Assembly: GCA_026984795.1 (NCBI GenBank) | Contig: JALSRK010000021.1 | Location: 1 to 64,000, forward strand | Direction: 5' to 3' | Source of the DNA: Solibacteraceae bacterium | GTDB lineage: Bacteria; Acidobacteriota; Terriglobia; Bryobacterales; Bryobacteraceae | DNA: 64,000 bases | Shown here: piece after piece, positions 1 through 64,000 of the stretch | Numbering within the stretch: position 1 is the first letter of the stretch | Layout of the letters: each line of letters begins with the position of its first letter | Program-made: the position numbers and the translations under genes | The notes under the pieces: generated by a model | Databases searched by the model: none | What the model was told of the DNA's origin: nothing | The model's input: only the letters and a program-made list of their open reading frames with translations

Positions 1-388
1 TTGACAAGCCCATCGCCAAACTCCAAGCAATCCGGCACCCACTCGGTGAAACCTCCCCTCCCCTTCCCAGCCCCGCCATCCCTTGCCCCCAACGCATCTT
101 CCCCTCCCCTAAGGGCGGATTACGGGCAGGGTGGTGTGATGTTGCTTTGGACATTTCATCGGCGTATGATCGAAACGATTGGCCAACCCGCGGCGACGAG
201 AGCTGGAGGGGTGGGGGTTGGGGTATTCGAGGCAGTGGCTGTCCGGGTCCGTGCCCGGAGAAGCCTGGCTGCCACATGGCGGGAGAGGCTGGATATCTCC
301 CGGCGGCGCTCTCCTGCGACAGCGCCTGAGGAGCTGAGCCTCAGGGCTGGGAACAATTCGGACCTAACGTCCCGTCACGGGGGCCATC
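1..388. other. Intergenic region upstream of the first gene
   Basis: No convincing gene lies in these bases. An open frame crosses it but has no recognisable protein and low-complexity proline/arginine content. It contains one copy of a dispersed repeat (71-125) whose partner lies at 57597-57651. A GGGGG stretch just before 389 may serve as the ribosome binding site of the next gene. No promoter could be assigned with confidence. Confidence 0.5.
71..125. repeat. Dispersed repeat, copy 1
   Basis: Positions 71-98 are identical over 28 bases to 57597-57624. After a diverged stretch of 16 bases the two copies match again in GCGGATTACGG. The second copy continues into a transposase remnant on the minus strand, so this copy may mark the edge of a related dead insertion sequence outside the window. 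Confidence 0.7.
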
Positions 389-2161
389 ATGGCGACGGGG
401 ACTGGCATGTCGCATTCATCGGCTCGCGATGAAGGTTTGCGCCGCAACCTCACTGACCGGGACCGCGAGGAGTTTGGCCGCGAGTTGGGGCGCGTCCTCG
501 AGAGCGAAACCTTTTCGAGTTCACGGCGGCTCAGGGGATTCCTGGCGTACGTGGGCGAGGTGGCCCTGGAAGGCCGCGACGACGTAGACCAGTACGAGAT
601 CGCCGAACGGGTCCTGCACCGGGACGAACATTTCAATCCCCTGGACGACGCCTCGGTAAGGAAGCTCGCCAGCCAGGTGAGGCACAAGCTCGAGGAGTAT
701 TACGCGGGAGAGGGCAAGTCTAATCCGGTGGTGATTTCGCTGCCCCGGCGTTCCTACGTCCCGCGATTCCGATACCGGAGCGCAGAGTCGCCAGGACAGG
801 GCGGCGTCCAAGGCGCCGGCCGGAAAGCTTCGCTTGCAAACCGGGGGTTGGCGGGCCGGGCGTGGCGAACGGCGGGCGCACCCGCGCTCGAGCGCTTTAT
901 GCGGGCGCTGGGCTCCGGCTGGATCGCCGCGACTTTGATGACGGTGGTCGCGGCCGTACTCGGGTTCACTCTCTGGCGGACATGGGAAAAACCACTACAA
1001 TCGGTCTCTCTAACCGGCGCCGCGTCGCCCGAGGCGGTGGTGATCGTCACTCAGAAGGGCGATCTTCGCGGCCCCCAGCTCGATCTTGCTCCCGGGGCGG
1101 TGCTTCTCGGCCCCCAAGTGGGCGCCAACGAAGAAGTCACCGTCAAGATGACCTTCACTCCTAGCTACGCCACACACCAGGCAGGAGTGATGGTCATCGA
1201 CACGCCGGACCGCTTCGTGCGGCTGGGCAGACACTTCAAGACCCAGGCCATGCTCGAATTCGCCCAAGAGGCTGGAGGAGTGTACCATGGCCCGGAAGCG
1301 ACTTACGAGTATGACCCGGCGGGACAGACGGGGCGGCCGATCTGGCTGTCGATCCGGCGGGACGATACGGTGTTCCGGGCGTACACGAGCGCTGACGGTC
1401 TGGAGTGGAAGGAGTTCGGCCGCCCCATCATCGCCGCTGAGCCGATGGCGGCCCCACGGGCTGCTCTGTATGGCTTCAACGGCCGCACAGATATCCCCTC
1501 CGCAAAGGCTGTGTTCGAGAACTTCTCGGTGGGGACAGCCTTTCACAACCGCCCGCAGGGTCCGTGGGACCCGACCGCATTGGGCGGCTGGCGGGTGGAG
1601 GCCGCTTGTCCCGGAGAGCCCGAAGCCTTCATTTCGGGAGACGCTCTTACGATCTCTTTTTCCGACTCCGCCATCGACTGCGACTGGCGGCTGATGCGAA
1701 CCGCCCCGGAAGGAGATTGGACGCTCGACGTCCTGATGGATTTCGTTCCCGTAGAGGGAAGTTCCGCCGGCCTCGTCGCCCGCGGCTCAACCAGGGAGCT
1801 GCGCTTTGTTCGCCGGGACTTGAACGGCGGCTCGATCATGATGGAACTCGACGTGGACTCCGACGTCAGCGTGCCGGACTTCCCCGGCTACCCCCTAATC
1901 TCGCTGCGCTTGCGGGCCCGCGACGGAATCCTCACCGGTGCGTTCAGCAAGGACAGCGTCCACTTCCACGAGGTGCCGCGGAGCGTGCCGTTGTCACGCT
2001 TGGGGAACGATGTGGAATTCGGATTGGCGGCCGGAATTGCCCATTGGAGCAGCCCGGGTTACCATCCCCCCGCCCGCTTTTATCGAGTCGAGCAGCCGAT
2101 CGAAACGGTTGAACCCCTCTCTGCTCAGGGATCCAAGATGACGTCTGAGGACGTTCCTTAG
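389..2161 (+). CDS. Membrane-anchored one-component regulator: winged-helix-like N-terminus, TM helix, DUF1349-like sensor
   Basis: The first ~130 residues match the N-terminal domain that opens many acidobacterial TolB/TPR regulators (FSSSRRLRGFL, then IAERVLHRDEHFNPLDD, KLEEYY and LPRRSYVP). This domain is thought to be a DNA-binding winged helix. One hydrophobic helix follows at about residues 178-198 (WIAATLMTVVAAVLGFTLW). The rest looks extracytoplasmic, with two concanavalin-like modules of the DUF1349 kind, a fold often found beside glycoside hydrolases. The inferred role is a CadC-like regulator that senses a glycan outside the membrane and controls DNA inside. It lies just upstream of a sugar-catabolic gene cluster on the same strand, its plausible target. 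An alternative ATG is at 407. Domain names rest on motif reading only. Confidence 0.75.
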   Translation: MATGTGMSHSSARDEGLRRNLTDRDREEFGRELGRVLESETFSSSRRLRGFLAYVGEVALEGRDDVDQYEIAERVLHRDEHFNPLDDASVRKLASQVRHKLEEYYAGEGKSNPVVISLPRRSYVPRFRYRSAESPGQGGVQGAGRKASLANRGLAGRAWRTAGAPALERFMRALGSGWIAATLMTVVAAVLGFTLWRTWEKPLQSVSLTGAASPEAVVIVTQKGDLRGPQLDLAPGAVLLGPQVGANEEVTVKMTFTPSYATHQAGVMVIDTPDRFVRLGRHFKTQAMLEFAQEAGGVYHGPEATYEYDPAGQTGRPIWLSIRRDDTVFRAYTSADGLEWKEFGRPIIAAEPMAAPRAALYGFNGRTDIPSAKAVFENFSVGTAFHNRPQGPWDPTALGGWRVEAACPGEPEAFISGDALTISFSDSAIDCDWRLMRTAPEGDWTLDVLMDFVPVEGSSAGLVARGSTRELRFVRRDLNGGSIMMELDVDSDVSVPDFPGYPLISLRLRARDGILTGAFSKDSVHFHEVPRSVPLSRLGNDVEFGLAAGIAHWSSPGYHPPARFYRVEQPIETVEPLSAQGSKMTSEDVP

Positions 2162-2247
2162 TCTCCGGACTGACCGCCTGCCCCGGGCCGCCCGGTCACA
2201 CCTCAGCTCTAACGCTTCGCACTGCATTCCGCGGGCGTCGAGGGCGT

Positions 2248-2273
2248 GGAACGTTCTGTCACCAAGCGGAACG
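2248..2273. promoter_or_regulatory. Candidate operator, site A
   Basis: GGAACGTTCT (containing the palindrome GAACGTTC) at 2248 is followed exactly 20 bp later by GCGGAACG (GGAACG at 2268). The same arrangement with the same spacing occurs at 6874-6899. It lies about 80 bp before the first Gfo/Idh/MocA gene. A palindrome with a central CG is typical of LacI-family operators, but no LacI-type regulator is in this window. Function is inferred. Confidence 0.4.
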
Positions 2274-2349
2274 ATCACGCACTTCTCACGCCTGCCCGGG
2301 GGCCGGTAGACTTGGGATGACCTGAACGAAGCCGAAAGGAGAAGCACTC

Positions 2350-3369
2350 GTGGACCGTCGCCGCTTCGTGGGGGCCGCGCTGGCCGCTGGTGTTGCTGCT
2401 GGGGCAGCCCGCCGCGTCAGGATCGCCTTTCTTGGCGGCAGCCATTCCCATGCCCGGGGCAAAGTGGAGGTGGTCAGCAAGCTGCCGGATTACGAGCTTG
2501 CCGGGATGTGGGAGCCTGACCTTGCTTTGATGGAAGGCTACCAGGCCCGTGGAATCAAGCGGCTCTCATTGGACGATCTCCTTGAAGACGAGTCCGTCGA
2601 AGTTATAGTGGTCGAGTCCGACATTCCGGACCACGCCCATCACGCCCGCCTGGCGCTCGAGGCCGGCAAGCACGTTCACATCGAAAAGCCGCCCGCGCTG
2701 ACGCTGGAAGACTTCCGGCGGCTCCTGCGCCTGGCGGCCCAGAAGAAGCGCCTCGTGCAGGTAGGATACATGTGGCGCTATCACCCGGGCATCAACGCGA
2801 TCTTCGAAGCTGTCGCAAAGGGCTGGCTGGGGGACGTTTACCTGGTTCACGCCGTCATCAACAAGTCGCTTGATCCAGCACGGCGGCCGACGTGGGCCCG
2901 CTTTCGCGGCGGCCAGATGTTCGAGTTGGGATGTCATGTCATCGACCCGCTGGTCCGCCTGCTTGGCCGCCCGAACCGGGTCACCCCGTATCTGAAGAAA
3001 CACGGTGACTACGACGACAATCTCGCCGACAACACTCTGGCGGTCTTTGAATACTCGAAGGCCATGGGCGTCGTCATGGGAACTGCGCTGCAACCCAACT
3101 CGGGCCGCTACCGCACCTTTGCCGTCTTCGGGGCCAACGGGACGGCTACGCTGCGCCCGATCGAGCCTCCGGTTCTCGAGATAGACCTCAAGCGCGCCGC
3201 CGGTCCCTATCCCGCGGGTCCTCAGCGTGTGAAGCTTCCCCCCTACGAGCGCTTCGTGGACGACTTCATCGAGCTGGCGGCCGCGGTGAGGGGCGAACGG
3301 ACCTTACGCGTCTCCGCCGCCGAGGACCTTCTGGTACAAGAGGCTTTGCTCAAGGCGTCCGGGATGTAG
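2350..3369 (+). CDS. Gfo/Idh/MocA family oxidoreductase
   Basis: 339-residue NAD(P)-dependent oxidoreductase of the Gfo/Idh/MocA family, which oxidises or reduces sugars, inositols and sugar acids. It starts at GTG 2350 after AAAGGAGAA. A short MDRRRF leader and alanine-rich stretch resemble a truncated Tat signal, common in acidobacterial members. The Rossmann region begins RIAFLGGSHSH, and the EKPPALTLEDF motif holds the conserved Glu-Lys-Pro. The C-terminal half has the family beta-sheet domain (GQMFELGCHVIDPL). It opens a run with the amidohydrolase, isomerase-like protein and second oxidoreductase that follow. The substrate cannot be told. Confidence 0.88.
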   Translation: MDRRRFVGAALAAGVAAGAARRVRIAFLGGSHSHARGKVEVVSKLPDYELAGMWEPDLALMEGYQARGIKRLSLDDLLEDESVEVIVVESDIPDHAHHARLALEAGKHVHIEKPPALTLEDFRRLLRLAAQKKRLVQVGYMWRYHPGINAIFEAVAKGWLGDVYLVHAVINKSLDPARRPTWARFRGGQMFELGCHVIDPLVRLLGRPNRVTPYLKKHGDYDDNLADNTLAVFEYSKAMGVVMGTALQPNSGRYRTFAVFGANGTATLRPIEPPVLEIDLKRAAGPYPAGPQRVKLPPYERFVDDFIELAAAVRGERTLRVSAAEDLLVQEALLKASGM

Positions 3370-3385
3370 GCGAGGAGCACGGACC

Positions 3386-4444
3386 ATGCCGCAACCCAAC
3401 CGACGGGAATTCCTGGGAGCCGCTGCCGGCGGCGCGGCGTTCGCCGCCCCGGCTCGAAATTACCGGAAGCCCGGCTGCTTCACCGTCGACTGCCAGAGCC
3501 ACATTTTCGTGCCGGAGCTGGTCGAGTGGATGCAGAAGCGGAAGGAGCCCCCGTACGCCTATCGCCAGGGAGGGCACACGTATGTCGTCGTCGGCAAGTG
3601 GCGCCGCCGCCTGCGGGAAAAGCACATGGACATCGAAGCCAAGCTCGCCGACATGGACGAGGCCGGCATCGACGTCACCGCCCTGAGCATCAACGATCCC
3701 GGGCCTGAGCTGTTCGGCAAGGATGGAATGTCGGTGGCCCGCCTGGTCAATGACTACGTTGGGGAGATCGCCCGCAAGCACCCGAAACGGTTCGTGGGTC
3801 TCTTTGTCCTGCCCCTGCAGGACGTAGACGCCTCTTTGCGGGAACTCGAACGGTGCGTAGAGCGGCTGGGGATGAAGGGAATGCTGCTCTACTCGAACCT
3901 CAACGGGAGCTTTCCGGACGAGCCCCGATTCCACCCGGTGTTTCAAGAGGCCCGGCGGCGGGGCCTGCCGATCCTGCTCCATCCGGCGTATCCCGTCACC
4001 TACGAGGCCACGCGCGGTTACAACATGACCGCCGGGTTGGGGCTGATGTTCGACACGACGATCGCCTTGGCGCGCATCATCCTCGCTGGAATTCTCGAAG
4101 AGCTGCCCGATCTGAAGCTGGTCTGCCCCCACGTCGGCGGCACGCTGCCCTATCTCATCGGCCGGATCGATCATCAGACCCAGGTGCTCAAGCGGGGGGC
4201 GGAAAACATCCGAAAGCCCCCGAGCCAGTATCTGAAACAGGTCTACCTGGACGCTGTCTCGCCGCTGCCGTTGGCGATCCGCTATGGGATCGACTTCGCC
4301 GGCGCGGATCACATGTTGTATTCGAGCGACCACCCGTGGGTGGACCCGAAGTCGATCGTCCGGCACATTCAAAGCCTCGAGCTGCCCGCCGCCGACGAAC
4401 TCGCGATCTTCGGAGGGAACGCAAGGAGGTTGTTCGGCCTGTGA
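3386..4444 (+). CDS. Tat-exported amidohydrolase-2 (ACMSD-like) family protein
   Basis: 352 residues with a twin-arginine type leader (PNRREFLGAAAGGAAFA). The body is a TIM-barrel metal-dependent hydrolase of the amidohydrolase 2 group, which contains ACMSD-like decarboxylases and lactone hydrolases. Visible motifs are DCQSHIFVP near the N-terminus in place of the usual D-x-H, LLHPAYPV in the middle, PHVGGTLPYLIGRID, and SSDHPW carrying the late metal-ligand Asp. It starts 16 bp after the oxidoreductase and overlaps the next gene by 4 bp (GTGA), so it sits in an operon. Lactone or sugar-acid hydrolysis would fit the context but is inference. Confidence 0.85.
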   Translation: MPQPNRREFLGAAAGGAAFAAPARNYRKPGCFTVDCQSHIFVPELVEWMQKRKEPPYAYRQGGHTYVVVGKWRRRLREKHMDIEAKLADMDEAGIDVTALSINDPGPELFGKDGMSVARLVNDYVGEIARKHPKRFVGLFVLPLQDVDASLRELERCVERLGMKGMLLYSNLNGSFPDEPRFHPVFQEARRRGLPILLHPAYPVTYEATRGYNMTAGLGLMFDTTIALARIILAGILEELPDLKLVCPHVGGTLPYLIGRIDHQTQVLKRGAENIRKPPSQYLKQVYLDAVSPLPLAIRYGIDFAGADHMLYSSDHPWVDPKSIVRHIQSLELPAADELAIFGGNARRLFGL

Positions 4445-5430
4445 GGTTCACGCGGCGGGCTCTGCTGGTCTCCTTCGGCGGTCTGGCGTGCCGCCGCGGG
4501 AACCGGTTCCAGAGCGCGGAACAGGACAGCGGCGGAGCGTTCCGCCTGGCCATTTGCAACGAGACCTTCCAGGGGTGGGATTTCGCCCGCTCCTGCCGCG
4601 GAGCGCTGGAAACCGGTTACACGGGAATAGAGATCGCCCCCTACACGTTGTCGGAGGACCCGGCCAGCCTGGCGTCCGGCCGGCGGAACGAGTTCCGCCG
4701 GACCATGGCTTCCGCCGGCGTCGAATATGTCGGACTCCACAGCCTGCTCACGGCGCCGCACGGAGCGCTTCACATCACTACTCCGAACGAGGCCGTCCGG
4801 AGGCGCAGTTGGGACTACTTTCGGCGGCTGATCGACCTCGCGGCGGACCTGGGCCCAGCCCCGGTCATGGTTCTGGGCTCCGGTAAGCAACGCAGCACGG
4901 TGGAAGGATCGAGCGTGGCGGACGCCCTGAAACGGCTGGAGGACGGCCTTGCCGAAGTGGCTCCGCACGCCGAGCAACGGGGCGTTACGATCCTGGCCGA
5001 GCCCCTGGCCCCGCACCTGTGCGATGTGTTGAACACGGTCGGCGAGGCCGTGGCTCTGGTTCGGAGAATCGGTAGCCCGGCCGTCCAAACGATGTTCGAC
5101 ACGCACAACGCCGCCGCCGAGACCCTGCCCCACGGCGAAGTGATCCGCAAGTACGCCCCATACATTCGCCACGTCCATCTCAACGAGATGGACGGGCGGG
5201 CGCCGGGTATGGGCTCCTACGATTTCTCCCGGGTACTGCAGGCTCTGAAGGAGATCGGCTACGGCCGGTGGCTTTCGGTGGAGGTCTTCCACTTCGAGCC
5301 GAGCGGCGAAGAAGTAGCCAGACGGGCAGCCCGGTATCTGCGGCAGGTGGAAGCCCGATTGGCGGGTAGGACCGGCCGGCGAAGGCCGGTCGCCGGCGCT
5401 GGGAGGTTTCCAGGAATCGAGACCGTTTGA
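4441..5430 (+). CDS. Sugar phosphate isomerase/epimerase-like TIM barrel
   Basis: 329 residues, AP-endonuclease-2/xylose-isomerase-like TIM barrel. The GTG start at 4441 overlaps the preceding stop (GTGA), indicating translational coupling; the frame stays open upstream but that part is antisense-like. The leader MRFTRRALLVSFGGLACRRG looks like a Tat or lipoprotein signal. Core motifs are GYTGIEIAPYTL, VGLHSLL, ILAEPLAPH with the metal-ligand Glu, MFDTHNAA, HVHLNEMDGRAPG and WLSVEVFHFEP with the last Glu. It probably epimerises or isomerises a keto-sugar produced by the neighbouring oxidoreductases. Confidence 0.85.
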   Translation: MRFTRRALLVSFGGLACRRGNRFQSAEQDSGGAFRLAICNETFQGWDFARSCRGALETGYTGIEIAPYTLSEDPASLASGRRNEFRRTMASAGVEYVGLHSLLTAPHGALHITTPNEAVRRRSWDYFRRLIDLAADLGPAPVMVLGSGKQRSTVEGSSVADALKRLEDGLAEVAPHAEQRGVTILAEPLAPHLCDVLNTVGEAVALVRRIGSPAVQTMFDTHNAAAETLPHGEVIRKYAPYIRHVHLNEMDGRAPGMGSYDFSRVLQALKEIGYGRWLSVEVFHFEPSGEEVARRAARYLRQVEARLAGRTGRRRPVAGAGRFPGIETV

Positions 5431-5448
5431 GAGCGAGGAGGATACACG

Positions 5449-6726
5449 ATGAAACGACGGTACTTCATTGGCGCATTGGCCGCGGCGGCTGTCTCCCATA
5501 AGTTGGCTTCGGCGAATGACCGAGTGAACGTGGCCATCATCGGCGTGGGCGGACGTGGCCGCAGCCTGCTGGGGAGGTTTGTAAAGACTCCCGGCGCTCG
5601 GGTAACTCATATTTGCGACGTGGACAAAGCTTCGCTCGAGCGGGCCCATGCCGTGCTCGCGAAGCTGGGGGCCCCGGAGGTGGAAGACACGGGCGACATG
5701 CGGTACATCTTCGACAACCGCGACGTGGACGCGGTTGTCATCTGCACCCCCGACCACTGGCACGCGCCAGCGACCATACTGGCGTGTGACGCGGGCAAGG
5801 ACGTCTACGTCGAGAAGCCGGTATCACACAACATTCGCGAAGGCCGTCTGATGGTCGATGCGGCCCGGCGCAACAAGAGGGTCGTTCAGGTGGGCACGCA
5901 GTCGCGCAGCCGGCCGTCCACGATCCGCGCTATCGACTACATCAAATCCGGCAAGATCGGACGGGTGCTCATGGCGAAGGCCTGGGACATTCAGCTTCGC
6001 GACAACATCGGCCACAAAGAAAACGCTCCGGTACCGCCGGGAGTCGATTACGAAACCTGGCTTGGCCCGGCGCCATGGATCCCCTTCAACGAAAACCGGT
6101 TCCACTACAAGTGGCACTGGCACTGGCACTTCGGGACCGGCGACGCCGGTAACGACGGCGCGCACCAGATCGACATCGCCCGGTGGGCGCTGTCGGTGGA
6201 GACCCCCCGGACAATCAGTGGGATGGGCCGGAAGATCTTCTTCGACGACGACCAGCAGACGCCGGACACCATGAACGTCACTTTCGACTACAAGGACAAG
6301 TCGATGATCTGGGAGATGCGCATCTGGAATCCCTACGGGATGGAGGGGGTGGACAACGGCGTCGCTGTCTACGGCACCGATGGGATGGTTCACATCGGCC
6401 GGTGGCGCGACGAGACCGGCGAAAAGCGCTGGGGGTTCAAGGTCTTCGACCACCGCGGGAAACTGGTGCTTCACGACGACGCCGATGAGCCGGACACCCA
6501 TGTGGAGAACTTTCTCGAGTGCATCCGCACCCGCAAGCTGCCCAACGCGGACATTGCGATCGGCCACATCTCGACCGTCCACTGCCACCTCGCCAACATC
6601 GTTGCGCGGACTGGCCGGACGCTGCACTACGACCCGGGCACCGAGACGGTAATCAAGGATCCGCAGGCCAACCTCTACGTTTCGCGCCGCTACCGCACGC
6701 ACTGGGCGACGCCGAAGAACGTCTGA
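5449..6726 (+). CDS. Tat-exported Gfo/Idh/MocA family oxidoreductase
   Basis: 425 residues. Start ATG 5449 follows a strong GAGGAGG ribosome site. The leader MKRRYFIGALAAAAVSHKLASA is Tat-like. The nucleotide-binding motif is VAIIGVGGRGRSLL, and EKPVSHNIREG holds the conserved Glu-Lys-Pro. GNDGAHQIDIARWAL contains the family histidine near the active site. It is about 90 residues longer than the first oxidoreductase at 2350 and belongs to the longer planctomycete/acidobacterial branch. It closes the first tightly spaced gene run, and a 456-bp gap follows. Confidence 0.9.
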   Translation: MKRRYFIGALAAAAVSHKLASANDRVNVAIIGVGGRGRSLLGRFVKTPGARVTHICDVDKASLERAHAVLAKLGAPEVEDTGDMRYIFDNRDVDAVVICTPDHWHAPATILACDAGKDVYVEKPVSHNIREGRLMVDAARRNKRVVQVGTQSRSRPSTIRAIDYIKSGKIGRVLMAKAWDIQLRDNIGHKENAPVPPGVDYETWLGPAPWIPFNENRFHYKWHWHWHFGTGDAGNDGAHQIDIARWALSVETPRTISGMGRKIFFDDDQQTPDTMNVTFDYKDKSMIWEMRIWNPYGMEGVDNGVAVYGTDGMVHIGRWRDETGEKRWGFKVFDHRGKLVLHDDADEPDTHVENFLECIRTRKLPNADIAIGHISTVHCHLANIVARTGRTLHYDPGTETVIKDPQANLYVSRRYRTHWATPKNV

Positions 6727-7182
6727 GAGACCCGTCCTCTGTCCTCCGGCGCCGGGTGGCGGGGCCTCGTCGCCTTGGGGTCCCCCGCCTTCAGCCGATC
6801 CCGGCTCCGCCTCGATAGGGACAGGAGGGCTCTCGCGGGCTCCCGTCCGCCCTCAGGGCGCGCGATCGGCAGCGGAACGTTCTGGGACGATGCGGAACGG
6901 TTGTCCGCCCGCCGCAGGGAACCTCAAAGGACTTCTCGCTCGCCGGTGGGCGGTGTATCGTGCCCGAGTGAGAAGGCCGCTGGCCGAAGGTGCGGGGATA
7001 GGCAAGAGCTGGTGGTCCTCATTGCGGGCCGAAGTCCGGAACGAGTGCGAGCGTTACGGCGGTTTCGGTCGTGAAGACGACACTCGGTCCGGCAGCTTCG
7101 GCTGCGGGACCGGTGCCTGGGCAGTTCCGCCGCGCCGCTTCTTGCGTGAGGCCCGCCCGGGACGGTGGGGGGATTCGGCACA
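6727..7182. other. Intergenic region with operator-like site
   Basis: This 456-bp gap lies before the sulfatase. It contains candidate operator site B (6874-6899), matching site A upstream of 2350. Short open frames occur but none resembles a protein. No clear terminator or promoter consensus was seen. Confidence 0.5.
6874..6899. promoter_or_regulatory. Candidate operator, site B
   Basis: GGAACGTTCT at 6874-6883 and GCGGAACG with GGAACG at 6894, spaced 20 bp start to start exactly as in site A. It lies about 285 bp before the sulfatase start. Sharing of the motif suggests both gene runs answer one regulator. Confidence 0.4.
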
Positions 7183-8685
7183 GTGAAACGCCGCACTTTG
7201 TTGCAAGGGATGCTGGGCGCAGTAGGCGCCCCGGCCATTCTCCGGGGCTTGCGCCGGCCGGCGGGCGAAAAACCGAATCTCTTGTTCCTCTGGACCGACC
7301 AGCAGCGCGCCGACACCCTGGCGGTCTACGGCAATCACCGTTATCACGTTCCCGTCATGAACCGGCTGGCCGCCACCAGTATTGTTTTCAAGCGGTGCTA
7401 CGTCAGCCAGCCCCTCTGCACCCCGAGCCGATCCTCGGTGATGACCGGCTTGTGGCCTCACACGAACGGCTGCATCACCAACAATATCCCGCTGCCTCGG
7501 GACACAAAGACCTTTCCGGAGCTACTCGCGGATCCGGCTTACCGGACCGGTTACTTCGGCAAGTGGCACCTCGGCGACGAGGTCTTTGCCCAGCACGGCT
7601 TCGAGGAGTGGGTCTCGATTGAGGATCTCTACTTCAAGTACTTCAGCGAAGGGCGGGACCGTTCCCGGCGAAGCAGTTACGACCGGTTCCTGCGCCGGCT
7701 CGGCTACGAACCGGACGACAAGGAGAATGACCGTTTCAGCCGCGTGGAGGCGGTGCGCAAGCCGCTGGAACACTGTAAGCCGGCTTTTCTGGCGAGGCGG
7801 GCCACCGATTTCATCCTGCGCCACCGGAACGAGCCGTGGATTCTCTACGTGAATTTTCTCGAGCCGCACCCGCCCTTCTACGGCCCGCTGAATGACCTCC
7901 ATACTCTTTCGGAAGCGCCGCTGCCCGCCAACTACCCGGGCATCCCGATCGAAGGCGAGCCGAAGCGATATCAACAGATTCGGGAAAAGAAAAAGGAGAC
8001 AGGCGTGGGCAACCCGGCCTACCTGGTCCTGGAGGGCCACGCCATGAAGAACCGCGCCGATTTCCAGCGTCTCGCCCGCAACTACGCCGGCCTCTGCAGC
8101 CAGGTGGACCAAGCGGTCGGCCGCATCCTGTGGGCGCTCGAGGCCTCTGGACAAGCGGATAACACCATCGTCGTCTACACAAGCGACCACGGCGAAATGA
8201 TGGGCGCACACAGTCTGATTGGCAAAGGGGTGATGTACGAGGAGGCCGTTCGGGTTCCCCTGCTGTTACGGGTCCCCTTCGCCCACAGCCGCCAGATCGT
8301 CGTCGAGCCGCCGGTGAGCAACGTCGATATCGTGCCGACGCTGCTCGAACTGATGGGGAAGCAGCCGCCCGAGTTCCTGCAGGGACGCAGTTTGCTGCCT
8401 CTGGTGAACGGCGAGGAAACGGACGGCAGGCCCGTCTTCATTGAGTGGCACACCCCGCCCAGCGGTCCCAATGGCCGGGCCGTGGTGACGCCTGACGCCT
8501 GGAAGCTCGTCCTGTACGACACTGACAACGGTCTGCTCTTCGATCGGGCCCGGGACCCGCTGGAGATGCACAACCTTTTCTACCGCAGCGAATACTCCCG
8601 GGGCCGCCGGCAGTTGCGGCGGCACATCGAGAGGTGGCAGGCCAAGACCGCAGACGCCGTGGCGCTGCCGCACGGAGGCTCGTGA
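7183..8685 (+). CDS. Type I sulfatase (Tat-exported)
   Basis: About 500 residues. GTG 7183 is chosen because it gives the Tat-like leader MKRRTLLQGMLGAVGAPAIL and follows a G-rich site; GTG 7165 is the alternative. The alkaline-phosphatase-fold sulfatase shows LFLWTDQQRADTL with metal ligands, LCTPSRSSVMTG with the CxPSR signature whose Cys is converted to formylglycine, YFGKWHLG with catalytic Lys/His, and TSDHGEMMGAH with metal ligands. It would hydrolyse sulfate esters, presumably on glycans, outside the cytoplasm. It probably heads a run continuing to 11322. Confidence 0.9.
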   Translation: MKRRTLLQGMLGAVGAPAILRGLRRPAGEKPNLLFLWTDQQRADTLAVYGNHRYHVPVMNRLAATSIVFKRCYVSQPLCTPSRSSVMTGLWPHTNGCITNNIPLPRDTKTFPELLADPAYRTGYFGKWHLGDEVFAQHGFEEWVSIEDLYFKYFSEGRDRSRRSSYDRFLRRLGYEPDDKENDRFSRVEAVRKPLEHCKPAFLARRATDFILRHRNEPWILYVNFLEPHPPFYGPLNDLHTLSEAPLPANYPGIPIEGEPKRYQQIREKKKETGVGNPAYLVLEGHAMKNRADFQRLARNYAGLCSQVDQAVGRILWALEASGQADNTIVVYTSDHGEMMGAHSLIGKGVMYEEAVRVPLLLRVPFAHSRQIVVEPPVSNVDIVPTLLELMGKQPPEFLQGRSLLPLVNGEETDGRPVFIEWHTPPSGPNGRAVVTPDAWKLVLYDTDNGLLFDRARDPLEMHNLFYRSEYSRGRRQLRRHIERWQAKTADAVALPHGGS

Positions 8686-8698
8686 GCTGGGGGTTATC

Positions 8699-10231
8699 GT
8701 GAACGCGCAAGCCCAACGCCTTCCGAAAGCGGGCGCCGCAGTCAGCCGCCGAACCTTCGTCTGGGCCCCAGCAGCAGCTGCTTCGCTGGGATGCGTGCTG
8801 CCGAAGTCCCAGGCCGGCCGGGAACCCCCTTACAACGCGATGGGCGAACGCGTGGGCGAGGTGAGCGCCCGCGCCGCGATTGTCCACACTCGGCTCACCA
8901 GACTGCCTCAGCGGAACGCCCGCGGGTACAGCTTCCCGTACTGCACCCACAGCCTGGACTACGAACAGCGCCATGCCGTGCGGCTGCCGGAGGGCATGGG
9001 AATCGAGGAATTGGAGGGCTCGTGCCCGGGCCAGGCGGGCTGGGTCCGGCTGCGGTACGGTCGGGACCCCAAGCTGTCCGGGGCCGCATCCACATCCTGG
9101 GCCGAGACCGGGCCAGAAAGCGACTTCACCCACCAGTTCTCGCTGCAAGGGTTGACGCCGGACACCCGTTACTACTACGCCGTGGAAACCCGCTCCGGCG
9201 AGGCGGGTGCGGTCCGCGCAGGTGTCGTGGGACAGTTCCGGACAGCCCCCGAAGCCAGCAGCCGGTCTCGGGTACGGTTCTTCGTCATCACCGGCCAGGA
9301 CTACGCATGCCGGGATCACCTCAGGGGGTACCGGGCCTACGCGGCGATGGTCCGCATCGGCGGAGACTTCCTCATCTCGACCGGCGACAGCGTCTATTAC
9401 GACATAGACCTGCCGCTGGCCCGGAGCGTGGAGCTGGCCCGCTACCACTGGCACCGGATCTACTCACAACCGCTGGTCGTCAAACTGTTCCGCAAGATGT
9501 CCGGCTACTGGCTCAAGGACGATCACGACAGCTTCGAGGACGACGACTGGCCCGGGAGGCCGCCGCAACGGGTGGCCCCGATGACCTACGGCGATCTGGC
9601 GCCGATCTTTCGCGAGCAGGTTCCCATGGGGAAGCGGACGTACCGGCGGGCGCGCTGGGGTAAGGGGCTGGAACTGTGGTTCGTCGAAGTGCGCGATTTC
9701 CGCTCGCCCAATCCCGCTCCAGACGGCCCGGACAAAACGATCTGGGGCGCGGAACAGAAGGCGTGGCTCAAACGCACCCTTCTCGAGAGCGATGCCGACT
9801 TCCGGATCCTCGTCAGCCCTACCTGTATCGTCGGGCCGGACCGGCCCGGCCGTGAGGTGTTCGAACCGCCCGAAGGCGGCGCGGACAGCCACGGCGACGG
9901 AGGCTTTGCCTATGAAGGGCGGGAGTTCCGCTACTGGGTCCGGGATCAAGGGCTGAAAAACCTGGTGATCGTCAACGGAGACCGCCACTGGCAGTACCAC
10001 TCGATCGATCCGGAAACCGGGCTGCATGAATTCGGCTGCGGCGCGTTGACCGACCACCACTCCAATCCCTCCCCGCCGACTTCCCCCTACCAGCGTTTCG
10101 TTCGTGGCCGGGGCGGGTTCCTTTCGGTCGCGTACGAGACCGCGAACGGCAGGCCTCAATTGGTGATGCGTTTCCACGATGTGGAAGGGACCGAGGTGTA
10201 CGAATCCGTCCATGAGGTGAGCGGCGCATGA
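8699..10231 (+). CDS. Alkaline phosphatase D (PhoD)-like metallophosphoesterase
   Basis: 510 residues starting at GTG 8699, 13 bp after the sulfatase. The N-terminus has a twin-arginine-type leader (SRRTFVWAPAAAASLGC) whose Cys could also be a lipobox. A fibronectin-like PhoD N-terminal domain (LTPDTRYYYAVET) precedes the metallophosphoesterase domain, with ISTGDSVYYDID, WLKDDHDSFEDDDW and NGDRHWQYH as metal-binding blocks. The family cleaves phosphomonoesters or phosphodiesters in the periplasm. The stop overlaps the next start (ATGA). Confidence 0.87.
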   Translation: MNAQAQRLPKAGAAVSRRTFVWAPAAAASLGCVLPKSQAGREPPYNAMGERVGEVSARAAIVHTRLTRLPQRNARGYSFPYCTHSLDYEQRHAVRLPEGMGIEELEGSCPGQAGWVRLRYGRDPKLSGAASTSWAETGPESDFTHQFSLQGLTPDTRYYYAVETRSGEAGAVRAGVVGQFRTAPEASSRSRVRFFVITGQDYACRDHLRGYRAYAAMVRIGGDFLISTGDSVYYDIDLPLARSVELARYHWHRIYSQPLVVKLFRKMSGYWLKDDHDSFEDDDWPGRPPQRVAPMTYGDLAPIFREQVPMGKRTYRRARWGKGLELWFVEVRDFRSPNPAPDGPDKTIWGAEQKAWLKRTLLESDADFRILVSPTCIVGPDRPGREVFEPPEGGADSHGDGGFAYEGREFRYWVRDQGLKNLVIVNGDRHWQYHSIDPETGLHEFGCGALTDHHSNPSPPTSPYQRFVRGRGGFLSVAYETANGRPQLVMRFHDVEGTEVYESVHEVSGA

Positions 10232-11322
10232 GGAGAAACACGCCAGCCGGCTCAGGCCGGCGCGGAGAAGACGGCGGCGCCAGGGAGTTGAGACCGCGCA
10301 ATGGCATGGGGGGCGTTCTTCGTGCGGGAGCGAGAGCGGACAAGGCCGGCCGGAGCGGCGTCGATCGGCGGGTCTTCCTCGTTTCCTTGGGCTCGCTGGT
10401 CTTGGTGCAGTGTAGCGGGCAGAGGGCCCCCGGACGAAGCCCGGCGGCGGTCAGCTTCGACCGGCGGGACGGCGTCGTTGCGGTGGCCATCGAGGGCAAG
10501 CCCTTCACGGCATTCCACTACGGAGAGGACTGGGACAAGCCCTTTCTGCACCCGGTGCGCGACATCACGGGAACCAAGATCTCCCGGGGGTTCCCGCTCG
10601 AGATCATCGAGGGCGAAAGCAACGACCATCGCTGGCACCGCGGCATCATCTACGGTCACGGGCTGATCAACGGGTTCGATTTCTGGCGGGAAAAGGGTGG
10701 CCACGGCCGGATCGTCGCCAAAGCGCCGCCAAGGTGGTCGGCAAAAGACGGCAAGGGCTCCATCGTTTGCGAGCTAGCTTTGCAACCCCCGGAAGGAGAG
10801 CCCATCGGGTCGCTCAGAGAGGAGTTCACCTTCTTCGAGCAGGGCACGAATCGGATCATCGATGCGCGGATCACGATCCTCGCCGACGAAGGTGTGGGCA
10901 TCACTATGGGCGACACCGAAGACGGAGGTTTTGCCCTCCGTTTTCGCGATGAATTCCGTGAGGACCGTGGCGCGACGCTACTGAATTCCGAGGGCTTGAT
11001 CGGCACGGAGAACATCTGGGGCAAGCGCGCCCGGTGGGTGGATTATTCGGCGGTCGTGAAAGGGCGCAGGGTGGGGGCGGCGATCTTCGACCACCCGGAA
11101 AACCCGTGTCACCCAACATATTGGCATGCCCGGGGCTACGGCCTGTGCGCGGCCAACCCCTTCGGTCTGAGGGACTTCCTGGGGGACGAAGCCCAAGACG
11201 GAAGCATGACGATCCCGCCGGGAGGACAGGCCGTGTTCCGCTATCGAGTGGTCATTCACCAAGGTGATGCCGGAGAAGCTGATGTGGAACGCCTTTACGG
11301 CGAATATGCAGGCCGAGTGTGA
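10228..11322 (+). CDS. DUF6807 (PmoA-like) family lipoprotein
   Basis: 364 residues. ATG 10228 overlaps the previous stop by 4 bp; ATG 10306 is an alternative that removes an arginine-rich lead. The likely export signal VDRRVFLVSLGSLVLVQC ends at a lipobox Cys. The conserved body carries HRWHRGIIYGHGLINGFDFW and PFLHPVRD, hallmarks of the DUF6807 family (often annotated methane oxygenase PmoA), which is abundant in Planctomycetes and Acidobacteria beside sugar dehydrogenases. No methane-oxidation role is implied. Biochemical function is unknown. Confidence 0.82.
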   Translation: MRRNTPAGSGRRGEDGGARELRPRNGMGGVLRAGARADKAGRSGVDRRVFLVSLGSLVLVQCSGQRAPGRSPAAVSFDRRDGVVAVAIEGKPFTAFHYGEDWDKPFLHPVRDITGTKISRGFPLEIIEGESNDHRWHRGIIYGHGLINGFDFWREKGGHGRIVAKAPPRWSAKDGKGSIVCELALQPPEGEPIGSLREEFTFFEQGTNRIIDARITILADEGVGITMGDTEDGGFALRFRDEFREDRGATLLNSEGLIGTENIWGKRARWVDYSAVVKGRRVGAAIFDHPENPCHPTYWHARGYGLCAANPFGLRDFLGDEAQDGSMTIPPGGQAVFRYRVVIHQGDAGEADVERLYGEYAGRV

Positions 11323-11499
11323 ACGGTGCGCAGGGCCATCGGCGCTGGCCTGCGGCTCGGCAGAGGCGCCACGGCGGCGACTGCGCAAGTTGCCGGCGCC
11401 TCCTGGAACGCGAGCGGCGGGCGCTCGCGCCTCTGGCGCCGGGCGCACAGAAAGCGAGAGAAGCACTGCGATGAGCAGTCGAGCAGGAAAGGGGACGCC

Positions 11500-14481
11500 A
11501 TGAGACACAAGGTTGGAACCATTTTGATCATTACCCTATTGACTTTGCTGTCAACGGGGGTGGCGTGGTCCCAGAGGACCACTGCCAATATCTACGGGAC
11601 GGTTACGGACAGCACGGGGGCGGTGATCCCTGGAGCTACGGTTCGGCTGATCAACGAACTCACCGGCACCGAGATCGAAGTGACGTCCAACGAAGTAGGG
11701 GAGTTCTCCGCTACGTTCGTGCCCGTCGGCGTCTACACGTTGGTCGTGGAGGCCGACGGGTTCCGGACGATGCGGCAGACCGGCTTGGAACTGGTGGCCG
11801 GTCAGCAGATTCGCTACCCGATCACACTTGAAGTCGGGCCGGTGGCCGAGCAGATCGAGGTCACGGCAGAGCCGCCACTTTTGCAGACTGCGTCCACTGA
11901 GTTGAGCGGCCGGCTGGAGACCGTCCGAATCGAAAACCTGCCGGCCGCGCGCCGGGACTTTACTCAGCTTCTGGAGTTACAGCCGGGAGTGGTTCGGACG
12001 AGCGTCGAGTTGCTTACGATCAACGGCCTGGCCTCCGCCGGCATGACCGTCACAGTGGACGGCGTCGATTCCGCCGGCGACACCGAGACTCCGTCGCTGT
12101 CGATGTTCCAGGGGCGCAACTTCATCAACGTGATCAGCCGGGAGGCGATTCAGGAAGTCAACGTGACCAAGGGCGTCATGTCGGCGGAGATCGGCCGCGC
12201 CTTCAGCGGCAACGTCAATGTCATCACCAAGAGCGGCACCAACGAATTCCACGGCTCCCTGTTTCACCTCTGGCAAAACGACGTACTGAACGCCCGTTAC
12301 GCTCTCGCCGCCGACAAGCCCCCGGTTCGCTTCAACCAGTTCGGCGGCTCACTCGGCGGGCCGATCGTCAGAAACAAGATCTTCTTTTTCACCACCTATG
12401 AGGGCTACCGCCAGAGCAACTTCACCATCGTCAACGACGACGTTCCGACGCCTGAGTTCAGGGCCATGGCCATCGCCGCCGTCCCTGAATACGAGCCGGG
12501 GTTCCGCGTCTTTCCCGACCCCACTGAGCCGTACGACCCAGGTGATGCGGTCGGCGAGTGGCGCGGTCCGGCGTACGACAAGGCGACCGACGATCACGTC
12601 GTGGCCCGCGGGGACATCAATTTCAGCGCCGCCGACCGGCTGTCGCTGCGTTACACCGGCGGCCATCCCTACCGGATCATTCCCCGCGCCTTGATCACCA
12701 ATCAGCGGGTCTACGACTACTCGACGAACGTGGCCAACGTCACGTGGTCGCACGGATCAGCCACGTGGACCAGCGAGACCCGCTTCGGAATCAACTACAA
12801 CAGCTCCGAGCGGCTCGACCAGGTCTACAGCCGAGGCCTTCCCGGCTTCGAGATCAAAGGCGGCTTTGGCTTTGATGGCGAGCTACAACAGCTGTTCGGC
12901 TCGATTTACACGTTTGAAGAGATCGTGGCCAAGCACGTCGGCCGCCACACGATTAAGTTCGGTGGGATGATCCACCGGGCGGCGCCGGGCCGGTTCGACG
13001 AGGAGACTCCGAGGTTCCGGTATAAGAAACCGAAGGATATGCTGGCCAACAAGCCGCAACGCGTGCAGTTCACCTTCGGCGTGCCCCGCTTTCACGGCGT
13101 CAGCTGGAACTACGCCGGCTTCATCCAGGACGATTTCAAGATCAGGCCGAACCTGACGCTGAACCTGGGACTTCGTTATGAGTACTACACCGTGTTTAAG
13201 GACGACAAGGGCCGCATTGTGAACCCGGGCTCGCCCCAGAATGCTTTCGCCCAGCCGGTTATCTTGCGTCCTCCCGACTCGATCTACAAGGCCGACAGGA
13301 ACAACTTCCTTCCACGGGTCGGGCTGGTTTGGGGCCTTGATCAGAAGACAGTGATCCGGGCGGGAGCCGGCATCGCGGTGGGGCCACACAACCTACGGCA
13401 TTTCTACACTATGGTTCGGCACAGTCCTAAGGTGGGTTTCCGCTTCCGGTTCAGCGGATCCGATCTAGAATTGTTCGACGCCCGATATCCGATCACGAAT
13501 GAAGAAGGGCGCCAGATTGTCGAAAACCTTGATATCCCGCAACGGTACGAGGTTTTTGACCAGGACAACCCGAATCCGACCAGCTACAAGTGGACTTTCG
13601 ATATCCAGCGCGAGTTGACGCCGACCAGCGTCTTCCAGATCGGTTATGTCGGAACGCGGGGCGTGAAAGTTTCCTTGGCCCACAACATCAACCAGCCGGA
13701 CCGCATTACCGGCATCCGGCCGGTGGCCCACTTGTTGGAGTCGCTTTGGCGAAATGCTGCTGAAAGCAGCACCTACCATGGGCTTCAGACGTCTTTCCGG
13801 AAGCGGTTCGGCGGGGGCATAACGTTCAATGTCAATTACACGTTCAGCAAGACAATGGCGGTCACCAACGGCGACTATTGGGGAGGGAACGATCCGGAAC
13901 CCCAAGACGAAACTAATTGGGCGGCCGACTGGGGGCCGATCTCTTCCGATAGAAAGCACAACTTCTCCATGGATTGGGTCTGGGACGCCCCATTCGACCG
14001 CTGGACAGGCGCAACCGGCGCCTGGGCCCACGTAGTGGGAGGATGGCAGTTCACCGGCCTTCTCCGGGCAGCCTCCGGCGCGGCCCTCACCGTGGAACAG
14101 GACAGCAACTTCGACAGCTCGCGGCCGGATTACGTCTGGGGAGAAGATCCTTATCTGAAGGGCGGCGACAAACGTATGTACTTGAACCCAGCCGCCTTCG
14201 CGGAGATTCCGGAAGGTGCGGGAGGCGCTCCGATCCGCCCGGGCAATGTGGGCAAAGGCGCGCTGCGAGGCCCCGGATTCTGGATCGTTGATTTCTCGTT
14301 CGCCAAGCGCTTCAACTTCACCGAAAGGGTGGCGCTGCGCGTCGGGTTGGACATGTTCAACGCCCTCAACCACCTCAACCTGAGGAATCCTGAGCCCGAC
14401 ATTACCGACAAGCGGTTTGGTTTGGTCAGAAAGGTCTTTCCGGCGAGGTCCATGCAGTTGACGGCGCGGCTGACCTTCTAG
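11500..14481 (+). CDS. TonB-dependent receptor, Oar-like, with carboxypeptidase-regulatory N-terminal domain
   Basis: 993 residues. ATG 11500 is chosen because AGGAAAGGGG precedes it and it begins a clean signal peptide (MRHKVGTILIITLLTLLSTG, cleavage near AWSQ); the open frame extends upstream to 11326 with no signal. Residues ~28-115 form a CarboxypepD-reg-like domain (NIYGTVTDSTGAVIPGATVRL). A plug region follows (INGLASAGMTVTVDGVDSAG, VNVITKSGTNEFHGSLF), then a long outer-membrane barrel ending in the aromatic SMQLTARLTF. This architecture is the expanded acidobacterial Oar/OmpA-related group and probably imports or binds oligosaccharides released by the neighbouring enzymes. Confidence 0.93.
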   Translation: MRHKVGTILIITLLTLLSTGVAWSQRTTANIYGTVTDSTGAVIPGATVRLINELTGTEIEVTSNEVGEFSATFVPVGVYTLVVEADGFRTMRQTGLELVAGQQIRYPITLEVGPVAEQIEVTAEPPLLQTASTELSGRLETVRIENLPAARRDFTQLLELQPGVVRTSVELLTINGLASAGMTVTVDGVDSAGDTETPSLSMFQGRNFINVISREAIQEVNVTKGVMSAEIGRAFSGNVNVITKSGTNEFHGSLFHLWQNDVLNARYALAADKPPVRFNQFGGSLGGPIVRNKIFFFTTYEGYRQSNFTIVNDDVPTPEFRAMAIAAVPEYEPGFRVFPDPTEPYDPGDAVGEWRGPAYDKATDDHVVARGDINFSAADRLSLRYTGGHPYRIIPRALITNQRVYDYSTNVANVTWSHGSATWTSETRFGINYNSSERLDQVYSRGLPGFEIKGGFGFDGELQQLFGSIYTFEEIVAKHVGRHTIKFGGMIHRAAPGRFDEETPRFRYKKPKDMLANKPQRVQFTFGVPRFHGVSWNYAGFIQDDFKIRPNLTLNLGLRYEYYTVFKDDKGRIVNPGSPQNAFAQPVILRPPDSIYKADRNNFLPRVGLVWGLDQKTVIRAGAGIAVGPHNLRHFYTMVRHSPKVGFRFRFSGSDLELFDARYPITNEEGRQIVENLDIPQRYEVFDQDNPNPTSYKWTFDIQRELTPTSVFQIGYVGTRGVKVSLAHNINQPDRITGIRPVAHLLESLWRNAAESSTYHGLQTSFRKRFGGGITFNVNYTFSKTMAVTNGDYWGGNDPEPQDETNWAADWGPISSDRKHNFSMDWVWDAPFDRWTGATGAWAHVVGGWQFTGLLRAASGAALTVEQDSNFDSSRPDYVWGEDPYLKGGDKRMYLNPAAFAEIPEGAGGAPIRPGNVGKGALRGPGFWIVDFSFAKRFNFTERVALRVGLDMFNALNHLNLRNPEPDITDKRFGLVRKVFPARSMQLTARLTF

Positions 14482-14817
14482 CCGCCGCCACGAGCCCCGC
14501 CCGCGCACTTTGCGGCGCCGCCCGCGAGCTGACGGGCGGCGCCGCGCGCAACCCGAAGGCGTCCTTGGTCCGTTGGGAGTCCACTCCCATACTTCTCTGC
14601 CGTACCGGCCCGGCTGGAGGACGAACCGAGTCCGTGGGCAATGGCGGCTGAGACGCCCAGGGCGGCCGGCGTCGAGGCAGTAACGCAATCTCTCGACGGC
14701 GTAGGGGAAGCAGTGGCGCGGCGGGCAAGCTAAGGGGGCGCCGGGAAAGGGAAACGTGATGTGTCTTGAAGAACGGAGGTCAGCGGCTAGGCCCTTCCCG
14801 GACGACGCTGAGGGATT
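14482..14817. other. Intergenic region with strong GC hairpin
   Basis: The 336 bp between the receptor and the next gene contain the perfect inverted repeat at 14512-14545. Nothing else coding or regulatory is recognisable. Confidence 0.5.
14512..14545 (+). terminator. Perfect 13-bp GC hairpin downstream of the TonB receptor
   Basis: GCGGCGCCGCCCG (14512-14524) and CGGGCGGCGCCGC (14533-14545) are exact reverse complements around an 8-base loop. It lies 31 bp after the receptor stop. There is no T tract, so it would act as a non-canonical terminator or mRNA 3-prime stabiliser. Confidence 0.6.
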
Positions 14818-17283
14818 ATGACCAACGCCTTGGAGTTCGGGCTTTGGCCGGTACATCGAAGTCAGAACAGCGGATCGGAATTCGTCCGGCGGCGCTGTGT
14901 CAGGCCCGTCGTGCTCGCCGTCGCGGTGATGACCGCAGTGGCGAGTCTAGGCTGCAGGCCTGCCGGCGGCCCGGCGCCGAGCGTCACGAATTCCATCGGT
15001 ATGAAGTTGGTCTGGGTGGAGCCGGGCTCCTTCGAAATGGGCAACCGGAATCCGGAGCGCGTAGCCGCTTTGGGAGGGCCGCCGTTACTCCCGGAAGGCG
15101 ACTGGGATGAGAAGCCCGTCCACACGGTGACCATCACCCGCGGGTTCTACATCTCCGAGACCGAGGTCACCCTGGAGCAGTTCCGGCAGTTCCGGCCGGA
15201 ACAGCCCCGGGGCGAGGTGTTCCCAGCGTACGTGTCCGGCGTGAGCTGGGAAGATGCGGTGGCGTTTTGTGAATGGCTCAGCGAGAGAGGAGGCCGCAGC
15301 TATCGTCTGCCCACGGAGGCCGAGTGGGAGTACGCTTGCCGCGCCGGGACGGGAACCTTGTTCTCTTCGGGCGACGAGCCTCCCGCAGAGGGCGCCGCCA
15401 ATGCATGGGGTCTGAAGAACATGCACGCCGGGGTCGCCGAGTGGGTGTGGGACTGGTACGGGCCATACCCTCCGGAGGCCCAGACGGACCCCGTGGGCCG
15501 GGCGGCGGGCGTCGGCCGCGTGGTGCGGGGCGGAGGCGTTCATGATCTGAAGTCCAGAAAGAGTTCCCCTTTTCAAGGCACCGACAACTACTACCGGAGG
15601 TCGGCCAACCGGGCGAGCGCGCCGCCTGGTTACCGCGGCGGCCACTGGATCGGATTCCGGGTGGTGATGGCGCCGATGCCGGAGGCGCGCCCGCTGCCGC
15701 CGGTGAGGCCTTTCGTCTTCGAGGGCGTCCGGCGAAGCACGGCTTACACCGAGCAGGGGCCCGATCCAAACAAGCCGTATTTCCGGCGGCGCCCCGTGCT
15801 GCCCATTCCGCCGGAGAACATGAGGCCCCGGGCCGTGTGGGCCGCCGGTCTGCATCCTGGGATGCTCTGGCACAACCACAGCCCCGGTCTGGCGGCGATG
15901 CCGAACGGCGACCTGCTGGCTTTCTACTTCACTGCGTCGGATCCTTCGGCCGAGTACTGGCCCAATGTCGGGTTGATCGCCACGAGGCTGCGATTCGGCA
16001 GCGAGGAATGGGACATACCGGACTTCGTCTTCGACTTCGCCGACCTCAGCAACGGGCCGGCTCTGCTGTGGAACGACGCCGGCCGTGTGCATCTGTTCCT
16101 CGGCGCCGTCGGGATGCGGGGGATCCCTTTCTTGTGGACCACGACCCTCGACAGCGGCTCGACGTGGAGCCCGTTCCGGATCGTCGAACCCCAGGGAGAA
16201 ACCAAAGGCTATACGCCCCAGCCGATCAACAGCGCCTTTCGCGGGCCGGACGGCGCCATGTACGTCGCGACCGACGGGATCGGGGGAACGTCTCTGCTCT
16301 GGGAAAGCCTCGACGGAGGCGCTACGTGGCACGACACGATGGGGCGCACTGGTGGCCGGCACACCACTTTCGCACCGCTCGACGACGGCCGCATCCTCGG
16401 CATGGGCGGCAAGAACACCGATATCGAAGGTTTCATGCCCCAGTCCATCTCGGGCGACCGCGGCCGGAGCTGGCGGGTCGCCAAGACCGGATTCCCGTCC
16501 CTCGGGAGCAATCAGCGCCCTGTGATCCTGCGCCTTGCCAGCGGCCGCCTCTTCTTCGCCGGCGACTGGCAGGACATCGATGGCCATCGCCCCCGCGGGA
16601 CTACCGGGCGGGGAGTCTACGTCGCGCTTTCGGACGACAGGGGCAGATCCTGGCAGGTGAAGACGCTGCCGGGCGCGTTGCCTCACGAGTCCCGCGTCTT
16701 GCGGCGCCCTTCGGAGACGGCGCGCGTGGCCGGCCACCGCGACGGAACCCTCGGCTACGCTGCGGCATGCCAGGCCCCCAACGGCGTAATTCACCTGATA
16801 ACGAGCATGAACCATCCGGCCATGCATTTCGAGTTCAACGAAGCATGGATCCTCGACCCCCAGGCAGGCGAGACGGCAGCGGCCACCCCCGCCGCCGGGC
16901 GCATGATCGAGGAGCGGGAAACGTACCCGGACGGCAAGGTCCGGCTCGAGTGGAGAGCAACGATTGCGCCCGATGGCCGTGTTCTGCTGCACGGCCGCCA
17001 GCGATGGTACTACCCGAACGGGAACCTTCAGTACGAGGCCCGCTACCGGAACGGATCCAAAGAAGACCGGGAGGCGTATTATTCCGAGGACGGCCGGATT
17101 CTCTGGGAGTGGCGGCACGGGACAGACGGTGCGAGCACTTGGACGCAGTACTGGCCCAGCGGCGCCAAGAAGGCTGAATCGACCTGGAAGAACCATCGGT
17201 GCAAAGGCGTGGCGACGAGGTGGGACAGCAGCGGCGGGATCGTAGGCCGGGTCCGGTTCGAGGATGGGGAGCCGGTAGAGTGA
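14818..17283 (+). CDS. SUMF1/FGE-fold domain fused to sialidase-like propeller and MORN-like repeats (lipoprotein)
   Basis: 821 residues. A probable lipoprotein signal ends at ASLGC. Residues ~58-270 are a formylglycine-generating-enzyme (SUMF1) fold: NSIGMKLVWVEPGSFEMGN, SYRLPTEAEWEYACRAG, AEWVWDWYG, GHWIGFRVV. The two redox cysteines of true FGE, expected before RYR/RSANR, are absent (FQGTDNYYRRSANRAS), so sulfatase activation is unlikely. Residues ~340-690 resemble a BNR/sialidase propeller (DNYYR-independent blocks such as GGATWHDT, SGDRGRSWR, SDDRGRSWQ). The last ~110 residues have YPNGNLQYEARYRNGS-type YwqK/MORN repeats. This three-part fusion is unusual. Start ATG 14818 is tentative. 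Confidence 0.8.
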   Translation: MTNALEFGLWPVHRSQNSGSEFVRRRCVRPVVLAVAVMTAVASLGCRPAGGPAPSVTNSIGMKLVWVEPGSFEMGNRNPERVAALGGPPLLPEGDWDEKPVHTVTITRGFYISETEVTLEQFRQFRPEQPRGEVFPAYVSGVSWEDAVAFCEWLSERGGRSYRLPTEAEWEYACRAGTGTLFSSGDEPPAEGAANAWGLKNMHAGVAEWVWDWYGPYPPEAQTDPVGRAAGVGRVVRGGGVHDLKSRKSSPFQGTDNYYRRSANRASAPPGYRGGHWIGFRVVMAPMPEARPLPPVRPFVFEGVRRSTAYTEQGPDPNKPYFRRRPVLPIPPENMRPRAVWAAGLHPGMLWHNHSPGLAAMPNGDLLAFYFTASDPSAEYWPNVGLIATRLRFGSEEWDIPDFVFDFADLSNGPALLWNDAGRVHLFLGAVGMRGIPFLWTTTLDSGSTWSPFRIVEPQGETKGYTPQPINSAFRGPDGAMYVATDGIGGTSLLWESLDGGATWHDTMGRTGGRHTTFAPLDDGRILGMGGKNTDIEGFMPQSISGDRGRSWRVAKTGFPSLGSNQRPVILRLASGRLFFAGDWQDIDGHRPRGTTGRGVYVALSDDRGRSWQVKTLPGALPHESRVLRRPSETARVAGHRDGTLGYAAACQAPNGVIHLITSMNHPAMHFEFNEAWILDPQAGETAAATPAAGRMIEERETYPDGKVRLEWRATIAPDGRVLLHGRQRWYYPNGNLQYEARYRNGSKEDREAYYSEDGRILWEWRHGTDGASTWTQYWPSGAKKAESTWKNHRCKGVATRWDSSGGIVGRVRFEDGEPVE

Positions 17284-17294
17284 GCCGCCGATTC

Positions 17295-17330
17295 GGACGA
17301 TTCCGCTGCATGAGACCGAAGGAATCGTCC
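17295..17330 (+). terminator. Stem-loop after the SUMF1-sialidase gene
   Basis: GGACGATTCC (17295-17304) and GGAATCGTCC (17321-17330) are perfect reverse complements around 16 bases, 12 bp after the stop codon. No T run follows, so termination is inferred from position and symmetry. Confidence 0.5.
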
Positions 17331-17451
17331 TCGCAGGAGATGCCGGAGGACTGCGCGGCACGGTTTACCGAGGCGCTGGTGTGTGTGACCCCTCGCGGTC
17401 TCGCCGACCCACCCGGCTATCCTTCGACGGCGGGGAGTCCTCCGGCCTCGC

Positions 17452-17794
17452 CCCATCTCAAGCCAACGCCGGCAACTCCAGCAGGCCCAGGAAGTCCGAC
17501 AGTGGGTAGGCCACCGCGGTCACCAGACCGATTAGTTCGCAGTACCCACCAGACGGGATCGGGACTCGACCTTCGGGGCGATCCACGTCCGTCTCGGCTT
17601 CGGCGGGTCTACCGCTGGAAGGACCCTTCCAAGTAGGCGTCGAACTTCATCCCCGCCACGATCTCATTCAGCCGCCGGTAGAAGGGATGTCGCCCCCTGA
17701 CCTCCAGCCGGGAGGCCTCCACCCAGAAAGACGCCCGCTTCGCACGCCGCCTGCCCAGTGCCATGCCCAATTCTCGCATGGGAACGTTTTCCAC
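17452..17794 (-). pseudogene. N-terminal remnant of an IS5/IS1182-type transposase
   Basis: Reading leftward from 17794 (MENVPMRELGMALGRRRAK) the peptide includes GRHPFYRRLNEIVAGMKFDA, a pattern typical of the first 60 residues of DUF772/IS1182-type DDE transposases (LGRRR, W-V-x-TxxL, HPFYxxLN, FDxFVE). A stop follows at about 17609. Similarity seems to resume in another frame with IPSGGYCELIGLV and DFLGLLE, matching the usual R-P-S-x-P-P-G-x-Y / F-L-G-L region. No catalytic domain remains. It sits beside the brxL fragment and helps mark this as a rearrangement boundary. Confidence 0.5.
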
Positions 17795-17880
17795 TCAGTA
17801 TGTTTAGGGCCTGACGCGGGGACTTTATCCACGGGCTGTTAGATTCACAACGGTGTAGCCGTTCGTATCCATCTCCAACC

Positions 17881-18114
17881 TCACGTCATCCCCAGCGCCT
17901 TCATGGCGCCGGTCTGCGGGTCGCTGTAGAAGATCGGATCCAGGCGCTCGGCCACGTCGCCGGAGACCTCGAGGAATTGCCGGCGGTTCTCGATGGGGAT
18001 CAAGGCCCGCCGGGCGCCGTTCTCCATGGCGATCTGGCACGGCTCCACCAGCGTCTGCAGGCCCTTGAGATTGCCCTGGATGCTCAGGTTCTCCATGGCC
18101 GCGAGCACTCTCAC
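17881..18114 (-). pseudogene. brxL: brxL C-terminal fragment (BREX Lon-like protease)
   Basis: The last ~77 residues of BrxL are recognisable: NLSIQGNLKGLQTLVEP, ENGARRALIPIENRRQFLEV, then VAERLDPIFYSDPQTGAMKA and a natural-looking end at LGMT. BrxL normally has about 680 residues with a AAA+ ATPase and a Lon-type Ser-Lys protease domain in BREX type 1 and 4 phage-defence systems; both are missing. The frame stays open some way upstream (to near 18231) but without convincing similarity. The + strand promoter of the defence island overlaps this upstream part. It is a dead remnant whose orientation matches the brxA fragment near 30.5 kb. Confidence 0.75.
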
Positions 18115-18179
18115 CCTCGGATCCCTCCGTACTTCGTAGCCTGCGTCTTTGCCCGTGGGCGCGGCAGGGCCCTCTGCTT

Positions 18180-18208
18180 TTGACAGGGCCGGGCTACTTT
18201 CGTATACT
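18180..18208 (+). promoter_or_regulatory. Near-consensus sigma-70 promoter for the defence island
   Basis: TTGACA at 18180-18185 and TATACT at 18203-18208 are separated by exactly 17 bp. Transcription would begin near 18215, giving a short leader before the ATG at 18232 or 18268. It is the clearest promoter in the window and fits a transferred module carrying its own expression signal. Confidence 0.75.
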
Positions 18209-18231
18209 CTCTTTGCCTCTCATAGTCGCCG

Positions 18232-18519
18232 ATGAACCCTGTTTACAGGCGTCTGACGAGGAGCAAGATGGCGGCAGAAGAAGGTTGGGTCGGTGTTGAG
18301 GAGGTGGCGGCGCACCTCAGGGTGGCGAAGCAGTCCGTCTACCGGTGGGTGGAGTCAAAAGGCTTCCCCGCCTACCGGGTCGGACGCCTGCTGCGGTTTA
18401 AGCTTTCCGAGGTCGATGAGTGGGTTATGCGGAGCGGCGGTCGGGAGTCGATCGAAGTGTCCCCGCCTCAGCGTGAAAGGGCAAGGCGGAAACGAACCGC
18501 TAGTGGCCCGCGGCGTTAA
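18232..18519 (+). CDS. Excisionase/MerR-like helix-turn-helix DNA-binding protein
   Basis: 95 residues. The core GWVGVEEVAAHLRVAKQSVYRW followed by GFPAYRVGRLLRFKLSEVDEW is the classic helix_turn_helix_17 excisionase-type winged helix, with the wing GRLLRFK. A basic tail (RERARRKRTASGPRR) follows. The start could be ATG 18232 or ATG 18268 (MAAEEGW). As first gene behind a strong promoter and 20 bp before the helicase, it is probably the regulator of the defence operon or a sequence-recognition subunit. Confidence 0.82.
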   Translation: MNPVYRRLTRSKMAAEEGWVGVEEVAAHLRVAKQSVYRWVESKGFPAYRVGRLLRFKLSEVDEWVMRSGGRESIEVSPPQRERARRKRTASGPRR

Positions 18520-18539
18520 GCGGGCGAAAGGGAACGGGC

Positions 18540-21500
18540 ATGGCTGAAAACCGCCTGGCAAACCGCATCGGCCAGCGCATCTCGTTGCCGGGGCATTTCG
18601 ATGTTCCAGTGCTCTTGGAAGATGCAAGGGCCCTAGGACCCGACGGCTCGGCAGGCTACGAATGCCGGGTACGGCTTCCCGATGGCACGCTCGAAGAGGC
18701 GGTTATCTCGGCTGAGGAGGCCTCCGCAATCCTCGGTGCGGACCACCAGCCACCGGCCGCCGCGACCCCGGCAGACCCCGAGAAACTCCGGCTTCTTGTG
18801 GAATCGGCGCGGATTCGGCTTGCTTACGCGCATGATCCGCAGTTCGCCGTCAGCCTGTCCGGCATCCGGACGCTGCCGCACCAGATCGAAGCGGTTTACC
18901 AGAAGATGCTCCCACAGCCCCGGCTACGCTTCCTCCTGGCGGACGACCCCGGCGCCGGCAAAACCATCATGGCGGGCCTCCTCATCAAGGAGCTGAAGCT
19001 GCGGGAGGCCATCGAGCGTATCCTCATCCTCTGCCCCGCGCCCCTCACGATCCAGTGGCAGGATGAGATGCTCCGCTGGTTCGGCGAGCCGTTCGACATC
19101 ATCTTTTCCGCCGTAGACCAGCAGCAGCTCACAAACCCGTGGCAACGCTCCTCCCAGGTCATTTCGTCGATCGACTACGCCAAACAAGAGGACGTCCGCG
19201 AACGCGTGTGGCAGCAGCGGTGGGATCTCGTGGTCATCGACGAGGCCCACAAGTGTTCGGCCTACACGAAATCTCGCACGGAGCGTAGCGACCAAGTCGT
19301 CGAGACCAAGCGGTACCAGCTTGCGAAGCGGCTGTGCGATCAAGCCGACCATGTGCTTCTGCTCACCGCGACGCCTCATCACGGCAACGAAGACAAGTTT
19401 GCCCATTTCCTCCGTTTGGTTGACCCGGACCTGTTTCCGGAACCTCATCGTCTCGGCCCGCAGGCGGCAGAGATCCGCAAGGATATCTTCAAACTCGGCC
19501 GGAACTCCCCGTGGTCACTGCGCCGGCTCAAGGAGGACCTAAGGGATCTCAACGGAAGGAGGCTGTTCCCGGACCGGCACGCGAAGACGGTCAGGTTCCA
19601 GCTCAACAGCGACGAGTACGCCCTCTACAAGTCCGTCACGGCCTACATCAATGAGTTCATCCCCCAGCAGACAGGACAGCGCCGCTCATCGGCGGCTCTC
19701 ACGCGGACGGTATTGCAGCGGCGCTTGGTGAGCTCCACCTGCGCTATCCATGAGTCCCTCAAGCGGCGATTGAAGAAGCAACAGCAGCTTCTCGAAGAGC
19801 TGGAGGGCCTGTCGCCAGCGCAGCGGGCGAAGCGCTTGGCGGCGCTTCACGGACGTCTTTCCGATGCCGAACAGGAAGAGGATGATCTCGACGACGCGAT
19901 CCGCGACCAGCTCGTGGACGAGTTCACCGCAGCGCTGGAACTCGACGAGCTCAGAGGCGAGATCGCGGCCCTTCAGGAACTTGTCGAACAGGCCAGGAGG
20001 GTGCGCGAACAGGCAAACGATTCGAAGCTGGCCGCGCTCCAGAAGTGCCTCGGCGAGGCGCAGTTTGCCGAACTCAAGGACGGGAGAGGTAAGCTCCTTA
20101 TTTTCACGGAGCACCGGGATACGCTGTCCTACCTCCGGCAACATTTGGAGCGGTGGGGCTACACAACGTGTGAGATCCACGGCGGCATGAACCCGCACGA
20201 GCGCAAGCGAGCGCAGGAACAGTTCCGCACGGCAGCCCAGATTTGCGTGGCGACGGAAGCAGCCGGCGAAGGGATCAACCTTCAGTTCTGCCACCTCATG
20301 ATCAACTACGATATGCCGTGGAATCCCACGCGCCTGGAGCAGCGGCTGGGACGTATCCACCGCATCGGGCAGGAGCGGGATGTCTACGCCTTTAACTTCG
20401 TCGCCACGGAGTCCAAGGAGGGGCAGCCGATCGTCGAAGGGAGAATCCTGCATCGGCTCTTGGAGAAGCTCGACAGCATGAACGAGGCGCTGGAGGGACG
20501 AGTCTTTGACGTAATCGGCGAGGTGTTGGCCCTTAACGATGTGAATCTTCCGGAGATCTTGAGGGAGGCCGCCTACGACCCGCGCAGGCTTGACGAGTAC
20601 ATCGACCAGATCGACCGGATCGATCCGGCAAAGTTGAAACAGTACGAAGAAGCGACCGGCATCGCGTTGGCGCGCAGCCACGTGGATTTCAGCGGGTTCC
20701 AGCGCTTGAACTTGGAGGTGGAGGAAAAGCGCCTCATGCCGCGCTACGTGGAGGCGCAGTTCGTCGCCGCCGCCAAGGAAGTGGGCCTACGCATCGAGCC
20801 GCGGGCCGATGGTCTGTGGCGCGTCGAGCACGTGCCGGCCGACTTGCGATCCGAACGGCTCCAGTCAGTGCGCCGGTTGGGGAAAGCCGATCCGTCTTAC
20901 CGGAAGATCACGTTTCACAAGCAGCACCTCGAGCAGGATGCGCATCTCGACGCAGTGTTGCTCGGCCCGGGACATCCGCTTTACGCGGCGGTGGACGAGA
21001 AGCTGAACGAACGCCTCGAAAAGCTGCAAGGAGGAGTCGGATTCTACGTTGATCCCCTGACCACAGAACCGTACAAGCTACACTTTTTCGAGATTTCGAT
21101 TCGCGGCAAGGACAGCAGAGGTAACGACGTTCCGCTGCATGGCGAACTGGTGGCGGTGCGGGAACTGCGCGGAAGGTTCGAAGTCGTGCCGAGCGATATG
21201 CTCCTCAACCTTCCGCCCCATCAAGCCCCGCCGGCGAAAGTTGAGCCCCTCGATACGCAGGCCGCCTCAGACTACCTCAAGAGCACGTATCAGTTGGAGT
21301 GCCGCTCCCGGTGCCAACGAGAGCGGCAGCGCTTCGCGGAGATCTGCCGGGAGTACCTTGAGCGCTCTTTTGACGTCCGGATCAAACGCGCGCAAGAGCG
21401 GGCGATGCGCCTGGCGGCGGAGGCGACAAGCAAACCCGAGTACAAGCTGCCGGCAGACGAGGCCCGCAAACACGTCGAGGAGTTGCAACGCGCCCGGGCC

Positions 21501-22052
21501 GCGCGGCTGAGTGGTCTCACCCGCCTGGGGATCGCTCGCACCGGCCCAGTCCGTCATCTCGCTACGGCGATCGTCCTGGCGCCCGGAGCCGACACGGAAA
21601 GCCAACTGGCTGAACTCGCCGACGAGTTGGATCCGAATGTCCGGAGGAAGAGCGAGCTGGCGGCCGAGGACCTCGTCGTGGCGGCACTCAAAGAAGAGGG
21701 GTTCCCCGAAGAGCGCATCGAACGTGTGGGACACTTGAAGCTCGGTTTCGACATACGCGCGCACCGGGTCACGGACGACGCGACAGGCGAAGTGCTCGTC
21801 AAGCGGATCGAAGTGAAGGGACGCAAACGCGGCCAGCCGGTGCGGCTCACGACGAATGAGTGGTACAAAGCCGACCAACTTGGCGAAACGTACTGGCTTT
21901 ACGTGGTGTGGGACCCGCTCGGCGAATCACCCGAGCTGGTGCGCATCCAGAACCCGGCCGTGTGTCTCGATCACGCCAAGCGGGAGATCGTGGCGGCCAG
22001 GTTCTTTGAGATTCCGGCGGAGGCGCTTCTTTCATACGCAGATACACTCTAG
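18540..22052 (+). CDS. SNF2-type helicase with C-terminal DUF3883 (BrxHII/DrmD-like)
   Basis: 1170 residues. SNF2 superfamily 2 motor: Walker A GAGKT at residues 138-142 (DDPGAGKTIMAG), DEAH box D234-H237, and QRLGRIHRIGQ near residue 600. A charged helical stretch at about 410-510 is probably coiled coil. The C-terminus (~1050-1150) is DUF3883, with D1071 and E1091-V-K1093 in the PD-(D/E)xK arrangement, so it may be a nuclease-like domain. Related helicases occur in BREX type 3 (BrxHII) and class 1 DISARM (DrmD). The ATG of the next gene follows the stop directly. Function in defence is inferred from context. Confidence 0.88.
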   Translation: MAENRLANRIGQRISLPGHFDVPVLLEDARALGPDGSAGYECRVRLPDGTLEEAVISAEEASAILGADHQPPAAATPADPEKLRLLVESARIRLAYAHDPQFAVSLSGIRTLPHQIEAVYQKMLPQPRLRFLLADDPGAGKTIMAGLLIKELKLREAIERILILCPAPLTIQWQDEMLRWFGEPFDIIFSAVDQQQLTNPWQRSSQVISSIDYAKQEDVRERVWQQRWDLVVIDEAHKCSAYTKSRTERSDQVVETKRYQLAKRLCDQADHVLLLTATPHHGNEDKFAHFLRLVDPDLFPEPHRLGPQAAEIRKDIFKLGRNSPWSLRRLKEDLRDLNGRRLFPDRHAKTVRFQLNSDEYALYKSVTAYINEFIPQQTGQRRSSAALTRTVLQRRLVSSTCAIHESLKRRLKKQQQLLEELEGLSPAQRAKRLAALHGRLSDAEQEEDDLDDAIRDQLVDEFTAALELDELRGEIAALQELVEQARRVREQANDSKLAALQKCLGEAQFAELKDGRGKLLIFTEHRDTLSYLRQHLERWGYTTCEIHGGMNPHERKRAQEQFRTAAQICVATEAAGEGINLQFCHLMINYDMPWNPTRLEQRLGRIHRIGQERDVYAFNFVATESKEGQPIVEGRILHRLLEKLDSMNEALEGRVFDVIGEVLALNDVNLPEILREAAYDPRRLDEYIDQIDRIDPAKLKQYEEATGIALARSHVDFSGFQRLNLEVEEKRLMPRYVEAQFVAAAKEVGLRIEPRADGLWRVEHVPADLRSERLQSVRRLGKADPSYRKITFHKQHLEQDAHLDAVLLGPGHPLYAAVDEKLNERLEKLQGGVGFYVDPLTTEPYKLHFFEISIRGKDSRGNDVPLHGELVAVRELRGRFEVVPSDMLLNLPPHQAPPAKVEPLDTQAASDYLKSTYQLECRSRCQRERQRFAEICREYLERSFDVRIKRAQERAMRLAAEATSKPEYKLPADEARKHVEELQRARAARLSGLTRLGIARTGPVRHLATAIVLAPGADTESQLAELADELDPNVRRKSELAAEDLVVAALKEEGFPEERIERVGHLKLGFDIRAHRVTDDATGEVLVKRIEVKGRKRGQPVRLTTNEWYKADQLGETYWLYVVWDPLGESPELVRIQNPAVCLDHAKREIVAARFFEIPAEALLSYADTL

Positions 22053-22814
22053 ATGCCAAAAGATACTGCGAAAGCGACCTTTGATACCGCTATCAAGCGA
22101 GCCGAGTACCTACTGCGGCTCGCGTTCGGCCTTACGAATCATCGACAGCGCCGAATTCGTAGGGACTGGGCGGCCAGCTTCAAGCAGGTAATGCACTGGC
22201 CCAAATCTAAAGCGATCGAACGCATCGACAGCAAAGACGCGGTTATTATCCTACGTCATGTCAGCAACCTAAGCTTAGACGATTTCTCATCGGACGCGTT
22301 GCAGGATTGCCTGCGGGCGTCACTTGTGATGGCAGTGTCGGCACTGGACGCCTATTTCCACGCGAAGATCATCCGCTATGTGGTCCAGCACAGCCGAACT
22401 AAAGAGCCATCGAAAAAGCTCTTGAATGCAAAAATCCTCGTTAGGGATTTCATTGAGGGCAGAAAAAAGAGACGATCGAATGTCGCACTTCGAGCTGCGA
22501 TTGAGCGCAACTTATCTTATCAAGCATTGCAGCAGCCAGCTCAGATTGCAGAGGCACTATGTCTGATTGGGGTTTCTAACTTTTGGAAGAGCGTGGCGAA
22601 GCAGATGGGACAGGCGGACCAGCAAATCTGTACACACTTAACCAAGATCGTAAAGCGCCGCAATCAAATTGTACATGAAGGGGACCTCAATCAAAGTAAA
22701 AAGGCGCGGAACAAAAGCCGGCCCATAACACATAAAGAGGTAGAGAAGTCTATCGCACTCCTTAAGGGGATTGTCAGCGCAGCAGAAGCGATAATAAATC
22801 AGCAAGTGAAATAA
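22053..22814 (+). CDS. HEPN-domain protein (RiboL-PSP-HEPN-like), candidate RNase effector
   Basis: 253 residues, mostly helical. The signature RNQIVH (R203-H208) is the R-x4-H motif of HEPN ribonucleases, followed by EGD as in RiboL-PSP-HEPN proteins. LRASLVMAVSALDAYFHAKI is the usual first helix block. ATG 22053 abuts the helicase stop at 22050-22052, so the two are coupled. The base composition is clearly more AT-rich than its neighbours, suggesting separate acquisition. HEPN proteins in defence islands often cleave tRNA or mRNA in abortive infection; that role is inference here. Confidence 0.72.
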   Translation: MPKDTAKATFDTAIKRAEYLLRLAFGLTNHRQRRIRRDWAASFKQVMHWPKSKAIERIDSKDAVIILRHVSNLSLDDFSSDALQDCLRASLVMAVSALDAYFHAKIIRYVVQHSRTKEPSKKLLNAKILVRDFIEGRKKRRSNVALRAAIERNLSYQALQQPAQIAEALCLIGVSNFWKSVAKQMGQADQQICTHLTKIVKRRNQIVHEGDLNQSKKARNKSRPITHKEVEKSIALLKGIVSAAEAIINQQVK

Positions 22815-22815
22815 G

Positions 22816-25800
22816 ATGTCGACAGATGACCGCCGACTTATTGAAGACTACCTCCCCATCCAAGCGATCAGCGCCGAGGCATCCCGGGAGAAGTCGGTCC
22901 GGAAGGGGCATATCTCCACGCTTCACCTTTGGTGGGCCCGGCGGCCGCTGGTCGCCTGCCGTGCCGCCGTGTACGGCGCACTCGTGCCGATCAGCCGCTT
23001 TCGGCCGGCGAATGGCCCCGAAGAGAAACGCGACAGTCTGGCTCGGGCCAACGCCGCGAGGTTCGTAGAGCGGCTTTGCAAGTACCCAGGAGACCCCACT
23101 GTCATCAAACAGGCGGAGCGGCATATCCTCGAGGCCCACGCGGAGCGGTTGACCAAGGAAACGGGCAAGAAGGTCACGGTGGAGGACATCGAAGAGGGAC
23201 GGGCTCCGCGTCCGAAGGTGCTGGACATGTTCGCCGGCGGAGGCTCGATTCCGCTGGAAGCGCTCCGGCTGGGCTGCGAGGCCTATGCGCTGGATCTCAA
23301 CCCGGTCGCGCACATCATCGAGCTCTGCACACTGGTCTATCCACAGAAGTACGGCAAGCCTGACCCGACCGCTCGGGGGATGACAGGACCTCCTGGTCCC
23401 GACGGAAAACCCACGTGGGGCGGCCTGGCCGAGGAGGTCCGATACTGGGGCAACTGGGTGCTGGAGAAGGTGAAGGCAGAGATCGGGGATCTCTACCCGC
23501 CGCTACCCGATCTGGAATGGTGGCACCAGGTGGGCCAGGCTGCCAGCCTGGCAACACAGACTCCAATGTTCCCCTCCGTCAAGAAGGGAGTAGCCAAGAC
23601 AAGGCGGAAGCTACCTCACTGGGAAAAGGTAGGTGGCTGCTACTTCGTTACTTACCGAACCAAAGACGGCTTCACACTGCCGGACAAGGCGCGGGACGTC
23701 GTGCTTGAGAACTGGAAATACTGGTCCGGTGAACGGTACGACCTGTGGCAAGTCGTCGTGATGCCAGACCATGTGCACCTTCTTCTCAGCCCCCTGCAGA
23801 AACATGATGGTTCGTATTGGACATTATCCGAGATCCTGCATACCGCGAAAAGCTATAGCGCGAACCAGATCAACAAGATCCTTGGGCGTTCCGGCTCTCT
23901 GTGGCAGGACGAGCGCTTCGACCACCTCATCCGGAACCCTGCGTCCTTTGAAGAGAAGTGGCACTACATTCGGCAGAACCCGTGCAAGGCCGGGCTGGTG
24001 CTTCGGCCTGACGATTATCCGTGGCTGTATGAAGATGACGGGCTGGCAGCCCGTCCCACGTTGACTCCAGTGGCCTACCTCTGGACCCGGACCGTGCAGT
24101 GCAAGAACCCATCCTGCCGTGCGACGGTGCCCTTGGTGAAACAGACTTGGCTTTGCAAGAAGAAAGGTCGCAAAAAGCGCCCCGGCCGGTACGTCGCCTT
24201 GAAGATTATCGCTCCGAAGGGCGAGAAGAAGGTGCGCTTCGAGGTGGTCGAGGCGATGACGGAGAAGGGACTTGGATTTGACCCCTCTGTGGGCTCGAAA
24301 GGCGGCAATGCCACTTGTCCGTTCTGCGGCACGGTGGCGGATGCCGACTACGTGCAAGCGCTCGGCAAGTACGCGGCCGTTGGTACTCAGCTGATGGCCG
24401 TGGTCTGCACCAACCCCCAGGGTAGAGGAAAGCAATATATCCCAGATCCATCTATCATCGATCAGTTTATCCCAAGTGACGCTGATGTTCAGAGGCGAAT
24501 CTGTGTCCTAAGTAGCACGACAGGATTCACACTGCCCACAGAGCGAATCAATCCTCTGCGTCCCTCACCGAACGCACGCGGCCTCTCAGCTGTTACCCGT
24601 CACGGATTTGCAAGCTTTGGAGACCTTTTCACACCTAGACAATTGCTGGCCCACATGACCTACGGATGTGCAGTTCGGGAAGTCTTTGACCGAATTGGAA
24701 CAAGCGAAATGGGCAAGGCAATTGCCGCAACACTAGCGCTGGTGGTCAGCCGTACCACCGACTGGAATAGCGCAAACTGTAGGTGGTTCTCTCAAGGCGA
24801 AAACAACCTCAATACTTTTGGGCGCCAGCCGCTACCGATGCTATGGGACTTCTGTGAAACAAACGCGGTCATCAGAAAGGCTGAAAGCTTTGAAACCCTT
24901 TTGGAAGCGTTGATAGATGCTCTTCCAGGAATCGGTGACATGCCCAAAGCCGCAGAGTGCGAACGGGGCACGACCACGCAACTTTCAGAACCACGTGCTT
25001 CCTATGATGCCGTTGTGACTGATCCGCCCTACTACGACAACGTTCCGTATGCCGACATCTCAGACTTCTTCTATGTGTGGCTCAAACGGATTCTTGGTCC
25101 GGTCTTTCCAGAGCATTTCGCATCAGAGCTGACACCTAAGAAGATGGAGGCCACGGCCCTGGCGAACCGGCATGGTGGTGATATGGCCAGGGCAACGACC
25201 GAGTATGAATCCATGATGATAGAATCTCTGAGAGAAGCTCAGCGCGTTTTGAAGGCCGGGGCGCCGCTTGTCGTCGTCTATGCTCATAAAACCACGCTCG
25301 GGTGGTCTACTCTTGTTGACGCTATCCGGAAGGCCGGATTCACAGTGACAGAAGCGTGGCCAATGGACACCGAGGTAGGTTCTCGTCTGGTGGCAACAAA
25401 TGCTTCCGCTCTCGCCTCCAGCATCTTTCTTGTCGCCCGAAAACGTGAGGGACACAAAACCGGTTCTTACGAGGATGAGGTTCAGTCTGAGCTCGACCAT
25501 ATCGTCCGCGAGCGGGTTGACTCGCTCTGGCAGATGGGCATCACCGGGGCGGACTTGGTGATTGCGGCGGTGGGCGCCGGCCTGCGCGCGTTCACGCGGT
25601 TCGCCCGCGTCGAGTACGCAAACGGCGAAGAGGTGCCGGCGGAGAAGTTCCTGGCGGAAGTAGAAGGGGTGGTCCTTGAGACGCTGCTGGAGAAGATCTT
25701 CAAGGTAGCAGGGGCGGGTGTCGCGGCGGTGGACGGCCCGAGCCGCTTCTACGTGCTGTGGCGCTACACGTACAAGACGGCCGAGATGGACGCCGGCGAA

Positions 25801-26280
25801 GCCATTGTGTTCACCTACGGCCAGAACGTGGAACTGGACGGTCCGAACGGCCTCTCGGCGGGTACCCGTGCCTTGGTTGAGAAAAAGAAAGGAAAGTACC
25901 GTTTGCTTGACTTCACCGAGCGTGGCGACAACGAGAAGCTGGGGCTTTCCGTGGGACCGGCTGCCAGCCGGTCGGCATCGGGGGCAGGCTCGCAGCCTGC
26001 TCCACTGATTGATGTTCTGCACCGAATCCTTTGGCTGATGGAATATGAGCCCAGGAGCTTGAACCGCTTCCTGGACGAAGCCCAGCCCGACCGGGAACGG
26101 CTGCGGCTGCTCGCGCAAGCGCTGGCCGGCGCTGCCCTCGAAGGGAGCCGCGATAATGGAGGGGAACACGCGGTCGCCACCACACCGGCCGAGCAGGCGG
26201 CACTCAAGAAACTGCTTGCCAACTGGCGGGCGCTCATCGAGCGGCGGCTGGCAGCCGGTCCGCTTTTTGCGGGTGCTTAG
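22816..26280 (+). CDS. DUF1156 adenine-specific DNA methylase (PglXI-like) with in-frame RAYT transposase insertion
   Basis: 1154 residues, longer than usual for the family. The N-terminal DUF1156 shows ISTLHLWWARRPLVACRA. The SAM-binding motif is LDMFAGGGS at 136-144. The catalytic motif is DPPYYDN starting at D736, so N6-adenine methylation is expected. A Zn-ribbon-like CKNPSC and CPFCG pair lies between. Between the SAM motif and the Zn ribbon, residues ~240-414 are foreign: a full REP-associated tyrosine transposase domain whose frame reads through both ends. Residues ~1047-1062 are encoded by two more REP hairpins. About 24420-25480 is more AT-rich than its flanks, suggesting mosaic ancestry. 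Whether the chimera methylates DNA is unknown. Confidence 0.88.
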   Translation: MSTDDRRLIEDYLPIQAISAEASREKSVRKGHISTLHLWWARRPLVACRAAVYGALVPISRFRPANGPEEKRDSLARANAARFVERLCKYPGDPTVIKQAERHILEAHAERLTKETGKKVTVEDIEEGRAPRPKVLDMFAGGGSIPLEALRLGCEAYALDLNPVAHIIELCTLVYPQKYGKPDPTARGMTGPPGPDGKPTWGGLAEEVRYWGNWVLEKVKAEIGDLYPPLPDLEWWHQVGQAASLATQTPMFPSVKKGVAKTRRKLPHWEKVGGCYFVTYRTKDGFTLPDKARDVVLENWKYWSGERYDLWQVVVMPDHVHLLLSPLQKHDGSYWTLSEILHTAKSYSANQINKILGRSGSLWQDERFDHLIRNPASFEEKWHYIRQNPCKAGLVLRPDDYPWLYEDDGLAARPTLTPVAYLWTRTVQCKNPSCRATVPLVKQTWLCKKKGRKKRPGRYVALKIIAPKGEKKVRFEVVEAMTEKGLGFDPSVGSKGGNATCPFCGTVADADYVQALGKYAAVGTQLMAVVCTNPQGRGKQYIPDPSIIDQFIPSDADVQRRICVLSSTTGFTLPTERINPLRPSPNARGLSAVTRHGFASFGDLFTPRQLLAHMTYGCAVREVFDRIGTSEMGKAIAATLALVVSRTTDWNSANCRWFSQGENNLNTFGRQPLPMLWDFCETNAVIRKAESFETLLEALIDALPGIGDMPKAAECERGTTTQLSEPRASYDAVVTDPPYYDNVPYADISDFFYVWLKRILGPVFPEHFASELTPKKMEATALANRHGGDMARATTEYESMMIESLREAQRVLKAGAPLVVVYAHKTTLGWSTLVDAIRKAGFTVTEAWPMDTEVGSRLVATNASALASSIFLVARKREGHKTGSYEDEVQSELDHIVRERVDSLWQMGITGADLVIAAVGAGLRAFTRFARVEYANGEEVPAEKFLAEVEGVVLETLLEKIFKVAGAGVAAVDGPSRFYVLWRYTYKTAEMDAGEAIVFTYGQNVELDGPNGLSAGTRALVEKKKGKYRLLDFTERGDNEKLGLSVGPAASRSASGAGSQPAPLIDVLHRILWLMEYEPRSLNRFLDEAQPDRERLRLLAQALAGAALEGSRDNGGEHAVATTPAEQAALKKLLANWRALIERRLAAGPLFAGA
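23534..23552. repeat. REP hairpin, left end of RAYT element
   Basis: GCCAGGCT, loop GCC, AGCCTGGC: a perfect 8-bp stem with 3-base loop. The loop reads GCC on the + strand, opposite to the right-end hairpin. Confidence 0.8.
24037..24055. repeat. REP hairpin, right end of RAYT element
   Basis: GACGGGCT, loop GGC, AGCCCGTC: a perfect 8-bp stem. The inverted loop shows it is in opposite orientation to the left hairpin, as expected for the two ends of a RAYT unit. Confidence 0.8.
25955..26000. repeat. Second REP pair, inside the methylase coding sequence
   Basis: GACCGGCT-GCC-AGCCGGTC (25955-25973) and GCAGGCT-CGC-AGCCTGC (25984-26000) are two adjacent hairpins sharing the GGCT/AGCC core with the RAYT ends. 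They are in frame and encode the alanine/serine-rich stretch GPAASRSASGAGSQPAP in the C-terminal part of the methylase. Confidence 0.75.
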
Positions 26281-26283
26281 CAG

Positions 26284-26766
26284 ATGGACGAAGACTCGCG
26301 GAGATTAATCGAGGCGTGGCTGCACGTGGCCGAGAAGGAGGCCCCGGGCCTCAATCCGCCCTTGGATTCGTTCTTCCGCTTCATGGCACTTTGGGTTGCG
26401 TTCAATGCGTATCTTACACGGAGGTATCCCTGCCCCAGCGGAGACCACAACAAGGTCCGGGAGTTTGCACGCGATGAGTCCATCGTCGAATTTCACCAGT
26501 ATTGCTTGCGGGATCAGGACTACAAAACAGCCGTGCAGCGCTTTCGACAAGGCGTCCGGGACATGCACGCGAGACGGGATGACATCTATTACGTGAATAG
26601 CCCGACGTGTTTCACCGAAGTCATGGAATGTGTCTATCACGTGCGGTGCAATCTGTTCCACGGCGACAAGGAGGTCGCCTCTGAGCGGGACAGAGTGCTC
26701 GTGGAAGCCGCTTATCGGATCGTGATGGACCACCTGAAGCGATTGCTGAAGCAGTCGCGTGAGTGA
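26284..26766 (+). CDS. Second HEPN-like protein
   Basis: 160 residues, starting 3 bp after the methylase stop. The signature RCNLFH (R121-H126, followed by GDK) is the R-x4-H motif of HEPN proteins, here in the RxNLFHGxK form common among Apea-like and related HEPN families. An N-terminal helix block contains FFRFMALWVAFNAYL. It is unrelated in sequence to the HEPN protein at 22053. The context suggests a paired RNase effector or a partner of the methylase/ATPase; this is inference. Confidence 0.68.
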   Translation: MDEDSRRLIEAWLHVAEKEAPGLNPPLDSFFRFMALWVAFNAYLTRRYPCPSGDHNKVREFARDESIVEFHQYCLRDQDYKTAVQRFRQGVRDMHARRDDIYYVNSPTCFTEVMECVYHVRCNLFHGDKEVASERDRVLVEAAYRIVMDHLKRLLKQSRE

Positions 26767-26767
26767 G

Positions 26768-26863
26768 GTGAGGCGCCCTAGCGAAGTCGTGACCGAGCGG
26801 GAAGCGCAGCCGGATCGTTGGGCGCAGGGCCTGGCGCTGTTCGGCAAGGAGGATAGGGGATGA
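26768..26863 (+). CDS. Possible 31-residue leader peptide or gene remnant
   Basis: A GTG at 26768 opens a frame (VRRPSEVVTEREAQPDRW, then AQGLALFGKEDRG) that ends in a TGA overlapping the DUF433 start by 4 bases (ATGA). The overlap and codon use hint at translation, perhaps to couple the toxin-antitoxin pair to upstream genes. It could equally be a trimmed remnant of a longer gene. No similarity recognised. Confidence 0.25.
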   Translation: MRRPSEVVTEREAQPDRWAQGLALFGKEDRG

Positions 26864-27111
26864 CGGAACAGGATTGGAAGGAACGGATCTCGATCGATCC
26901 GAATGTGTGTCACGGCCGACCTTGCATCAAGGGCACGCGGATCTGGGTGTCGCTGATTGTCGAAAACCTGGCGGCAGGTGTTTCTGAGAAAGAGCTGCTC
27001 GAGGCCTATCCGCAGTTGACGATCGAGGACATTCGGGCGGCGCTCGCCTACGCCGCCGAGATGACGCGGGAACGCGTTATTCCCATCCCGGTGAAGACTG
27101 ACGGGCCATGA
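26860..27111 (+). CDS. DUF433 antitoxin (VapB-like)
   Basis: 83 residues. Begins RISIDPNVCHGRPCIKGTRI and continues VSLIVENLAAGVSEKELLEAYPQLTIEDIRAALAYA in two blocks, the standard DUF433 pattern with a helix-turn-helix core. DUF433 proteins pair with DUF5615 PIN-like toxins, and the partner follows with a 4-bp overlap. AAGGAGGATAGGGG provides a good ribosome site. It probably neutralises the toxin and represses the pair; its place within the defence operon is notable. Confidence 0.9.
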   Translation: MTEQDWKERISIDPNVCHGRPCIKGTRIWVSLIVENLAAGVSEKELLEAYPQLTIEDIRAALAYAAEMTRERVIPIPVKTDGP

Positions 27112-27494
27112 AGTTGAAGCTGGATGAGAACTTTGACTTGCGGCTCGTGCCTTTGCTCCAGACCGAAGGCTTTGACGTCGATACCGTTCAGGACGAAGGG
27201 CTATCGGGGTGCCAGGATGAGACACTCTATCGGGTCTGCCGGGACTCGCGGCAGGTACTGGTCACGCTGGACCTCGATTTCTCGAATTCCCTCCGATATC
27301 CCCCGGAGCCCACAGAAGGCATTGTCATTGTGCGTATCCCCAGACCTGTGTTGAGCCTCGTGCGACAGACCCTCCTGAGCGCGTTGCCCATGTTGAAGTC
27401 CGGCCCCCTCAAAGGAGCTTTGTGGATTGTCGAACCGGGAAGGATTCGCATTCACGAGCCGAAGGAGACGACCGGTTTGGAGGAGTCTGAATGA
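27108..27494 (+). CDS. DUF5615 PIN-like toxin
   Basis: 128 residues. LKLDENFDLRLVPLL at the N-terminus and LVTLDLDFSNSLRYPP in the middle supply the acidic residues of the PIN/Mut7-C-like fold found in DUF5615 toxins. The start overlaps the DUF433 stop (ATGA) and the end overlaps the DUF499 gene by 4 bp, so the whole stretch is translationally linked. The family is predicted to cleave RNA. Confidence 0.88.
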   Translation: MKLKLDENFDLRLVPLLQTEGFDVDTVQDEGLSGCQDETLYRVCRDSRQVLVTLDLDFSNSLRYPPEPTEGIVIVRIPRPVLSLVRQTLLSALPMLKSGPLKGALWIVEPGRIRIHEPKETTGLEESE

Positions 27495-30405
27495 CGACAC
27501 GAACGCTTCGCCCCTGGACTGATTTGGTGAAGCTCCACCCTGATGTGGAGGCGGGAGCGCTCACCGAAGCGGTGTTTGCCATCGATCTGGGAGCCATCGC
27601 CGCGGGAGATCCGAACGTCCCGGTGGTGAACCGGGATGCGGAGGCATTCTTCCGGGCGACATATTTGACGGCCGATCTCCGGAAGCTACTCGAGGAGGTG
27701 TTGGCGTCCCTGGCCGGCCGATCGGGCTACAACCGCGTGCTCAAGCTCCGCACGCCATTTGGCGGGGGAAAGTCCCACACCCTGGCTTCGCTTCTCCATG
27801 CTGCGCGCCGGCGGGACGCCCTCGATAACATTCCGGAGGCCCAAGGGTTCGCGCGCCCCGAGAACGTGGCCGTGGCGGTGTTCGACGGGGAGAAGTTTGA
27901 CGCCCGCAATGGTAAGACGCTGGAGAACGGACAGACAATCCGCACAATGTGGGGGTGGCTCGCTTGGCAGATCGACCCCGACAAGGCCTTTCCCATCGTT
28001 GCTGAACACGATGCGGACCGCGTGGCCCCGGGTGGAGATGTCATCCGGGAGTTATTGACGAAAGGGGCGGACCGACGCCCGGTCTTGATCCTGTTGGACG
28101 AGGTGCTGAAGTACATGGAAAGGGCCGCGGCGGTCAGCGTGCTCGACTCGACGCTTCAGCGGCAGGCCAAGGACTTCTTCCAGAACCTCACGGTGGAGGT
28201 CTCGGGGAGCCACAACGCGGCGCTCGTGTATTCGTTGACGTGGAGCGCCCGGGAGGCCCTCGGGAATGTCGCCCTGTTAGCGGAGATCGACAAGCTTGCA
28301 TCCCGGGTGGACCAGCTCAGGGAGCCAGTGACCGGCGACGAGATCCTGCCCATATTGCAGCGCCGGCTTCTCGGGGCGCCTCCTGACACGGGTGCGGCGG
28401 CCGAGGTGGCCACGGCGTACGAGGAAGTCGTGACAGGTATGAGAAGGGCTTATGCCGAATCGACGGCGGAGCGCTTGCAGGCCGATGAAGAGGGCAAGCT
28501 CTTTCGAGACCGGATGCGCAGGGCCTACCCATTTCACCCTGCTCTGATCGACGTCATGCGGGAGCGGTGGACTGCGGTGGACGCCTTTCAGCGGACGCGC
28601 GGCGCGCTGCGGTTTCTAGCATCTTGCCTTTACTCGCTCAAGAAGAACGGGGGAGCGCAGCCGATCCTGGGGCCGGGAGACGTACCGCTGAAAGATGTCG
28701 ATGTCCGCGTCAAGATGTTGAAAGAGCTTGGCGCTCAAAACGACTACGACCCGGTAATTACAGCCGACATCGAGGGGCCGAACGCGCGGGCCAAGAGGAT
28801 CGATGAGCGGTTCGCGCGGGAGTCGCCGGCCTTGGCAAGTGTAAAGCCGGCGACGCGGTTGGCTACCGCGATCCTCTTGTACTCGTTCGGTGGGCTGCAC
28901 CGTGAAGGGGTGGGTGAAGGGGAAACCCTGCCTCCTGGCGTGACCGAAAGCGAATTACTGGCGGCCTGTGTAGGGCCGGATCTCGACAACATCACGGCCA
29001 CGGCTGTGCTCTCCGAACTCCGTACCACCTGCCTGTACCTGCACTATGACGGGGTCCGCTACTGTTTCAAGAAGGATCCCAACATCACGAAGCTCATCGA
29101 GGACGAAGAACAGACCATCGCCAAAGAAAAGACGAGCGCAAGGGGCAACGGGCCGGTCCGCACACGGATCAAGGAGATGCTCGAGAAGCGGCTGGCCGGG
29201 CATCACAATGCTGTGGTCTGGCCTGTGAAGAGCCAAGAGATCCAGGATGAAGACCCGCAGTTTCTTGTCGCGTATCTTCCGCTCGACTTCGCGCGAGAAA
29301 CACGCACCGAACAAGAGCGCTGGGCGAAAGAACTGCTCACGAAGCATGGGGACCGCCCGAGGCGCTACCGGAACGGGCTTGGGCTGGCGATCCCGCACAA
29401 GAAACGGATTGAGGCCCTTTCCCGCGCCGTGCGGTACCTGCTGGCTATTGAGCGCGTCGAAGCCAGGAAGAAGCAGCTGCGGCTTTCGAAAGACCAATTG
29501 GATCAGCTTAAAGAGCGGCGCCGGACTGAAGAAGCGGCAGCGGAGTCCGCGTTTCGCGACCTCTACACCAGCGTCTGGTTGCCCCGGGTCGAGGGAGGCG
29601 CCCTGGAAATCGAGAAGGTGGAGCGTGGGGGACGGCCGCTCCAGGCGACTGGCATCCATGAGCGGATCATGGAGCTGCTGACGAGCGTCGGGGCGCCCCG
29701 CGTTTACGGCAGTGTCACCCCGCGCAAGATCGCTGAACGGGTGAGGTTGGGCGAGGCCCCGGCCGAGGGGGAACCGCCGGTTCTGGGGGTCAAGGCATCG
29801 GACGTACTGGAGGCATTCTTCCGGGACATCACCCCACCGCGTCTGGAATCCTCCGATGTCGTGCGCAGGGGCATTGCTCGGGGCGTCTCCGAAGGAGCGT
29901 TCGCCTATACAAGCGGCGCCTACCCGGCGCTGGGGGCCGACGGCAAGTTCGAGGTGAATCCAGACAAAGTCGTCATCGGGCGGCCGCTGGCGGAAGATGA
30001 AGTCGATTTCGATTCCGGATTTCTCATGGTTCCTTCAGCGATCCCGGAGAAGGCGGCTGCTGAACCTGGCGTCTCGGCCGGCGGGGAAGAAACGGCGGTA
30101 GAAACAAAGGACGCCGGAGATCAAGAAGTCAAGGCGGGGGGATCACTGGCACGGGCACTGGTCCCACAGCCGTATCGCAGAGGAACGTCTGTCTCACATT
30201 CAAAGCCACACGAGACCAGCTTTTCAAAGCGTTCCCAGCTCTGGCGAATCTGGCGGACAAGTCGATTGATGGAAAGCTGACCGTGCGAGTTGAGGGGAGT
30301 TCGCCGGATGGCTATGATCCTCTCTGGCTTCGCAATGCGGTCGAAGAGCCCCTGGACGAGGCGAATGTGGAGTGGGTTCCAGAGGAGGATTTGGCCCGGG
30401 AGTAG
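27491..30405 (+). pseudogene. DUF499 AAA ATPase (BrxC/PglY-like), frameshifted near the 3-prime end
   Basis: The intact frame runs to 30280 (929 residues). Walker A is TPFGGGKSHT near residue 90, with LILLDEV as Walker B. The true C-terminus lies in another frame: from about 30170 it reads TFKATRDQLFKAFPALANLA and later DGYDPLWLRNAVEEPLDEA, ending at TAG 30403-30405. The frames meet at a run of six G (30136-30141); one more G would restore an ORF of about 971 residues. This may be an assembly error, a mutation or phase variation. DUF499 ATPases co-occur with DUF1156 methylases and SNF2 helicases, including in BREX type 3-like systems. The annotated product would otherwise end in 40 aberrant residues. 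Confidence 0.8.
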
Positions 30406-30426
30406 AAAGCCGACTGGATCATGCGA

Positions 30427-30612
30427 GCCCCGCGCTCGCGCCTGTTTCGTCACCGGCGCCTCCCCCCAGCTCCGAACCAGTTGCCGCATCTCGTCGAGCA
30501 GTGCGCCGCCCTTCTGGATTCGGGTCGTGTAGCGCCGCTTCGGGCTCTCTCGTCGCGCTGCCAACGTACAACTATACACAGAGGGCCAGACCTCACGCCA
30601 GACCCTGGCCAC
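30427..30612 (-). pseudogene. brxA: Probable brxA (DUF1819) N-terminal fragment
   Basis: Reading leftward, RRYTTRIQKGGALLDEMRQL and VRSWGEAP resemble the opening of DUF1819/BrxA proteins (Y-T-x-R-I-x-K-G-G-A-L-L-x-E-x-R). Similarity stops about 22 bp from the DUF499 stop, and what follows is antisense to that gene. Full BrxA has about 200 residues. Its orientation matches the brxL fragment at 17881-18114, and the order brxA to brxL is the normal BREX order. Assignment rests on memory of the family consensus. Confidence 0.5.
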
Positions 30613-31097
30613 GCTCGATCCGCCCGATTGCCCCCGACACTCCTAGCCGTTTTCCGGAATTCCTTCCTCCACCGCAGGAATTTCTTGGACGATGGGACCG
30701 GCCTCATACCCGCTTCGTCCGCCCGTGCCCTATCTGCCGGCGCTCTGGCGCCAGTGCTTCCACGCCCGTCGATCGCACATCGTCCATCGCTATTGCCCGG
30801 TGCGCAACCACTGCCGCTGTGACCGCGCCGCGCGGAGGACAGTGCCAGACCTGGAGCGCTCAAGTCTACCCGGGCACCCGGAAGACCCTTCACAGACGGT
30901 CACGCCTTGGCGCTTCGGTCGAATCACCAAGCAGCGTTGCGTGTACCATGGGTTTTCTGCGACCATTCTGAGAACAGGAGGCACCTGCTGCAAAGAGTCG
31001 GACACTCTCGCCACCAAGCCACAAAGATGCTCGGGAAGATCCGTTTCAGTGAAACCGTGCAGCAGGGCAACGTCGTGTTGGCAAACAGGAGGAACGA
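30613..31097. other. Non-coding stretch right of the defence island
   Basis: No convincing gene on either strand in these 485 bp. Short open frames are rich in arginine and serine and look spurious. The end carries the ribosome site AGGAGGAA of the next gene. Confidence 0.4.
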
Positions 31098-31340
31098 GTG
31101 GCTGACAAATACGACCTCCAAAACTGGCTGATAGAAGCACTATTGTTCCACGGAAAATCTGCGAGGATCGTGGATGTATGTAAGTACGTTTGGGAAAAAT
31201 ACGAACAGGAACTCAGGGCCTCTGGGGATCTTTTCTATACGTGGCAGTATGACATCAGGTGGGCGGCCACTGAACTGAGGAAGCGACGGAGAATGAAGGC
31301 GGCACACATCTCTCCCCGCGGTCTGTGGGAACTTATTTGA
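31098..31340 (+). CDS. Small winged-helix-like protein (Mrr N-terminal type)
   Basis: 80 residues starting at GTG 31098 after AGGAGGAA. YTWQYDIRWAATELRKRRRM and the ending SPRGLWELI resemble the winged-helix domain found at the N-terminus of Mrr restriction proteins and in stand-alone regulators, where the last strand reads S-P-x-G-x-W-E-L. No nuclease domain is attached. It may be an accessory DNA-binding protein of the island or a remnant of a restriction gene. Moderately sure of the fold, unsure of the role. Confidence 0.6.
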   Translation: MADKYDLQNWLIEALLFHGKSARIVDVCKYVWEKYEQELRASGDLFYTWQYDIRWAATELRKRRRMKAAHISPRGLWELI

Positions 31341-31784
31341 GAGTGCGGGTGGACGGCTGACCGCTTTGTCGGCGCCCGGGCATTGCTTCGAGTGAATTCC
31401 TCGCCCGTGGGACCGTCTTGCCGAGGACCTCAGTGAAGCTTGCCTGACTGATACGCCGCATCACAGGTGACCGGAATTCACACCGTCAAGGGGCCGAATG
31501 GCACCAGCGGCCGAAAAGGGGGTACCCCCGGGCGGAACCGGCGGTTGCCGCGGCGGTGGAGGCGGCGGATGCGGCGGCATCCGGCGACACTGAACACTGA
31601 AACCTCAGGCCGGGCTCCTGCGTCGACAGCGACAGCATCAGGAGCGGTCCGAAGGGATCCGGCACGCCGCGGTGCCTGAGGGCTGACGGTCCTCGATGCG
31701 CGGAGCTGATCGGCCTGCGAATCAAAGTCTGCGAGGTCCTGCCCTTCGGTTCCCCCTGATCGAGTCCAGTAAAGAGCGCATGTC
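31341..31784. other. Non-coding stretch before the recombinase pair
   Basis: 444 bp with no recognisable gene. It contains GC-rich triplet-like sequence around 31540-31590 but no clear repeat array, promoter or terminator. Confidence 0.4.
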
Positions 31785-32159
31785 ATGGCTGCTGTTTGGC
31801 TCATGAAGAACCGGCCCATCAATCCGGACTTCGACGGCATTGACCACGCCCTACTGACCGACGCGCTGACGTCACAAGACTGGCGACAGAAGTCCGCCGT
31901 CCGGCGGATCGACGGCAAGGTGACCTTCGTGAGCGTACTTTTGCTCGAGGAGTTGGAGGCCGGGGAGCGCAAGTTCGCGGTGCGGGTTGATGGGACGCCT
32001 GAGAAGGGCCGGGGGTTCCAGGACGACCGGCTGGAAGATACCCTCGCTTACGCCAATAGCCTCGGCGATCCCGCCCCGCGAGGCGAATGGCCGCCGGAAC
32101 GGGAGCCGCCGTGGACGGTCGTCTGCTTCGGACGATTCGAAGGTGGAGGAGGGACATGA
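31785..32159 (+). CDS. Hypothetical protein coupled to a serine recombinase
   Basis: 124 residues, no family recognised. The N-terminus MAAVWLMKNRPINPDFDGID is followed by a mixed charged region and a tryptophan/proline-rich end (GEWPPEREPPWTVVCFGRFE). Its stop overlaps the recombinase start (ATGA), so the two are probably co-translated and part of one mobile unit. No transmembrane segment or signal peptide is seen. Confidence 0.5.
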   Translation: MAAVWLMKNRPINPDFDGIDHALLTDALTSQDWRQKSAVRRIDGKVTFVSVLLLEELEAGERKFAVRVDGTPEKGRGFQDDRLEDTLAYANSLGDPAPRGEWPPEREPPWTVVCFGRFEGGGGT

Positions 32160-32743
32160 GAGCAGCGATTTACGCCCGGGTCTCGACGACGGACCAGGAC
32201 AATTCCCTTCAGATCGCCGAGCTGACCGAATACGTAAGGCGCCGCGGCTGGCAACTCGCCAGCGTCTACCAGGACACCCTCAGCGGCTGCAGGGGCGATC
32301 GGCCGGGGCTCGACCGCCTGATGCAGGACGCCCGGCTCCGGCGCTTCGACGTTGTCGTCGTTTGGAAGCTCGACCGCTTCGGCCGGTCGCTGGTGCATTG
32401 CGTTTCTGCGATCCAGGAGCTGGCCGGGCTCGGCATCCGCTTCATCGCGGCTTCACAGGGCCTGGACACGGACGAATCGAACCCTGCCTCGAAGCTGCTG
32501 CTTCACATTCTGGCGGCGGTGGCGGAGTTCGAACGGGAATTGATCCGGGAGCGGGTCCAGGCTGGCGTACGGAGGGCACAGGCGCAAGGGAAGCGGATCG
32601 GCCGGCCGCGGCGGGTCTTCGACCGGGAAGAGGTGCACCGGCTCCGGCGCCAGGGGCTGTCGATCGCCAAGATCGCCCGCAAGATGGGCTTGGGCGTAGG
32701 GACGGTAGCCCGGGCTCTGAAGGCTCAACAGGGGTCCTCGTAG
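32156..32743 (+). CDS. Serine recombinase (resolvase/invertase family)
   Basis: 195 residues. ATG 32156 follows GGTGGAGGAGGG. YARVSTTDQDNSLQ has the catalytic Ser (S10), GDRPGLDRLMQDARLRRFDVV precedes VWKLDRFGRS with the conserved Arg residues, and LLLHILAAVAEFERELIRER matches the dimer helix. A C-terminal helix-turn-helix (GLSIAKIARKMGLGVGTVARAL) completes a small resolvase of normal length. It would perform site-specific inversion, resolution or integration. An 18-bp inverted repeat 44 bp downstream is a candidate target. Confidence 0.9.
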   Translation: MRAAIYARVSTTDQDNSLQIAELTEYVRRRGWQLASVYQDTLSGCRGDRPGLDRLMQDARLRRFDVVVVWKLDRFGRSLVHCVSAIQELAGLGIRFIAASQGLDTDESNPASKLLLHILAAVAEFERELIRERVQAGVRRAQAQGKRIGRPRRVFDREEVHRLRRQGLSIAKIARKMGLGVGTVARALKAQQGSS

Positions 32744-32786
32744 GCACGACAGGAAATACGGCAGCGGCGGTGGGCCGGCGCGACTG

Positions 32787-32880
32787 TGCGGGCGGATGCG
32801 GACGGTCTTCTTGCCAAACTTTTCGTTCTTAGATTGCAGATTGCGAACTCTTGTGAATTCTACGTCCGCGTCCGCCCGCA
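32787..32880. repeat. 18-bp inverted repeat enclosing 58 bp, downstream of the recombinase
   Basis: The left arm (32787-32804) and right arm (32863-32880) are inverted copies with one mismatch; the core is TGCGGGCGGA-C/T-GCGGACG. The 58-bp interior is distinctly AT-rich and holds a tandem direct repeat AGATTGC AGATTGC (32831-32844). It could be a res-like recombination site, a miniature element or an invertible segment. Confidence 0.6.
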
Positions 32881-32973
32881 GCCGGTCTACCCGAGACCAG
32901 ACGGCGTTCCAAAAACCTGCCTGCAGAGCGCCCGTCTCGCTGCTGAATTCAAAGCGCTTATGAGAGCGGTACC

Positions 32974-33004
32974 GAACGTTCCAAAAGGTTCAGTTTTCGG
33001 AACG
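32974..33004. promoter_or_regulatory. Hairpin/palindrome upstream of the ADP-ribosylglycohydrolase
   Basis: The palindrome GAACGTTC (32974-32981) overlaps an imperfect hairpin, CGTTCCAAAA then GGTTCAG then TTTTCGGAACG (32977-33004), with one bulged base. The GAACGTTC and CGGAACG words recall sites A and B near 2.25 and 6.87 kb, but the spacing differs. It could be an operator or an RNA hairpin. Confidence 0.35.
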
Positions 33005-33081
33005 GTGGTCGTGACTCGGACACTCCGCCACGCTTGACCCGGCTGGCGATTGCCGGTACGCTTCCGGCTGGAGGGCCGGCG

Positions 33082-34173
33082 ATGGACAGCCTTCTTCGGT
33101 TCCGCGAGCTCTTGGCATCGAGCCGCATCCGCGTCCGCGACGGCGAGATCTTCCGGCAGAGTCCGCCGGAGCTGCCCGACGGCTTCGATTTCTCGCGCGT
33201 CGAGGGGATGCTGCTGGGCCTGGCCATCGGCGACGCTCTCCGCAACACCACTGAAAGTCAGTCGCCCCGCACCCGGTACGAGCAGCACGGCGAGATCCGC
33301 GACTACCTGGTCCATCCGTGGAACGGCGACGCGCGCGGCTATCCCTCCGACGACACCCAGTTGGCTTTTTGGACGCTCGAGCAGGCGTTGGAAGATGGCG
33401 GCTTCGATCCGGCCTCGCTCGCCCGGCGCTTCGCCCGACGCCGCATCTTCGGCATCGGCAACACCGTCCGGCAGTTCCAGTTCAACTACGGCGCCGGCGA
33501 GCCCTGGGAACGCTGCGGCGTCCCCTCGGCCGGCAACGGAGCGCTGATGCGGATCGCGCCGATCCTGGTCCCGCACCTGCGGAACCCCTCGCCCGCCCTG
33601 TGGGCCGACACCGCCCTCTGCACCATGATCACTCACAACGATTCGATGGCCATCGCTTCCTCGATCGCCTTCGTGGCCGTGCTGTGGGATCTGCTGCGGG
33701 CCGGGAAGCCGCCGGTGCCGGCGTGGTGGCTCGAGCGGTTCCTCGCCGTACTCAAAGAGACCGAACGCGACGAATCCTACCGCCCGCGCAGCCCACGCCT
33801 AGCGGGATTCCAAGGGCCGCTGTGGAGGCTCCTGGAGGAGGAGCTGCCACGGGCTTGGGAGGCCGGGCTCACCGTGTGCAAGGCCGCCGACCGGTGGTAT
33901 TCGGGCGCCTACCTGCTCGAGACCGTGCCCTGCGTCCTCTACATTCAGATGAAGCACGGCGGCGATCCCGAAGAGGCCATCGTCCGCGCGGTGAACGAGA
34001 CCCGGGACAACGACACGGTAGCGGCCATCGTCGGGGCGGCGGTGGGTGCACTTCACGGCCGGGCCGGACTCCCCGGGCGGTGGATCGAAGCTCTCTCCGG
34101 CCGCACCCGGTCCGACGACGACGGTCGCGTCTTCGAGCTGATCCGGCAGACGGCCGAAGTCTTCGCTCCGTAG
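33082..34173 (+). CDS. ADP-ribosylglycohydrolase family protein
   Basis: 363 residues. ATG 33082 is preferred (GGAGGG seven bases upstream) over the upstream open frame. Family motifs: RVEGMLLGLAIGDALRNT, SDDTQLAFWTLEQ with the metal-binding D-D-T, VPSAGNGALMRIAP, and ETRDNDTVAAIVGAAVGALHG with the late D-N-D ligands. These enzymes remove ADP-ribose from proteins or nucleic acids, and DraG-like members reverse ADP-ribosylation. It stands beside a recombinase and may be mobile cargo; some members occur in defence or toxin-antitoxin settings, but no ADP-ribosyltransferase partner is in the window. Confidence 0.88.
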   Translation: MDSLLRFRELLASSRIRVRDGEIFRQSPPELPDGFDFSRVEGMLLGLAIGDALRNTTESQSPRTRYEQHGEIRDYLVHPWNGDARGYPSDDTQLAFWTLEQALEDGGFDPASLARRFARRRIFGIGNTVRQFQFNYGAGEPWERCGVPSAGNGALMRIAPILVPHLRNPSPALWADTALCTMITHNDSMAIASSIAFVAVLWDLLRAGKPPVPAWWLERFLAVLKETERDESYRPRSPRLAGFQGPLWRLLEEELPRAWEAGLTVCKAADRWYSGAYLLETVPCVLYIQMKHGGDPEEAIVRAVNETRDNDTVAAIVGAAVGALHGRAGLPGRWIEALSGRTRSDDDGRVFELIRQTAEVFAP

Positions 34174-34322
34174 AGCCGCCGGCGGCCGAACTGGAACCTG
34201 CCGGTGCAGATGAGCACTTGCCGGCATCGCAGGCCACTTGGGCGAGGGGCCTGGCTCCTCGGCGCCACCCGTTCAAGCCCACAGGTGGTTTCTTGACCTC
34301 GTGCGGGGGGGCAATGAGTCGA

Positions 34323-34883
34323 TCATCCGGCCTTCACCGGCTCCGGTTCCACCTCGATCACGTTGGCGCCTTCCGGCACGGCCGTCTCGCCCGGACCCAG
34401 GAACCCTCTCTGGAGCCAGTACTCCTTGTTGAGGTGGCAAGGGGCCCCCGGCGGAAGCTGTTCCGGGACGATGAGCACCGCCGTCTTAGGGGCGTGTTGC
34501 TGCTCGAGCTCTCCTGAGATCCGGGCCAGCAGCTCGAGCGTCTCCCGCATCTCCTTGTGCAGGCGGCTCAGCTCGCGGACGGTCTTCAAGGCGATTGGTT
34601 GGTCTTGGGCTCGGTCGAGGATCGCTTCGGCCTTCTCATAGAGCCTGCGGATGCGCCGGATTTCGGCGCGGATTTCGTCGAGCACCGAGTCCGCCCGCAC
34701 GACGTCTTGGGCCTGTCGGGCCTCGACGAGAGAGGCCGGCAAGTGGTCGGACTTGTGTCGGTGGACACTCGCCGGCGACAATCCGAAACGTTTCGCTATG
34801 TCCCGAATGGAGCCGCCGGAGACGAGGTCCTTTTCGATACCTTCCCGCTCCGGATGGGTGCAGACTTTGCAGTGCCGCGGCAT
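34323..34883 (-). CDS. Zinc-finger/helix-turn-helix protein
   Basis: 186 residues. The start 34883 follows GGAGGAGG; the frame is open further upstream without support. The N-terminus MPRHCKVCTHPEREGIEKDL has a C-x2-C-x-H zinc-knuckle-like motif, followed by the helix-turn-helix GSIRDIAKRFGLSPASVHRH. The middle is helical, possibly coiled coil (EIRRIRRLYEKAEAILD). Similar proteins turn up in phage-like and integrative elements. Probable DNA-binding role; no further assignment. Confidence 0.65.
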   Translation of the reverse strand: MPRHCKVCTHPEREGIEKDLVSGGSIRDIAKRFGLSPASVHRHKSDHLPASLVEARQAQDVVRADSVLDEIRAEIRRIRRLYEKAEAILDRAQDQPIALKTVRELSRLHKEMRETLELLARISGELEQQHAPKTAVLIVPEQLPPGAPCHLNKEYWLQRGFLGPGETAVPEGANVIEVEPEPVKAG

Positions 34884-35330
34884 GTTTCCTCCTCCAATTC
34901 GTCTCATAAGACGTTGATCAAGAATCCCCCTCTCGGGTGCGTCTCCAACTGTGCCCGAACTGTGCCCAGATTGTGCCTGGAAGCGTCCCATTGGAGGTGA
35001 CTCGGGGCGGCTATCTGTGTTGAAAACAAAGGACTTAGTCGCGTCCAGTCACTCCGAATCACCCCCTGATCGGTTTCGACTCCCACTAGCTTCCGCCAAT
35101 ATGCTGCTATCTCTCAATCGATTAGGAACAATATCGGCGGCCGCCCCAGAAACTCAATTCAACTTCAGGACGCGCAAGGGCTGGGTTTCCCACTGGCTCA
35201 GCACCACAGGCTCGAACCGGCATCCGCTGGCCCGGGAGGCTGCCCCAGCGCTGGGGCACGAAGCCGGTATCTCACTGCACTCCGCCCGATTCACGACGCC
35301 GTGGCCTCGGATGTCGAGGGACGAAAAGCG
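34884..35330. other. Intergenic region with an 11-bp triple repeat
   Basis: 447 bp without a clear gene. A tandem repeat of 11 bp occurs three times at 34947-34979 (AACTGTGCCCG, AACTGTGCCCA, GATTGTGCCTG), directly upstream of the zinc-finger gene. On the minus strand, about 35159-35240 has a coding-like tail (EPVVLSQWETQPLRVLKLN then stop), possibly the end of a dead gene. Confidence 0.4.
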
Positions 35331-36868
35331 CTAGGAGGTCTTAAACTCCCCGAACGTGTGAGGCAGCTCCGTCATCAGGCCGCGCGGCCGGTCTTTCGTG
35401 TCATCGAGGATACCCCGGAACCGCGGGTCGCAGGTCAGATTGTGCTGCTCGAAAACGTCGTTCTCCACGTCGTAGAGCTGGTCGCATTGGAAATACTTCG
35501 GGGAATCGAACAAGACCCCATAGCGAATGCTCTCCCGGGCGGCGCCGCGGTTTGAGTTGCGCTGCCCATCAAGCGACACGAACCGTAGCCGGCCGGTGCG
35601 CGCCGCTTCCACCACGTCGGTTCGGATCGCTCGCTGCGCTCTGGCCGGCGGGCGGTTGGCGATGTACTTCCACTTGCGCGTCACCACGCCCCGGATGGTC
35701 GAGCACTCCACTCCAGGTAGAGCTCTTGGCGCCAGTTGGACGGCTCGGCTCCGCCTCGCAGAATCGAAACGAAACTGGCGCCGTCCTGCGCCATGCCCTC
35801 GGGCGGCGCCGCCCCGGCCAGATCTAGGGAGGTGACCGCCAGGTCCACGTTCACGCAGATTGAGCCCACCTGCCCGGGTTTCCGGATCCCCCGGGGCCAA
35901 CGGGCGATGGACGGGATGTGACACGCCTCGTAGCAGGTGTACTTGCCGCGGCTGCCATGGTCGCTGCTGAAGATGAGGAGCGCATTGTCAGCCACTCCGA
36001 GCTCCTTGAGCTTCTGCATCACGACGCCCACGGCGTAGTCGATCCAGGTGGCCACGGCGTTGCGCTCTGCAAGGCCCTCCTTGCGCAGCCGTTCGAAGAC
36101 CGACCCGCGGGGCGGCACCGCTTCAGACGCTCCGTCGAGAATTCCAGGCGGAGTGAACTGCGGATCGCCCTGCATCATCCTTGCCCCGTACTTTTCGTGG
36201 GGGAGCGTGAGCGGTGGTGGAGGAAGAAGGGCTGGCGGTGGTAACGGTCCATGAACTCCAGCGCTCCCTCAGTGACCCACTCGAGGTTGTGGACGGCCAT
36301 CTTCTCAGACAGGCCGAGCCACTCTTTGTTGTTGATGTAGATCCGCTCGGCGTAGTCCCAGCCGAAGTTCACCTGGATGTAGCGCAGGTTGCGTTCATAG
36401 ACGGTCCGCACGCGGCGGTTCTCTTCCGGGTCGAACGGGTCGGCGTCCTTGTTCAAGCCCTGGACCCGGCCGTTGCCCCCCGGCGGCGAGGCGCCACTTG
36501 CCGACCATGCCAGCGGCGTAGCCCGCCCGCTTGAGCTCCCGCCCAATGTTGGTCTCTTCGGGATCGAGGTTCGTGTTCCACTGGATCGTGCCGGGAGTTC
36601 CGGGCGGGAACCGACGGCGGAAAGGCCGTCTGGGGCTGGCATAGCGGCCGGTCACCAAGGAATAGCGGCTCGGCGTGCAGACCGCCGACGTCACATAGTA
36701 GCGCGAAAACGTGACGCCGTCCCGGGCCAGCGCGTCGATGTTCGGCCGGGATTCGTGGACCGGCGCCTCGCCAGCCAGGCTACTAGCCGCGGATACGCCG
36801 GCTATGTCGAACAGTTCCCTTCGGTTCAATTCGAGTGGGGCCACTGCGGTCTCTTTCCTGGGGCGCAT
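35331..36868 (-). pseudogene. Shattered type I sulfatase
   Basis: Sulfatase sequence runs over four frame segments. The first (36868 to ~36480) has SRYYVTSAVCTPSRYSLVTG with the CxPSR motif but lacks the usual N-terminal D-D metal ligands: VHESRPNIDALARDG follows the leader directly, so an internal piece is deleted. Later segments read NFGWDYAERIYINNKEWLGL, ALLIFSSDHGSRGKYTCYEA, and RYGVLFDSPKYFQCDQLYDV. At least three frameshifts separate them. It cannot make a working enzyme and, with the neighbouring amidase, marks a decaying stretch. Confidence 0.82.
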
Positions 36869-37017
36869 TCACTCACCCCAAAAGCCGACTGTCCAGAGCG
36901 TTTGCTTGAGCGCCGGCGCGACGCGCCCGCAGAGCTCGAGCCTCTCTGTATCTGCATTTGCGCCTCCCGCCCGGAATCTTTGCTAGGATGCTGGCGACCC
37001 AGCCAACGGAGGTGGCA

Positions 37018-38008
37018 ATGACACCAAACCTGCTGATCGCCATAGTGGCGGGGATCCTTCTGGCCGCCGTGACGCCAGGCCGGGGGGGGAACTCATCGCT
37101 TCAACCCGAACGTCTTCCACAACACGTTCTCTTCCGCCCATCCGCCCGTGCTGCGCATCCGGCCGGGCGACCGCGTCGTGACCCGAACCATCGACGCCCG
37201 CGGCTACGATGAGAACAACAAGAAGGTAGCCGAGCGTCCAAACCCACAGACCGGGCCGTTCTACATCGAAGGGGCGATGCCGGGTGACGTGCTGGTGGTC
37301 TACCTCGAGAAGATCGAACCGAACCGTGCGACGGCCTAGTCGAGCAGCGTGCTCGCGCCCTATGCCGCGGATCCGGACTTCCTGCGCTTCGAAGCCGAGC
37401 GGAAACAGACGACAGAGACCTGGATGATCGACCAAGAGAGAGGCGTCGCCCGGCTCGAGGTAAGCGCCGTCCGCCCTTCGGTCATCGAAGTGCCCTTGCG
37501 GCCGATGCTCGGCTGCGTGGCAACGGCTCCAGACCGCAAGGCGGCGGTCCCGACCAGCACGCCAGACCGCTTTGGCGGCAACATGGACTACCCCGGCATG
37601 GTCGCCGGCGTCCAGCTGATGCTGCCGGTTTATGAGCCGGAAGCGCTGCTGTTCCTGGGCGACGGGCACGCGCGCCAGGGCAGCGGCGAAGTGGTCGGCA
37701 ACGCGCTGGAGGTGTCGATGGACGTGACCTTCCGGGTGGAACTGATCCAACACAAGAAGATCGGCTGGCCGCGGCTGGAGACCGCGGACTACATCATGGT
37801 GCTTGGCAGCGCCCGGCCGCTCCTCCAGGCGCTGCAACACGCTACGACAGAGCTCCTGCGGTGGCTGATGGCCGACTACGGTTTCGACGAGCGGGGCGCC
37901 TCGTTGCTGATGGGCCATGCGCTCGAATACGAGATCGCCAATGTAGTCGATCCGCATTTCACGGTGGCGGCGGAGATCCGCAAGACCTACCTGGGCGCCA
38001 CCCGGTGA
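37018..38008 (+). pseudogene. Broken acetamidase/formamidase family gene
   Basis: ATG 37018 after GGAGG begins a signal-like stretch MTPNLLIAIVAGILLAAVTP. A run of eight G (37082-37089) then breaks the frame. The continuing frame reads HRFNPNVFHNTFSSAHPPVL, RIRPGDRVVTRTIDARG and GPFYIEGAMPGDVLVVYLEK, typical of acetamidase/formamidase proteins. An in-frame TAG at 37337-37339 interrupts it. The rest (LAPYAADPDFLRFE to TYLGATR at 38008) is well preserved, including GNMDYPGMVAGVQLMLPVY and GDGHARQGSGEV. Two lesions make it a pseudogene unless both are sequence errors. Confidence 0.8.
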
Positions 38009-38443
38009 CACCCCCCGGAGACGGCGAGACCCACCGACCGCGGTGGCAAACCGCCTGCACGTCGCCCTTAGGCTGGAAAAAGTTGTCCCCGCCACAGAGC
38101 TTTCTCATGTGGGGGAATCCCGAATCGGGTATGATTGAGTTGCCTCCGGGCTGAGATGTAACTAAAACAGGATGTCGGGCGCCGGGCCGGCACCTCGGCA
38201 AAGAGCTGGGCTGCTCCTTCCAAAAGATTGTATGCTCCCCGCCCTCTGACTCTAAACCCAGCGCAGCGGTGGCAGAAAGATCACGCCGGTGAATACCGCC
38301 CTCTCGACCACCGAATCGTATCGCGTCCGGCGCGGGCCGGGACTTCCGGCGGTTGCGCCTGGCGACCCCCGGTCCACTCTATCGGGCGGTACAACTGCTT
38401 CTCGGGCCGGCTCGGCTTTCGGCAACGCAGCCCAAGCATCACC
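38009..38443. other. Intergenic region upstream of the radical SAM gene
   Basis: 435 bp. The open frame of the radical SAM gene extends back to 38228 but this part lacks family similarity. A five-pair hairpin (38040-38054) is the only structure noticed. No riboswitch consensus, including the B12 box, was recognised. Confidence 0.4.
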
Positions 38444-40027
38444 ATGAAAATCCTACTCTACAACCCAGACAACGGCGTGACGCAGAATTTCATGCCACAC
38501 CTGTGGATGTTCCTGCTCCAAACGCTCACCCCTCCGGAGCACGAGGTCGTTTTGATCGACGGGAACACGCAGCCGATGAGCGACGCCGAACTGGTCCGGT
38601 TCGTTCGTGACCAGGGAGTCGGCCTGGTGGGGATCGGCGCCATGACTCGAATGATCGCCAAGGCATATCGTGTCGCCGGCGCCCTGCGGGCGGCGGGCGT
38701 GCCGGTGGTCATGGGCGGACCTCATGTCACCGCGATCCCGGAAGAAGCGCTGGGAGAAGACGGTGGACCGCGCCACGCCGACGCCGTCGCGATCGGCGAG
38801 GCGGACGAGATCTGGCCGCAGATCGTGGAAGACGCGGCCCGGGGCTGCCTGAAGGACCGCTATGCGGCCGCGGACGAATTCGGACGGCCCCGCAAGCCGG
38901 ACCTGGGCGGCTACCCCAAGATCCCGTGGGAGTCGCTCGACATCGAACAATTCAACCGGGTTCCGGGGTTCATGAGATGGGTGGTGAAACGTTTCCGCCT
39001 AGAGTGGGAGACGTTCCACATCATCCCGATCGAATCCGGCCGAGGCTGCCCGTACGGCTGTGAGTTCTGTACGGTGACGGGATTCTTCGGCGGCTCGATC
39101 CGGTTCCGCACGAATGAAAGCATCGTGGAAGAACTGCTGCGTTTGAAGGCGCGGGCGGCCCGAAGCCGCGGCCAGATCGCCGTCTTTTTCGTGGACGACA
39201 ACTTCGCCATCAACGTGAAGCGCACCAAGTCGCTCCTGCGGGAGATCATCGCCGCGGGCGCGCAACTCACTTGGATCGCCCAGATCAGCGCGAACCTGCT
39301 GCACGACGAGGAGCTGGTGGAGCTGATCGCGGAGTCCGGAGGCCGGTGGATCTTCATCGGGATGGAATCGCTCGATCCGGCGAACCTGGCTGCGGTCAAC
39401 AAGGGCTTCAGCAAACCGGCCGAATACGGGGCAGTGCTGGACCGGTTGGCGCGCCGCAACATATACGCGATCACCTCGTTCATCTTCGGACTGGACAACG
39501 ACCGACGGGGAGTCGGCGCCCGCACCTTGGACAAACTGGAAACCTGGGCTCCCGGGCTGCCCGTCTTCGGCCAGATCACCCCGTTCCCTGCAACACCGTT
39601 CTATGAGCGCCTGGCGAAAGAAGGCCGGCTCACGCGACCGAAGCATTGGCTCGAGTTCACGCCGTTCCGCATGGCGCACACGCCCCGGGGGATGACCGCG
39701 TCCGAGGTTCAGGCCGAAGTCCGGGAAGCCTGGACGCGGGCTTACAGCCCTTCCGCGGCGTCGAGAGCGCTCGATGCCCTGCATGATCAGCCGGCCGCAT
39801 ATAAGATCAGCCATTTCGTGGCGCGGCTCTTCTTCCGGAACATCTACTTCCCGCAAAAAGGAGCCTGGGCATGGGCGAAGCTCATCGCGCGGAACTGGAG
39901 GCCGCTCGTGCGGGTCGTCTACGACTCCTTCACGAAGTGGCCGGGGAGCGCGGACAGGCCGGCGGACACGGGCCGCGCGGGCGCTCCGGTCTCGGCCCTC
40001 AATGAGGCGGAAAGCGCCGGGGGCTGA
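38444..40027 (+). CDS. B12-binding-domain radical SAM protein
   Basis: 527 residues from ATG 38444 (MKILLYNPDNGVTQNFMPHL). The N-terminal ~150 residues are a cobalamin-binding Rossmann domain (VVMGGPHVTAIPEEAL, AVAIGEADEIWPQIV). The radical SAM core follows with SGRGCPYGCEFCTVTG supplying the C-x3-C-x2-C cluster ligands, then VFFVDDNFAIN and RWIFIGMESLDPANLAAVNK. The C-terminal region resembles the DUF4070 tail of this group. Members do methylation, ring rearrangement or oxidative chemistry; the reaction cannot be predicted. It stands alone, followed by a convergent oxidase gene. Confidence 0.88.
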   Translation: MKILLYNPDNGVTQNFMPHLWMFLLQTLTPPEHEVVLIDGNTQPMSDAELVRFVRDQGVGLVGIGAMTRMIAKAYRVAGALRAAGVPVVMGGPHVTAIPEEALGEDGGPRHADAVAIGEADEIWPQIVEDAARGCLKDRYAAADEFGRPRKPDLGGYPKIPWESLDIEQFNRVPGFMRWVVKRFRLEWETFHIIPIESGRGCPYGCEFCTVTGFFGGSIRFRTNESIVEELLRLKARAARSRGQIAVFFVDDNFAINVKRTKSLLREIIAAGAQLTWIAQISANLLHDEELVELIAESGGRWIFIGMESLDPANLAAVNKGFSKPAEYGAVLDRLARRNIYAITSFIFGLDNDRRGVGARTLDKLETWAPGLPVFGQITPFPATPFYERLAKEGRLTRPKHWLEFTPFRMAHTPRGMTASEVQAEVREAWTRAYSPSAASRALDALHDQPAAYKISHFVARLFFRNIYFPQKGAWAWAKLIARNWRPLVRVVYDSFTKWPGSADRPADTGRAGAPVSALNEAESAGG

Positions 40028-40077
40028 AACGGGCGGATCTGTTGCCGTCGCCGACCTGTCGGGGGGAAGCCGGGGCC

Positions 40078-41487
40078 TCAATCCGCGGCGGCGGCCTGCC
40101 GGGAGGGATCGGGATCCGGCAACATCTTGCCGGGGTTCAGCCGCCCTTCCGGATCGAACACATCCTTGATGCGCCGCATCGTCTCCAGCGCCTGGGGCGA
40201 GAACTGCTTCGGCATCATCGGCATCTTCTCGATCCCGACGCCGTGCTCGCCGGTGATGGAGCCGCCGTATTCCAGGCACTTCCCGAGGATCTCGAAGCTC
40301 GCCCGCATCGCTTTGTCCAGGTCACCGGGCTTGCGGGCATTGAAGAGGATCAACGGGTGCATGTTGCCGTCGCCGGCATGGAAAATGTTGCTGATCGTCA
40401 GGCCGTATTTCTCCGCCACCTGCTGAATGAAACGCAGCGTGGCGGGAATCTTGCTCCGGGGCACCATTCCGTCCTGAACAAGGTACGTCGGGCTGACCCG
40501 CCCGATCGCCCCGAAGGCGTTCTTGCGGCCTTTCCACAGCCGGGCGCGCTCCTCGGCGGTACGGGCCTCGCGGATCTCCCGCGCCCGGCACCGCAGGCAG
40601 ACCTCACGGATCTGCTCGATCTGCTCGTCGATGGCCTGGCGTACGCCCTCGACCTCGATGAGCAGCACCGCTGAAGCGTCCATGGGATACCCGGCGCCGG
40701 TGGCCTCTTCCACCATCCGCAGCATCACGCCGTCCATCATTTCGAGGGCCACCGGTGTAATGCCGCAGGCAGTGATCTCGGAAACCGTTTCTCCACAGTC
40801 TTCAGGCGAGTCGTAGATGGCGAGCAGGGTCCGGACGGCCTCGGGTTTCCGCATCAGCCGGACGGTGATTTTCGTCACCAGCGCCAGCATGCCTTCCGAG
40901 CCGGTGATCAGGCCGGTGATGTCGTAGCCCGGCAGGTCGAGCTCCTTGCCGCCGGTCTCGACGACGCTGCCGTCCGGCAGCACCAGCTCCAGGCCCAGCA
41001 CGTGGTTGGCGGTCACCCCGTAAGCCAGGGTATGGGGGCCCGCGGAGTTCTCGGCGACGTTGCCGCCCATGGTGCAAGCTTTCTGGCTGGAGGGGTCGGG
41101 GGCATAAAAACACCCGTCGGTTTCCACTGCGGCGGTAATATCGAGGTTGACGACGCCGGGCTGCACGACAGCCCTCTCGTTGGCCAGGTCGATTTCCAGG
41201 ATACGGTTCATGCGAGAGAAAGCGATCATCACGCCGCCCGCCACCGGGACGGCCCCGCCGCTCAGACCGGTACCGGCCCCGCGGCCGACGATCGGGACGC
41301 CGTAGTCCCGGGCTAGCTTCACTACGGAGACGACCTCCTCGGTACTGCGGGGAAACACCACCAGCTCGGGGCGGGCTTTGTCCACCGCGCCGTCGTACTC
41401 GTAAAGGGTGAGGTCCTCGGGCCGGTCGAGACAGCCTTGCTCCCCGAACAAGGCCTTGAGCGCTTCTCGTAATGCTGACGGAATCAT
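40078..41487 (-). CDS. glcD: FAD-linked oxidase, glycolate oxidase subunit GlcD-like
   Basis: 469 residues from ATG 41487 (MIPSALREALKALFGEQGCL); a longer start at 41523 is possible. The PCMH-type FAD domain contains VVFPRSTEEVVSVVKLARDY and PIVGRGAGTGLSGGAVP, then APDPSSQKACTMGGNVAENS and GLELVLPDGSVVETGG. The C-terminus carries NIFHAGDGNMHPLILFN and GSITGEHGVGIEKM with metal-ligand histidines and glutamate. It would oxidise glycolate or D-lactate to the keto acid. The GlcE and GlcF partners are not in the window. Confidence 0.9.
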   Translation of the reverse strand: MIPSALREALKALFGEQGCLDRPEDLTLYEYDGAVDKARPELVVFPRSTEEVVSVVKLARDYGVPIVGRGAGTGLSGGAVPVAGGVMIAFSRMNRILEIDLANERAVVQPGVVNLDITAAVETDGCFYAPDPSSQKACTMGGNVAENSAGPHTLAYGVTANHVLGLELVLPDGSVVETGGKELDLPGYDITGLITGSEGMLALVTKITVRLMRKPEAVRTLLAIYDSPEDCGETVSEITACGITPVALEMMDGVMLRMVEEATGAGYPMDASAVLLIEVEGVRQAIDEQIEQIREVCLRCRAREIREARTAEERARLWKGRKNAFGAIGRVSPTYLVQDGMVPRSKIPATLRFIQQVAEKYGLTISNIFHAGDGNMHPLILFNARKPGDLDKAMRASFEILGKCLEYGGSITGEHGVGIEKMPMMPKQFSPQALETMRRIKDVFDPEGRLNPGKMLPDPDPSRQAAAAD

Positions 41488-41530
41488 GAGTCCCTGTCGC
41501 CTGCTCCTCCGGCAGCGCGCCATCTCCCGG

Positions 41531-42052
41531 TCAGAGCAGAGAGCGAACGTAATCTATCATCCGCTCGTCCGACCAGTTGGTGGCGCCGATGATCTTTTGC
41601 CGCACTTTGCCCGCCGAATCGATGATGTAAGTCTCCGGATAGCGGTAGGTCCCGTAACGGGAGCTGATTTCCGCCGCCGGATCGCGGGCCGTAAGGAACT
41701 TGACGTTGTGCCTCTCGAGGAAGCGCCGGTACGCCCCCGCGTCCTCGTCCACACTGATGCCGAGCACCACCACACCCTCATCCTTGAGCTTTTGATGGAA
41801 GGCGTTCAGGGAAGGGATCTCTTCGATGCAGGGCGGACACCACGTGGCCCAGAAGTTCAGCACCAGAACCTTACCGCCGAAGTTCGCCGGGGAGACGACG
41901 AGGCCGCTGTCGGTCTGGATCTGGAAGTCCGGCGCCGTGTCCCCCACCCCGATCACGCGGTCGCGCAGCGTGTCGGCGACGACGAAGATCAGCACCGCCA
42001 GCAGTCCGCCGATGAGCGCCTTCAGTATCCGGTCAGTCCTCGATGATTGCAT
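41531..42052 (-). CDS. TlpA/ResA-like thioredoxin family protein
   Basis: 173 residues. One N-terminal membrane helix (LIGGLLAVLIFVVADTL) anchors a periplasmic thioredoxin fold. The active site is NFWATWCPPCIEEIPSLN (CxxC as CPPC), and RYPETYIIDSAGKV includes the cis-proline region. Such proteins reduce disulfides for cytochrome c maturation or act as peroxiredoxin-like reductases. It lies 43 bp upstream of glcD on the same strand and may be cotranscribed. It is divergent from the pterin operon. Confidence 0.88.
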   Translation of the reverse strand: MQSSRTDRILKALIGGLLAVLIFVVADTLRDRVIGVGDTAPDFQIQTDSGLVVSPANFGGKVLVLNFWATWCPPCIEEIPSLNAFHQKLKDEGVVVLGISVDEDAGAYRRFLERHNVKFLTARDPAAEISSRYGTYRYPETYIIDSAGKVRQKIIGATNWSDERMIDYVRSLL

Positions 42053-42164
42053 TGCAAGTCACTTACAATTTTAGAGGATCGCGGCGGTCTCGAGTTCATC
42101 TAATGGAAAGAGCGGGGCGGTCCGCGGCTGAGGATTGCGCCGCATCCACCCCCGCGTTCTGCGA

Positions 42165-42590
42165 ATGCAAATGCTGATCACGCGAAAGCTGGAGTTCTCG
42201 GCTTCTCATGTCTGCCGCCGGCCGGAGCTGTCCGAGGAGGAGAACCGGCGGCTCTACGGGGAGGAAGCGAGTCCCCACGGCCACGGACACAACTTCGTCG
42301 CCGAGATCACCCTGGAAGGGGAGCCCGACCCCGTAACCGGAATGGTCTATGACCTGAAGGCCTTGAATGAGGTGACGCAGCGCGAGATCGTGGACAGCTA
42401 CGACCACCGTTTCTTGAACCGTGAAGTGCCGCCATTCGACCGGGTGGTTCCGACGCCGGAGAACATCGCCCGGGACATCTGGCGCCGGCTCGCCCGGCAC
42501 TTTTCCGATGCCCGAGTTCGGCTCCACCGGGTGCGGCTCTACGAGACGGACGACTTCTACGTGGACTGTTTCGGCGAGGACGGACAATGA
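42165..42590 (+). CDS. 6-pyruvoyltetrahydropterin synthase paralogue, PTPS-III-like
   Basis: About 141 residues; ATG 42165 or 42171 is likely, in place of the upstream ATG 42135. The zinc ligands are present in LEFSASH and HGHGHNF. The position of the catalytic Cys is Glu: YGEEASPHGHGHN here against YGKCDNPFGHGHD in the next gene. Glu replacing Cys is the mark of PTPS-III, which forms 6-hydroxymethyl-dihydropterin and can replace FolB in folate synthesis. It is coupled by ATGA overlap to the second paralogue and close to folE, fitting a pterin/folate operon. The reaction is inferred. Confidence 0.82.
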   Translation: MQMLITRKLEFSASHVCRRPELSEEENRRLYGEEASPHGHGHNFVAEITLEGEPDPVTGMVYDLKALNEVTQREIVDSYDHRFLNREVPPFDRVVPTPENIARDIWRRLARHFSDARVRLHRVRLYETDDFYVDCFGEDGQ

Positions 42591-43012
42591 GAGTTACGCG
42601 GCGTTACCGGTTCGCCGCCTCGCACCGGCTGCATTCCCGCCGGCTGAGCAGCGAAGAGAACAGGCAGGTATACGGCAAGTGCGACAACCCGTTCGGGCAT
42701 GGACACGACTACGTATTGGAGATCAGCGTGCGGGGGCCGGTGAGCGAGGAGTCCGGCCGGGTGGTGCCGGTCCGCCGATTGGATGAGCTCGTCGAACGGG
42801 AAGTCTTGCGCGAGTTCCGTTACGCCGACCTGAACAGCCGGATCCAGACATTCGCGGCTGGCGATGTGGTACCCACTACCGAGAACGTGGCCCGGGAGAT
42901 CTGGAGACGCCTCTCGAGAGCGTGGCCCGGCGAGTTCTCGGACGGGCCGGTCCTCGATACGGTGCGGCTTTACGAAACCCGCAAGAACGTCATCGAGCTG
43001 ACAGGAAGATGA
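42587..43012 (+). CDS. queD: 6-pyruvoyltetrahydropterin synthase / QueD family protein
   Basis: 141 residues, start overlapping the previous stop (ATGA). RYRFAASHRLHS and FGHGHDY carry the three zinc histidines, and YGKCDN keeps the catalytic Cys lost in the upstream paralogue. The late DTVRLYETRKNVIEL has the conserved Glu. It may make 6-pyruvoyl-tetrahydropterin or 6-carboxy-tetrahydropterin for queuosine synthesis; no QueC, QueE or sepiapterin reductase is nearby to decide. Confidence 0.85.
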   Translation: MRVTRRYRFAASHRLHSRRLSSEENRQVYGKCDNPFGHGHDYVLEISVRGPVSEESGRVVPVRRLDELVEREVLREFRYADLNSRIQTFAAGDVVPTTENVAREIWRRLSRAWPGEFSDGPVLDTVRLYETRKNVIELTGR

Positions 43013-43015
43013 AAC

Positions 43016-43630
43016 ATGTCAGGGAACAACGCCATTCTAGAAGTGATGCCGAAACGTGACGCAACAGGGGCCATCGCCGGGTTGATCCGGCAGGTTCTGG
43101 CCCACCTCGGCGAGGACCCGGAGCGCGACGGTCTGCAGAAAACGCCCGACCGGGTCGAGCAGGCGCTGCGCTTCCTTACCGAGGGCTACGAGAAGAGAGT
43201 CGACGACGTGGTCAACGGCGCGCTTTTCGACGTCGAATACGACGAGATGGTGATCGTCCGGGACATCGAGTTCTTCAGCCTGTGCGAGCACCACCTGCTG
43301 CCGTTTTTCGGCACGATGCACGTCGCCTATATCCCGAGCAAGAAGGTCCTCGGGCTCAGCAAGATCCCGCGCATTGTGGACATGTTCGCCCGCCGGCTCC
43401 AGGTGCAGGAGCGGCTCACTCAGCAGGTCGCCCAGTGCCTGATGGAAGTGCTCGAGCCGGAAGGCGTCGGAGTAGTGTGTGAGGCCCGGCATCTGTGCAT
43501 GATGATGCGCGGTGTCGAGAAGCAGCACTCGGGAGCCATCACCAGCGCCATGCTCGGGTCCTTCCGCGACGACAAAGCCACCCGCGAGGAACTGCTTTCC
43601 CTGATCGGGCATCAGACGCTGCGGTTCTGA
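43016..43630 (+). CDS. folE: GTP cyclohydrolase I
   Basis: 204 residues, 3 bp after the PTPS gene and preceded by [26 protein letters not shown] has the zinc Cys and His ligands. [33 protein letters not shown] and [15 protein letters not shown] (second zinc Cys) complete the signature. It converts GTP to 7,8-dihydroneopterin triphosphate, the first step for folate, biopterin and deazaguanine pathways, and supplies the two PTPS paralogues upstream. Confidence 0.96.
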
Positions 43631-43710
43631 AGCCGGCTGGGGGCGGCAAAGAGGCGCGGCGCCCGTGTGCGGCTCGCCACGCGCGCTCCGTACGGTACGA
43701 TAATGAAGCG

Positions 43711-44115
43711 ATGCTCGATCAGTTCCGCCAGTTCGATGCCGGTCCGGATCCTTTTGGGAAAACCTGGCGCGTGGAGTTCGTTTGGCTCCAGACAGCCATC
43801 GCCATCCGGCACGCCGACGCCGTAGATGTCAAGTTCTTCCTTTCGGACGGGAGCCGGAAGTTGGAAAAGGTGGTGGCCCTGCCTCACGCCGCGCTGCGGG
43901 AACTCGCTGGACGGCTCGGGCGCCCGTTGAGCGATCCGTGGTGCTCGCGCCTCGCGGCGCTGCACATCAAGCATATGATCGAGAGTTGGGAAGACATGGA
44001 GAAGACGCTTGTCACGGTTTCGCCCGAGGAGCTCCAAGGGTACGCGGCGGAGCTGGCGGGCCGCGCATCTTCGCCAGGGCAGGCTGAGCTTGCCCGGAAC
44101 AATCAGGATCCTTGA
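43711..44115 (+). CDS. Conserved-looking hypothetical protein
   Basis: 134 residues from ATG 43711 (MLDQFRQFDAGPDPFGKTWR). The frame is open further left but overlaps folE out of frame, so this start is preferred. The sequence is a soluble alpha/beta mix with FVWLQTAIAIRHADAVDVKF and WEDMEKTLVTVSPEELQGYA; no family was recognised. It lies between folE and a STAS protein on the same strand. Confidence 0.6.
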   Translation: MLDQFRQFDAGPDPFGKTWRVEFVWLQTAIAIRHADAVDVKFFLSDGSRKLEKVVALPHAALRELAGRLGRPLSDPWCSRLAALHIKHMIESWEDMEKTLVTVSPEELQGYAAELAGRASSPGQAELARNNQDP

Positions 44116-44209
44116 TGCGGCCGGCGAGCAGCGCCTGACGGCGCGATCCCCGCGAGAATAACTTGTCACGAACCAGCCATTATCTGGATATCAGAAAAAG
44201 GAGTGTAAC

Positions 44210-44554
44210 TTGAGCCTCACAGTGAAGACACGAGAAAAGGACGGGGCCGTCATCGTCGACCTCGACGGACGGCTGACTCTCGGAGAAGCGACGGGAATGT
44301 TGCGGGAGGCCATCCGCGACCTCGTCGCCCAGAACAAGACCAACATCGTGCTGAACTTCAAGAACCTCGAATATATGGACAGCGCCGGGCTCGGCGAACT
44401 CGTCTCGGCCTACACCAGCGCCAAGAATGCCGGCGGGAAGGTCAAGATGGTCAACATGGGGGGCCGGGCTCTGGACCTGCTCCAGGTCACCAAGTTGATG
44501 ACTTTGTTCGAACTGTACGATGACGAAGAGGCTGCGGTAAAGAGCTTCGATTGA
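44210..44554 (+). CDS. STAS-domain anti-sigma factor antagonist
   Basis: 114 residues from TTG 44210, chosen because AAAAAGGAGTG precedes it. VIVDLDGRLTLGEATGMLRE and LNFKNLEYMDSAGLGELVSA match SpoIIAA/RsbV-type STAS domains; the Ser in DSAGLGEL is the expected phosphorylation site. Such proteins bind anti-sigma kinases in partner-switching networks. No kinase or phosphatase gene is adjacent. Confidence 0.92.
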   Translation: MSLTVKTREKDGAVIVDLDGRLTLGEATGMLREAIRDLVAQNKTNIVLNFKNLEYMDSAGLGELVSAYTSAKNAGGKVKMVNMGGRALDLLQVTKLMTLFELYDDEEAAVKSFD

Positions 44555-44555
44555 A

Positions 44556-44590
44556 CCGGACCGCCGGAAGCCGACGGCGGTTCCAGCTTT
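44556..44590 (+). terminator. Imperfect hairpin after the STAS gene
   Basis: GGACCGCCG (44558-44566) pairs with CGGCGGTTCC (44575-44584) with one bulge, and AGCTTTCT follows. It sits directly after the STAS stop, between convergent genes. Confidence 0.45.
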
Positions 44591-44707
44591 CTCCATCGAA
44601 AATTGCACCGTCAGCCGAGGACGGGCGTAAGATACCTGTCCGCCCTTGGCCCGGACTCAGCGGCAACAGACCGGGCGCCGCGACTTGGTAGGACGGTCCG
44701 TTCCCCC

Positions 44708-47700
44708 TCAAGCAGGAGACGCAGCCACCAACCGCGGCTGGGGAGGCGGAGCGCCGGCCGGCGGGTTCAGCCGGACGGAAACGAGCTTCGAAACTCCCGG
44801 TTCCTGCATCGTCACGCCGTAGAGCGACTCGGCCGCCTCCATTGTCGTCTTCGCATGAGTGATGACGATGAACTGGGTCTGCGCCGACATGTCCCGTAGC
44901 AGGCGGACCATCCGCCGAATGTTCGCCTCGTCCAGGGGAGCGTCCACCTCATCCAGCACGCAGAAGGGGCTCGGGTGATATTGGAAGACGGCCATCAGCA
45001 GGGCCAGAGCCGTCAGCGCCTTCTCGCCGCCGGAAAGCAGCAGAACGTTTTGCAGGCGCTTTCCCGGAGGCGACGCGACGAGATCGATACCGGATTCATT
45101 CGGATTCTCCGGATCCGAGAGCCGCATCTCGCCAACGCCGCCGCCGAAGAGCGTCCGGAACGTGTACTTGAAGTTCTCGTTGATCGCTTCGAAGGCATGG
45201 GCGAAGCGCTTCCGGGTTTCGTCGTCGATCTCGCGGATCGCTTTCTCGGTATCCCGGATCGAGTCGAGCAGATCCTGGCGCTGAGCGTTCAAGAACTCAT
45301 AGCGCTGCCGGGCTTCCTCGTACTCTTCCAGCGCCGCCGGGTTCACCGGGCCCAAGTTCTCGATCCGCGTTCTGAGGCGCTCGTAGCGCTCTTCCGCATC
45401 CGCCAAGGCCTCTTCATCCAGTTCCTCGGGTTCCGCTTCGGCCAGTTCCGGCAGAGTAACCTTGAGCTCTTTGATGCATGTTTCTTCCAGATACTTGAGG
45501 TCAGCGCGGCGCTCGGCGAGAGCCACCTCGATCTGTGACCGCCTTTCTTGAGCCTCTTGCGCCTGGATGCGGAGCTGCTTGAGCTCTTCCTCGAAGGCGG
45601 CCAGCCGGTCGCGAAGCTGCGTCTCCTCGCTGCTCAAGCGTTCGGCTTGCTCTTCGGCGGCGGCGATCTCCTCGGCCAGCTCGTTCGACCGCCGGTCGAG
45701 TTCTATGTTGTTTTCCAAGAGCCGGGCGCGCTCCACACCCAAGCGCTCCATCTCGGCGGCGAGCGACTGGCGCGCCTTGTCGATCTCGGCTTTCTGGGCC
45801 TCGACCCGCTGCCGGGCGGCCTGCTCGGCCCGCCGCCGCTCATCGCGCTCGGCAAGCTGGACGCGAAGGGCAGCGTGCTCCTCGGCCGCCCGCGCCGTTC
45901 GGGAGTCCAGTTCCTCTCGCTCGGCCCGGGCCTTCTCCAAGGCTTCTTCTTCCGCCCGGCGCGCACGTTCTTTCTCGGCAACGGCGCTGAGGAGTTCCTC
46001 GCACCGCCGGCGGGCTTCGCGCCGGGCCTCTTCCAGGCGCTCCAGTTCGGCCGCTGCAACGCGGCGCCGCTGTTCCGCCCGGCGCCGCTCTTCCTCGAGC
46101 TTGCGCACTTCACTTTCCAGCGCAACGACGTCCTTTTCCCGCTGCTGCTGGCCGGCGCGCAACGACTCGAGCTGTTCGGTCATCCCCGCCAGGCGCTCCT
46201 CGAGCTGCCCTACGGCCCGGGCAGCTTCGGCCAATTCGGTCTCGCAGCGAGCCAGCTGGGTGCGAATCTCGCGGAGTTCGCGCTTGAGCGCCAGCGGTCC
46301 TCCCTTGGACTTCTTCCCGCCCGATACGGCGTAGCCGTGGTAACAGACCCCGTCCTCGAGCAAGAAGTAGAAGTCCGGATATTGCTGCGCCAGACGGCGG
46401 GCAGCTTCGTGCGACTCGGCGATCAGACAGCGGGCGATGCGGGGAACCAGTTCGGTGGGAGCATGCGTCAAGCCGTTGGTCATCCGCAGCACGTCGGAGA
46501 GCCGCGTGACGATACCCGTCTCAGGTCCCAGAGGCGGCTCCGGCGCCCCGTCGCCGAAACTCAGGCCGGGTTCCGGGTGGACGAGGAACGTGGCCCGGCC
46601 CTCCACCTCCCGGCGCATCAGTTCGATGCCCTGGGACGCCTCGCTCCAGTCGCGCACGACGATGTACTCGAGCTCATCGTGAAGGAACTCTTCCACCGCT
46701 TTTTCAAATTCCGGCTCGACGTCGAGGAAGTCGGCCAGGACGCCCACCGGTTCGAGGCCGCCCGGCTCCGCTGCCACCGCAGTAAAGAACCGTTTCACCG
46801 ATTCCGTCGTATACGCGCGGTGCGACAGGATCTCTTCCAGGGACTCCCGGCGGGCCCGCAACTGGGACGCCCGGGAGCGTGAGGATTCGAGCCTCCGCCT
46901 GGACTCGCCGAGCTCCGATTTCAACCGCTCGAGACTGGTTTCGACTTCAGCGCGCCGGGAAACTACGCCGGCCAGCTCGGTTCGTTTGCCCTGCAGTTCG
47001 CCATCCACCTGCGCGCACCGGGCCGCCAGGCGTTGCAGCTCCTGCTCCGCGGTTTCGCGTTCTTTGCCTGCTCGCGCCATGTCACGGCCGATCGAGGCGA
47101 GGAATTCATCGGCCTGGGTAAGCTCGGACCGGAACCGGGAAGCCTCGCCGAGCAGTTCGAGCACCGTCTTCCGGGCGGCTTCCATCGCCTGCTGCCGCTC
47201 CCGCAGTTGCGCCTGGAGCTGTTCGCGCTCGCGGCTCTTGGCGGCCAGTTCCGCCCGGGCCTGTTCGACCGTCTGCTCCAGTTCGGCCAGCGTGCGCTCG
47301 TGCGCCTCGATGCTCTCGGCCAGCTGGGCGGTCCTGCCCTCGAGGGATTTCGCCTGTGTCTCTCCTTGCGTCAGCCTAAGCTCGATATCGGCGATCTGGC
47401 GCGCCTGTGACTCCAGCCTCCCGCGAGTGCGCTCGCTCTCCACCTTCAACTCGGCGAGGCGCTGGCGGGTCTCCCTGAGCCGGGCCTCCAGCTCGTAAAG
47501 AGCCTGCTGAGCCTCCGACTGCGCTTTCTCCCTTTCGGTGACCTGGTCGTTCAACTTCCGGAGCGTCGCCGCGGCCTCGTTCAGATCGAGGGCGATCTTC
47601 GTCGCTTCGCGCTCGAGCAGCCGGAAGCGTCCAGCAAGCGTCCGCCGCAACTCGACCACCATTTCGGCGCGCAGCTTCTTGAAGCGCTCCGCCTTCTTCG

Positions 47701-48436
47701 CCTGCCGGTTCAGGGAGTTCACCTGCCGGCCTACTTCTTCGAGAATGTCGAAGACCCGGGCCAGGTTCTGCCGCGCCCCTTCCAGCTTGGCTTCGGCCAG
47801 ACGCCGTTTCGCCTTGAACTTGCTGATGCCGGCCGCCTCCTCGATCACGGCGCGGCGATCTGCCGGACGTGAACTGAGGATCTGGCCGATCCGCCCCTGT
47901 TCGATGATGGCGTAAGACTCCGGACCAAGCCCGGTCCCCATGAACAGGTCTTGAATATCCCGCAGACGCGCCGGGCGGCCGTCGATCAAGTATTCACTTT
48001 GCCCGGAGCGGTACAGGCGCCGAGTGACGGTGATTTCCCGCAGGCGGTGACCACCGTGCCCGTTCGTCGGGCGCGCTCCGGCGGCCTCGTGAGACTCCGT
48101 GAGCGGCGCGTGGCCGTTATGTCCGCCCGCTTCCCCGGCCGCCGGTTTCGCCGGCAGGATCTCGTAGCCCGGATCAACGAGCGTCATCGTCACCGAGGCC
48201 GCGCCCAGTGGCTTGCGGGTAGCCGTTCCAGCAAAGATCACGTCGGCCATGCGCACGCCACGCAGGCTCTTCGCCGACTGTTCCCCCAACACCCAACTAA
48301 TCGCGTCACTGATGTTGGACTTCCCGCAGCCGTTCGGACCCACGATCGCGGTGATACCGGCCCCGTTGAACCGCATCTCGGTGCGGTCACAAAACGATTT
48401 GAAGCCCTGAAGCTCGACGCGTTTCAGCCTCAACAA
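44708..48436 (-). CDS. smc: Chromosome segregation protein SMC
   Basis: 1242 residues, about 50 longer than usual. The N-terminal head has Walker A GPNGCGKSN (from residue 33) and the Q-loop near SWVLGEQSAKSLRG. Two long coiled-coil arms flank a hinge at about 520-690. The C-terminal head has LLSGGEKALTALALL (signature) and FCVLDEVDAPLDEANI (Walker B). A 38-residue glycine/histidine/alanine-rich insert (about 95-133, with GGHNGHAPL and TNGHGGHR) interrupts the head before VTRRLYRSGQSEYLIDG. It organises and segregates chromosomes with ScpA and ScpB, which are elsewhere. The long + strand frames across it are antisense shadows. Confidence 0.96.
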   Translation of the reverse strand: MLRLKRVELQGFKSFCDRTEMRFNGAGITAIVGPNGCGKSNISDAISWVLGEQSAKSLRGVRMADVIFAGTATRKPLGAASVTMTLVDPGYEILPAKPAAGEAGGHNGHAPLTESHEAAGARPTNGHGGHRLREITVTRRLYRSGQSEYLIDGRPARLRDIQDLFMGTGLGPESYAIIEQGRIGQILSSRPADRRAVIEEAAGISKFKAKRRLAEAKLEGARQNLARVFDILEEVGRQVNSLNRQAKKAERFKKLRAEMVVELRRTLAGRFRLLEREATKIALDLNEAAATLRKLNDQVTEREKAQSEAQQALYELEARLRETRQRLAELKVESERTRGRLESQARQIADIELRLTQGETQAKSLEGRTAQLAESIEAHERTLAELEQTVEQARAELAAKSREREQLQAQLRERQQAMEAARKTVLELLGEASRFRSELTQADEFLASIGRDMARAGKERETAEQELQRLAARCAQVDGELQGKRTELAGVVSRRAEVETSLERLKSELGESRRRLESSRSRASQLRARRESLEEILSHRAYTTESVKRFFTAVAAEPGGLEPVGVLADFLDVEPEFEKAVEEFLHDELEYIVVRDWSEASQGIELMRREVEGRATFLVHPEPGLSFGDGAPEPPLGPETGIVTRLSDVLRMTNGLTHAPTELVPRIARCLIAESHEAARRLAQQYPDFYFLLEDGVCYHGYAVSGGKKSKGGPLALKRELREIRTQLARCETELAEAARAVGQLEERLAGMTEQLESLRAGQQQREKDVVALESEVRKLEEERRRAEQRRRVAAAELERLEEARREARRRCEELLSAVAEKERARRAEEEALEKARAEREELDSRTARAAEEHAALRVQLAERDERRRAEQAARQRVEAQKAEIDKARQSLAAEMERLGVERARLLENNIELDRRSNELAEEIAAAEEQAERLSSEETQLRDRLAAFEEELKQLRIQAQEAQERRSQIEVALAERRADLKYLEETCIKELKVTLPELAEAEPEELDEEALADAEERYERLRTRIENLGPVNPAALEEYEEARQRYEFLNAQRQDLLDSIRDTEKAIREIDDETRKRFAHAFEAINENFKYTFRTLFGGGVGEMRLSDPENPNESGIDLVASPPGKRLQNVLLLSGGEKALTALALLMAVFQYHPSPFCVLDEVDAPLDEANIRRMVRLLRDMSAQTQFIVITHAKTTMEAAESLYGVTMQEPGVSKLVSVRLNPPAGAPPPQPRLVAASPA

Positions 48437-48803
48437 GTGGCTATACCCTCACTTCCCTCACTAGTACCAAATGTCGCTTGTGTCCAGCTCGTCGCTCGCG
48501 TCTCGGGGGGATATCGACTCCATGGTAACCGGCGCCGAGTCAAAAGTAAAGGGGCACGCCCACTCCATGTTGGGTCCTCGCGAACGCCACCCCAACATGT
48601 TGGCCCCCTCTTCCCACATGGAGGCGTATCGCCCAGAGTTTGCGTACTCCGCTCTCCTCTCGCAGGGACCCCGTCCGTTCGGCGAGGCTCAGCCCATTCA
48701 GAACTCTCCGCCCCTCAGCGGTCGGCCCCGCTCCGGGCAGGATAAGATTGAGATTGTTTGCCCTTAATCTCACCCGGACGAACTCACCGGGATACCGACA
48801 CCT
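48437..48803. other. Divergent intergenic region between smc and a propeller gene
   Basis: 367 bp that must hold the smc promoter (minus strand) and that of the propeller gene. It contains the hairpin at 48566-48599 and a weak six-pair hairpin at 48750-48771. No convincing -35/-10 pair was found. Confidence 0.45.
48566..48599. repeat. 9-bp inverted repeat upstream of smc
   Basis: CATGTTGGG (48566-48574) and CCCAACATG (48591-48599) are perfect inverted copies around 16 bases. It could be an operator for either divergent gene or part of a leader structure. Confidence 0.45.
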
Positions 48804-49832
48804 ATGAGACGAACACCACTGCTCCTGTTTACCCTCGCAAGCTTGCTGGCCGCCCCTCGAACACGGGCTGCCGAAAAGAGCCCCCATCTGAAAAACATCC
48901 GCCAGCTCACCTTCGGGGGGCAGAACGCCGAGGCCTACTGGTCCCCCGACGGCAGGCGTCTGATCTTCCAGTCTACGCGGGACGGATACAAGTGCGACCA
49001 GATCTACGTCATGAACGCCGACGGCTCCGGAGTGCGGCTGGTTTCCACCGGAAAAGGCGTCACCACCTGCGGCTATTTCCTCCCCGACGGCAAGCACATC
49101 CTTTACGCCTCCACTCACGAGGCGGGTCCGGCGTGCCCGCCCCGCCCGGACCGGAGCAAAGGCTACGTCTGGCCGGTCTACGCCGGCTACGACATCTACC
49201 TGGCCACCGACGAGGGCAAGATCATCAAGAAGCTCACCAACGCGCCCGGCTACGACGCCGAAGCGACCGTGAACTGGAAAACGGGCCGCATCTTGTACAC
49301 CTCGAAGGCTTCCGGCGACCTGGACCTCTGGACGATGAAGACCGACGGCAGCGGCAAGCGGCGCGTCACCACTACGCTGGGTTACGACGGCGGGGCTTTC
49401 TACTCGCGTGATGGCTCGAAGATCGTCTGGCGCGCCCATCATCCGGCCACCGAAGCAGCCCGTACCCGGTACCTCGACCTCCTGGCGCAGGACCTGACAA
49501 CGCCGATGAAAATGGAGCTGTTCCTCGCCGACGCCGACGGCTCGAACGTTCGGCAGCTCACCGACTTCGGCTGCGCCAGCTTCGCCCCCCAGTTCACCCC
49601 CGACGGCAAGCGGATCATCTTCTCCTCGAACAAGAACAACTGCGACGGCTACCGGTTCGAGCTGTTCCTGATCGACGTCGACGGCGAGAACCTCGAGCAA
49701 GTGACCGATTTCGGCGTTTTCACCGCCTTCCCGGAGTTCTCCCCCGACGGCAAGAAGCTCGTCTTCACGTCCAGCTACAAGGCCACCCAGCGTTACGAGT
49801 TCAACATCTTCGTGGCGGACTGGGTTCCGTAA
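48804..49832 (+). CDS. TolB-like WD40/PD40 beta-propeller, exported
   Basis: 342 residues with a signal peptide (MRRTPLLLFTLASLLAAPRT, cleavage near TRAA). Four or more PD40 repeats are visible: AEAYWSPDGRRLIFQSTRDG, YFLPDGKHILYAST, FYSRDGSKIVWRA, PQFTPDGKRIIFSSNK and PEFSPDGKKLVFTSSY. The N-terminal beta domain of TolB is absent, so this is a stand-alone propeller. Likely periplasmic binding or scaffold role; TolB proper is not implied. Confidence 0.85.
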   Translation: MRRTPLLLFTLASLLAAPRTRAAEKSPHLKNIRQLTFGGQNAEAYWSPDGRRLIFQSTRDGYKCDQIYVMNADGSGVRLVSTGKGVTTCGYFLPDGKHILYASTHEAGPACPPRPDRSKGYVWPVYAGYDIYLATDEGKIIKKLTNAPGYDAEATVNWKTGRILYTSKASGDLDLWTMKTDGSGKRRVTTTLGYDGGAFYSRDGSKIVWRAHHPATEAARTRYLDLLAQDLTTPMKMELFLADADGSNVRQLTDFGCASFAPQFTPDGKRIIFSSNKNNCDGYRFELFLIDVDGENLEQVTDFGVFTAFPEFSPDGKKLVFTSSYKATQRYEFNIFVADWVP

Positions 49833-49856
49833 GAAGCCAGGCAGCGGGCCCGAGAC

Positions 49857-51704
49857 CTATCTGCGCTGCCCGAGGGTCACCTTGGCGGTCACCGGTTTGC
49901 CGTCGCGCAGCACCTTCACTTCGACCGTTTCCCCGACTTTGCTGGCCCGCAAAGCATAGGTGAAGTCGTAGAGGTTCCTGATTGGCTTGCCGCGGAACTC
50001 GACGAGGACGTCCCCCGCTCTGATTCCCGCCTTGTCGGCCGGCGAGCCGGGCCGGATGTCGGCGAAGCGAACGCCGTTCTCAATCTCACCGAAATCGGGA
50101 ATCGAGCCGAAGTAAGCCCCGTATCCGCTGCCGGTGGCTCCGATGGCCGCAGGGTGGCCGCTGGTTTCCGGGGTCACGCGCACGAACCGCGGGCGCTCGG
50201 TCTGGGCCAGCTCGATGGTAACGTCGGCGACCAGATCCACGAGCTCAGCCGCCGCCTCGGCATTGATCTTGTCCCAGGTGTCCGAAGGCTTGTGGTAGTC
50301 CGAATGCAGGCCGGAGAAGAAGAACAGGACAGGGACTTTGCGGGTCACGAAAACCGTGTGATCGCTCGAGCTGTAACCGCTCTTGGCGGTATCGAGCTTC
50401 AAGGGGTGCCGGTGGGCGACCTTGGCGAGCAGCTCCTCGAATGTCGAGCCGGTCCCCGTGCCGCCGACGTAAACCTTGCCGCCGCGGATGCGGCCCACCA
50501 TGTCCATGTTGATCATGGCGACGGCGTTTTCGATGGGCAGCGTCGGGTGCTCCACCCAGTCCCGGGCGCCCAGCAGTCCGATTTCCTCGGCAGCGAAAGC
50601 GATGAACAGCACGCCGCGCCCCAACTGTTCCCCGCGTCCGGCCAGGATGCGCGCCACTTCCAGCAGCGCGGCCGTTCCTGAAGCGTTGTCGTCGGCCCCG
50701 GGGTGGACCTGGCCGATCTGCGACGGGGCGAGCGAGCTTTCGTTGCCCCGCCCCAGATGGTCGTAATGAGCCCCGACGATCACGTACTCCTTCGTCTTGC
50801 CGGGTAGGAAGCCCAAGACATTGCGGACCGTGGCGTGCTCCCGCTCGATGTCTACGGCCAGCGAGACCCGCAACTTCTCCGGCAAGGCGAACGACTGCGG
50901 CTTTTCCCCGGCATCGATGGCCTCCTGCAACCCGGCGAGCGACTTGCCCAGGGGCTTCAGCCACTCGTCCACCACGGCGCGGCGGGCGTGAACGATCAGG
51001 ATGCCGGCGTCCTTCGGGCCGGAGACGCTTCCGAACTTGATCAGGGTGTCCTCTTCATCAGGGCCGCGCTTCTCGTTTACCAGCACCACGGCTTTCGCGC
51101 CGCGGTCGCGGGCGTTGATGGCCTTCGAGATCAGGTGCGCATGCCGGGTCGGCTGCGGGCTGTTGTCCGGATTGAACTTCCGGGGCTCCCCTCGCAAGAT
51201 CACCACGACTTTGCCTTTGACGTCGAGCCCCTCGAAGTCGTCGTAGTCGAACTCTTCGGCGGCCGAGGCGCCGAACCCGGCGAAGACCACGTTGCCTTCC
51301 ACCTCCCCGGTGGAGGAAAAGTTCAGCGGCAGGTAGTCTTCTTTCGTCTTCAGCTCCGTCCTCGCGGTTCCCTGCCGGACGATGAAGTGATGATCCGGTC
51401 CCAAGTGCGCTCCGGTGGTGACGGTGAAACGCTGATAGTAGGACCTTTCGTCCCCGGCCGGCTGCAGGCCGAACCTCTCGAACTGCGCCGCGATGTATTC
51501 CGCTGCGATCTCCAGACCCCGAGTGCCCGACCACCGGCCTTCGAGGGCTGGGTCGGCAAGCGTCTTGACATGCTCGAGATAGAGTTTCGGATCGGCAGTC
51601 GGGAGCCTGGATGCCGCGGCGAGGAACGCAGCCGCGACGGCGGCCAGGGAGAAGATGGCGGCGGCGCGGCGCACCGGGGTGAGGAGACGACTGATCTTGT
51701 CCAT
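49857..51704 (-). CDS. M28 family metallopeptidase with PA and C-terminal PDZ domains
   Basis: 615 residues from ATG 51704 (MDKISRLLTPVRRAAAIFSL, signal anchor). The frame is open upstream to 52097, antisense to the CoA transferase, and is not used. An N-terminal PA-like insert (DVKGKVVVILRGEPRKFNPD) precedes the aminopeptidase core. Zinc and catalytic blocks are VGAHYDHLG, HPGADDNASGTAALLEVAR, FAAEEIGLLGARDWV and SDHTVFVTRKVPVLFFFSG. The C-terminus has a PDZ domain (FADIRPGSPADKAGIRAGDV). It probably trims peptides in the periplasm. Confidence 0.92.
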   Translation of the reverse strand: MDKISRLLTPVRRAAAIFSLAAVAAAFLAAASRLPTADPKLYLEHVKTLADPALEGRWSGTRGLEIAAEYIAAQFERFGLQPAGDERSYYQRFTVTTGAHLGPDHHFIVRQGTARTELKTKEDYLPLNFSSTGEVEGNVVFAGFGASAAEEFDYDDFEGLDVKGKVVVILRGEPRKFNPDNSPQPTRHAHLISKAINARDRGAKAVVLVNEKRGPDEEDTLIKFGSVSGPKDAGILIVHARRAVVDEWLKPLGKSLAGLQEAIDAGEKPQSFALPEKLRVSLAVDIEREHATVRNVLGFLPGKTKEYVIVGAHYDHLGRGNESSLAPSQIGQVHPGADDNASGTAALLEVARILAGRGEQLGRGVLFIAFAAEEIGLLGARDWVEHPTLPIENAVAMINMDMVGRIRGGKVYVGGTGTGSTFEELLAKVAHRHPLKLDTAKSGYSSSDHTVFVTRKVPVLFFFSGLHSDYHKPSDTWDKINAEAAAELVDLVADVTIELAQTERPRFVRVTPETSGHPAAIGATGSGYGAYFGSIPDFGEIENGVRFADIRPGSPADKAGIRAGDVLVEFRGKPIRNLYDFTYALRASKVGETVEVKVLRDGKPVTAKVTLGQRR

Positions 51705-51834
51705 GGGATCTGTTGCACCAGAAAGGACTTCTTGGCTCGATCCTAGCAAACGCCCGCCGCCGCACACCACCCGTGGCGAGCCCCCGGCGGGTGATGAGCC
51801 GCCGTTGATATACTGGACCGGCGCGTCAAGCAAC

Positions 51835-53394
51835 ATGACCAAACCGGTTGTCACCGCCGAGGAGGCGGTTTCCCAGATCCCAGACGGCGCCACCATCGGC
51901 ATCGGCGGCTCCGGCGCCGGCCACGCCATCCCCGACCTGCTCCTCAAGGCTCTCGGTGAGCGCTTCCGCCGCACCGGCCATCCCCGGGAGCTGACCCTGG
52001 TGCACGCCTTCGGCGTCGGCAACCAGAAAGACCGGGGCCTGGAGCACATGGCCTTCCCCGGCATGTACAAGCGCGTCGTCGGAGGGCACTGGTCCATGGC
52101 ACCGTCGATGGCGAAGCTGGCCGCCGAGAACGCCTTCGAAGCCTATTGCCTGCCCGCCGGAGTGATCACGCAACTCTTCCACACCGCCGCCGCGGGCTCG
52201 CCCGGCTGGCTCACCCACGTGGGCCTGGAGACCTTCATCGACCCGCGCCTGGAAGGCGGCAAGCTGAACGGGCGGGCCACCGAAGACCTCGTCGAACTCG
52301 TCGAGCGCGACGGCCGGCGGTGGCTCTTCTACCGGACGATCCCGATCGACGTCGCTTTGATCCACGCCTGGGAAGCCGATCCGCTGGGCAACCTCGGCAT
52401 GACGAAAGAAGCCGGCTTCTGGCACAACTGCCCTCTGGCGCAAGCGGCCAAGACCGCCGGCGGCATTACCATCGCCGTGGTCCGGGAGCTGGTCGATCGG
52501 GGCGGCATCCACCCCCAGCGGGTGGTGGCGCCGGGCTGTTTCGTGGACTACATCGTCCACGACCCCGGCCAGGGCATGACTTTTCAGATCGACTTCGACC
52601 CCACGCTCAACGGAGACGCCGTCAAGCCGGAGAGCGATTTCCCGCCGTTCCCGCTGAGCATCCGCAAGGTGATCGCCCGGCGGGCGGCCCTCGAGCTGGC
52701 CCCCGGCGCCGTGCTGAACGTCGGCTTCGGCATGCCGGACGGGGTGGTGAAGGTGGCCCGGGAACAAGGGCTCGCCGATACGATCCTGCCGACCATCGAG
52801 CACGGCCAGTTCGGCGGCATCCCCGCCGAGGGGCTCGACTTCGGCGCCTCCTACAACGCCCAGGCGATCCTCGAGACCATCCACATGTTCGACTTCTACC
52901 AGGGCCGCGGCGTGGACCAGGCCTATCTGGGTTTCCTGCAGGTGGACCGCCACGGCAACGTCAACGTTTCGAAGCTCGGCGACACCGTCATCGGCACCGG
53001 CGGCTTCATCGACATCCACCAGCGCGCCCGCAAGGTAGTCTTCTGCGGCACGCTGGCGGTGCGGGCGAAACCCGAGATCGCCGCCGGCGGCATCCGGTAC
53101 GCCGCCCACGGCAAGCCGAAGTTCGTCGAGGACGTCCTTCAGATCACCTTCAGCGCCCGCTACGCCCTCGAGCAGCGCCAGGAGGTGCTCTACGTCACCG
53201 AAGCCGCTGTGTTCCGCCTCGCCGAAGGCGGAATCGTCCTCGAGGAGGTCGCGCCGGGAATCGATCTGGAGCGGGACCTTTACCCGCAGATGGGCTTCCG
53301 GCCGCGGCTGGCCCAGCCTCTGAGAACGATGCCGGCGGAACTCTTCGAAGACGAGCTCTTGCCGCGGCGGCTGTTCCGGTATTACGGAGCCTGA
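51835..53394 (+). CDS. Fused-subunit CoA transferase (acetate/propionate CoA-transferase family)
   Basis: 519 residues from ATG 51835; upstream frame rejected because this start gives the normal opening VVTAEEAVSQIPDGATIGIG. The alpha-like half has GIGGSGAGHAIPDLLLKALG. The beta-like half contains VLNVGFGMPDGVVKVA and TIEHGQFGGIP, whose Glu in E-x-G is the expected catalytic residue forming the glutamyl-CoA thioester. The end is DLYPQMGFRPRLAQPLRTMP. It moves CoA between short-chain acids. An enoyl-CoA hydratase follows after 5 bp, so acyl-CoA metabolism is implied. Confidence 0.9.
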   Translation: MTKPVVTAEEAVSQIPDGATIGIGGSGAGHAIPDLLLKALGERFRRTGHPRELTLVHAFGVGNQKDRGLEHMAFPGMYKRVVGGHWSMAPSMAKLAAENAFEAYCLPAGVITQLFHTAAAGSPGWLTHVGLETFIDPRLEGGKLNGRATEDLVELVERDGRRWLFYRTIPIDVALIHAWEADPLGNLGMTKEAGFWHNCPLAQAAKTAGGITIAVVRELVDRGGIHPQRVVAPGCFVDYIVHDPGQGMTFQIDFDPTLNGDAVKPESDFPPFPLSIRKVIARRAALELAPGAVLNVGFGMPDGVVKVAREQGLADTILPTIEHGQFGGIPAEGLDFGASYNAQAILETIHMFDFYQGRGVDQAYLGFLQVDRHGNVNVSKLGDTVIGTGGFIDIHQRARKVVFCGTLAVRAKPEIAAGGIRYAAHGKPKFVEDVLQITFSARYALEQRQEVLYVTEAAVFRLAEGGIVLEEVAPGIDLERDLYPQMGFRPRLAQPLRTMPAELFEDELLPRRLFRYYGA

Positions 53395-53399
53395 AGCCC

Positions 53400-54179
53400 A
53401 TGTCTTACCCGAACCTGATCGTAGAGATCGAAGACGGCATTGCGACCGTGACGATCAACCGGCCCGAGAAGCGCAACGCCCTGGACCGGGAAACATTCCT
53501 GAGCCTGGAAGCCTGTTTCGAAGATCTCTCCCGCGACCTGGAAGTCCGGGCGGCGGTCGTCACCGGGGCCGGCGACCGGGCCTTCGTCGCCGGCGCCGAC
53601 ATTTCGGCCATCGCGGAGCTGGACGCCCAGGCCGGACGCGAGTGGTGCGCTCTCGGGCAGCGGGTCTTCAACAGGATCGAAGCGATGCGCAAGCCGGTGA
53701 TCGCCGCGATCAACGGCTACGCGCTCGGAGCCGGCCTCGAACTGGCCATGGCCTGCCACTTGCGGGTGGCGGCGGAAACGGCCAGGCTCGGCCAGCCCGA
53801 GGTCAAGATCGGCTGGATCCCCGGCAACGGGGGCTCGCAGCGGCTGCCGCGGCTGGTGGGCGTCGGCAAGGCGCTCGAAATGATGCTGACCGGCGAGCCG
53901 GTCACCGCCGAGGAGGCCCGGTGGATGGGGTTGGTGAACAGCGTCGTCCCGGCCGGCAAAGCGGTCGAACGGGCCCGGGAGCTGGCGGCGCAGATCCTGG
54001 AGAACTCCCGTTCAGCGGTCGCGCTGGTTTTGGATGCCGTCTACCAGGGCCGCCACATGCCCTTCGCCGAGGCTCTGGCCTACGAGGCCGCCCTGGGCGG
54101 TATCGCTGCGGCGAGCCCCGACGCCCGAGAGGGGGCGCGGGCCTTCCTGGAGAAGCGCAAACCGCAGTTCGAACGGTGA
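53400..54179 (+). CDS. Enoyl-CoA hydratase/isomerase (crotonase) family
   Basis: 259 residues from ATG 53400. VTINRPEKRNALDRETF opens the fold. DRAFVAGADISAIAEL gives the oxyanion loop, GYALGAGLELAMACHLRVA holds the first catalytic Glu, and LGQPEVKIGWIPGNGGSQRL the following loop, with Gly-Asn-Gly-Gly where hydratases often have a second Glu, so isomerase or another crotonase activity is possible. It is tightly linked to the CoA transferase. Confidence 0.92.
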   Translation: MSYPNLIVEIEDGIATVTINRPEKRNALDRETFLSLEACFEDLSRDLEVRAAVVTGAGDRAFVAGADISAIAELDAQAGREWCALGQRVFNRIEAMRKPVIAAINGYALGAGLELAMACHLRVAAETARLGQPEVKIGWIPGNGGSQRLPRLVGVGKALEMMLTGEPVTAEEARWMGLVNSVVPAGKAVERARELAAQILENSRSAVALVLDAVYQGRHMPFAEALAYEAALGGIAAASPDAREGARAFLEKRKPQFER

Positions 54180-54200
54180 CTCCCTTGCCGGAGACGCCCG

Positions 54201-55724
54201 TCACCGCTGGTAAGCGGGATTGTACTTGCCTTTCTCGGCGAAGCCGCCCAGCTCCGGCCGCATCTTGTTGAACCGGGGATAGCTCTCCCAGATGTCGCCG
54301 TTGCCGGTAAGGCGCGGGTCTCCTTGAGCCAGGAGGGTGTCCTCGAGCTCTTTCTTCAGCGTCGCCTTTACCTGGGCGTGCTCGGGCGAATCGGCCAGGT
54401 TCTTCAGGCAGCCGGGATCGTTGCGGATGTCGTAGAGCTCCTCGGCCGGATTCTTTCCGCACGTCAGCTCGAACAGCTCCCGCACGCCCGGCTCGTCTTT
54501 GTGCTCCAGCAGGTAGGTCTTCGACGGAGAGGCGTCGATGTCGTAATAGCCCGGCGGGTCGCCGGCCGGATAGCGTTCCGGAGCGAAGTTGCGGATATAG
54601 AGGTACTCGTGGGTGCGCAGCGCCCGGCTCGGGTAGCCGAGATTGTCGAAGCGCGAGTGGGAATGGCGTTCGCGGCCCGACAGGGCGCTGGAGCGGGTGT
54701 GGTCCACGGTACCGGACTTGCCGGAACGAAGTACATCCAGGAAGCTGCGGCCCGTCATGATTTCCGGCACCGGAACGCCGGCCGCCTCGAGGAATGTCGG
54801 GGCGAAGTCCATGAAGCTGATCAAGTCATCGACTTGCCTCCCGCCCGGGAATGCCGCGGGCCAAGCGACCGCTAGCGGCAGGTGAATGCCGTACTCGTAC
54901 ATGAAGGCTTTCGCCCGAGGGAACGGCATGCCGTTGTCCGAGGTGACGATGACGAGCGTGTTTTCCAGCTCGCCCGCCTCCTCCAACGTGTCGAGCATCT
55001 TGCCCAACTGCGTGTCGAACCATTCGATCTCCACGTAGTAATCCAGGATGTCGCTGCGCACCACGTCGCAATCCGGCAGGAACGGCGGGACCACGACGTC
55101 TTCGAGCTTCTTGCCCGATTCCAACCCGATGCCCGGCTTGTAAGGCCGGTGGGGCTCGCTGGCTCCATACCAGAAGCAGAACGGCTGTCGCGAAGACCGG
55201 TCAGCAAGAAAATCGGCGAAGTTGGCGGCGTAGTCGGTATTGCGGATTCCCTCGGGCGCCCGGTCGAACTTCCTCGCCTGATACGGCTTGCCCGCCGGGT
55301 TGTGAGGCCACCCTTTGAAATTCGCCGGGCCAGCCCCCTTGCCCGTGTAGCCGACGTGATAGCCCGCTTTCTCCAGGATGTCCGTGTAGACCTGCCCCAT
55401 GAACTTCGCCGGGAAATAGCTGGCGTGGGTGCCGGCCTCCTCCAGTTGCCAGTGGCCGCGCCCGGTGAGAATCGAAGCCCGGGAAGGCGCACATCCCGGA
55501 GAGCCGCAGATGGCGTTCGTGAACAAGACCCCTTTTTCGGCGATGCGGTCGAACGCCGGCGTCTTCACCACCGGGTCACCCATCGCCCCGGCGTGGGGAA
55601 AGGACTGGTCGTCGGAAATCGCGAACAAAATATTAGGGCGCCTGGGCTTGCCGCCGCAACCGGTGAGTTTCAGAATCGCCGGAGCCGCGCTGAGCCCTGT
55701 CAGAAACCGTCGCCGCGTGTACAT
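54201..55724 (-). CDS. Type I sulfatase (Tat-exported)
   Basis: About 507 residues from ATG 55724 (MYTRRRFLTGLSAAPAILKL, a Tat signal ending near a possible lipobox TGCGG); 55757 is an alternative. Motifs: ILFAISDDQSFPH with metal ligands, GSPGCAPSRASILTG with CxPSR for formylglycine, GYTGKGAGPANFKGW, VIVTSDNGMPFPRAKAF. The fold is complete, unlike the broken sulfatase at 35-37 kb. The substrate is unknown. It sits 46 bp downstream of the gene at 55770-57320 on the same strand. Confidence 0.9.
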   Translation of the reverse strand: MYTRRRFLTGLSAAPAILKLTGCGGKPRRPNILFAISDDQSFPHAGAMGDPVVKTPAFDRIAEKGVLFTNAICGSPGCAPSRASILTGRGHWQLEEAGTHASYFPAKFMGQVYTDILEKAGYHVGYTGKGAGPANFKGWPHNPAGKPYQARKFDRAPEGIRNTDYAANFADFLADRSSRQPFCFWYGASEPHRPYKPGIGLESGKKLEDVVVPPFLPDCDVVRSDILDYYVEIEWFDTQLGKMLDTLEEAGELENTLVIVTSDNGMPFPRAKAFMYEYGIHLPLAVAWPAAFPGGRQVDDLISFMDFAPTFLEAAGVPVPEIMTGRSFLDVLRSGKSGTVDHTRSSALSGRERHSHSRFDNLGYPSRALRTHEYLYIRNFAPERYPAGDPPGYYDIDASPSKTYLLEHKDEPGVRELFELTCGKNPAEELYDIRNDPGCLKNLADSPEHAQVKATLKKELEDTLLAQGDPRLTGNGDIWESYPRFNKMRPELGGFAEKGKYNPAYQR

Positions 55725-55769
55725 GAAGGCCGTGGCGTCTCCTTTCCGGCCACCCATTCTACTTGCTTC

Positions 55770-57320
55770 TCATTTCCAACGGTAGGCCCAGGCGCGGGGC
55801 CCGAGAGTGAGCGGCTCACCGCCGATCTTGACGGTGACACCGCGGTCGTTGAAGTTCTCCACCACCCAACTGCCGTCGGAAAACAGATAGAAGCCCACCC
55901 CGGGCGGAGACTGAAAGGTGACGCCGAAAGGCTCGAGCATGACCTGGCGCAAGGCGTCCAACTTCGATTGAGTCATTCCGAGCAACTGCTCCGGCCTGGC
56001 TCCGGCGCGCAACAAGTGCAGGTTCTCGGCATCCAGTTTCCAGCGGCCGCTCAGCCTGCGGGCCAGCCCCTCGGTGATCAGGACCGGCCGCCCCGTGGCG
56101 AGATACTTCGTCAGCTTCGGCCCCAGATCCGGATCCGCCAAGGCGTGCACGGAAAGGAAAATCGCCTTGGCGTCTTCCGGGAAGGTGTGTACCGGCTCGA
56201 GCGGCATCCCCAGCATGCCGACGTGATCGAACACATAGTCATCGCCGTCGGGGGCGCTGTTGGGCGGTTTGTAGGCCGCGATCCCGATGGGCGTGCGCCG
56301 CCGGACCTGCCCAGCCACCTCGAGCAGCTCGGGAATCTCCGTTCGCAAGGCCGACAGGTCCTCAGGGCCGAAATTCCTGTGCAGCGCTCCGTAGCAGAAC
56401 AGCACCGACTCCCTGGCCCCGCCCAGCACCGTCTGGCGGGCCTGCTCGACGTACGTCTTCTCGGTGGTCCGCAGGGGATCGAACCACCCGCCGCCGGTCT
56501 TCCGGCCCCCGATGCCGCCCAGCCACCGCATCAGAAAGTAGGCTGCGTATTGCATACGGCCCCGCCGCGGCCCACGGTCCCGCGTCTCGGTTCCTACCCA
56601 GATGCGGTCGAAGACCGCCGTCTCCCGGATGACGTCGTAACCGCGCTCGTAGAAGCGGTCGTACCATTGCGGGAACTTGATGATCAGCCTCGCCCGGGGA
56701 TTCACGGCCTTCGCCGGCGCGATCACTAAGCGCTCGGCCACCCGCAGCATCAGCTCGCCGCGGTAGTGCTCCCAGTCCTCCGCCGCTACCGGGAAACTGC
56801 GTCCCGCTACGGTCACCTTGCGCTGCCGCCGCGCCCGGTCGCATTCTTCACAAGTACAGTCAGTGAAGAAGAAATCATCGATCATGATTTCATCGAAAAT
56901 CCCGGCCGCATATTGGAAAATCTCCTTGAGTTCCTCCTGGGTCCGGTCGTTCGTGTAGCAGGAGATCAGATTCCAGCCGTTGGAGATCTTTCCGACCCGG
57001 GTGGTCGTCACACATCCGGAAACCAGGAATCCAGCCCGGCGGAAGCGATCCTTGGCGCGGAGGAGCGTCTCCCGGGCGGCCCGATAACGCGACCTGTATG
57101 CCTCCAGGTAGATTTTCGTGATTCCGTTCCGCCGGCACCACTCGAGGGCTTCAAGGATACCCTCGTCGGTGCTGAGGTAGTCCCGGACGTTTTGCGCGGT
57201 GAAGAGGGTTGAGAAACGGTGAACGCGGGCTTGGCGGCGGGCGACCGCCCAGAGATCGTCGGCCGCCGGGCTCGTCGTGGCGGCGATCGCAAGCAGAGCG
57301 AAACAGAGAACGGCGCGCAT
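55770..57320 (-). CDS. Exported TIM-barrel-like hypothetical protein (glycoside hydrolase-like)
   Basis: 516 residues from ATG 57320 (MRAVLCFALLAIAATTSPAA, a clear signal peptide). EALEWCRRNGITKIYLEAYR and IFDEIMIDDFFFTDCTCEEC look like barrel strands, the latter with acidic residues at a strand end and a C-x-C-x2-C cluster. The C-terminal part (FQSPPGVGFYLFSDGSWVVE, LGPRAWAYRWK) resembles a beta-sandwich tail of glycosidases. No exact family recognised. Location upstream of a sulfatase supports glycan degradation. Confidence 0.7.
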   Translation of the reverse strand: MRAVLCFALLAIAATTSPAADDLWAVARRQARVHRFSTLFTAQNVRDYLSTDEGILEALEWCRRNGITKIYLEAYRSRYRAARETLLRAKDRFRRAGFLVSGCVTTTRVGKISNGWNLISCYTNDRTQEELKEIFQYAAGIFDEIMIDDFFFTDCTCEECDRARRQRKVTVAGRSFPVAAEDWEHYRGELMLRVAERLVIAPAKAVNPRARLIIKFPQWYDRFYERGYDVIRETAVFDRIWVGTETRDRGPRRGRMQYAAYFLMRWLGGIGGRKTGGGWFDPLRTTEKTYVEQARQTVLGGARESVLFCYGALHRNFGPEDLSALRTEIPELLEVAGQVRRRTPIGIAAYKPPNSAPDGDDYVFDHVGMLGMPLEPVHTFPEDAKAIFLSVHALADPDLGPKLTKYLATGRPVLITEGLARRLSGRWKLDAENLHLLRAGARPEQLLGMTQSKLDALRQVMLEPFGVTFQSPPGVGFYLFSDGSWVVENFNDRGVTVKIGGEPLTLGPRAWAYRWK

Positions 57321-57404
57321 CGGTGCGCTCCTCAGCTTCTCTCTAGCGTATCCCAAACGCAGGCCCCCGCTCAGGCAGAAACGGGACGCGCCCGGAATCC
57401 GCCC

Positions 57405-57657
57405 TTAACCAGCCGGGGCGGCACGCCGGATCAAACGCCCCGGGGATTGGAAGAAACGAAACCGCAGCCGCTTCGGCCGCGTCCGCGGCCACTCTGGCTT
57501 CAACGCTATCCGCTCGAGCGGCGCCAGCACGTTGTGCGTCAGCGCCGCCAGCCGCGGCCGCGCCGCCTTCGCCCCAAACCGCCCGCCCGGCATCAGCCCC
57601 GCCATCCCTTGCCCCCAACGCATCCTCGCGCCCTCTGAGGGCGGATTACGGTAAGGC
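57405..57657 (-). pseudogene. C-terminal remnant of an IS1380/IS4-type transposase
   Basis: Reading leftward, LMPGGRFGAKAARPRLAALT then HNVLAPLERIALKPEW and PKRLRFRFFQSPGRLIRRA match the ending of IS1380-type DDE transposases (MPxGRFxANAxxxxLAxLAYNL, LRxRxxxxxGRLVRHAR). A stop lies at 57405. The upstream part (RNPPSEGARMRWGQGMAGL) coincides with the dispersed repeat shared with the start of the window. No catalytic domain remains. Confidence 0.5.
57597..57651. repeat. Dispersed repeat, copy 2
   Basis: Pairs with 71-125: 28 identical bases (57597-57624), a diverged 16-base segment, then GCGGATTACGG. It overlaps the 5-prime end of the transposase remnant. Confidence 0.7.
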
Positions 57658-57713
57658 CGGTTGTAGCCGGGCGGCGCGATCGGCGACACTGGGGAAGTCT
57701 TGTCCCTGGGCGT

Positions 57714-58778
57714 ATGAGGCAAAGGATCCCAACCACTTTGCCGCTGTGTGGCCGGTCCGTATGCTCGGCCGCCGCCGCTGTTCTATTGAGCTGCACCGCC
57801 CTCCTTTCCCAGGCCTTGCCGCCGATCTCCCCGGTGGAAGCAGCCCACCTCGTCGAACAGCACGTGCCCCGGCTCTCCATCACGCGGGTGACTGTCACCG
57901 CCGTGCAGGGAGCGCCGGGGTACCTGGTGGAAGGCGCCGTGGGGGAAGACCGCTACCGGGCCGAAGTGGACGCCCGCACTGCTCGTACTCTACGCATCAC
58001 CATGAACGGAACTCCGGTTTACGAATGGCCCGGCGTCATCGTGGTCGCCCACCGCGGCTCGGTCCACCTGGCGCCCGAGAACACCCTGGCCGCGATCGAG
58101 AAAGCGATCGAACAGGGCGCAGACCTGATCGAGATCGACATCCGGCAAACCCGCGACGGGCACCTCGTGCTCATGCACGACGCGACAGTGGACCGCACCA
58201 CCGACGGCTCCGGCCGCGTCGCCGAGATGACCCTGGCCCAGATCAAGCGGCTCGACGCCGGCTCCTGGTTCGCTGCCCGTTTCGCCGGCGAGCGCGTTCC
58301 CACCCTGGCCGAGGCGCTCCAGGCAATGCAGGGCCGCGCGTTGCCGGACCTGGACATCAAAGACGTCGATCCCGCCAGGCTCATCGCCGTCTTGCGCCGC
58401 TTCGGCCTCCTCGGCAAGGTCACCCTGCACTGCTCGGATCGGCCTCTGCTGAAATCGGTGGCGGCCCTCTCGGCCGACTTCTTGATTCGTCCGACCATCC
58501 CCCACGGACGGGCGGCCCTCGGACTGCTGCTGGAAGAGTTCGATCCCCCCATCGTCAATATCGACTGGCCCCAGTTCAGCGAGCGCCTGGTTCGCGACAT
58601 CCATCTCCACGGCCGCAAGGCCTTCCTGAACACCATGGGGGCCAACGACACCGAATGGGGAATCAGCCGGGTGCTGGAAGCCGGCGCCGACTATGTCCAG
58701 ACGGACCGGCTGGACCTCCTCATGCCCCTGCTGCGGCGATACGAAATGGACCAGCGAACCTCCTTCAGCCACCCGTAA
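57714..58778 (+). CDS. Glycerophosphodiester phosphodiesterase, exported
   Basis: 354 residues with an N-terminal export signal (SAAAAVLLSCTALLSQALPP). Residues ~40-105 form a small PepSY-like domain (GAPGYLVEGAVGEDRYRAEV). The GDPD barrel follows: IVVAHRGSVHLAPENTLAAI with the metal-binding H-R-G and catalytic PENT, DLIEIDIRQTRDGHLVLMHD with acidic ligands and catalytic His, and DRTTDGSGRV. It hydrolyses glycerophosphodiesters to glycerol 3-phosphate. The PepSY-like lead is uncommon in the family. Confidence 0.9.
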   Translation: MRQRIPTTLPLCGRSVCSAAAAVLLSCTALLSQALPPISPVEAAHLVEQHVPRLSITRVTVTAVQGAPGYLVEGAVGEDRYRAEVDARTARTLRITMNGTPVYEWPGVIVVAHRGSVHLAPENTLAAIEKAIEQGADLIEIDIRQTRDGHLVLMHDATVDRTTDGSGRVAEMTLAQIKRLDAGSWFAARFAGERVPTLAEALQAMQGRALPDLDIKDVDPARLIAVLRRFGLLGKVTLHCSDRPLLKSVAALSADFLIRPTIPHGRAALGLLLEEFDPPIVNIDWPQFSERLVRDIHLHGRKAFLNTMGANDTEWGISRVLEAGADYVQTDRLDLLMPLLRRYEMDQRTSFSHP

Positions 58779-58848
58779 AGAAGCCCCTGCGGCCCGTCCC
58801 GCTGGTCTTTGCCACGTTTTCGTGAGCCGCGTTATAAATGGAATCGGC

Positions 58849-60351
58849 ATGTCTCGAGCCTCACTGCCTTTTTCCGCGGCAATGGCGTTGCTGGCCGCCC
58901 TGCCGGCCTGGTCACACAACACCGTCGCCGCATCGCCCGAACTCTTCTTCCAGGCCGGCAAGATCCGGACCCTGATCCTCTCGGGCCGCAACAACCACGA
59001 TTGGCGCGCCACCACGCCCTTCATTCGAAAGGCTCTGGAAAACACGGGACGCTTCGATGTTCGCGTCACTGACGAGCCCGCCGGCCTCAGTCCCGCCGCC
59101 GTCGCCCCGTACGACCTCTTCATTCTCAACTACTGCGGCCCGCGCTGGGGGCCGGAGGCCGAGCGAGCCATCGGAGAGGCCGTGCGCTCCGGCAAGGGAT
59201 TGGTGGTGATCCACGCGGCATCCTACCCGTTCGGCGACATGGAGGTCCTCGCTAGAGGCCATGGGCGCACGGGCATCCGCGAAAAACCGTGGAAGGAGTA
59301 CTTCGAGATGACCGGGGCCAAATGGACCGAAGGGCCCCCGCGGTCGGGCCACGGGAAACGCCACGTCTTCGAGGTGCGCATCATCGACCGCCAACACCCC
59401 ATCACCGCAGGCCTCGCCCCGGCGTTCGACATCAGCGACGAGCTCTACCACCGGCTGATCCTCAAAGACGGCGTCCACATCCTCGCCACCGCTTATAGCG
59501 ACCCCAAAACCAACGGTACCGGCCGTGACGAGCCGGTTCTGTGGACGCTCCGCTACGGCCGGGGCCGCGTCTTTCACACCATCCTCGGCCATGACCTGGG
59601 CGCGATGTACTCCACCGGCTTCGTCACCACGCTCGCCCGCGGCGCCGAGTGGGCGGCGACCGGAAAAGTGACGCTGCCGGCGGAGATCCAACCCCGGCCG
59701 CGGAAGCAGAACCCAGTCCGCGTGGAGCTCGTCATCGGCGGCCACGATTTCGCCCCTTCCCTGATGAGCGTCTTCGAGAGCTGGAACGACGTGGAAACCA
59801 ACGTCGTTTGGCAACCGGACGCGTATAAGAAAGGCCGCATGGAACGGGCCGACGTCATCGTGCAGTACGACATGGCGCAGACGATCACCGAGGAAGCCAA
59901 GGCGAACCTCAGGCGCCATCTGGAGGAAGGCAAGGGGTTGGTGGTGCTGCACCACGCGCTGGCGAGTTACCAGGATTGGAGATGGTGGTGGAAGGAAGTT
60001 ACCGGCGCTCTCTATGTGCTGGAAGGGACGCCGGGCCGCCCCCCTTCGACCTTCAGGCACGGGGTCCCGCTGATTACGCATACGGTGGCCGACCACCCCA
60101 TCACCCGTGGCGTACCGGAGATGTACATTGTCGATGAAACGTACAAGAACATGTGGTTCTCGCCTGGGATCCAGGTGCTGATCCGCACGGCAGATCCTTC
60201 TTCCGACGGCCCGCTGGTGTGGATCGGTCCTTACCGGAAAGCGCGGGTGGCCGTCATCCAGCTCGGCCACGGCCCCGAAGCGCACCGGCACCCTCATTTC
60301 CGGAAGCTGGTGCGCAACGCGATACTGTGGGCCGCGAGGCGGCAGCCATGA
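58849..60351 (+). CDS. Tandem ThuA-domain protein, exported
   Basis: 500 residues from ATG 58849 (MSRASLPFSAAMALLAALPA, signal peptide). Two ThuA-like domains of the class I glutamine amidotransferase fold are visible. The first has TLILSGRNNHDWRATTPFIR, GKGLVVIHAASYPFGD and GRGRVFHTILGHD. The second repeats the pattern with LVIGGHDFAPSLMSVFE and GKGLVVLHHALASYQDW. ThuA proteins accompany sugar oxidoreductases in Planctomycetes and Acidobacteria; the reaction is uncertain. The stop overlaps the next start. Confidence 0.85.
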   Translation: MSRASLPFSAAMALLAALPAWSHNTVAASPELFFQAGKIRTLILSGRNNHDWRATTPFIRKALENTGRFDVRVTDEPAGLSPAAVAPYDLFILNYCGPRWGPEAERAIGEAVRSGKGLVVIHAASYPFGDMEVLARGHGRTGIREKPWKEYFEMTGAKWTEGPPRSGHGKRHVFEVRIIDRQHPITAGLAPAFDISDELYHRLILKDGVHILATAYSDPKTNGTGRDEPVLWTLRYGRGRVFHTILGHDLGAMYSTGFVTTLARGAEWAATGKVTLPAEIQPRPRKQNPVRVELVIGGHDFAPSLMSVFESWNDVETNVVWQPDAYKKGRMERADVIVQYDMAQTITEEAKANLRRHLEEGKGLVVLHHALASYQDWRWWWKEVTGALYVLEGTPGRPPSTFRHGVPLITHTVADHPITRGVPEMYIVDETYKNMWFSPGIQVLIRTADPSSDGPLVWIGPYRKARVAVIQLGHGPEAHRHPHFRKLVRNAILWAARRQP

Positions 60352-61229
60352 GAGGAACAGTTCTACGAAGCGTAGTCCTGATCTTGCTGGCGGCCGGGGT
60401 TCCAGCCTTGCACGGGCAAAGTATTCAGGTCTATTCGGAGTTCCGGCGGGTCGATCCTTTCGGCCAGATCGTCCCGCAGGACCGCGGCGGCGAGCCCCGG
60501 GAGATCCTTTCCCCCCTGGTGGCCCGCAACGCCCACCTCACTCTCCACATCGTGGTCGAGGCTCCGCCCGGCAAGCACTACTACCTGTTCGTGGGTTCGA
60601 ATCCGGAAGATATCTTCGACATCAAGGTCTACAAGGAGATGTGGCGCAAGCAGGGTTCCACCTGGGTGCCGGACCGCCTGCTCCCCGTCGAAACGCCTTA
60701 TTTGAGCCACCTACCGGACCGCTACCACGGCCTGTCGAACCAAAAAGTCGAGGTCTTCCTGCTCGACATCTTCGTTCCCGCAGACCTCAAACCCGGCCGC
60801 TACAAACTGGAGCCCCAGGTGAGTTGCGACGGCCGTTGGGCCATCTACCCCATGGAGATCCGGGTTTCCGACGTCGTCGTCCCCGAGTACCGCTATTTCC
60901 CCGCCCGGCTGCCCAGTACGAAGCTCGGCTCCGACGCCGCCGCCCTCGGCCCCCTGCGCGCGTATTTGTGCGGCGAGGCCGAATTTCCCAGAAACGGCAC
61001 GGAATCCATCCGCGCCCTCATCCGGCGAAATGTCCTGCAGGACATCGCCCTGGCCCGGGAGAAAGAGAAGACCCTCGGCAAGGAGGCCGTCGCCCGGATC
61101 CTGCTCCGCGGCCTGAATCTCGGAGCCGACGCCTTCTGCGCTTTGAAGAAGATCACCAGCGAATACGGTCCGGAATGGTATCTGCGCGCCCGCGACGTGC
61201 TCTATCGCGGGGAACGGAAGTTCTACTAG
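60348..61229 (+). CDS. Exported hypothetical protein
   Basis: 293 residues from ATG 60348, overlapping the ThuA stop by 4 bp (ATGA). The signal peptide is MRGTVLRSVVLILLAAGVPA. The middle is beta-rich (AHLTLHIVVEAPPGKHYYLF, RYHGLSNQKVEVFLLDIFVP) and suggests an immunoglobulin-like sandwich; the last ~90 residues are helical. No family recognised. Operon position implies a role with the ThuA protein. Confidence 0.7.
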   Translation: MRGTVLRSVVLILLAAGVPALHGQSIQVYSEFRRVDPFGQIVPQDRGGEPREILSPLVARNAHLTLHIVVEAPPGKHYYLFVGSNPEDIFDIKVYKEMWRKQGSTWVPDRLLPVETPYLSHLPDRYHGLSNQKVEVFLLDIFVPADLKPGRYKLEPQVSCDGRWAIYPMEIRVSDVVVPEYRYFPARLPSTKLGSDAAALGPLRAYLCGEAEFPRNGTESIRALIRRNVLQDIALAREKEKTLGKEAVARILLRGLNLGADAFCALKKITSEYGPEWYLRARDVLYRGERKFY

Positions 61230-61259
61230 CCCGGCCTCCCGACTCCCGCCCCGGCCGCC

Positions 61260-62168
61260 TCACGCCCCGAACGCCGCCCGGGGATTCTCCCACATGAGTT
61301 TCGGAACCCAGGCCGGTTCGAGCCGCGGCAGGAAGTCCGTGTAGATGTAAGTGTAGCCGCGGAAGTTGCCGCCGCCGGGCTCGCCGACGTGGTACCAGCC
61401 GGAATCCTGCGAGATCAGCGTCCGCCCGAGCAGGCCCTCGGAGGCCATGAACCGCACACATTCCAGGTGCCAGTCGGCGGTCTTGGCCCGGATGCCGTCG
61501 AACTCCACCCAGGCCCCGGCGCGGGCCGCTTTCTCGTGCCAGGAGTGATCCTTTTCATTTTGGGCGTGCACCCAGACGAACTTCTCCGCCGCCACGCCCT
61601 CCTCGTCGAGGATCTCCAGTTCCTGCGCCGCCGCCCGGCCGCTGCCGGTGTGGGAGGCCACCGTCAGCCCGGTTTCCCGCGAGGTGATCGCCGCCGCCCG
61701 CACCAGCTTGCGGTCCAGCTCGTCCAGGGGCGCGTCGTTCACTCCGGTCTTGATGAACCGCGGTTTCACGCCGTCCACGCCGCGCGCCACCTCCCGGATG
61801 AACCGCCGCGCCAGCTCCCCGGCCGTCTGCCGGCGGGCGAACTCCGGCACGAACCTGTGCTTCGCCGCACCGTAGATGCCCGTGTTCGTCCAGATCTCCA
61901 TCCCCACCACGTCGGCCAGCCGGGCGAGCAAGGCCGGATCGCGGCCGATGAACTGCGGCGTGCAGTCCTGGAAACGGACGCCGCCGAGGACCTTCACCTC
62001 CTCGAGCTTGGGCCTCGCCAGCCGGAGGACTTCGCCGGGATCGTAGCGCCCGGGGCCGATCTTGTCGGTCCCCCCGAAGTCCACCACCACGTGCTCGTGG
62101 ACGAGGATCGTGGGACCCTGGGCCGAAAGCCTCGCGCCCAAAACGGCTAAGAACTCCCGGCGGCGCAT
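61260..62168 (-). CDS. Phosphotriesterase-family metal-dependent hydrolase
   Basis: 302 residues with a short Tat-like leader (MRRREFLAVLGARLSAQG). The PTE-type barrel shows ILVHEHVVVDFGG with the H-x-H ligands, RFIKTGVND with the Lys that is carbamylated to bridge two metals, VASHTGSGRAA and VWVHAQNEKDHSW with later His ligands, and LISQDSGWYHVGEP with the final Asp. Members hydrolyse lactones or phosphotriesters; lactonase activity is the more usual natural role. It is convergent with the previous gene. Confidence 0.9.
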   Translation of the reverse strand: MRRREFLAVLGARLSAQGPTILVHEHVVVDFGGTDKIGPGRYDPGEVLRLARPKLEEVKVLGGVRFQDCTPQFIGRDPALLARLADVVGMEIWTNTGIYGAAKHRFVPEFARRQTAGELARRFIREVARGVDGVKPRFIKTGVNDAPLDELDRKLVRAAAITSRETGLTVASHTGSGRAAAQELEILDEEGVAAEKFVWVHAQNEKDHSWHEKAARAGAWVEFDGIRAKTADWHLECVRFMASEGLLGRTLISQDSGWYHVGEPGGGNFRGYTYIYTDFLPRLEPAWVPKLMWENPRAAFGA

Positions 62169-62199
62169 ATCCCCGAGGTTACCACCGGGCCGCGCGGGG

Positions 62200-62778
62200 T
62201 TACAGGACTTCGCCGTGGCTGCTCCGGGCCGTCACGTACTGGAGCCGCCCGGAGCGCACGTCCGCCGTCCCGTTCACCGGCCCCTCGCCAGGCCTCAGAC
62301 AGATATGCACTTCGAAGTCGCCATCGGCGCACGTAAACGGGATGCGCGTCCACTCGCTGCTGCCCTTCGCCCGGGTGGTGAAGTTCCGTCCGAAGACCAC
62401 CGAGGGAATGCTCAACGCCATCGGTCCGGCTTGCTTTTCGATGGCCGTCTTGAGCCCCCCGATGATCATGTTGGTCAGCTCGGCCACCACGTCGAGCACC
62501 TCCTCGTTCACCGATTCGATCTCAGTCAGCAACATCCGCGAAGACAGCCGGCAGGCGGTTTCTCCGGAGCAAGCCAGCCCCCCGATGCCTACGCACCCTC
62601 CAGCCAGCCCGACCAGCGCCACAACCCCGTCCGTGGGACCCGGCCCCCCCCGTTCGACCTTCGCCTCTCCCATCGCCGGATCCATTCCCAGCATGGTGGT
62701 GAACACATCGCAGGTGATACGGCGAATCTCCTCCACCACCCAACTGCAATCTATCCCGTTTCCCCTCTTCACGTTCAT
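62200..62778 (-). CDS. CheX-like chemotaxis phosphatase domain protein
   Basis: 192 residues. ALVGLAGGCVGIGGLACSGE is the glycine-rich strand of CheC/CheX proteins and VLDVVAELTNMIIGGLKTAI contains the E-x2-N motif that dephosphorylates CheY-P. GDFEVHICLR is the final strand. It lies 55 bp downstream of a CheY-like receiver on the same strand, its likely substrate. Confidence 0.85.
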   Translation of the reverse strand: MNVKRGNGIDCSWVVEEIRRITCDVFTTMLGMDPAMGEAKVERGGPGPTDGVVALVGLAGGCVGIGGLACSGETACRLSSRMLLTEIESVNEEVLDVVAELTNMIIGGLKTAIEKQAGPMALSIPSVVFGRNFTTRAKGSSEWTRIPFTCADGDFEVHICLRPGEGPVNGTADVRSGRLQYVTARSSHGEVL

Positions 62779-62833
62779 CCTCAGACCATCCTTAACGTCC
62801 CTTGGCGCGTCTTCTCCCGGCCGCCCCGCCCGC

Positions 62834-63205
62834 TTAGAACAACCCGGTCAACTTCTCCTTGATCTGATCGGCCGTGAACGGCTTCTTGACATACCCGGCA
62901 GCCCCCAGCTTGGCGGCCTCGAGAACACCGGCCTTGCCGCCTTCGGTCGTGATCACCACCACCGGCAGAGACTTCCAAGCCTCCGAATCCCGCAAGCGCC
63001 GCAACAGCTCCAACCCATCCATCTCCGGCATGTTGATGTCGGTCAACACCAGGTTCACGCGGTGCCGCTCCAACGACGCCAGTGCCTCGGCGCCATTGCT
63101 TGCCTCGTAGACTTCCCCCAGCGGTATCTCGGCTTGCCGCAACACCCTGTGCAGGATCTTGCGGATCGCCGCCGAGTCATCGACGATCAAAACGTCAAGC
63201 GCCAT
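62834..63205 (-). CDS. CheY-like response regulator receiver
   Basis: 123 residues, a single receiver domain. DVLIVDDSAAIRKIL provides the acidic pair, VNLVLTDINMPEMDGLELL the phospho-acceptor Asp, VVVITTEGGKAGV the Thr switch, and AAGYVKKPFTADQ the conserved Lys. No output domain. With the CheX-like gene it forms a small signalling pair. Confidence 0.95.
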   Translation of the reverse strand: MALDVLIVDDSAAIRKILHRVLRQAEIPLGEVYEASNGAEALASLERHRVNLVLTDINMPEMDGLELLRRLRDSEAWKSLPVVVITTEGGKAGVLEAAKLGAAGYVKKPFTADQIKEKLTGLF

Positions 63206-63366
63206 CGATGTTGCCTCCGTTCGCTACCTTCAGGAATCAGCCTCTCGGACACGAAGTCGCCTGCCACGGGCGGCACGGCTGGGAGGCCGTTCGCACCGGC
63301 CTCATGTCTGCTCATCGGAATGGCGCAGAGAAAATTTAGCTCGGGACCGGCCTGGCCCTGGGAAAC

Positions 63367-64000
63367 TCACCCGAGCCTCTCCACCACGGCCTCGGCCATC
63401 TCCCCGGTCGTATGCCGCCCCCCGAGATCCGGCGTCTTCACCTTCCCGGCGGCCAGCACGCCGCGCACGGCGCCTTCGATGGCCGCCGCCATCTCCGGTT
63501 CGCCCAGATGCTCCGTCATCATCGCCGCCGACAGAATCGCCGCCAGCGGGTTCGCTTTGCCCCGGCCGGCAATGTCGGGCGCCGAGCCGTGGACAGGTTC
63601 GAACAGGGAGGGGAACCGCCGCCGCGGGTCCAGGTTGGCGCTGGCCGCCAGGCCGATGCTGCCGGTCACGATCGCCGAAAGGTCGCTCAGGATGTCCCCG
63701 AACAAGTTCGAGGCCACTACCACGTCGAAGCTCTCGGGCCGGCGCACGAAGTTCATCGCCGCGGCATCCACCAGCAACGACTCGGTCTCGATCTCTGGAT
63801 ACTCGGCCGCCACCGCCTGAAAGGTCCGGTCCCACAGCACCATGCTGTAGGCCTGGGCGTTCGATTTCGTGATCGAGGCGACCCGCCGCTTCTTGTTCCG
63901 CCGCTCGGCAAGGTCGAAGGCGAAGCGGATGATCCGCTCGCATCCGTGGCGGGTGAAGATTGCGCTTTGCACCGCCACCTCCTCGGGCTGGTGATGGTAG
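63367..64000 (-). CDS. Isocitrate/isopropylmalate dehydrogenase family, C-terminal part
   Basis: The frame continues past the right edge of the window, so the N-terminus is missing. FTRHGCERIIRFAFDLAERR, SITKSNAQAYSMVLWDRTFQ, VVASNLFGDILSDLSAIVTG and SLFEPVHGSAPDIAGRGKAN are classic LeuB/tartrate dehydrogenase signatures, including the metal-binding Asp residues. It decarboxylates 3-isopropylmalate or a related 2-hydroxy acid with NAD. Which substrate cannot be decided from this part. Confidence 0.9.
   Translation of the reverse strand, partial: YHHQPEEVAVQSAIFTRHGCERIIRFAFDLAERRNKKRRVASITKSNAQAYSMVLWDRTFQAVAAEYPEIETESLLVDAAAMNFVRRPESFDVVVASNLFGDILSDLSAIVTGSIGLAASANLDPRRRFPSLFEPVHGSAPDIAGRGKANPLAAILSAAMMTEHLGEPEMAAAIEGAVRGVLAAGKVKTPDLGGRHTTGEMAEAVVERLG

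Follow-up and report, generated by a model that had tools for sequence, protein, structure and literature searches.

The recombinase locus

The window analysed here is a stretch of 64,000 nucleotides from the genome assembly of a Solibacteraceae bacterium (Acidobacteriota; GCA_026984795.1, contig JALSRK010000021.1). Near its middle, the gene for a small serine recombinase is followed by an inverted repeat, a candidate two-part recombination site and an ADP-ribosylglycohydrolase gene, in the following arrangement:

31785-32159, + strand: open reading frame of 124 aa without a family match, overlapping the recombinase start by 4 bp (ATGA)
32156-32743, + strand: small serine recombinase, 195 aa (Pfam Resolvase PF00239, aa 3-146, E 4.3e-44)
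32787-32804, + strand: left arm of the reported 18-bp inverted repeat, TGCGGGCGGATGCGGACG
32805-32862, no strand: 58-bp AT-rich core between the arms, with the tandem AGATTGC AGATTGC at 32831-32844
32863-32880, - strand: right arm of the reported 18-bp inverted repeat, CGTCCGCGTCCGCCCGCA
32905-32915, + strand: putative accessory half-site, CGTTCCAAAAA, 72 bp before the dyad and 10/11 identical to the dyad's own half-site
32977-33004, no strand: 28-bp dyad, putative crossover site (site I), CGTTCCAAAAGGT-TC-AGTTTTCGGAACG, with 10/13 half-site positions symmetric
33082-34173, + strand: ADP-ribosylglycohydrolase gene (Pfam E 3.6e-56), the neighbour downstream of the candidate site

The recombinase displays the features by which small serine recombinases are recognized, namely a Resolvase domain with the catalytic serine at residue 10, a short C-terminal helix-turn-helix and a length of 195 aa, within the range of approximately 180-210 aa. 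Matches to HTH_38 (E 5.5e-6) and HTH_7 (E 2.1e-4), both just below the Pfam cut-off, fall within aa 149-190. Its best relative of solved structure is the DNA-invertase 4m6f (E 2.3e-30, with the RVST motif aligned); the DNA-invertase 3uj3 is also among the closest solved chains, and 1gdt and 5cy1 are among the PDB matches. We take both 4m6f and 3uj3 to be Gin. The gene is present as a single copy in its own genome (search at E <= 0.001), and the closest relatives found, at 70-75% identity, are those of loci L009, L010 and L011, whose MAGs carry the labels Bryobacterales, Terriglobia and Acidobacteriia; these loci also turn up among the genomes of the window's own family. Ten relatives are encoded in viral contigs at 47-59% identity. 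A terminase large subunit (L151), an exonuclease (L146) and, at a distance of about 2 kb, HNH endonucleases (L156) are encoded close to some of the homologs, which makes the family phage-borne at least in part. Some Bacillus plasmid prophages are described as carrying small serine recombinases of 192-195 aa (PMC8026635). Among the genes scanned near the recombinase of the window there is an Hma defence cluster but none of phage type. Neighbouring genes were considered as a guide to function and set aside, with 15 of 20 in one set and 5 of 10 in another lacking a Pfam match.

The 124-aa protein has no Pfam, NCBIfam or PADLOC match. The genome holds two copies of its gene, the second (51% identical, G000:C16:73298-73636) without a recombinase of the window's family. 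The ADP-ribosylglycohydrolase gene is treated here as a neighbour only, with a putative place in the recombinase system at most; a partial second copy of its N-terminal half (G000:C5:18508-19140 versus window 33082-33714, 90% over 618 aligned bp) begins its similarity at the start codon and ends inside the gene.

Further upstream in the window, the Hma-type methylase HmaB (22816-26280, PADLOC E 4.9e-126) is flanked by a helicase-like open reading frame at 18540-22052, recognized by eye only, and by HmaC at 27491-30280. An almost full-length domain of the REP-associated tyrosine transposase (RAYT) type is embedded in the HmaB frame at aa 268-403, scoring 88.4 bits in NCBIfam against a cut-off of 80. 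This domain is missing from the HmaB homolog of genome G080, where query aa 250-413 find no match; the corresponding methylase parts of Synechocystis sp. B12 have an open reading frame with an endonuclease domain between them. A small gene pair inside the Hma cluster, at 26860-27494, has no PADLOC match; in Synechocystis sp. B12 the methylase pieces are followed by an annotated DUF433 and DUF5615 PIN-like pair, which suggests that the two pairs are putatively the same.

A candidate two-part site downstream of the gene

A scan of the window for dyads identified the 28-bp element at 32977-33004, along with a third copy of its half-site at 32905. The dyad is laid out as 13-2-13, with an A/T core and a 2-bp centre, and dyads of the stricter core rule number one in the window and none in the control, which consists of 400 kb of the 5.2-Mb own genome (20 stretches from two contigs). 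Dyad and half-site together reach a combined score of 20, the maximum over 1500 control windows being 16, and apart from the copy at -72 there are no half-sites of at least 9/11 within 170 bp of the dyad. In its sequence the candidate shows two features expected of a res site, a dyad-symmetric crossover site with a 2-bp centre and a putative accessory binding motif at a fixed distance, the offset of -72 being recurrent in part of the relatives. The half-site sequence CGTTCCRAAA also occurs three times just 5' of a 42%-identical Kitasatospora recombinase (L013), which suggested a recombinase site. An exact 11-mer search of the assembly, of a kind that misses degenerate copies, yielded no second whole site and one lone half-site copy in contig C15.

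Dyads of the same type recur downstream of related recombinase genes. Among same-order loci, A-core dyads of at least 8/13 are present in 12 of 27 downstream stretches versus 2 of 28 upstream; at 9/13 or better the counts are 9/27 downstream (within 250 bp) and 0/28 upstream, and at 10/13 or better 6/27 and 0/28. At these three thresholds, 74, 19 and 9 of 3000 control windows contain such a dyad, as do 34, 10 and 1 of the 465 far windows taken from these loci. When the A-core rule is dropped, 4 of 26 downstream stretches still contain a dyad of at least 11/13, over a background of about 0.5% (p 7e-6), and 5 of 26 contain one of at least 10/13 (p 0.008). In the relatives' dyads the A/T core is kept while the outer bases differ from locus to locus. 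The A-core rule was set after some of the loci had been viewed, hence the p-values of the A-core and half-site offset tests are optimistic and only the viral set described below is independent. Short downstream DNA led to the exclusion of L067, L136 and L138 from the count of 26 and of L136 and L138 from the counts of 27; the duplicates L058-L060 and L064 (equal to L009-L012) were removed from the dyad and combined-score tests and kept in the 68-row core scans, and two further matches of one homolog search were left out of the locus set.

The recurrence is partial. An A-core dyad of at least 8/13 was not found downstream in 15 of the 27 same-order loci. The two closest relatives, L009 and L010 (72-73%), have no such two-part site; the dyad of L011 (70%) reaches 9/13, with only 5/11 matching at -72. 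The 21-bp dyads upstream of the gene in L009-L011 were rejected as the recombinase site, since by eye they overlie promoter-like sequence; these palindromes (e.g. ATGCTGAAGCGGAATCAGCAT) lie over the presumed promoter, beside an apparent regulator gene and a small divergent gene. Two other formulations of the search were also discarded. The stricter core rule missed the Kitasatospora/Streptomyces type and, of 68 loci, retained 6 (at least 8/13) and 3 (at least 9/13) within 350 bp, and a general count of dyads without a core rule, on both sides of all loci, gave 0.56 per kb near the genes versus 0.40 in far DNA and 0.47 in the control, showing no overall excess.

The putative accessory half-site and its offset

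Each locus was then searched on both strands, at offsets from -105 to +94, for an extra copy of the half-site of its own dyad, using 13 loci (the window included) chosen for having a dyad. The offset of -72/-73 on the + strand ranks first, with a windowed z of 5.3. When half-sites and dyads were permuted among loci, 4 of 20,000 permutations were as good as the true pairing, and 15 of 20,000 were when the window was omitted; across the relatives, the sequence of the half-site co-varies with that of its own dyad. The match at -71 to -74 (+ strand) is at least 9/11 in the window, L062, L066, L067 and L081 and 8/11 in L065, L071 and L072; L076 has its half-site at -81 instead, and L011 and L139 have none at -71 to -74. 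An 11/11 half-site in this interval is also present in L077, a paralog of L081 that was left out of the offset test and has a dyad of only 7/13. Relative to the recombinase stop, the half-site starts 161 nt after it in the window, and the corresponding position lies between -60 and +44 in 13 others, its place in some relatives being inside the 3' end of the recombinase gene.

Independent viral loci and the combined score

The viral loci played no part in forming the dyad and half-site rule, and none of the ten viral proteins exceeds 70.4% identity to a member of the first set, which comprises L009-L081 and the window. Among these ten homologs, of at least 47% identity, a dyad is found downstream in five and upstream in none, and four of the five dyad-bearing loci have a half-site of at least 8/11, compared with 0 of 44 chance control dyads. 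The other 17 viral loci have a downstream dyad in four cases and a half-site in none.

A combined score of at least 16 is reached downstream by 9 of 27 first-set loci and 4 of the ten viral loci, and upstream by one and none, respectively; 18 of the 27 first-set loci do not reach it. The background at this threshold is 4 of 1500 control windows and, in far windows counted on both strands, 5/845 for the first set and 8/811 for the viral set. With the threshold raised to 17, the site is retained in 3/10 viral and 7/27 first-set loci, over a background of 0/1500 control windows and 2/811 (viral) and 2/845 (first set) far windows. None of the eleven more distant viral loci scores 16 or more (this test covered 21 of the 27 viral loci, L171-L176 being omitted), and 38 distant genome loci, at no more than 43% identity, display no downstream excess, with two sites downstream and three upstream. 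The lack of excess in both distant sets indicates that the layout belongs to this recombinase subfamily. The position of the site is not fixed, as the two-part site of L075 precedes the gene (score 18, half-site 10/11 at -73). The recombinase gene frame of L075 (G205:C14) contains an internal stop.

A recombinase and its predicted site

On the basis of these data, we consider it likely that the small serine recombinase of the window, which belongs to a family carried in part by phages, has a two-part recombination site of its own downstream of it, the site itself being a prediction from sequence comparison. What the computation bears out is the site, its location with respect to the gene in a good share of the relatives, and the co-variation between half-site and dyad. 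By analogy with the resolvase Sin, the dyad would be the part that is cut and the half-site the regulatory part. A recombinase dimer would bind the 28-bp dyad at 32977-33004 and cut at its central 2 bp, and a further subunit on the half-site at 32905-32915, which precedes the dyad by 72 bp, would help to assemble a synaptic complex, such that two sites of this kind would recombine only if correctly paired. The role is probably resolution of dimers or cointegrates, or exchange of segments between two copies of an element. Since the exact 11-mer search found no second whole site in the assembly, the copy in the window is probably an orphan from a mobile element, or one that acts only on duplicated or incoming DNA, and for the same reason local inversion in this genome is unlikely.

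Two other explanations of the dyad have to be weighed. That it is an operator or a transcription terminator seems unlikely: operators are likewise dyads, and one of the dyads (L062) has a T run after it, but by eye this is the only one of 14 that does, the 2-bp centre is too short for a hairpin loop, the dyad is mostly 3' of the gene, and a half-site 72 bp away co-varies with it. Still less probable, in our estimate, is that the dyad marks an att end of an integrated element, as where a boundary closely follows a serine recombinase gene. The precedent is that of the IME_Rho_tet elements, whose 3' boundary is placed 81-90 bp past the recombinase stop (PMC12904643). Against this, the copies L143 and L144 of genome G008 stay similar for 111 bp beyond the dyad (81% over 1072 bp), which argues that the dyad is no abrupt boundary there, in what is a single pair. 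These two copies of recombinase and site lie about 3 Mb apart; past the point where they cease to be alike, unlike DNA follows, with an acyltransferase-domain gene in L143 and a Beta_protein gene in L144, and then a shared 2.3-kb block (91%), a pattern that looks like cargo exchange beside the site.

The inverted repeat

The element that first drew attention to this locus is distinct from the predicted site. An earlier note on this DNA had described an 18-bp inverted repeat with one mismatch and a 58-bp AT-rich core containing a tandem AGATTGC, located between the recombinase and ADP-ribosylglycohydrolase genes, and this description holds in every respect. The arms are complementary at 17/18 positions (94%) across a spacer of 58 nt, the GC content of the core is 38% versus 64% across the window, and the tandem occupies 32831-32844. 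In a search for inverted repeats of 18 nt with at most one mismatch and a spacer of 0-120, this is the sole one in the window; 20 dinucleotide shuffles of the window gave a mean of 0.1, and the 400 kb of own genome gave none. It spans 94 nt in total, within the gap between the recombinase stop and the candidate half-site, 3' of the recombinase gene and 5' of the ADP-ribosylglycohydrolase gene. If the + strand is transcribed, the sole arm mismatch becomes a U-G wobble, and the fold of the surrounding 161-nt stretch has a z of -2.94, a value that none of 200 shuffled versions equals.

In its own genome the repeat was found once only, and the arms recur elsewhere there with up to three mismatches at control level (57 and 45 occurrences versus 63 and 50), and on these grounds a repeat family or MITE within the genome was ruled out. 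Outside that genome, no copy was revealed by a DNA search covering 200 of the family's 237 genomes, its own included; the source genus contains no other genome. Five short DNA matches in three other family genomes were dismissed as composition matches without the repeat, and exact matches to the left arm in two viral contigs have no inverted partner (best 12/18). Nor did the repeat turn up beside the homologous recombinases checked in other genomes. A repeat of such length is absent from the 400 bp 3' of the recombinase in all 28 same-order records (L009-L012 and L058-L081, which include the four duplicates L058-L060 and L064, and L067 with only 120 nt downstream), and none of even 14 nt occurs in the ten viral loci; the scan covered these two groups, with L013-L052, L135-L139 and L160-L176 left out. 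Among the 28 records, weaker 14-nt inverted repeats lie downstream of the recombinase in L061 and L062, that of L062 being its 28-bp-type dyad, the candidate crossover site.

On this reading the reported repeat is a hairpin of its own, lying in the spacer from gene to site, which is unusually long here. It may act as an RNA hairpin at the 3' untranslated end of the transcript of the 124-aa frame and the recombinase, with a part in processing, stability or attenuation before the ADP-ribosylglycohydrolase gene, a reading that we regard as quite possible while stopping short of calling it probable. The strong fold, the G-U wobble at the single mismatch and the intergenic position are consistent with it. 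Against it, the region has no Rfam match at gathering scores, and no repeat-bearing relatives were found in which covariation could be sought. The features of an intrinsic terminator are missing: the loop measures 58 nt, neither strand shows a T run past the stem (by eye), and terminator calling marks nothing at the repeat. Rather less likely, the repeat is the remnant of a small insertion, either a MITE-like element or a fold-back duplication, that lengthened the spacer. This origin was considered because the 94-nt repeat sits in the extra spacer DNA of the window, whose half-site starts 161 nt past the recombinase stop whereas the corresponding position is no more than 44 nt past it in the 13 relatives, and it accords with the absence of the repeat from every homolog checked; against it, direct repeats of flanking DNA are not seen beside the arms (by eye), and there is no second copy in the own genome or in 199 other family genomes.

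That the repeat is the recombinase's own site, with the arms as inverted crossover sites around a flipping 58-bp core or with the whole 94 bp as a res, is very improbable despite its proximity to the gene, its statistical singularity and its AT-rich core, given that the arms have no dyad symmetry (best half-match 6-7 of 12-15, the same as background), that it follows none of the homologs checked, that the best match to the half-site 11-mer in 32744-32904 is 7/11, and that a better, recurrent candidate adjoins it at 32905-33004. The tiny invertible switch envisaged in the earlier note is therefore unsupported, internal dyad symmetry of the arms being expected of a serine-recombinase crossover site. 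Its alternative proposal, a res-like site downstream of the recombinase, fares better as regards the existence of such a site, for which the dyad and half-site are the candidates, and not as regards the 18-bp repeat being that site.

Comparison with known recombination sites

Sin recombines at a dyad site I controlled by a site II with head-to-tail motifs, the DNA being bent between them (PMC2428073). The regulatory site III of Tn3 is an inverted repeat and site II of Sin a direct repeat (PMC9943657, PMC2428073). The candidate site resembles the res of Sin and the beta-recombinase in combining a dyad crossover site with an accessory motif oriented as one half of the dyad, and possibly in having a bend region between the two, where a weak GCAAAC-like motif near -32 occurs in part of the loci (CAAA at -31/-32 in 7 of 14, and at -27 in the window). 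Unlike Sin, it has one clear accessory half-site, 72 bp from the dyad, with this weak motif as the only second one, and it lies downstream of the gene, the half-site position of some relatives falling within the gene's 3' end.

Site I of Tn3 and gamma-delta is 28 bp long. The candidate shares this length and the 2-bp centre, and its recombinase belongs to the same protein family (1gdt, 5cy1); it departs from the Tn3 type, with its dimer sites I, II and III, of which the last two are inverted repeats, in that three dimer-binding sites were not found in the window. The closest solved chains (4m6f, 3uj3) point towards the Gin/Hin invertases, and the A-tract half-sites presumably resemble gix/hix. 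In contrast to gix/hix, no second site was found in the genome by the exact 11-mer search, which misses degenerate copies, and an accessory half-site is present at a recurrent distance.

The res-like regions of the Kitasatospora (L013) and Streptomyces (L014) loci likewise contain 28-bp dyads with a 2-bp centre (CGTTCCACAAACGATGGTTAGTGGAACG in L013) and extra half-sites, and CGTTCCRAAA is common to L013 and the window. Unlike the window, in both loci the site precedes the gene and has more half-sites, at +60, +72 and +113 in L013 and at +72, +101 and +113 in L014.

A res site laid out in this way downstream of its recombinase was not found described in the titles and abstract openings of the open-licence papers listed. 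We tentatively propose, with a confidence that falls just short of even, that the partly phage-borne small serine recombinases of Acidobacteriota use an undescribed res architecture, a 'one-and-a-half' site of half-site, approximately 61 bp and dyad that usually lies 3' of the gene and in several cases starts in its last codons, so that enzyme and cognate site would travel and co-evolve as a compact unit. The case illustrates that a conspicuous repeat may lie next to a recombinase without being its site, and that comparing relatives can pick out a better candidate. If the proposal is true, it would provide predicted cognate sites for about a dozen uncharacterised recombinases, and the natural variation of the half-sites could help to read the residues that set DNA specificity in this family.
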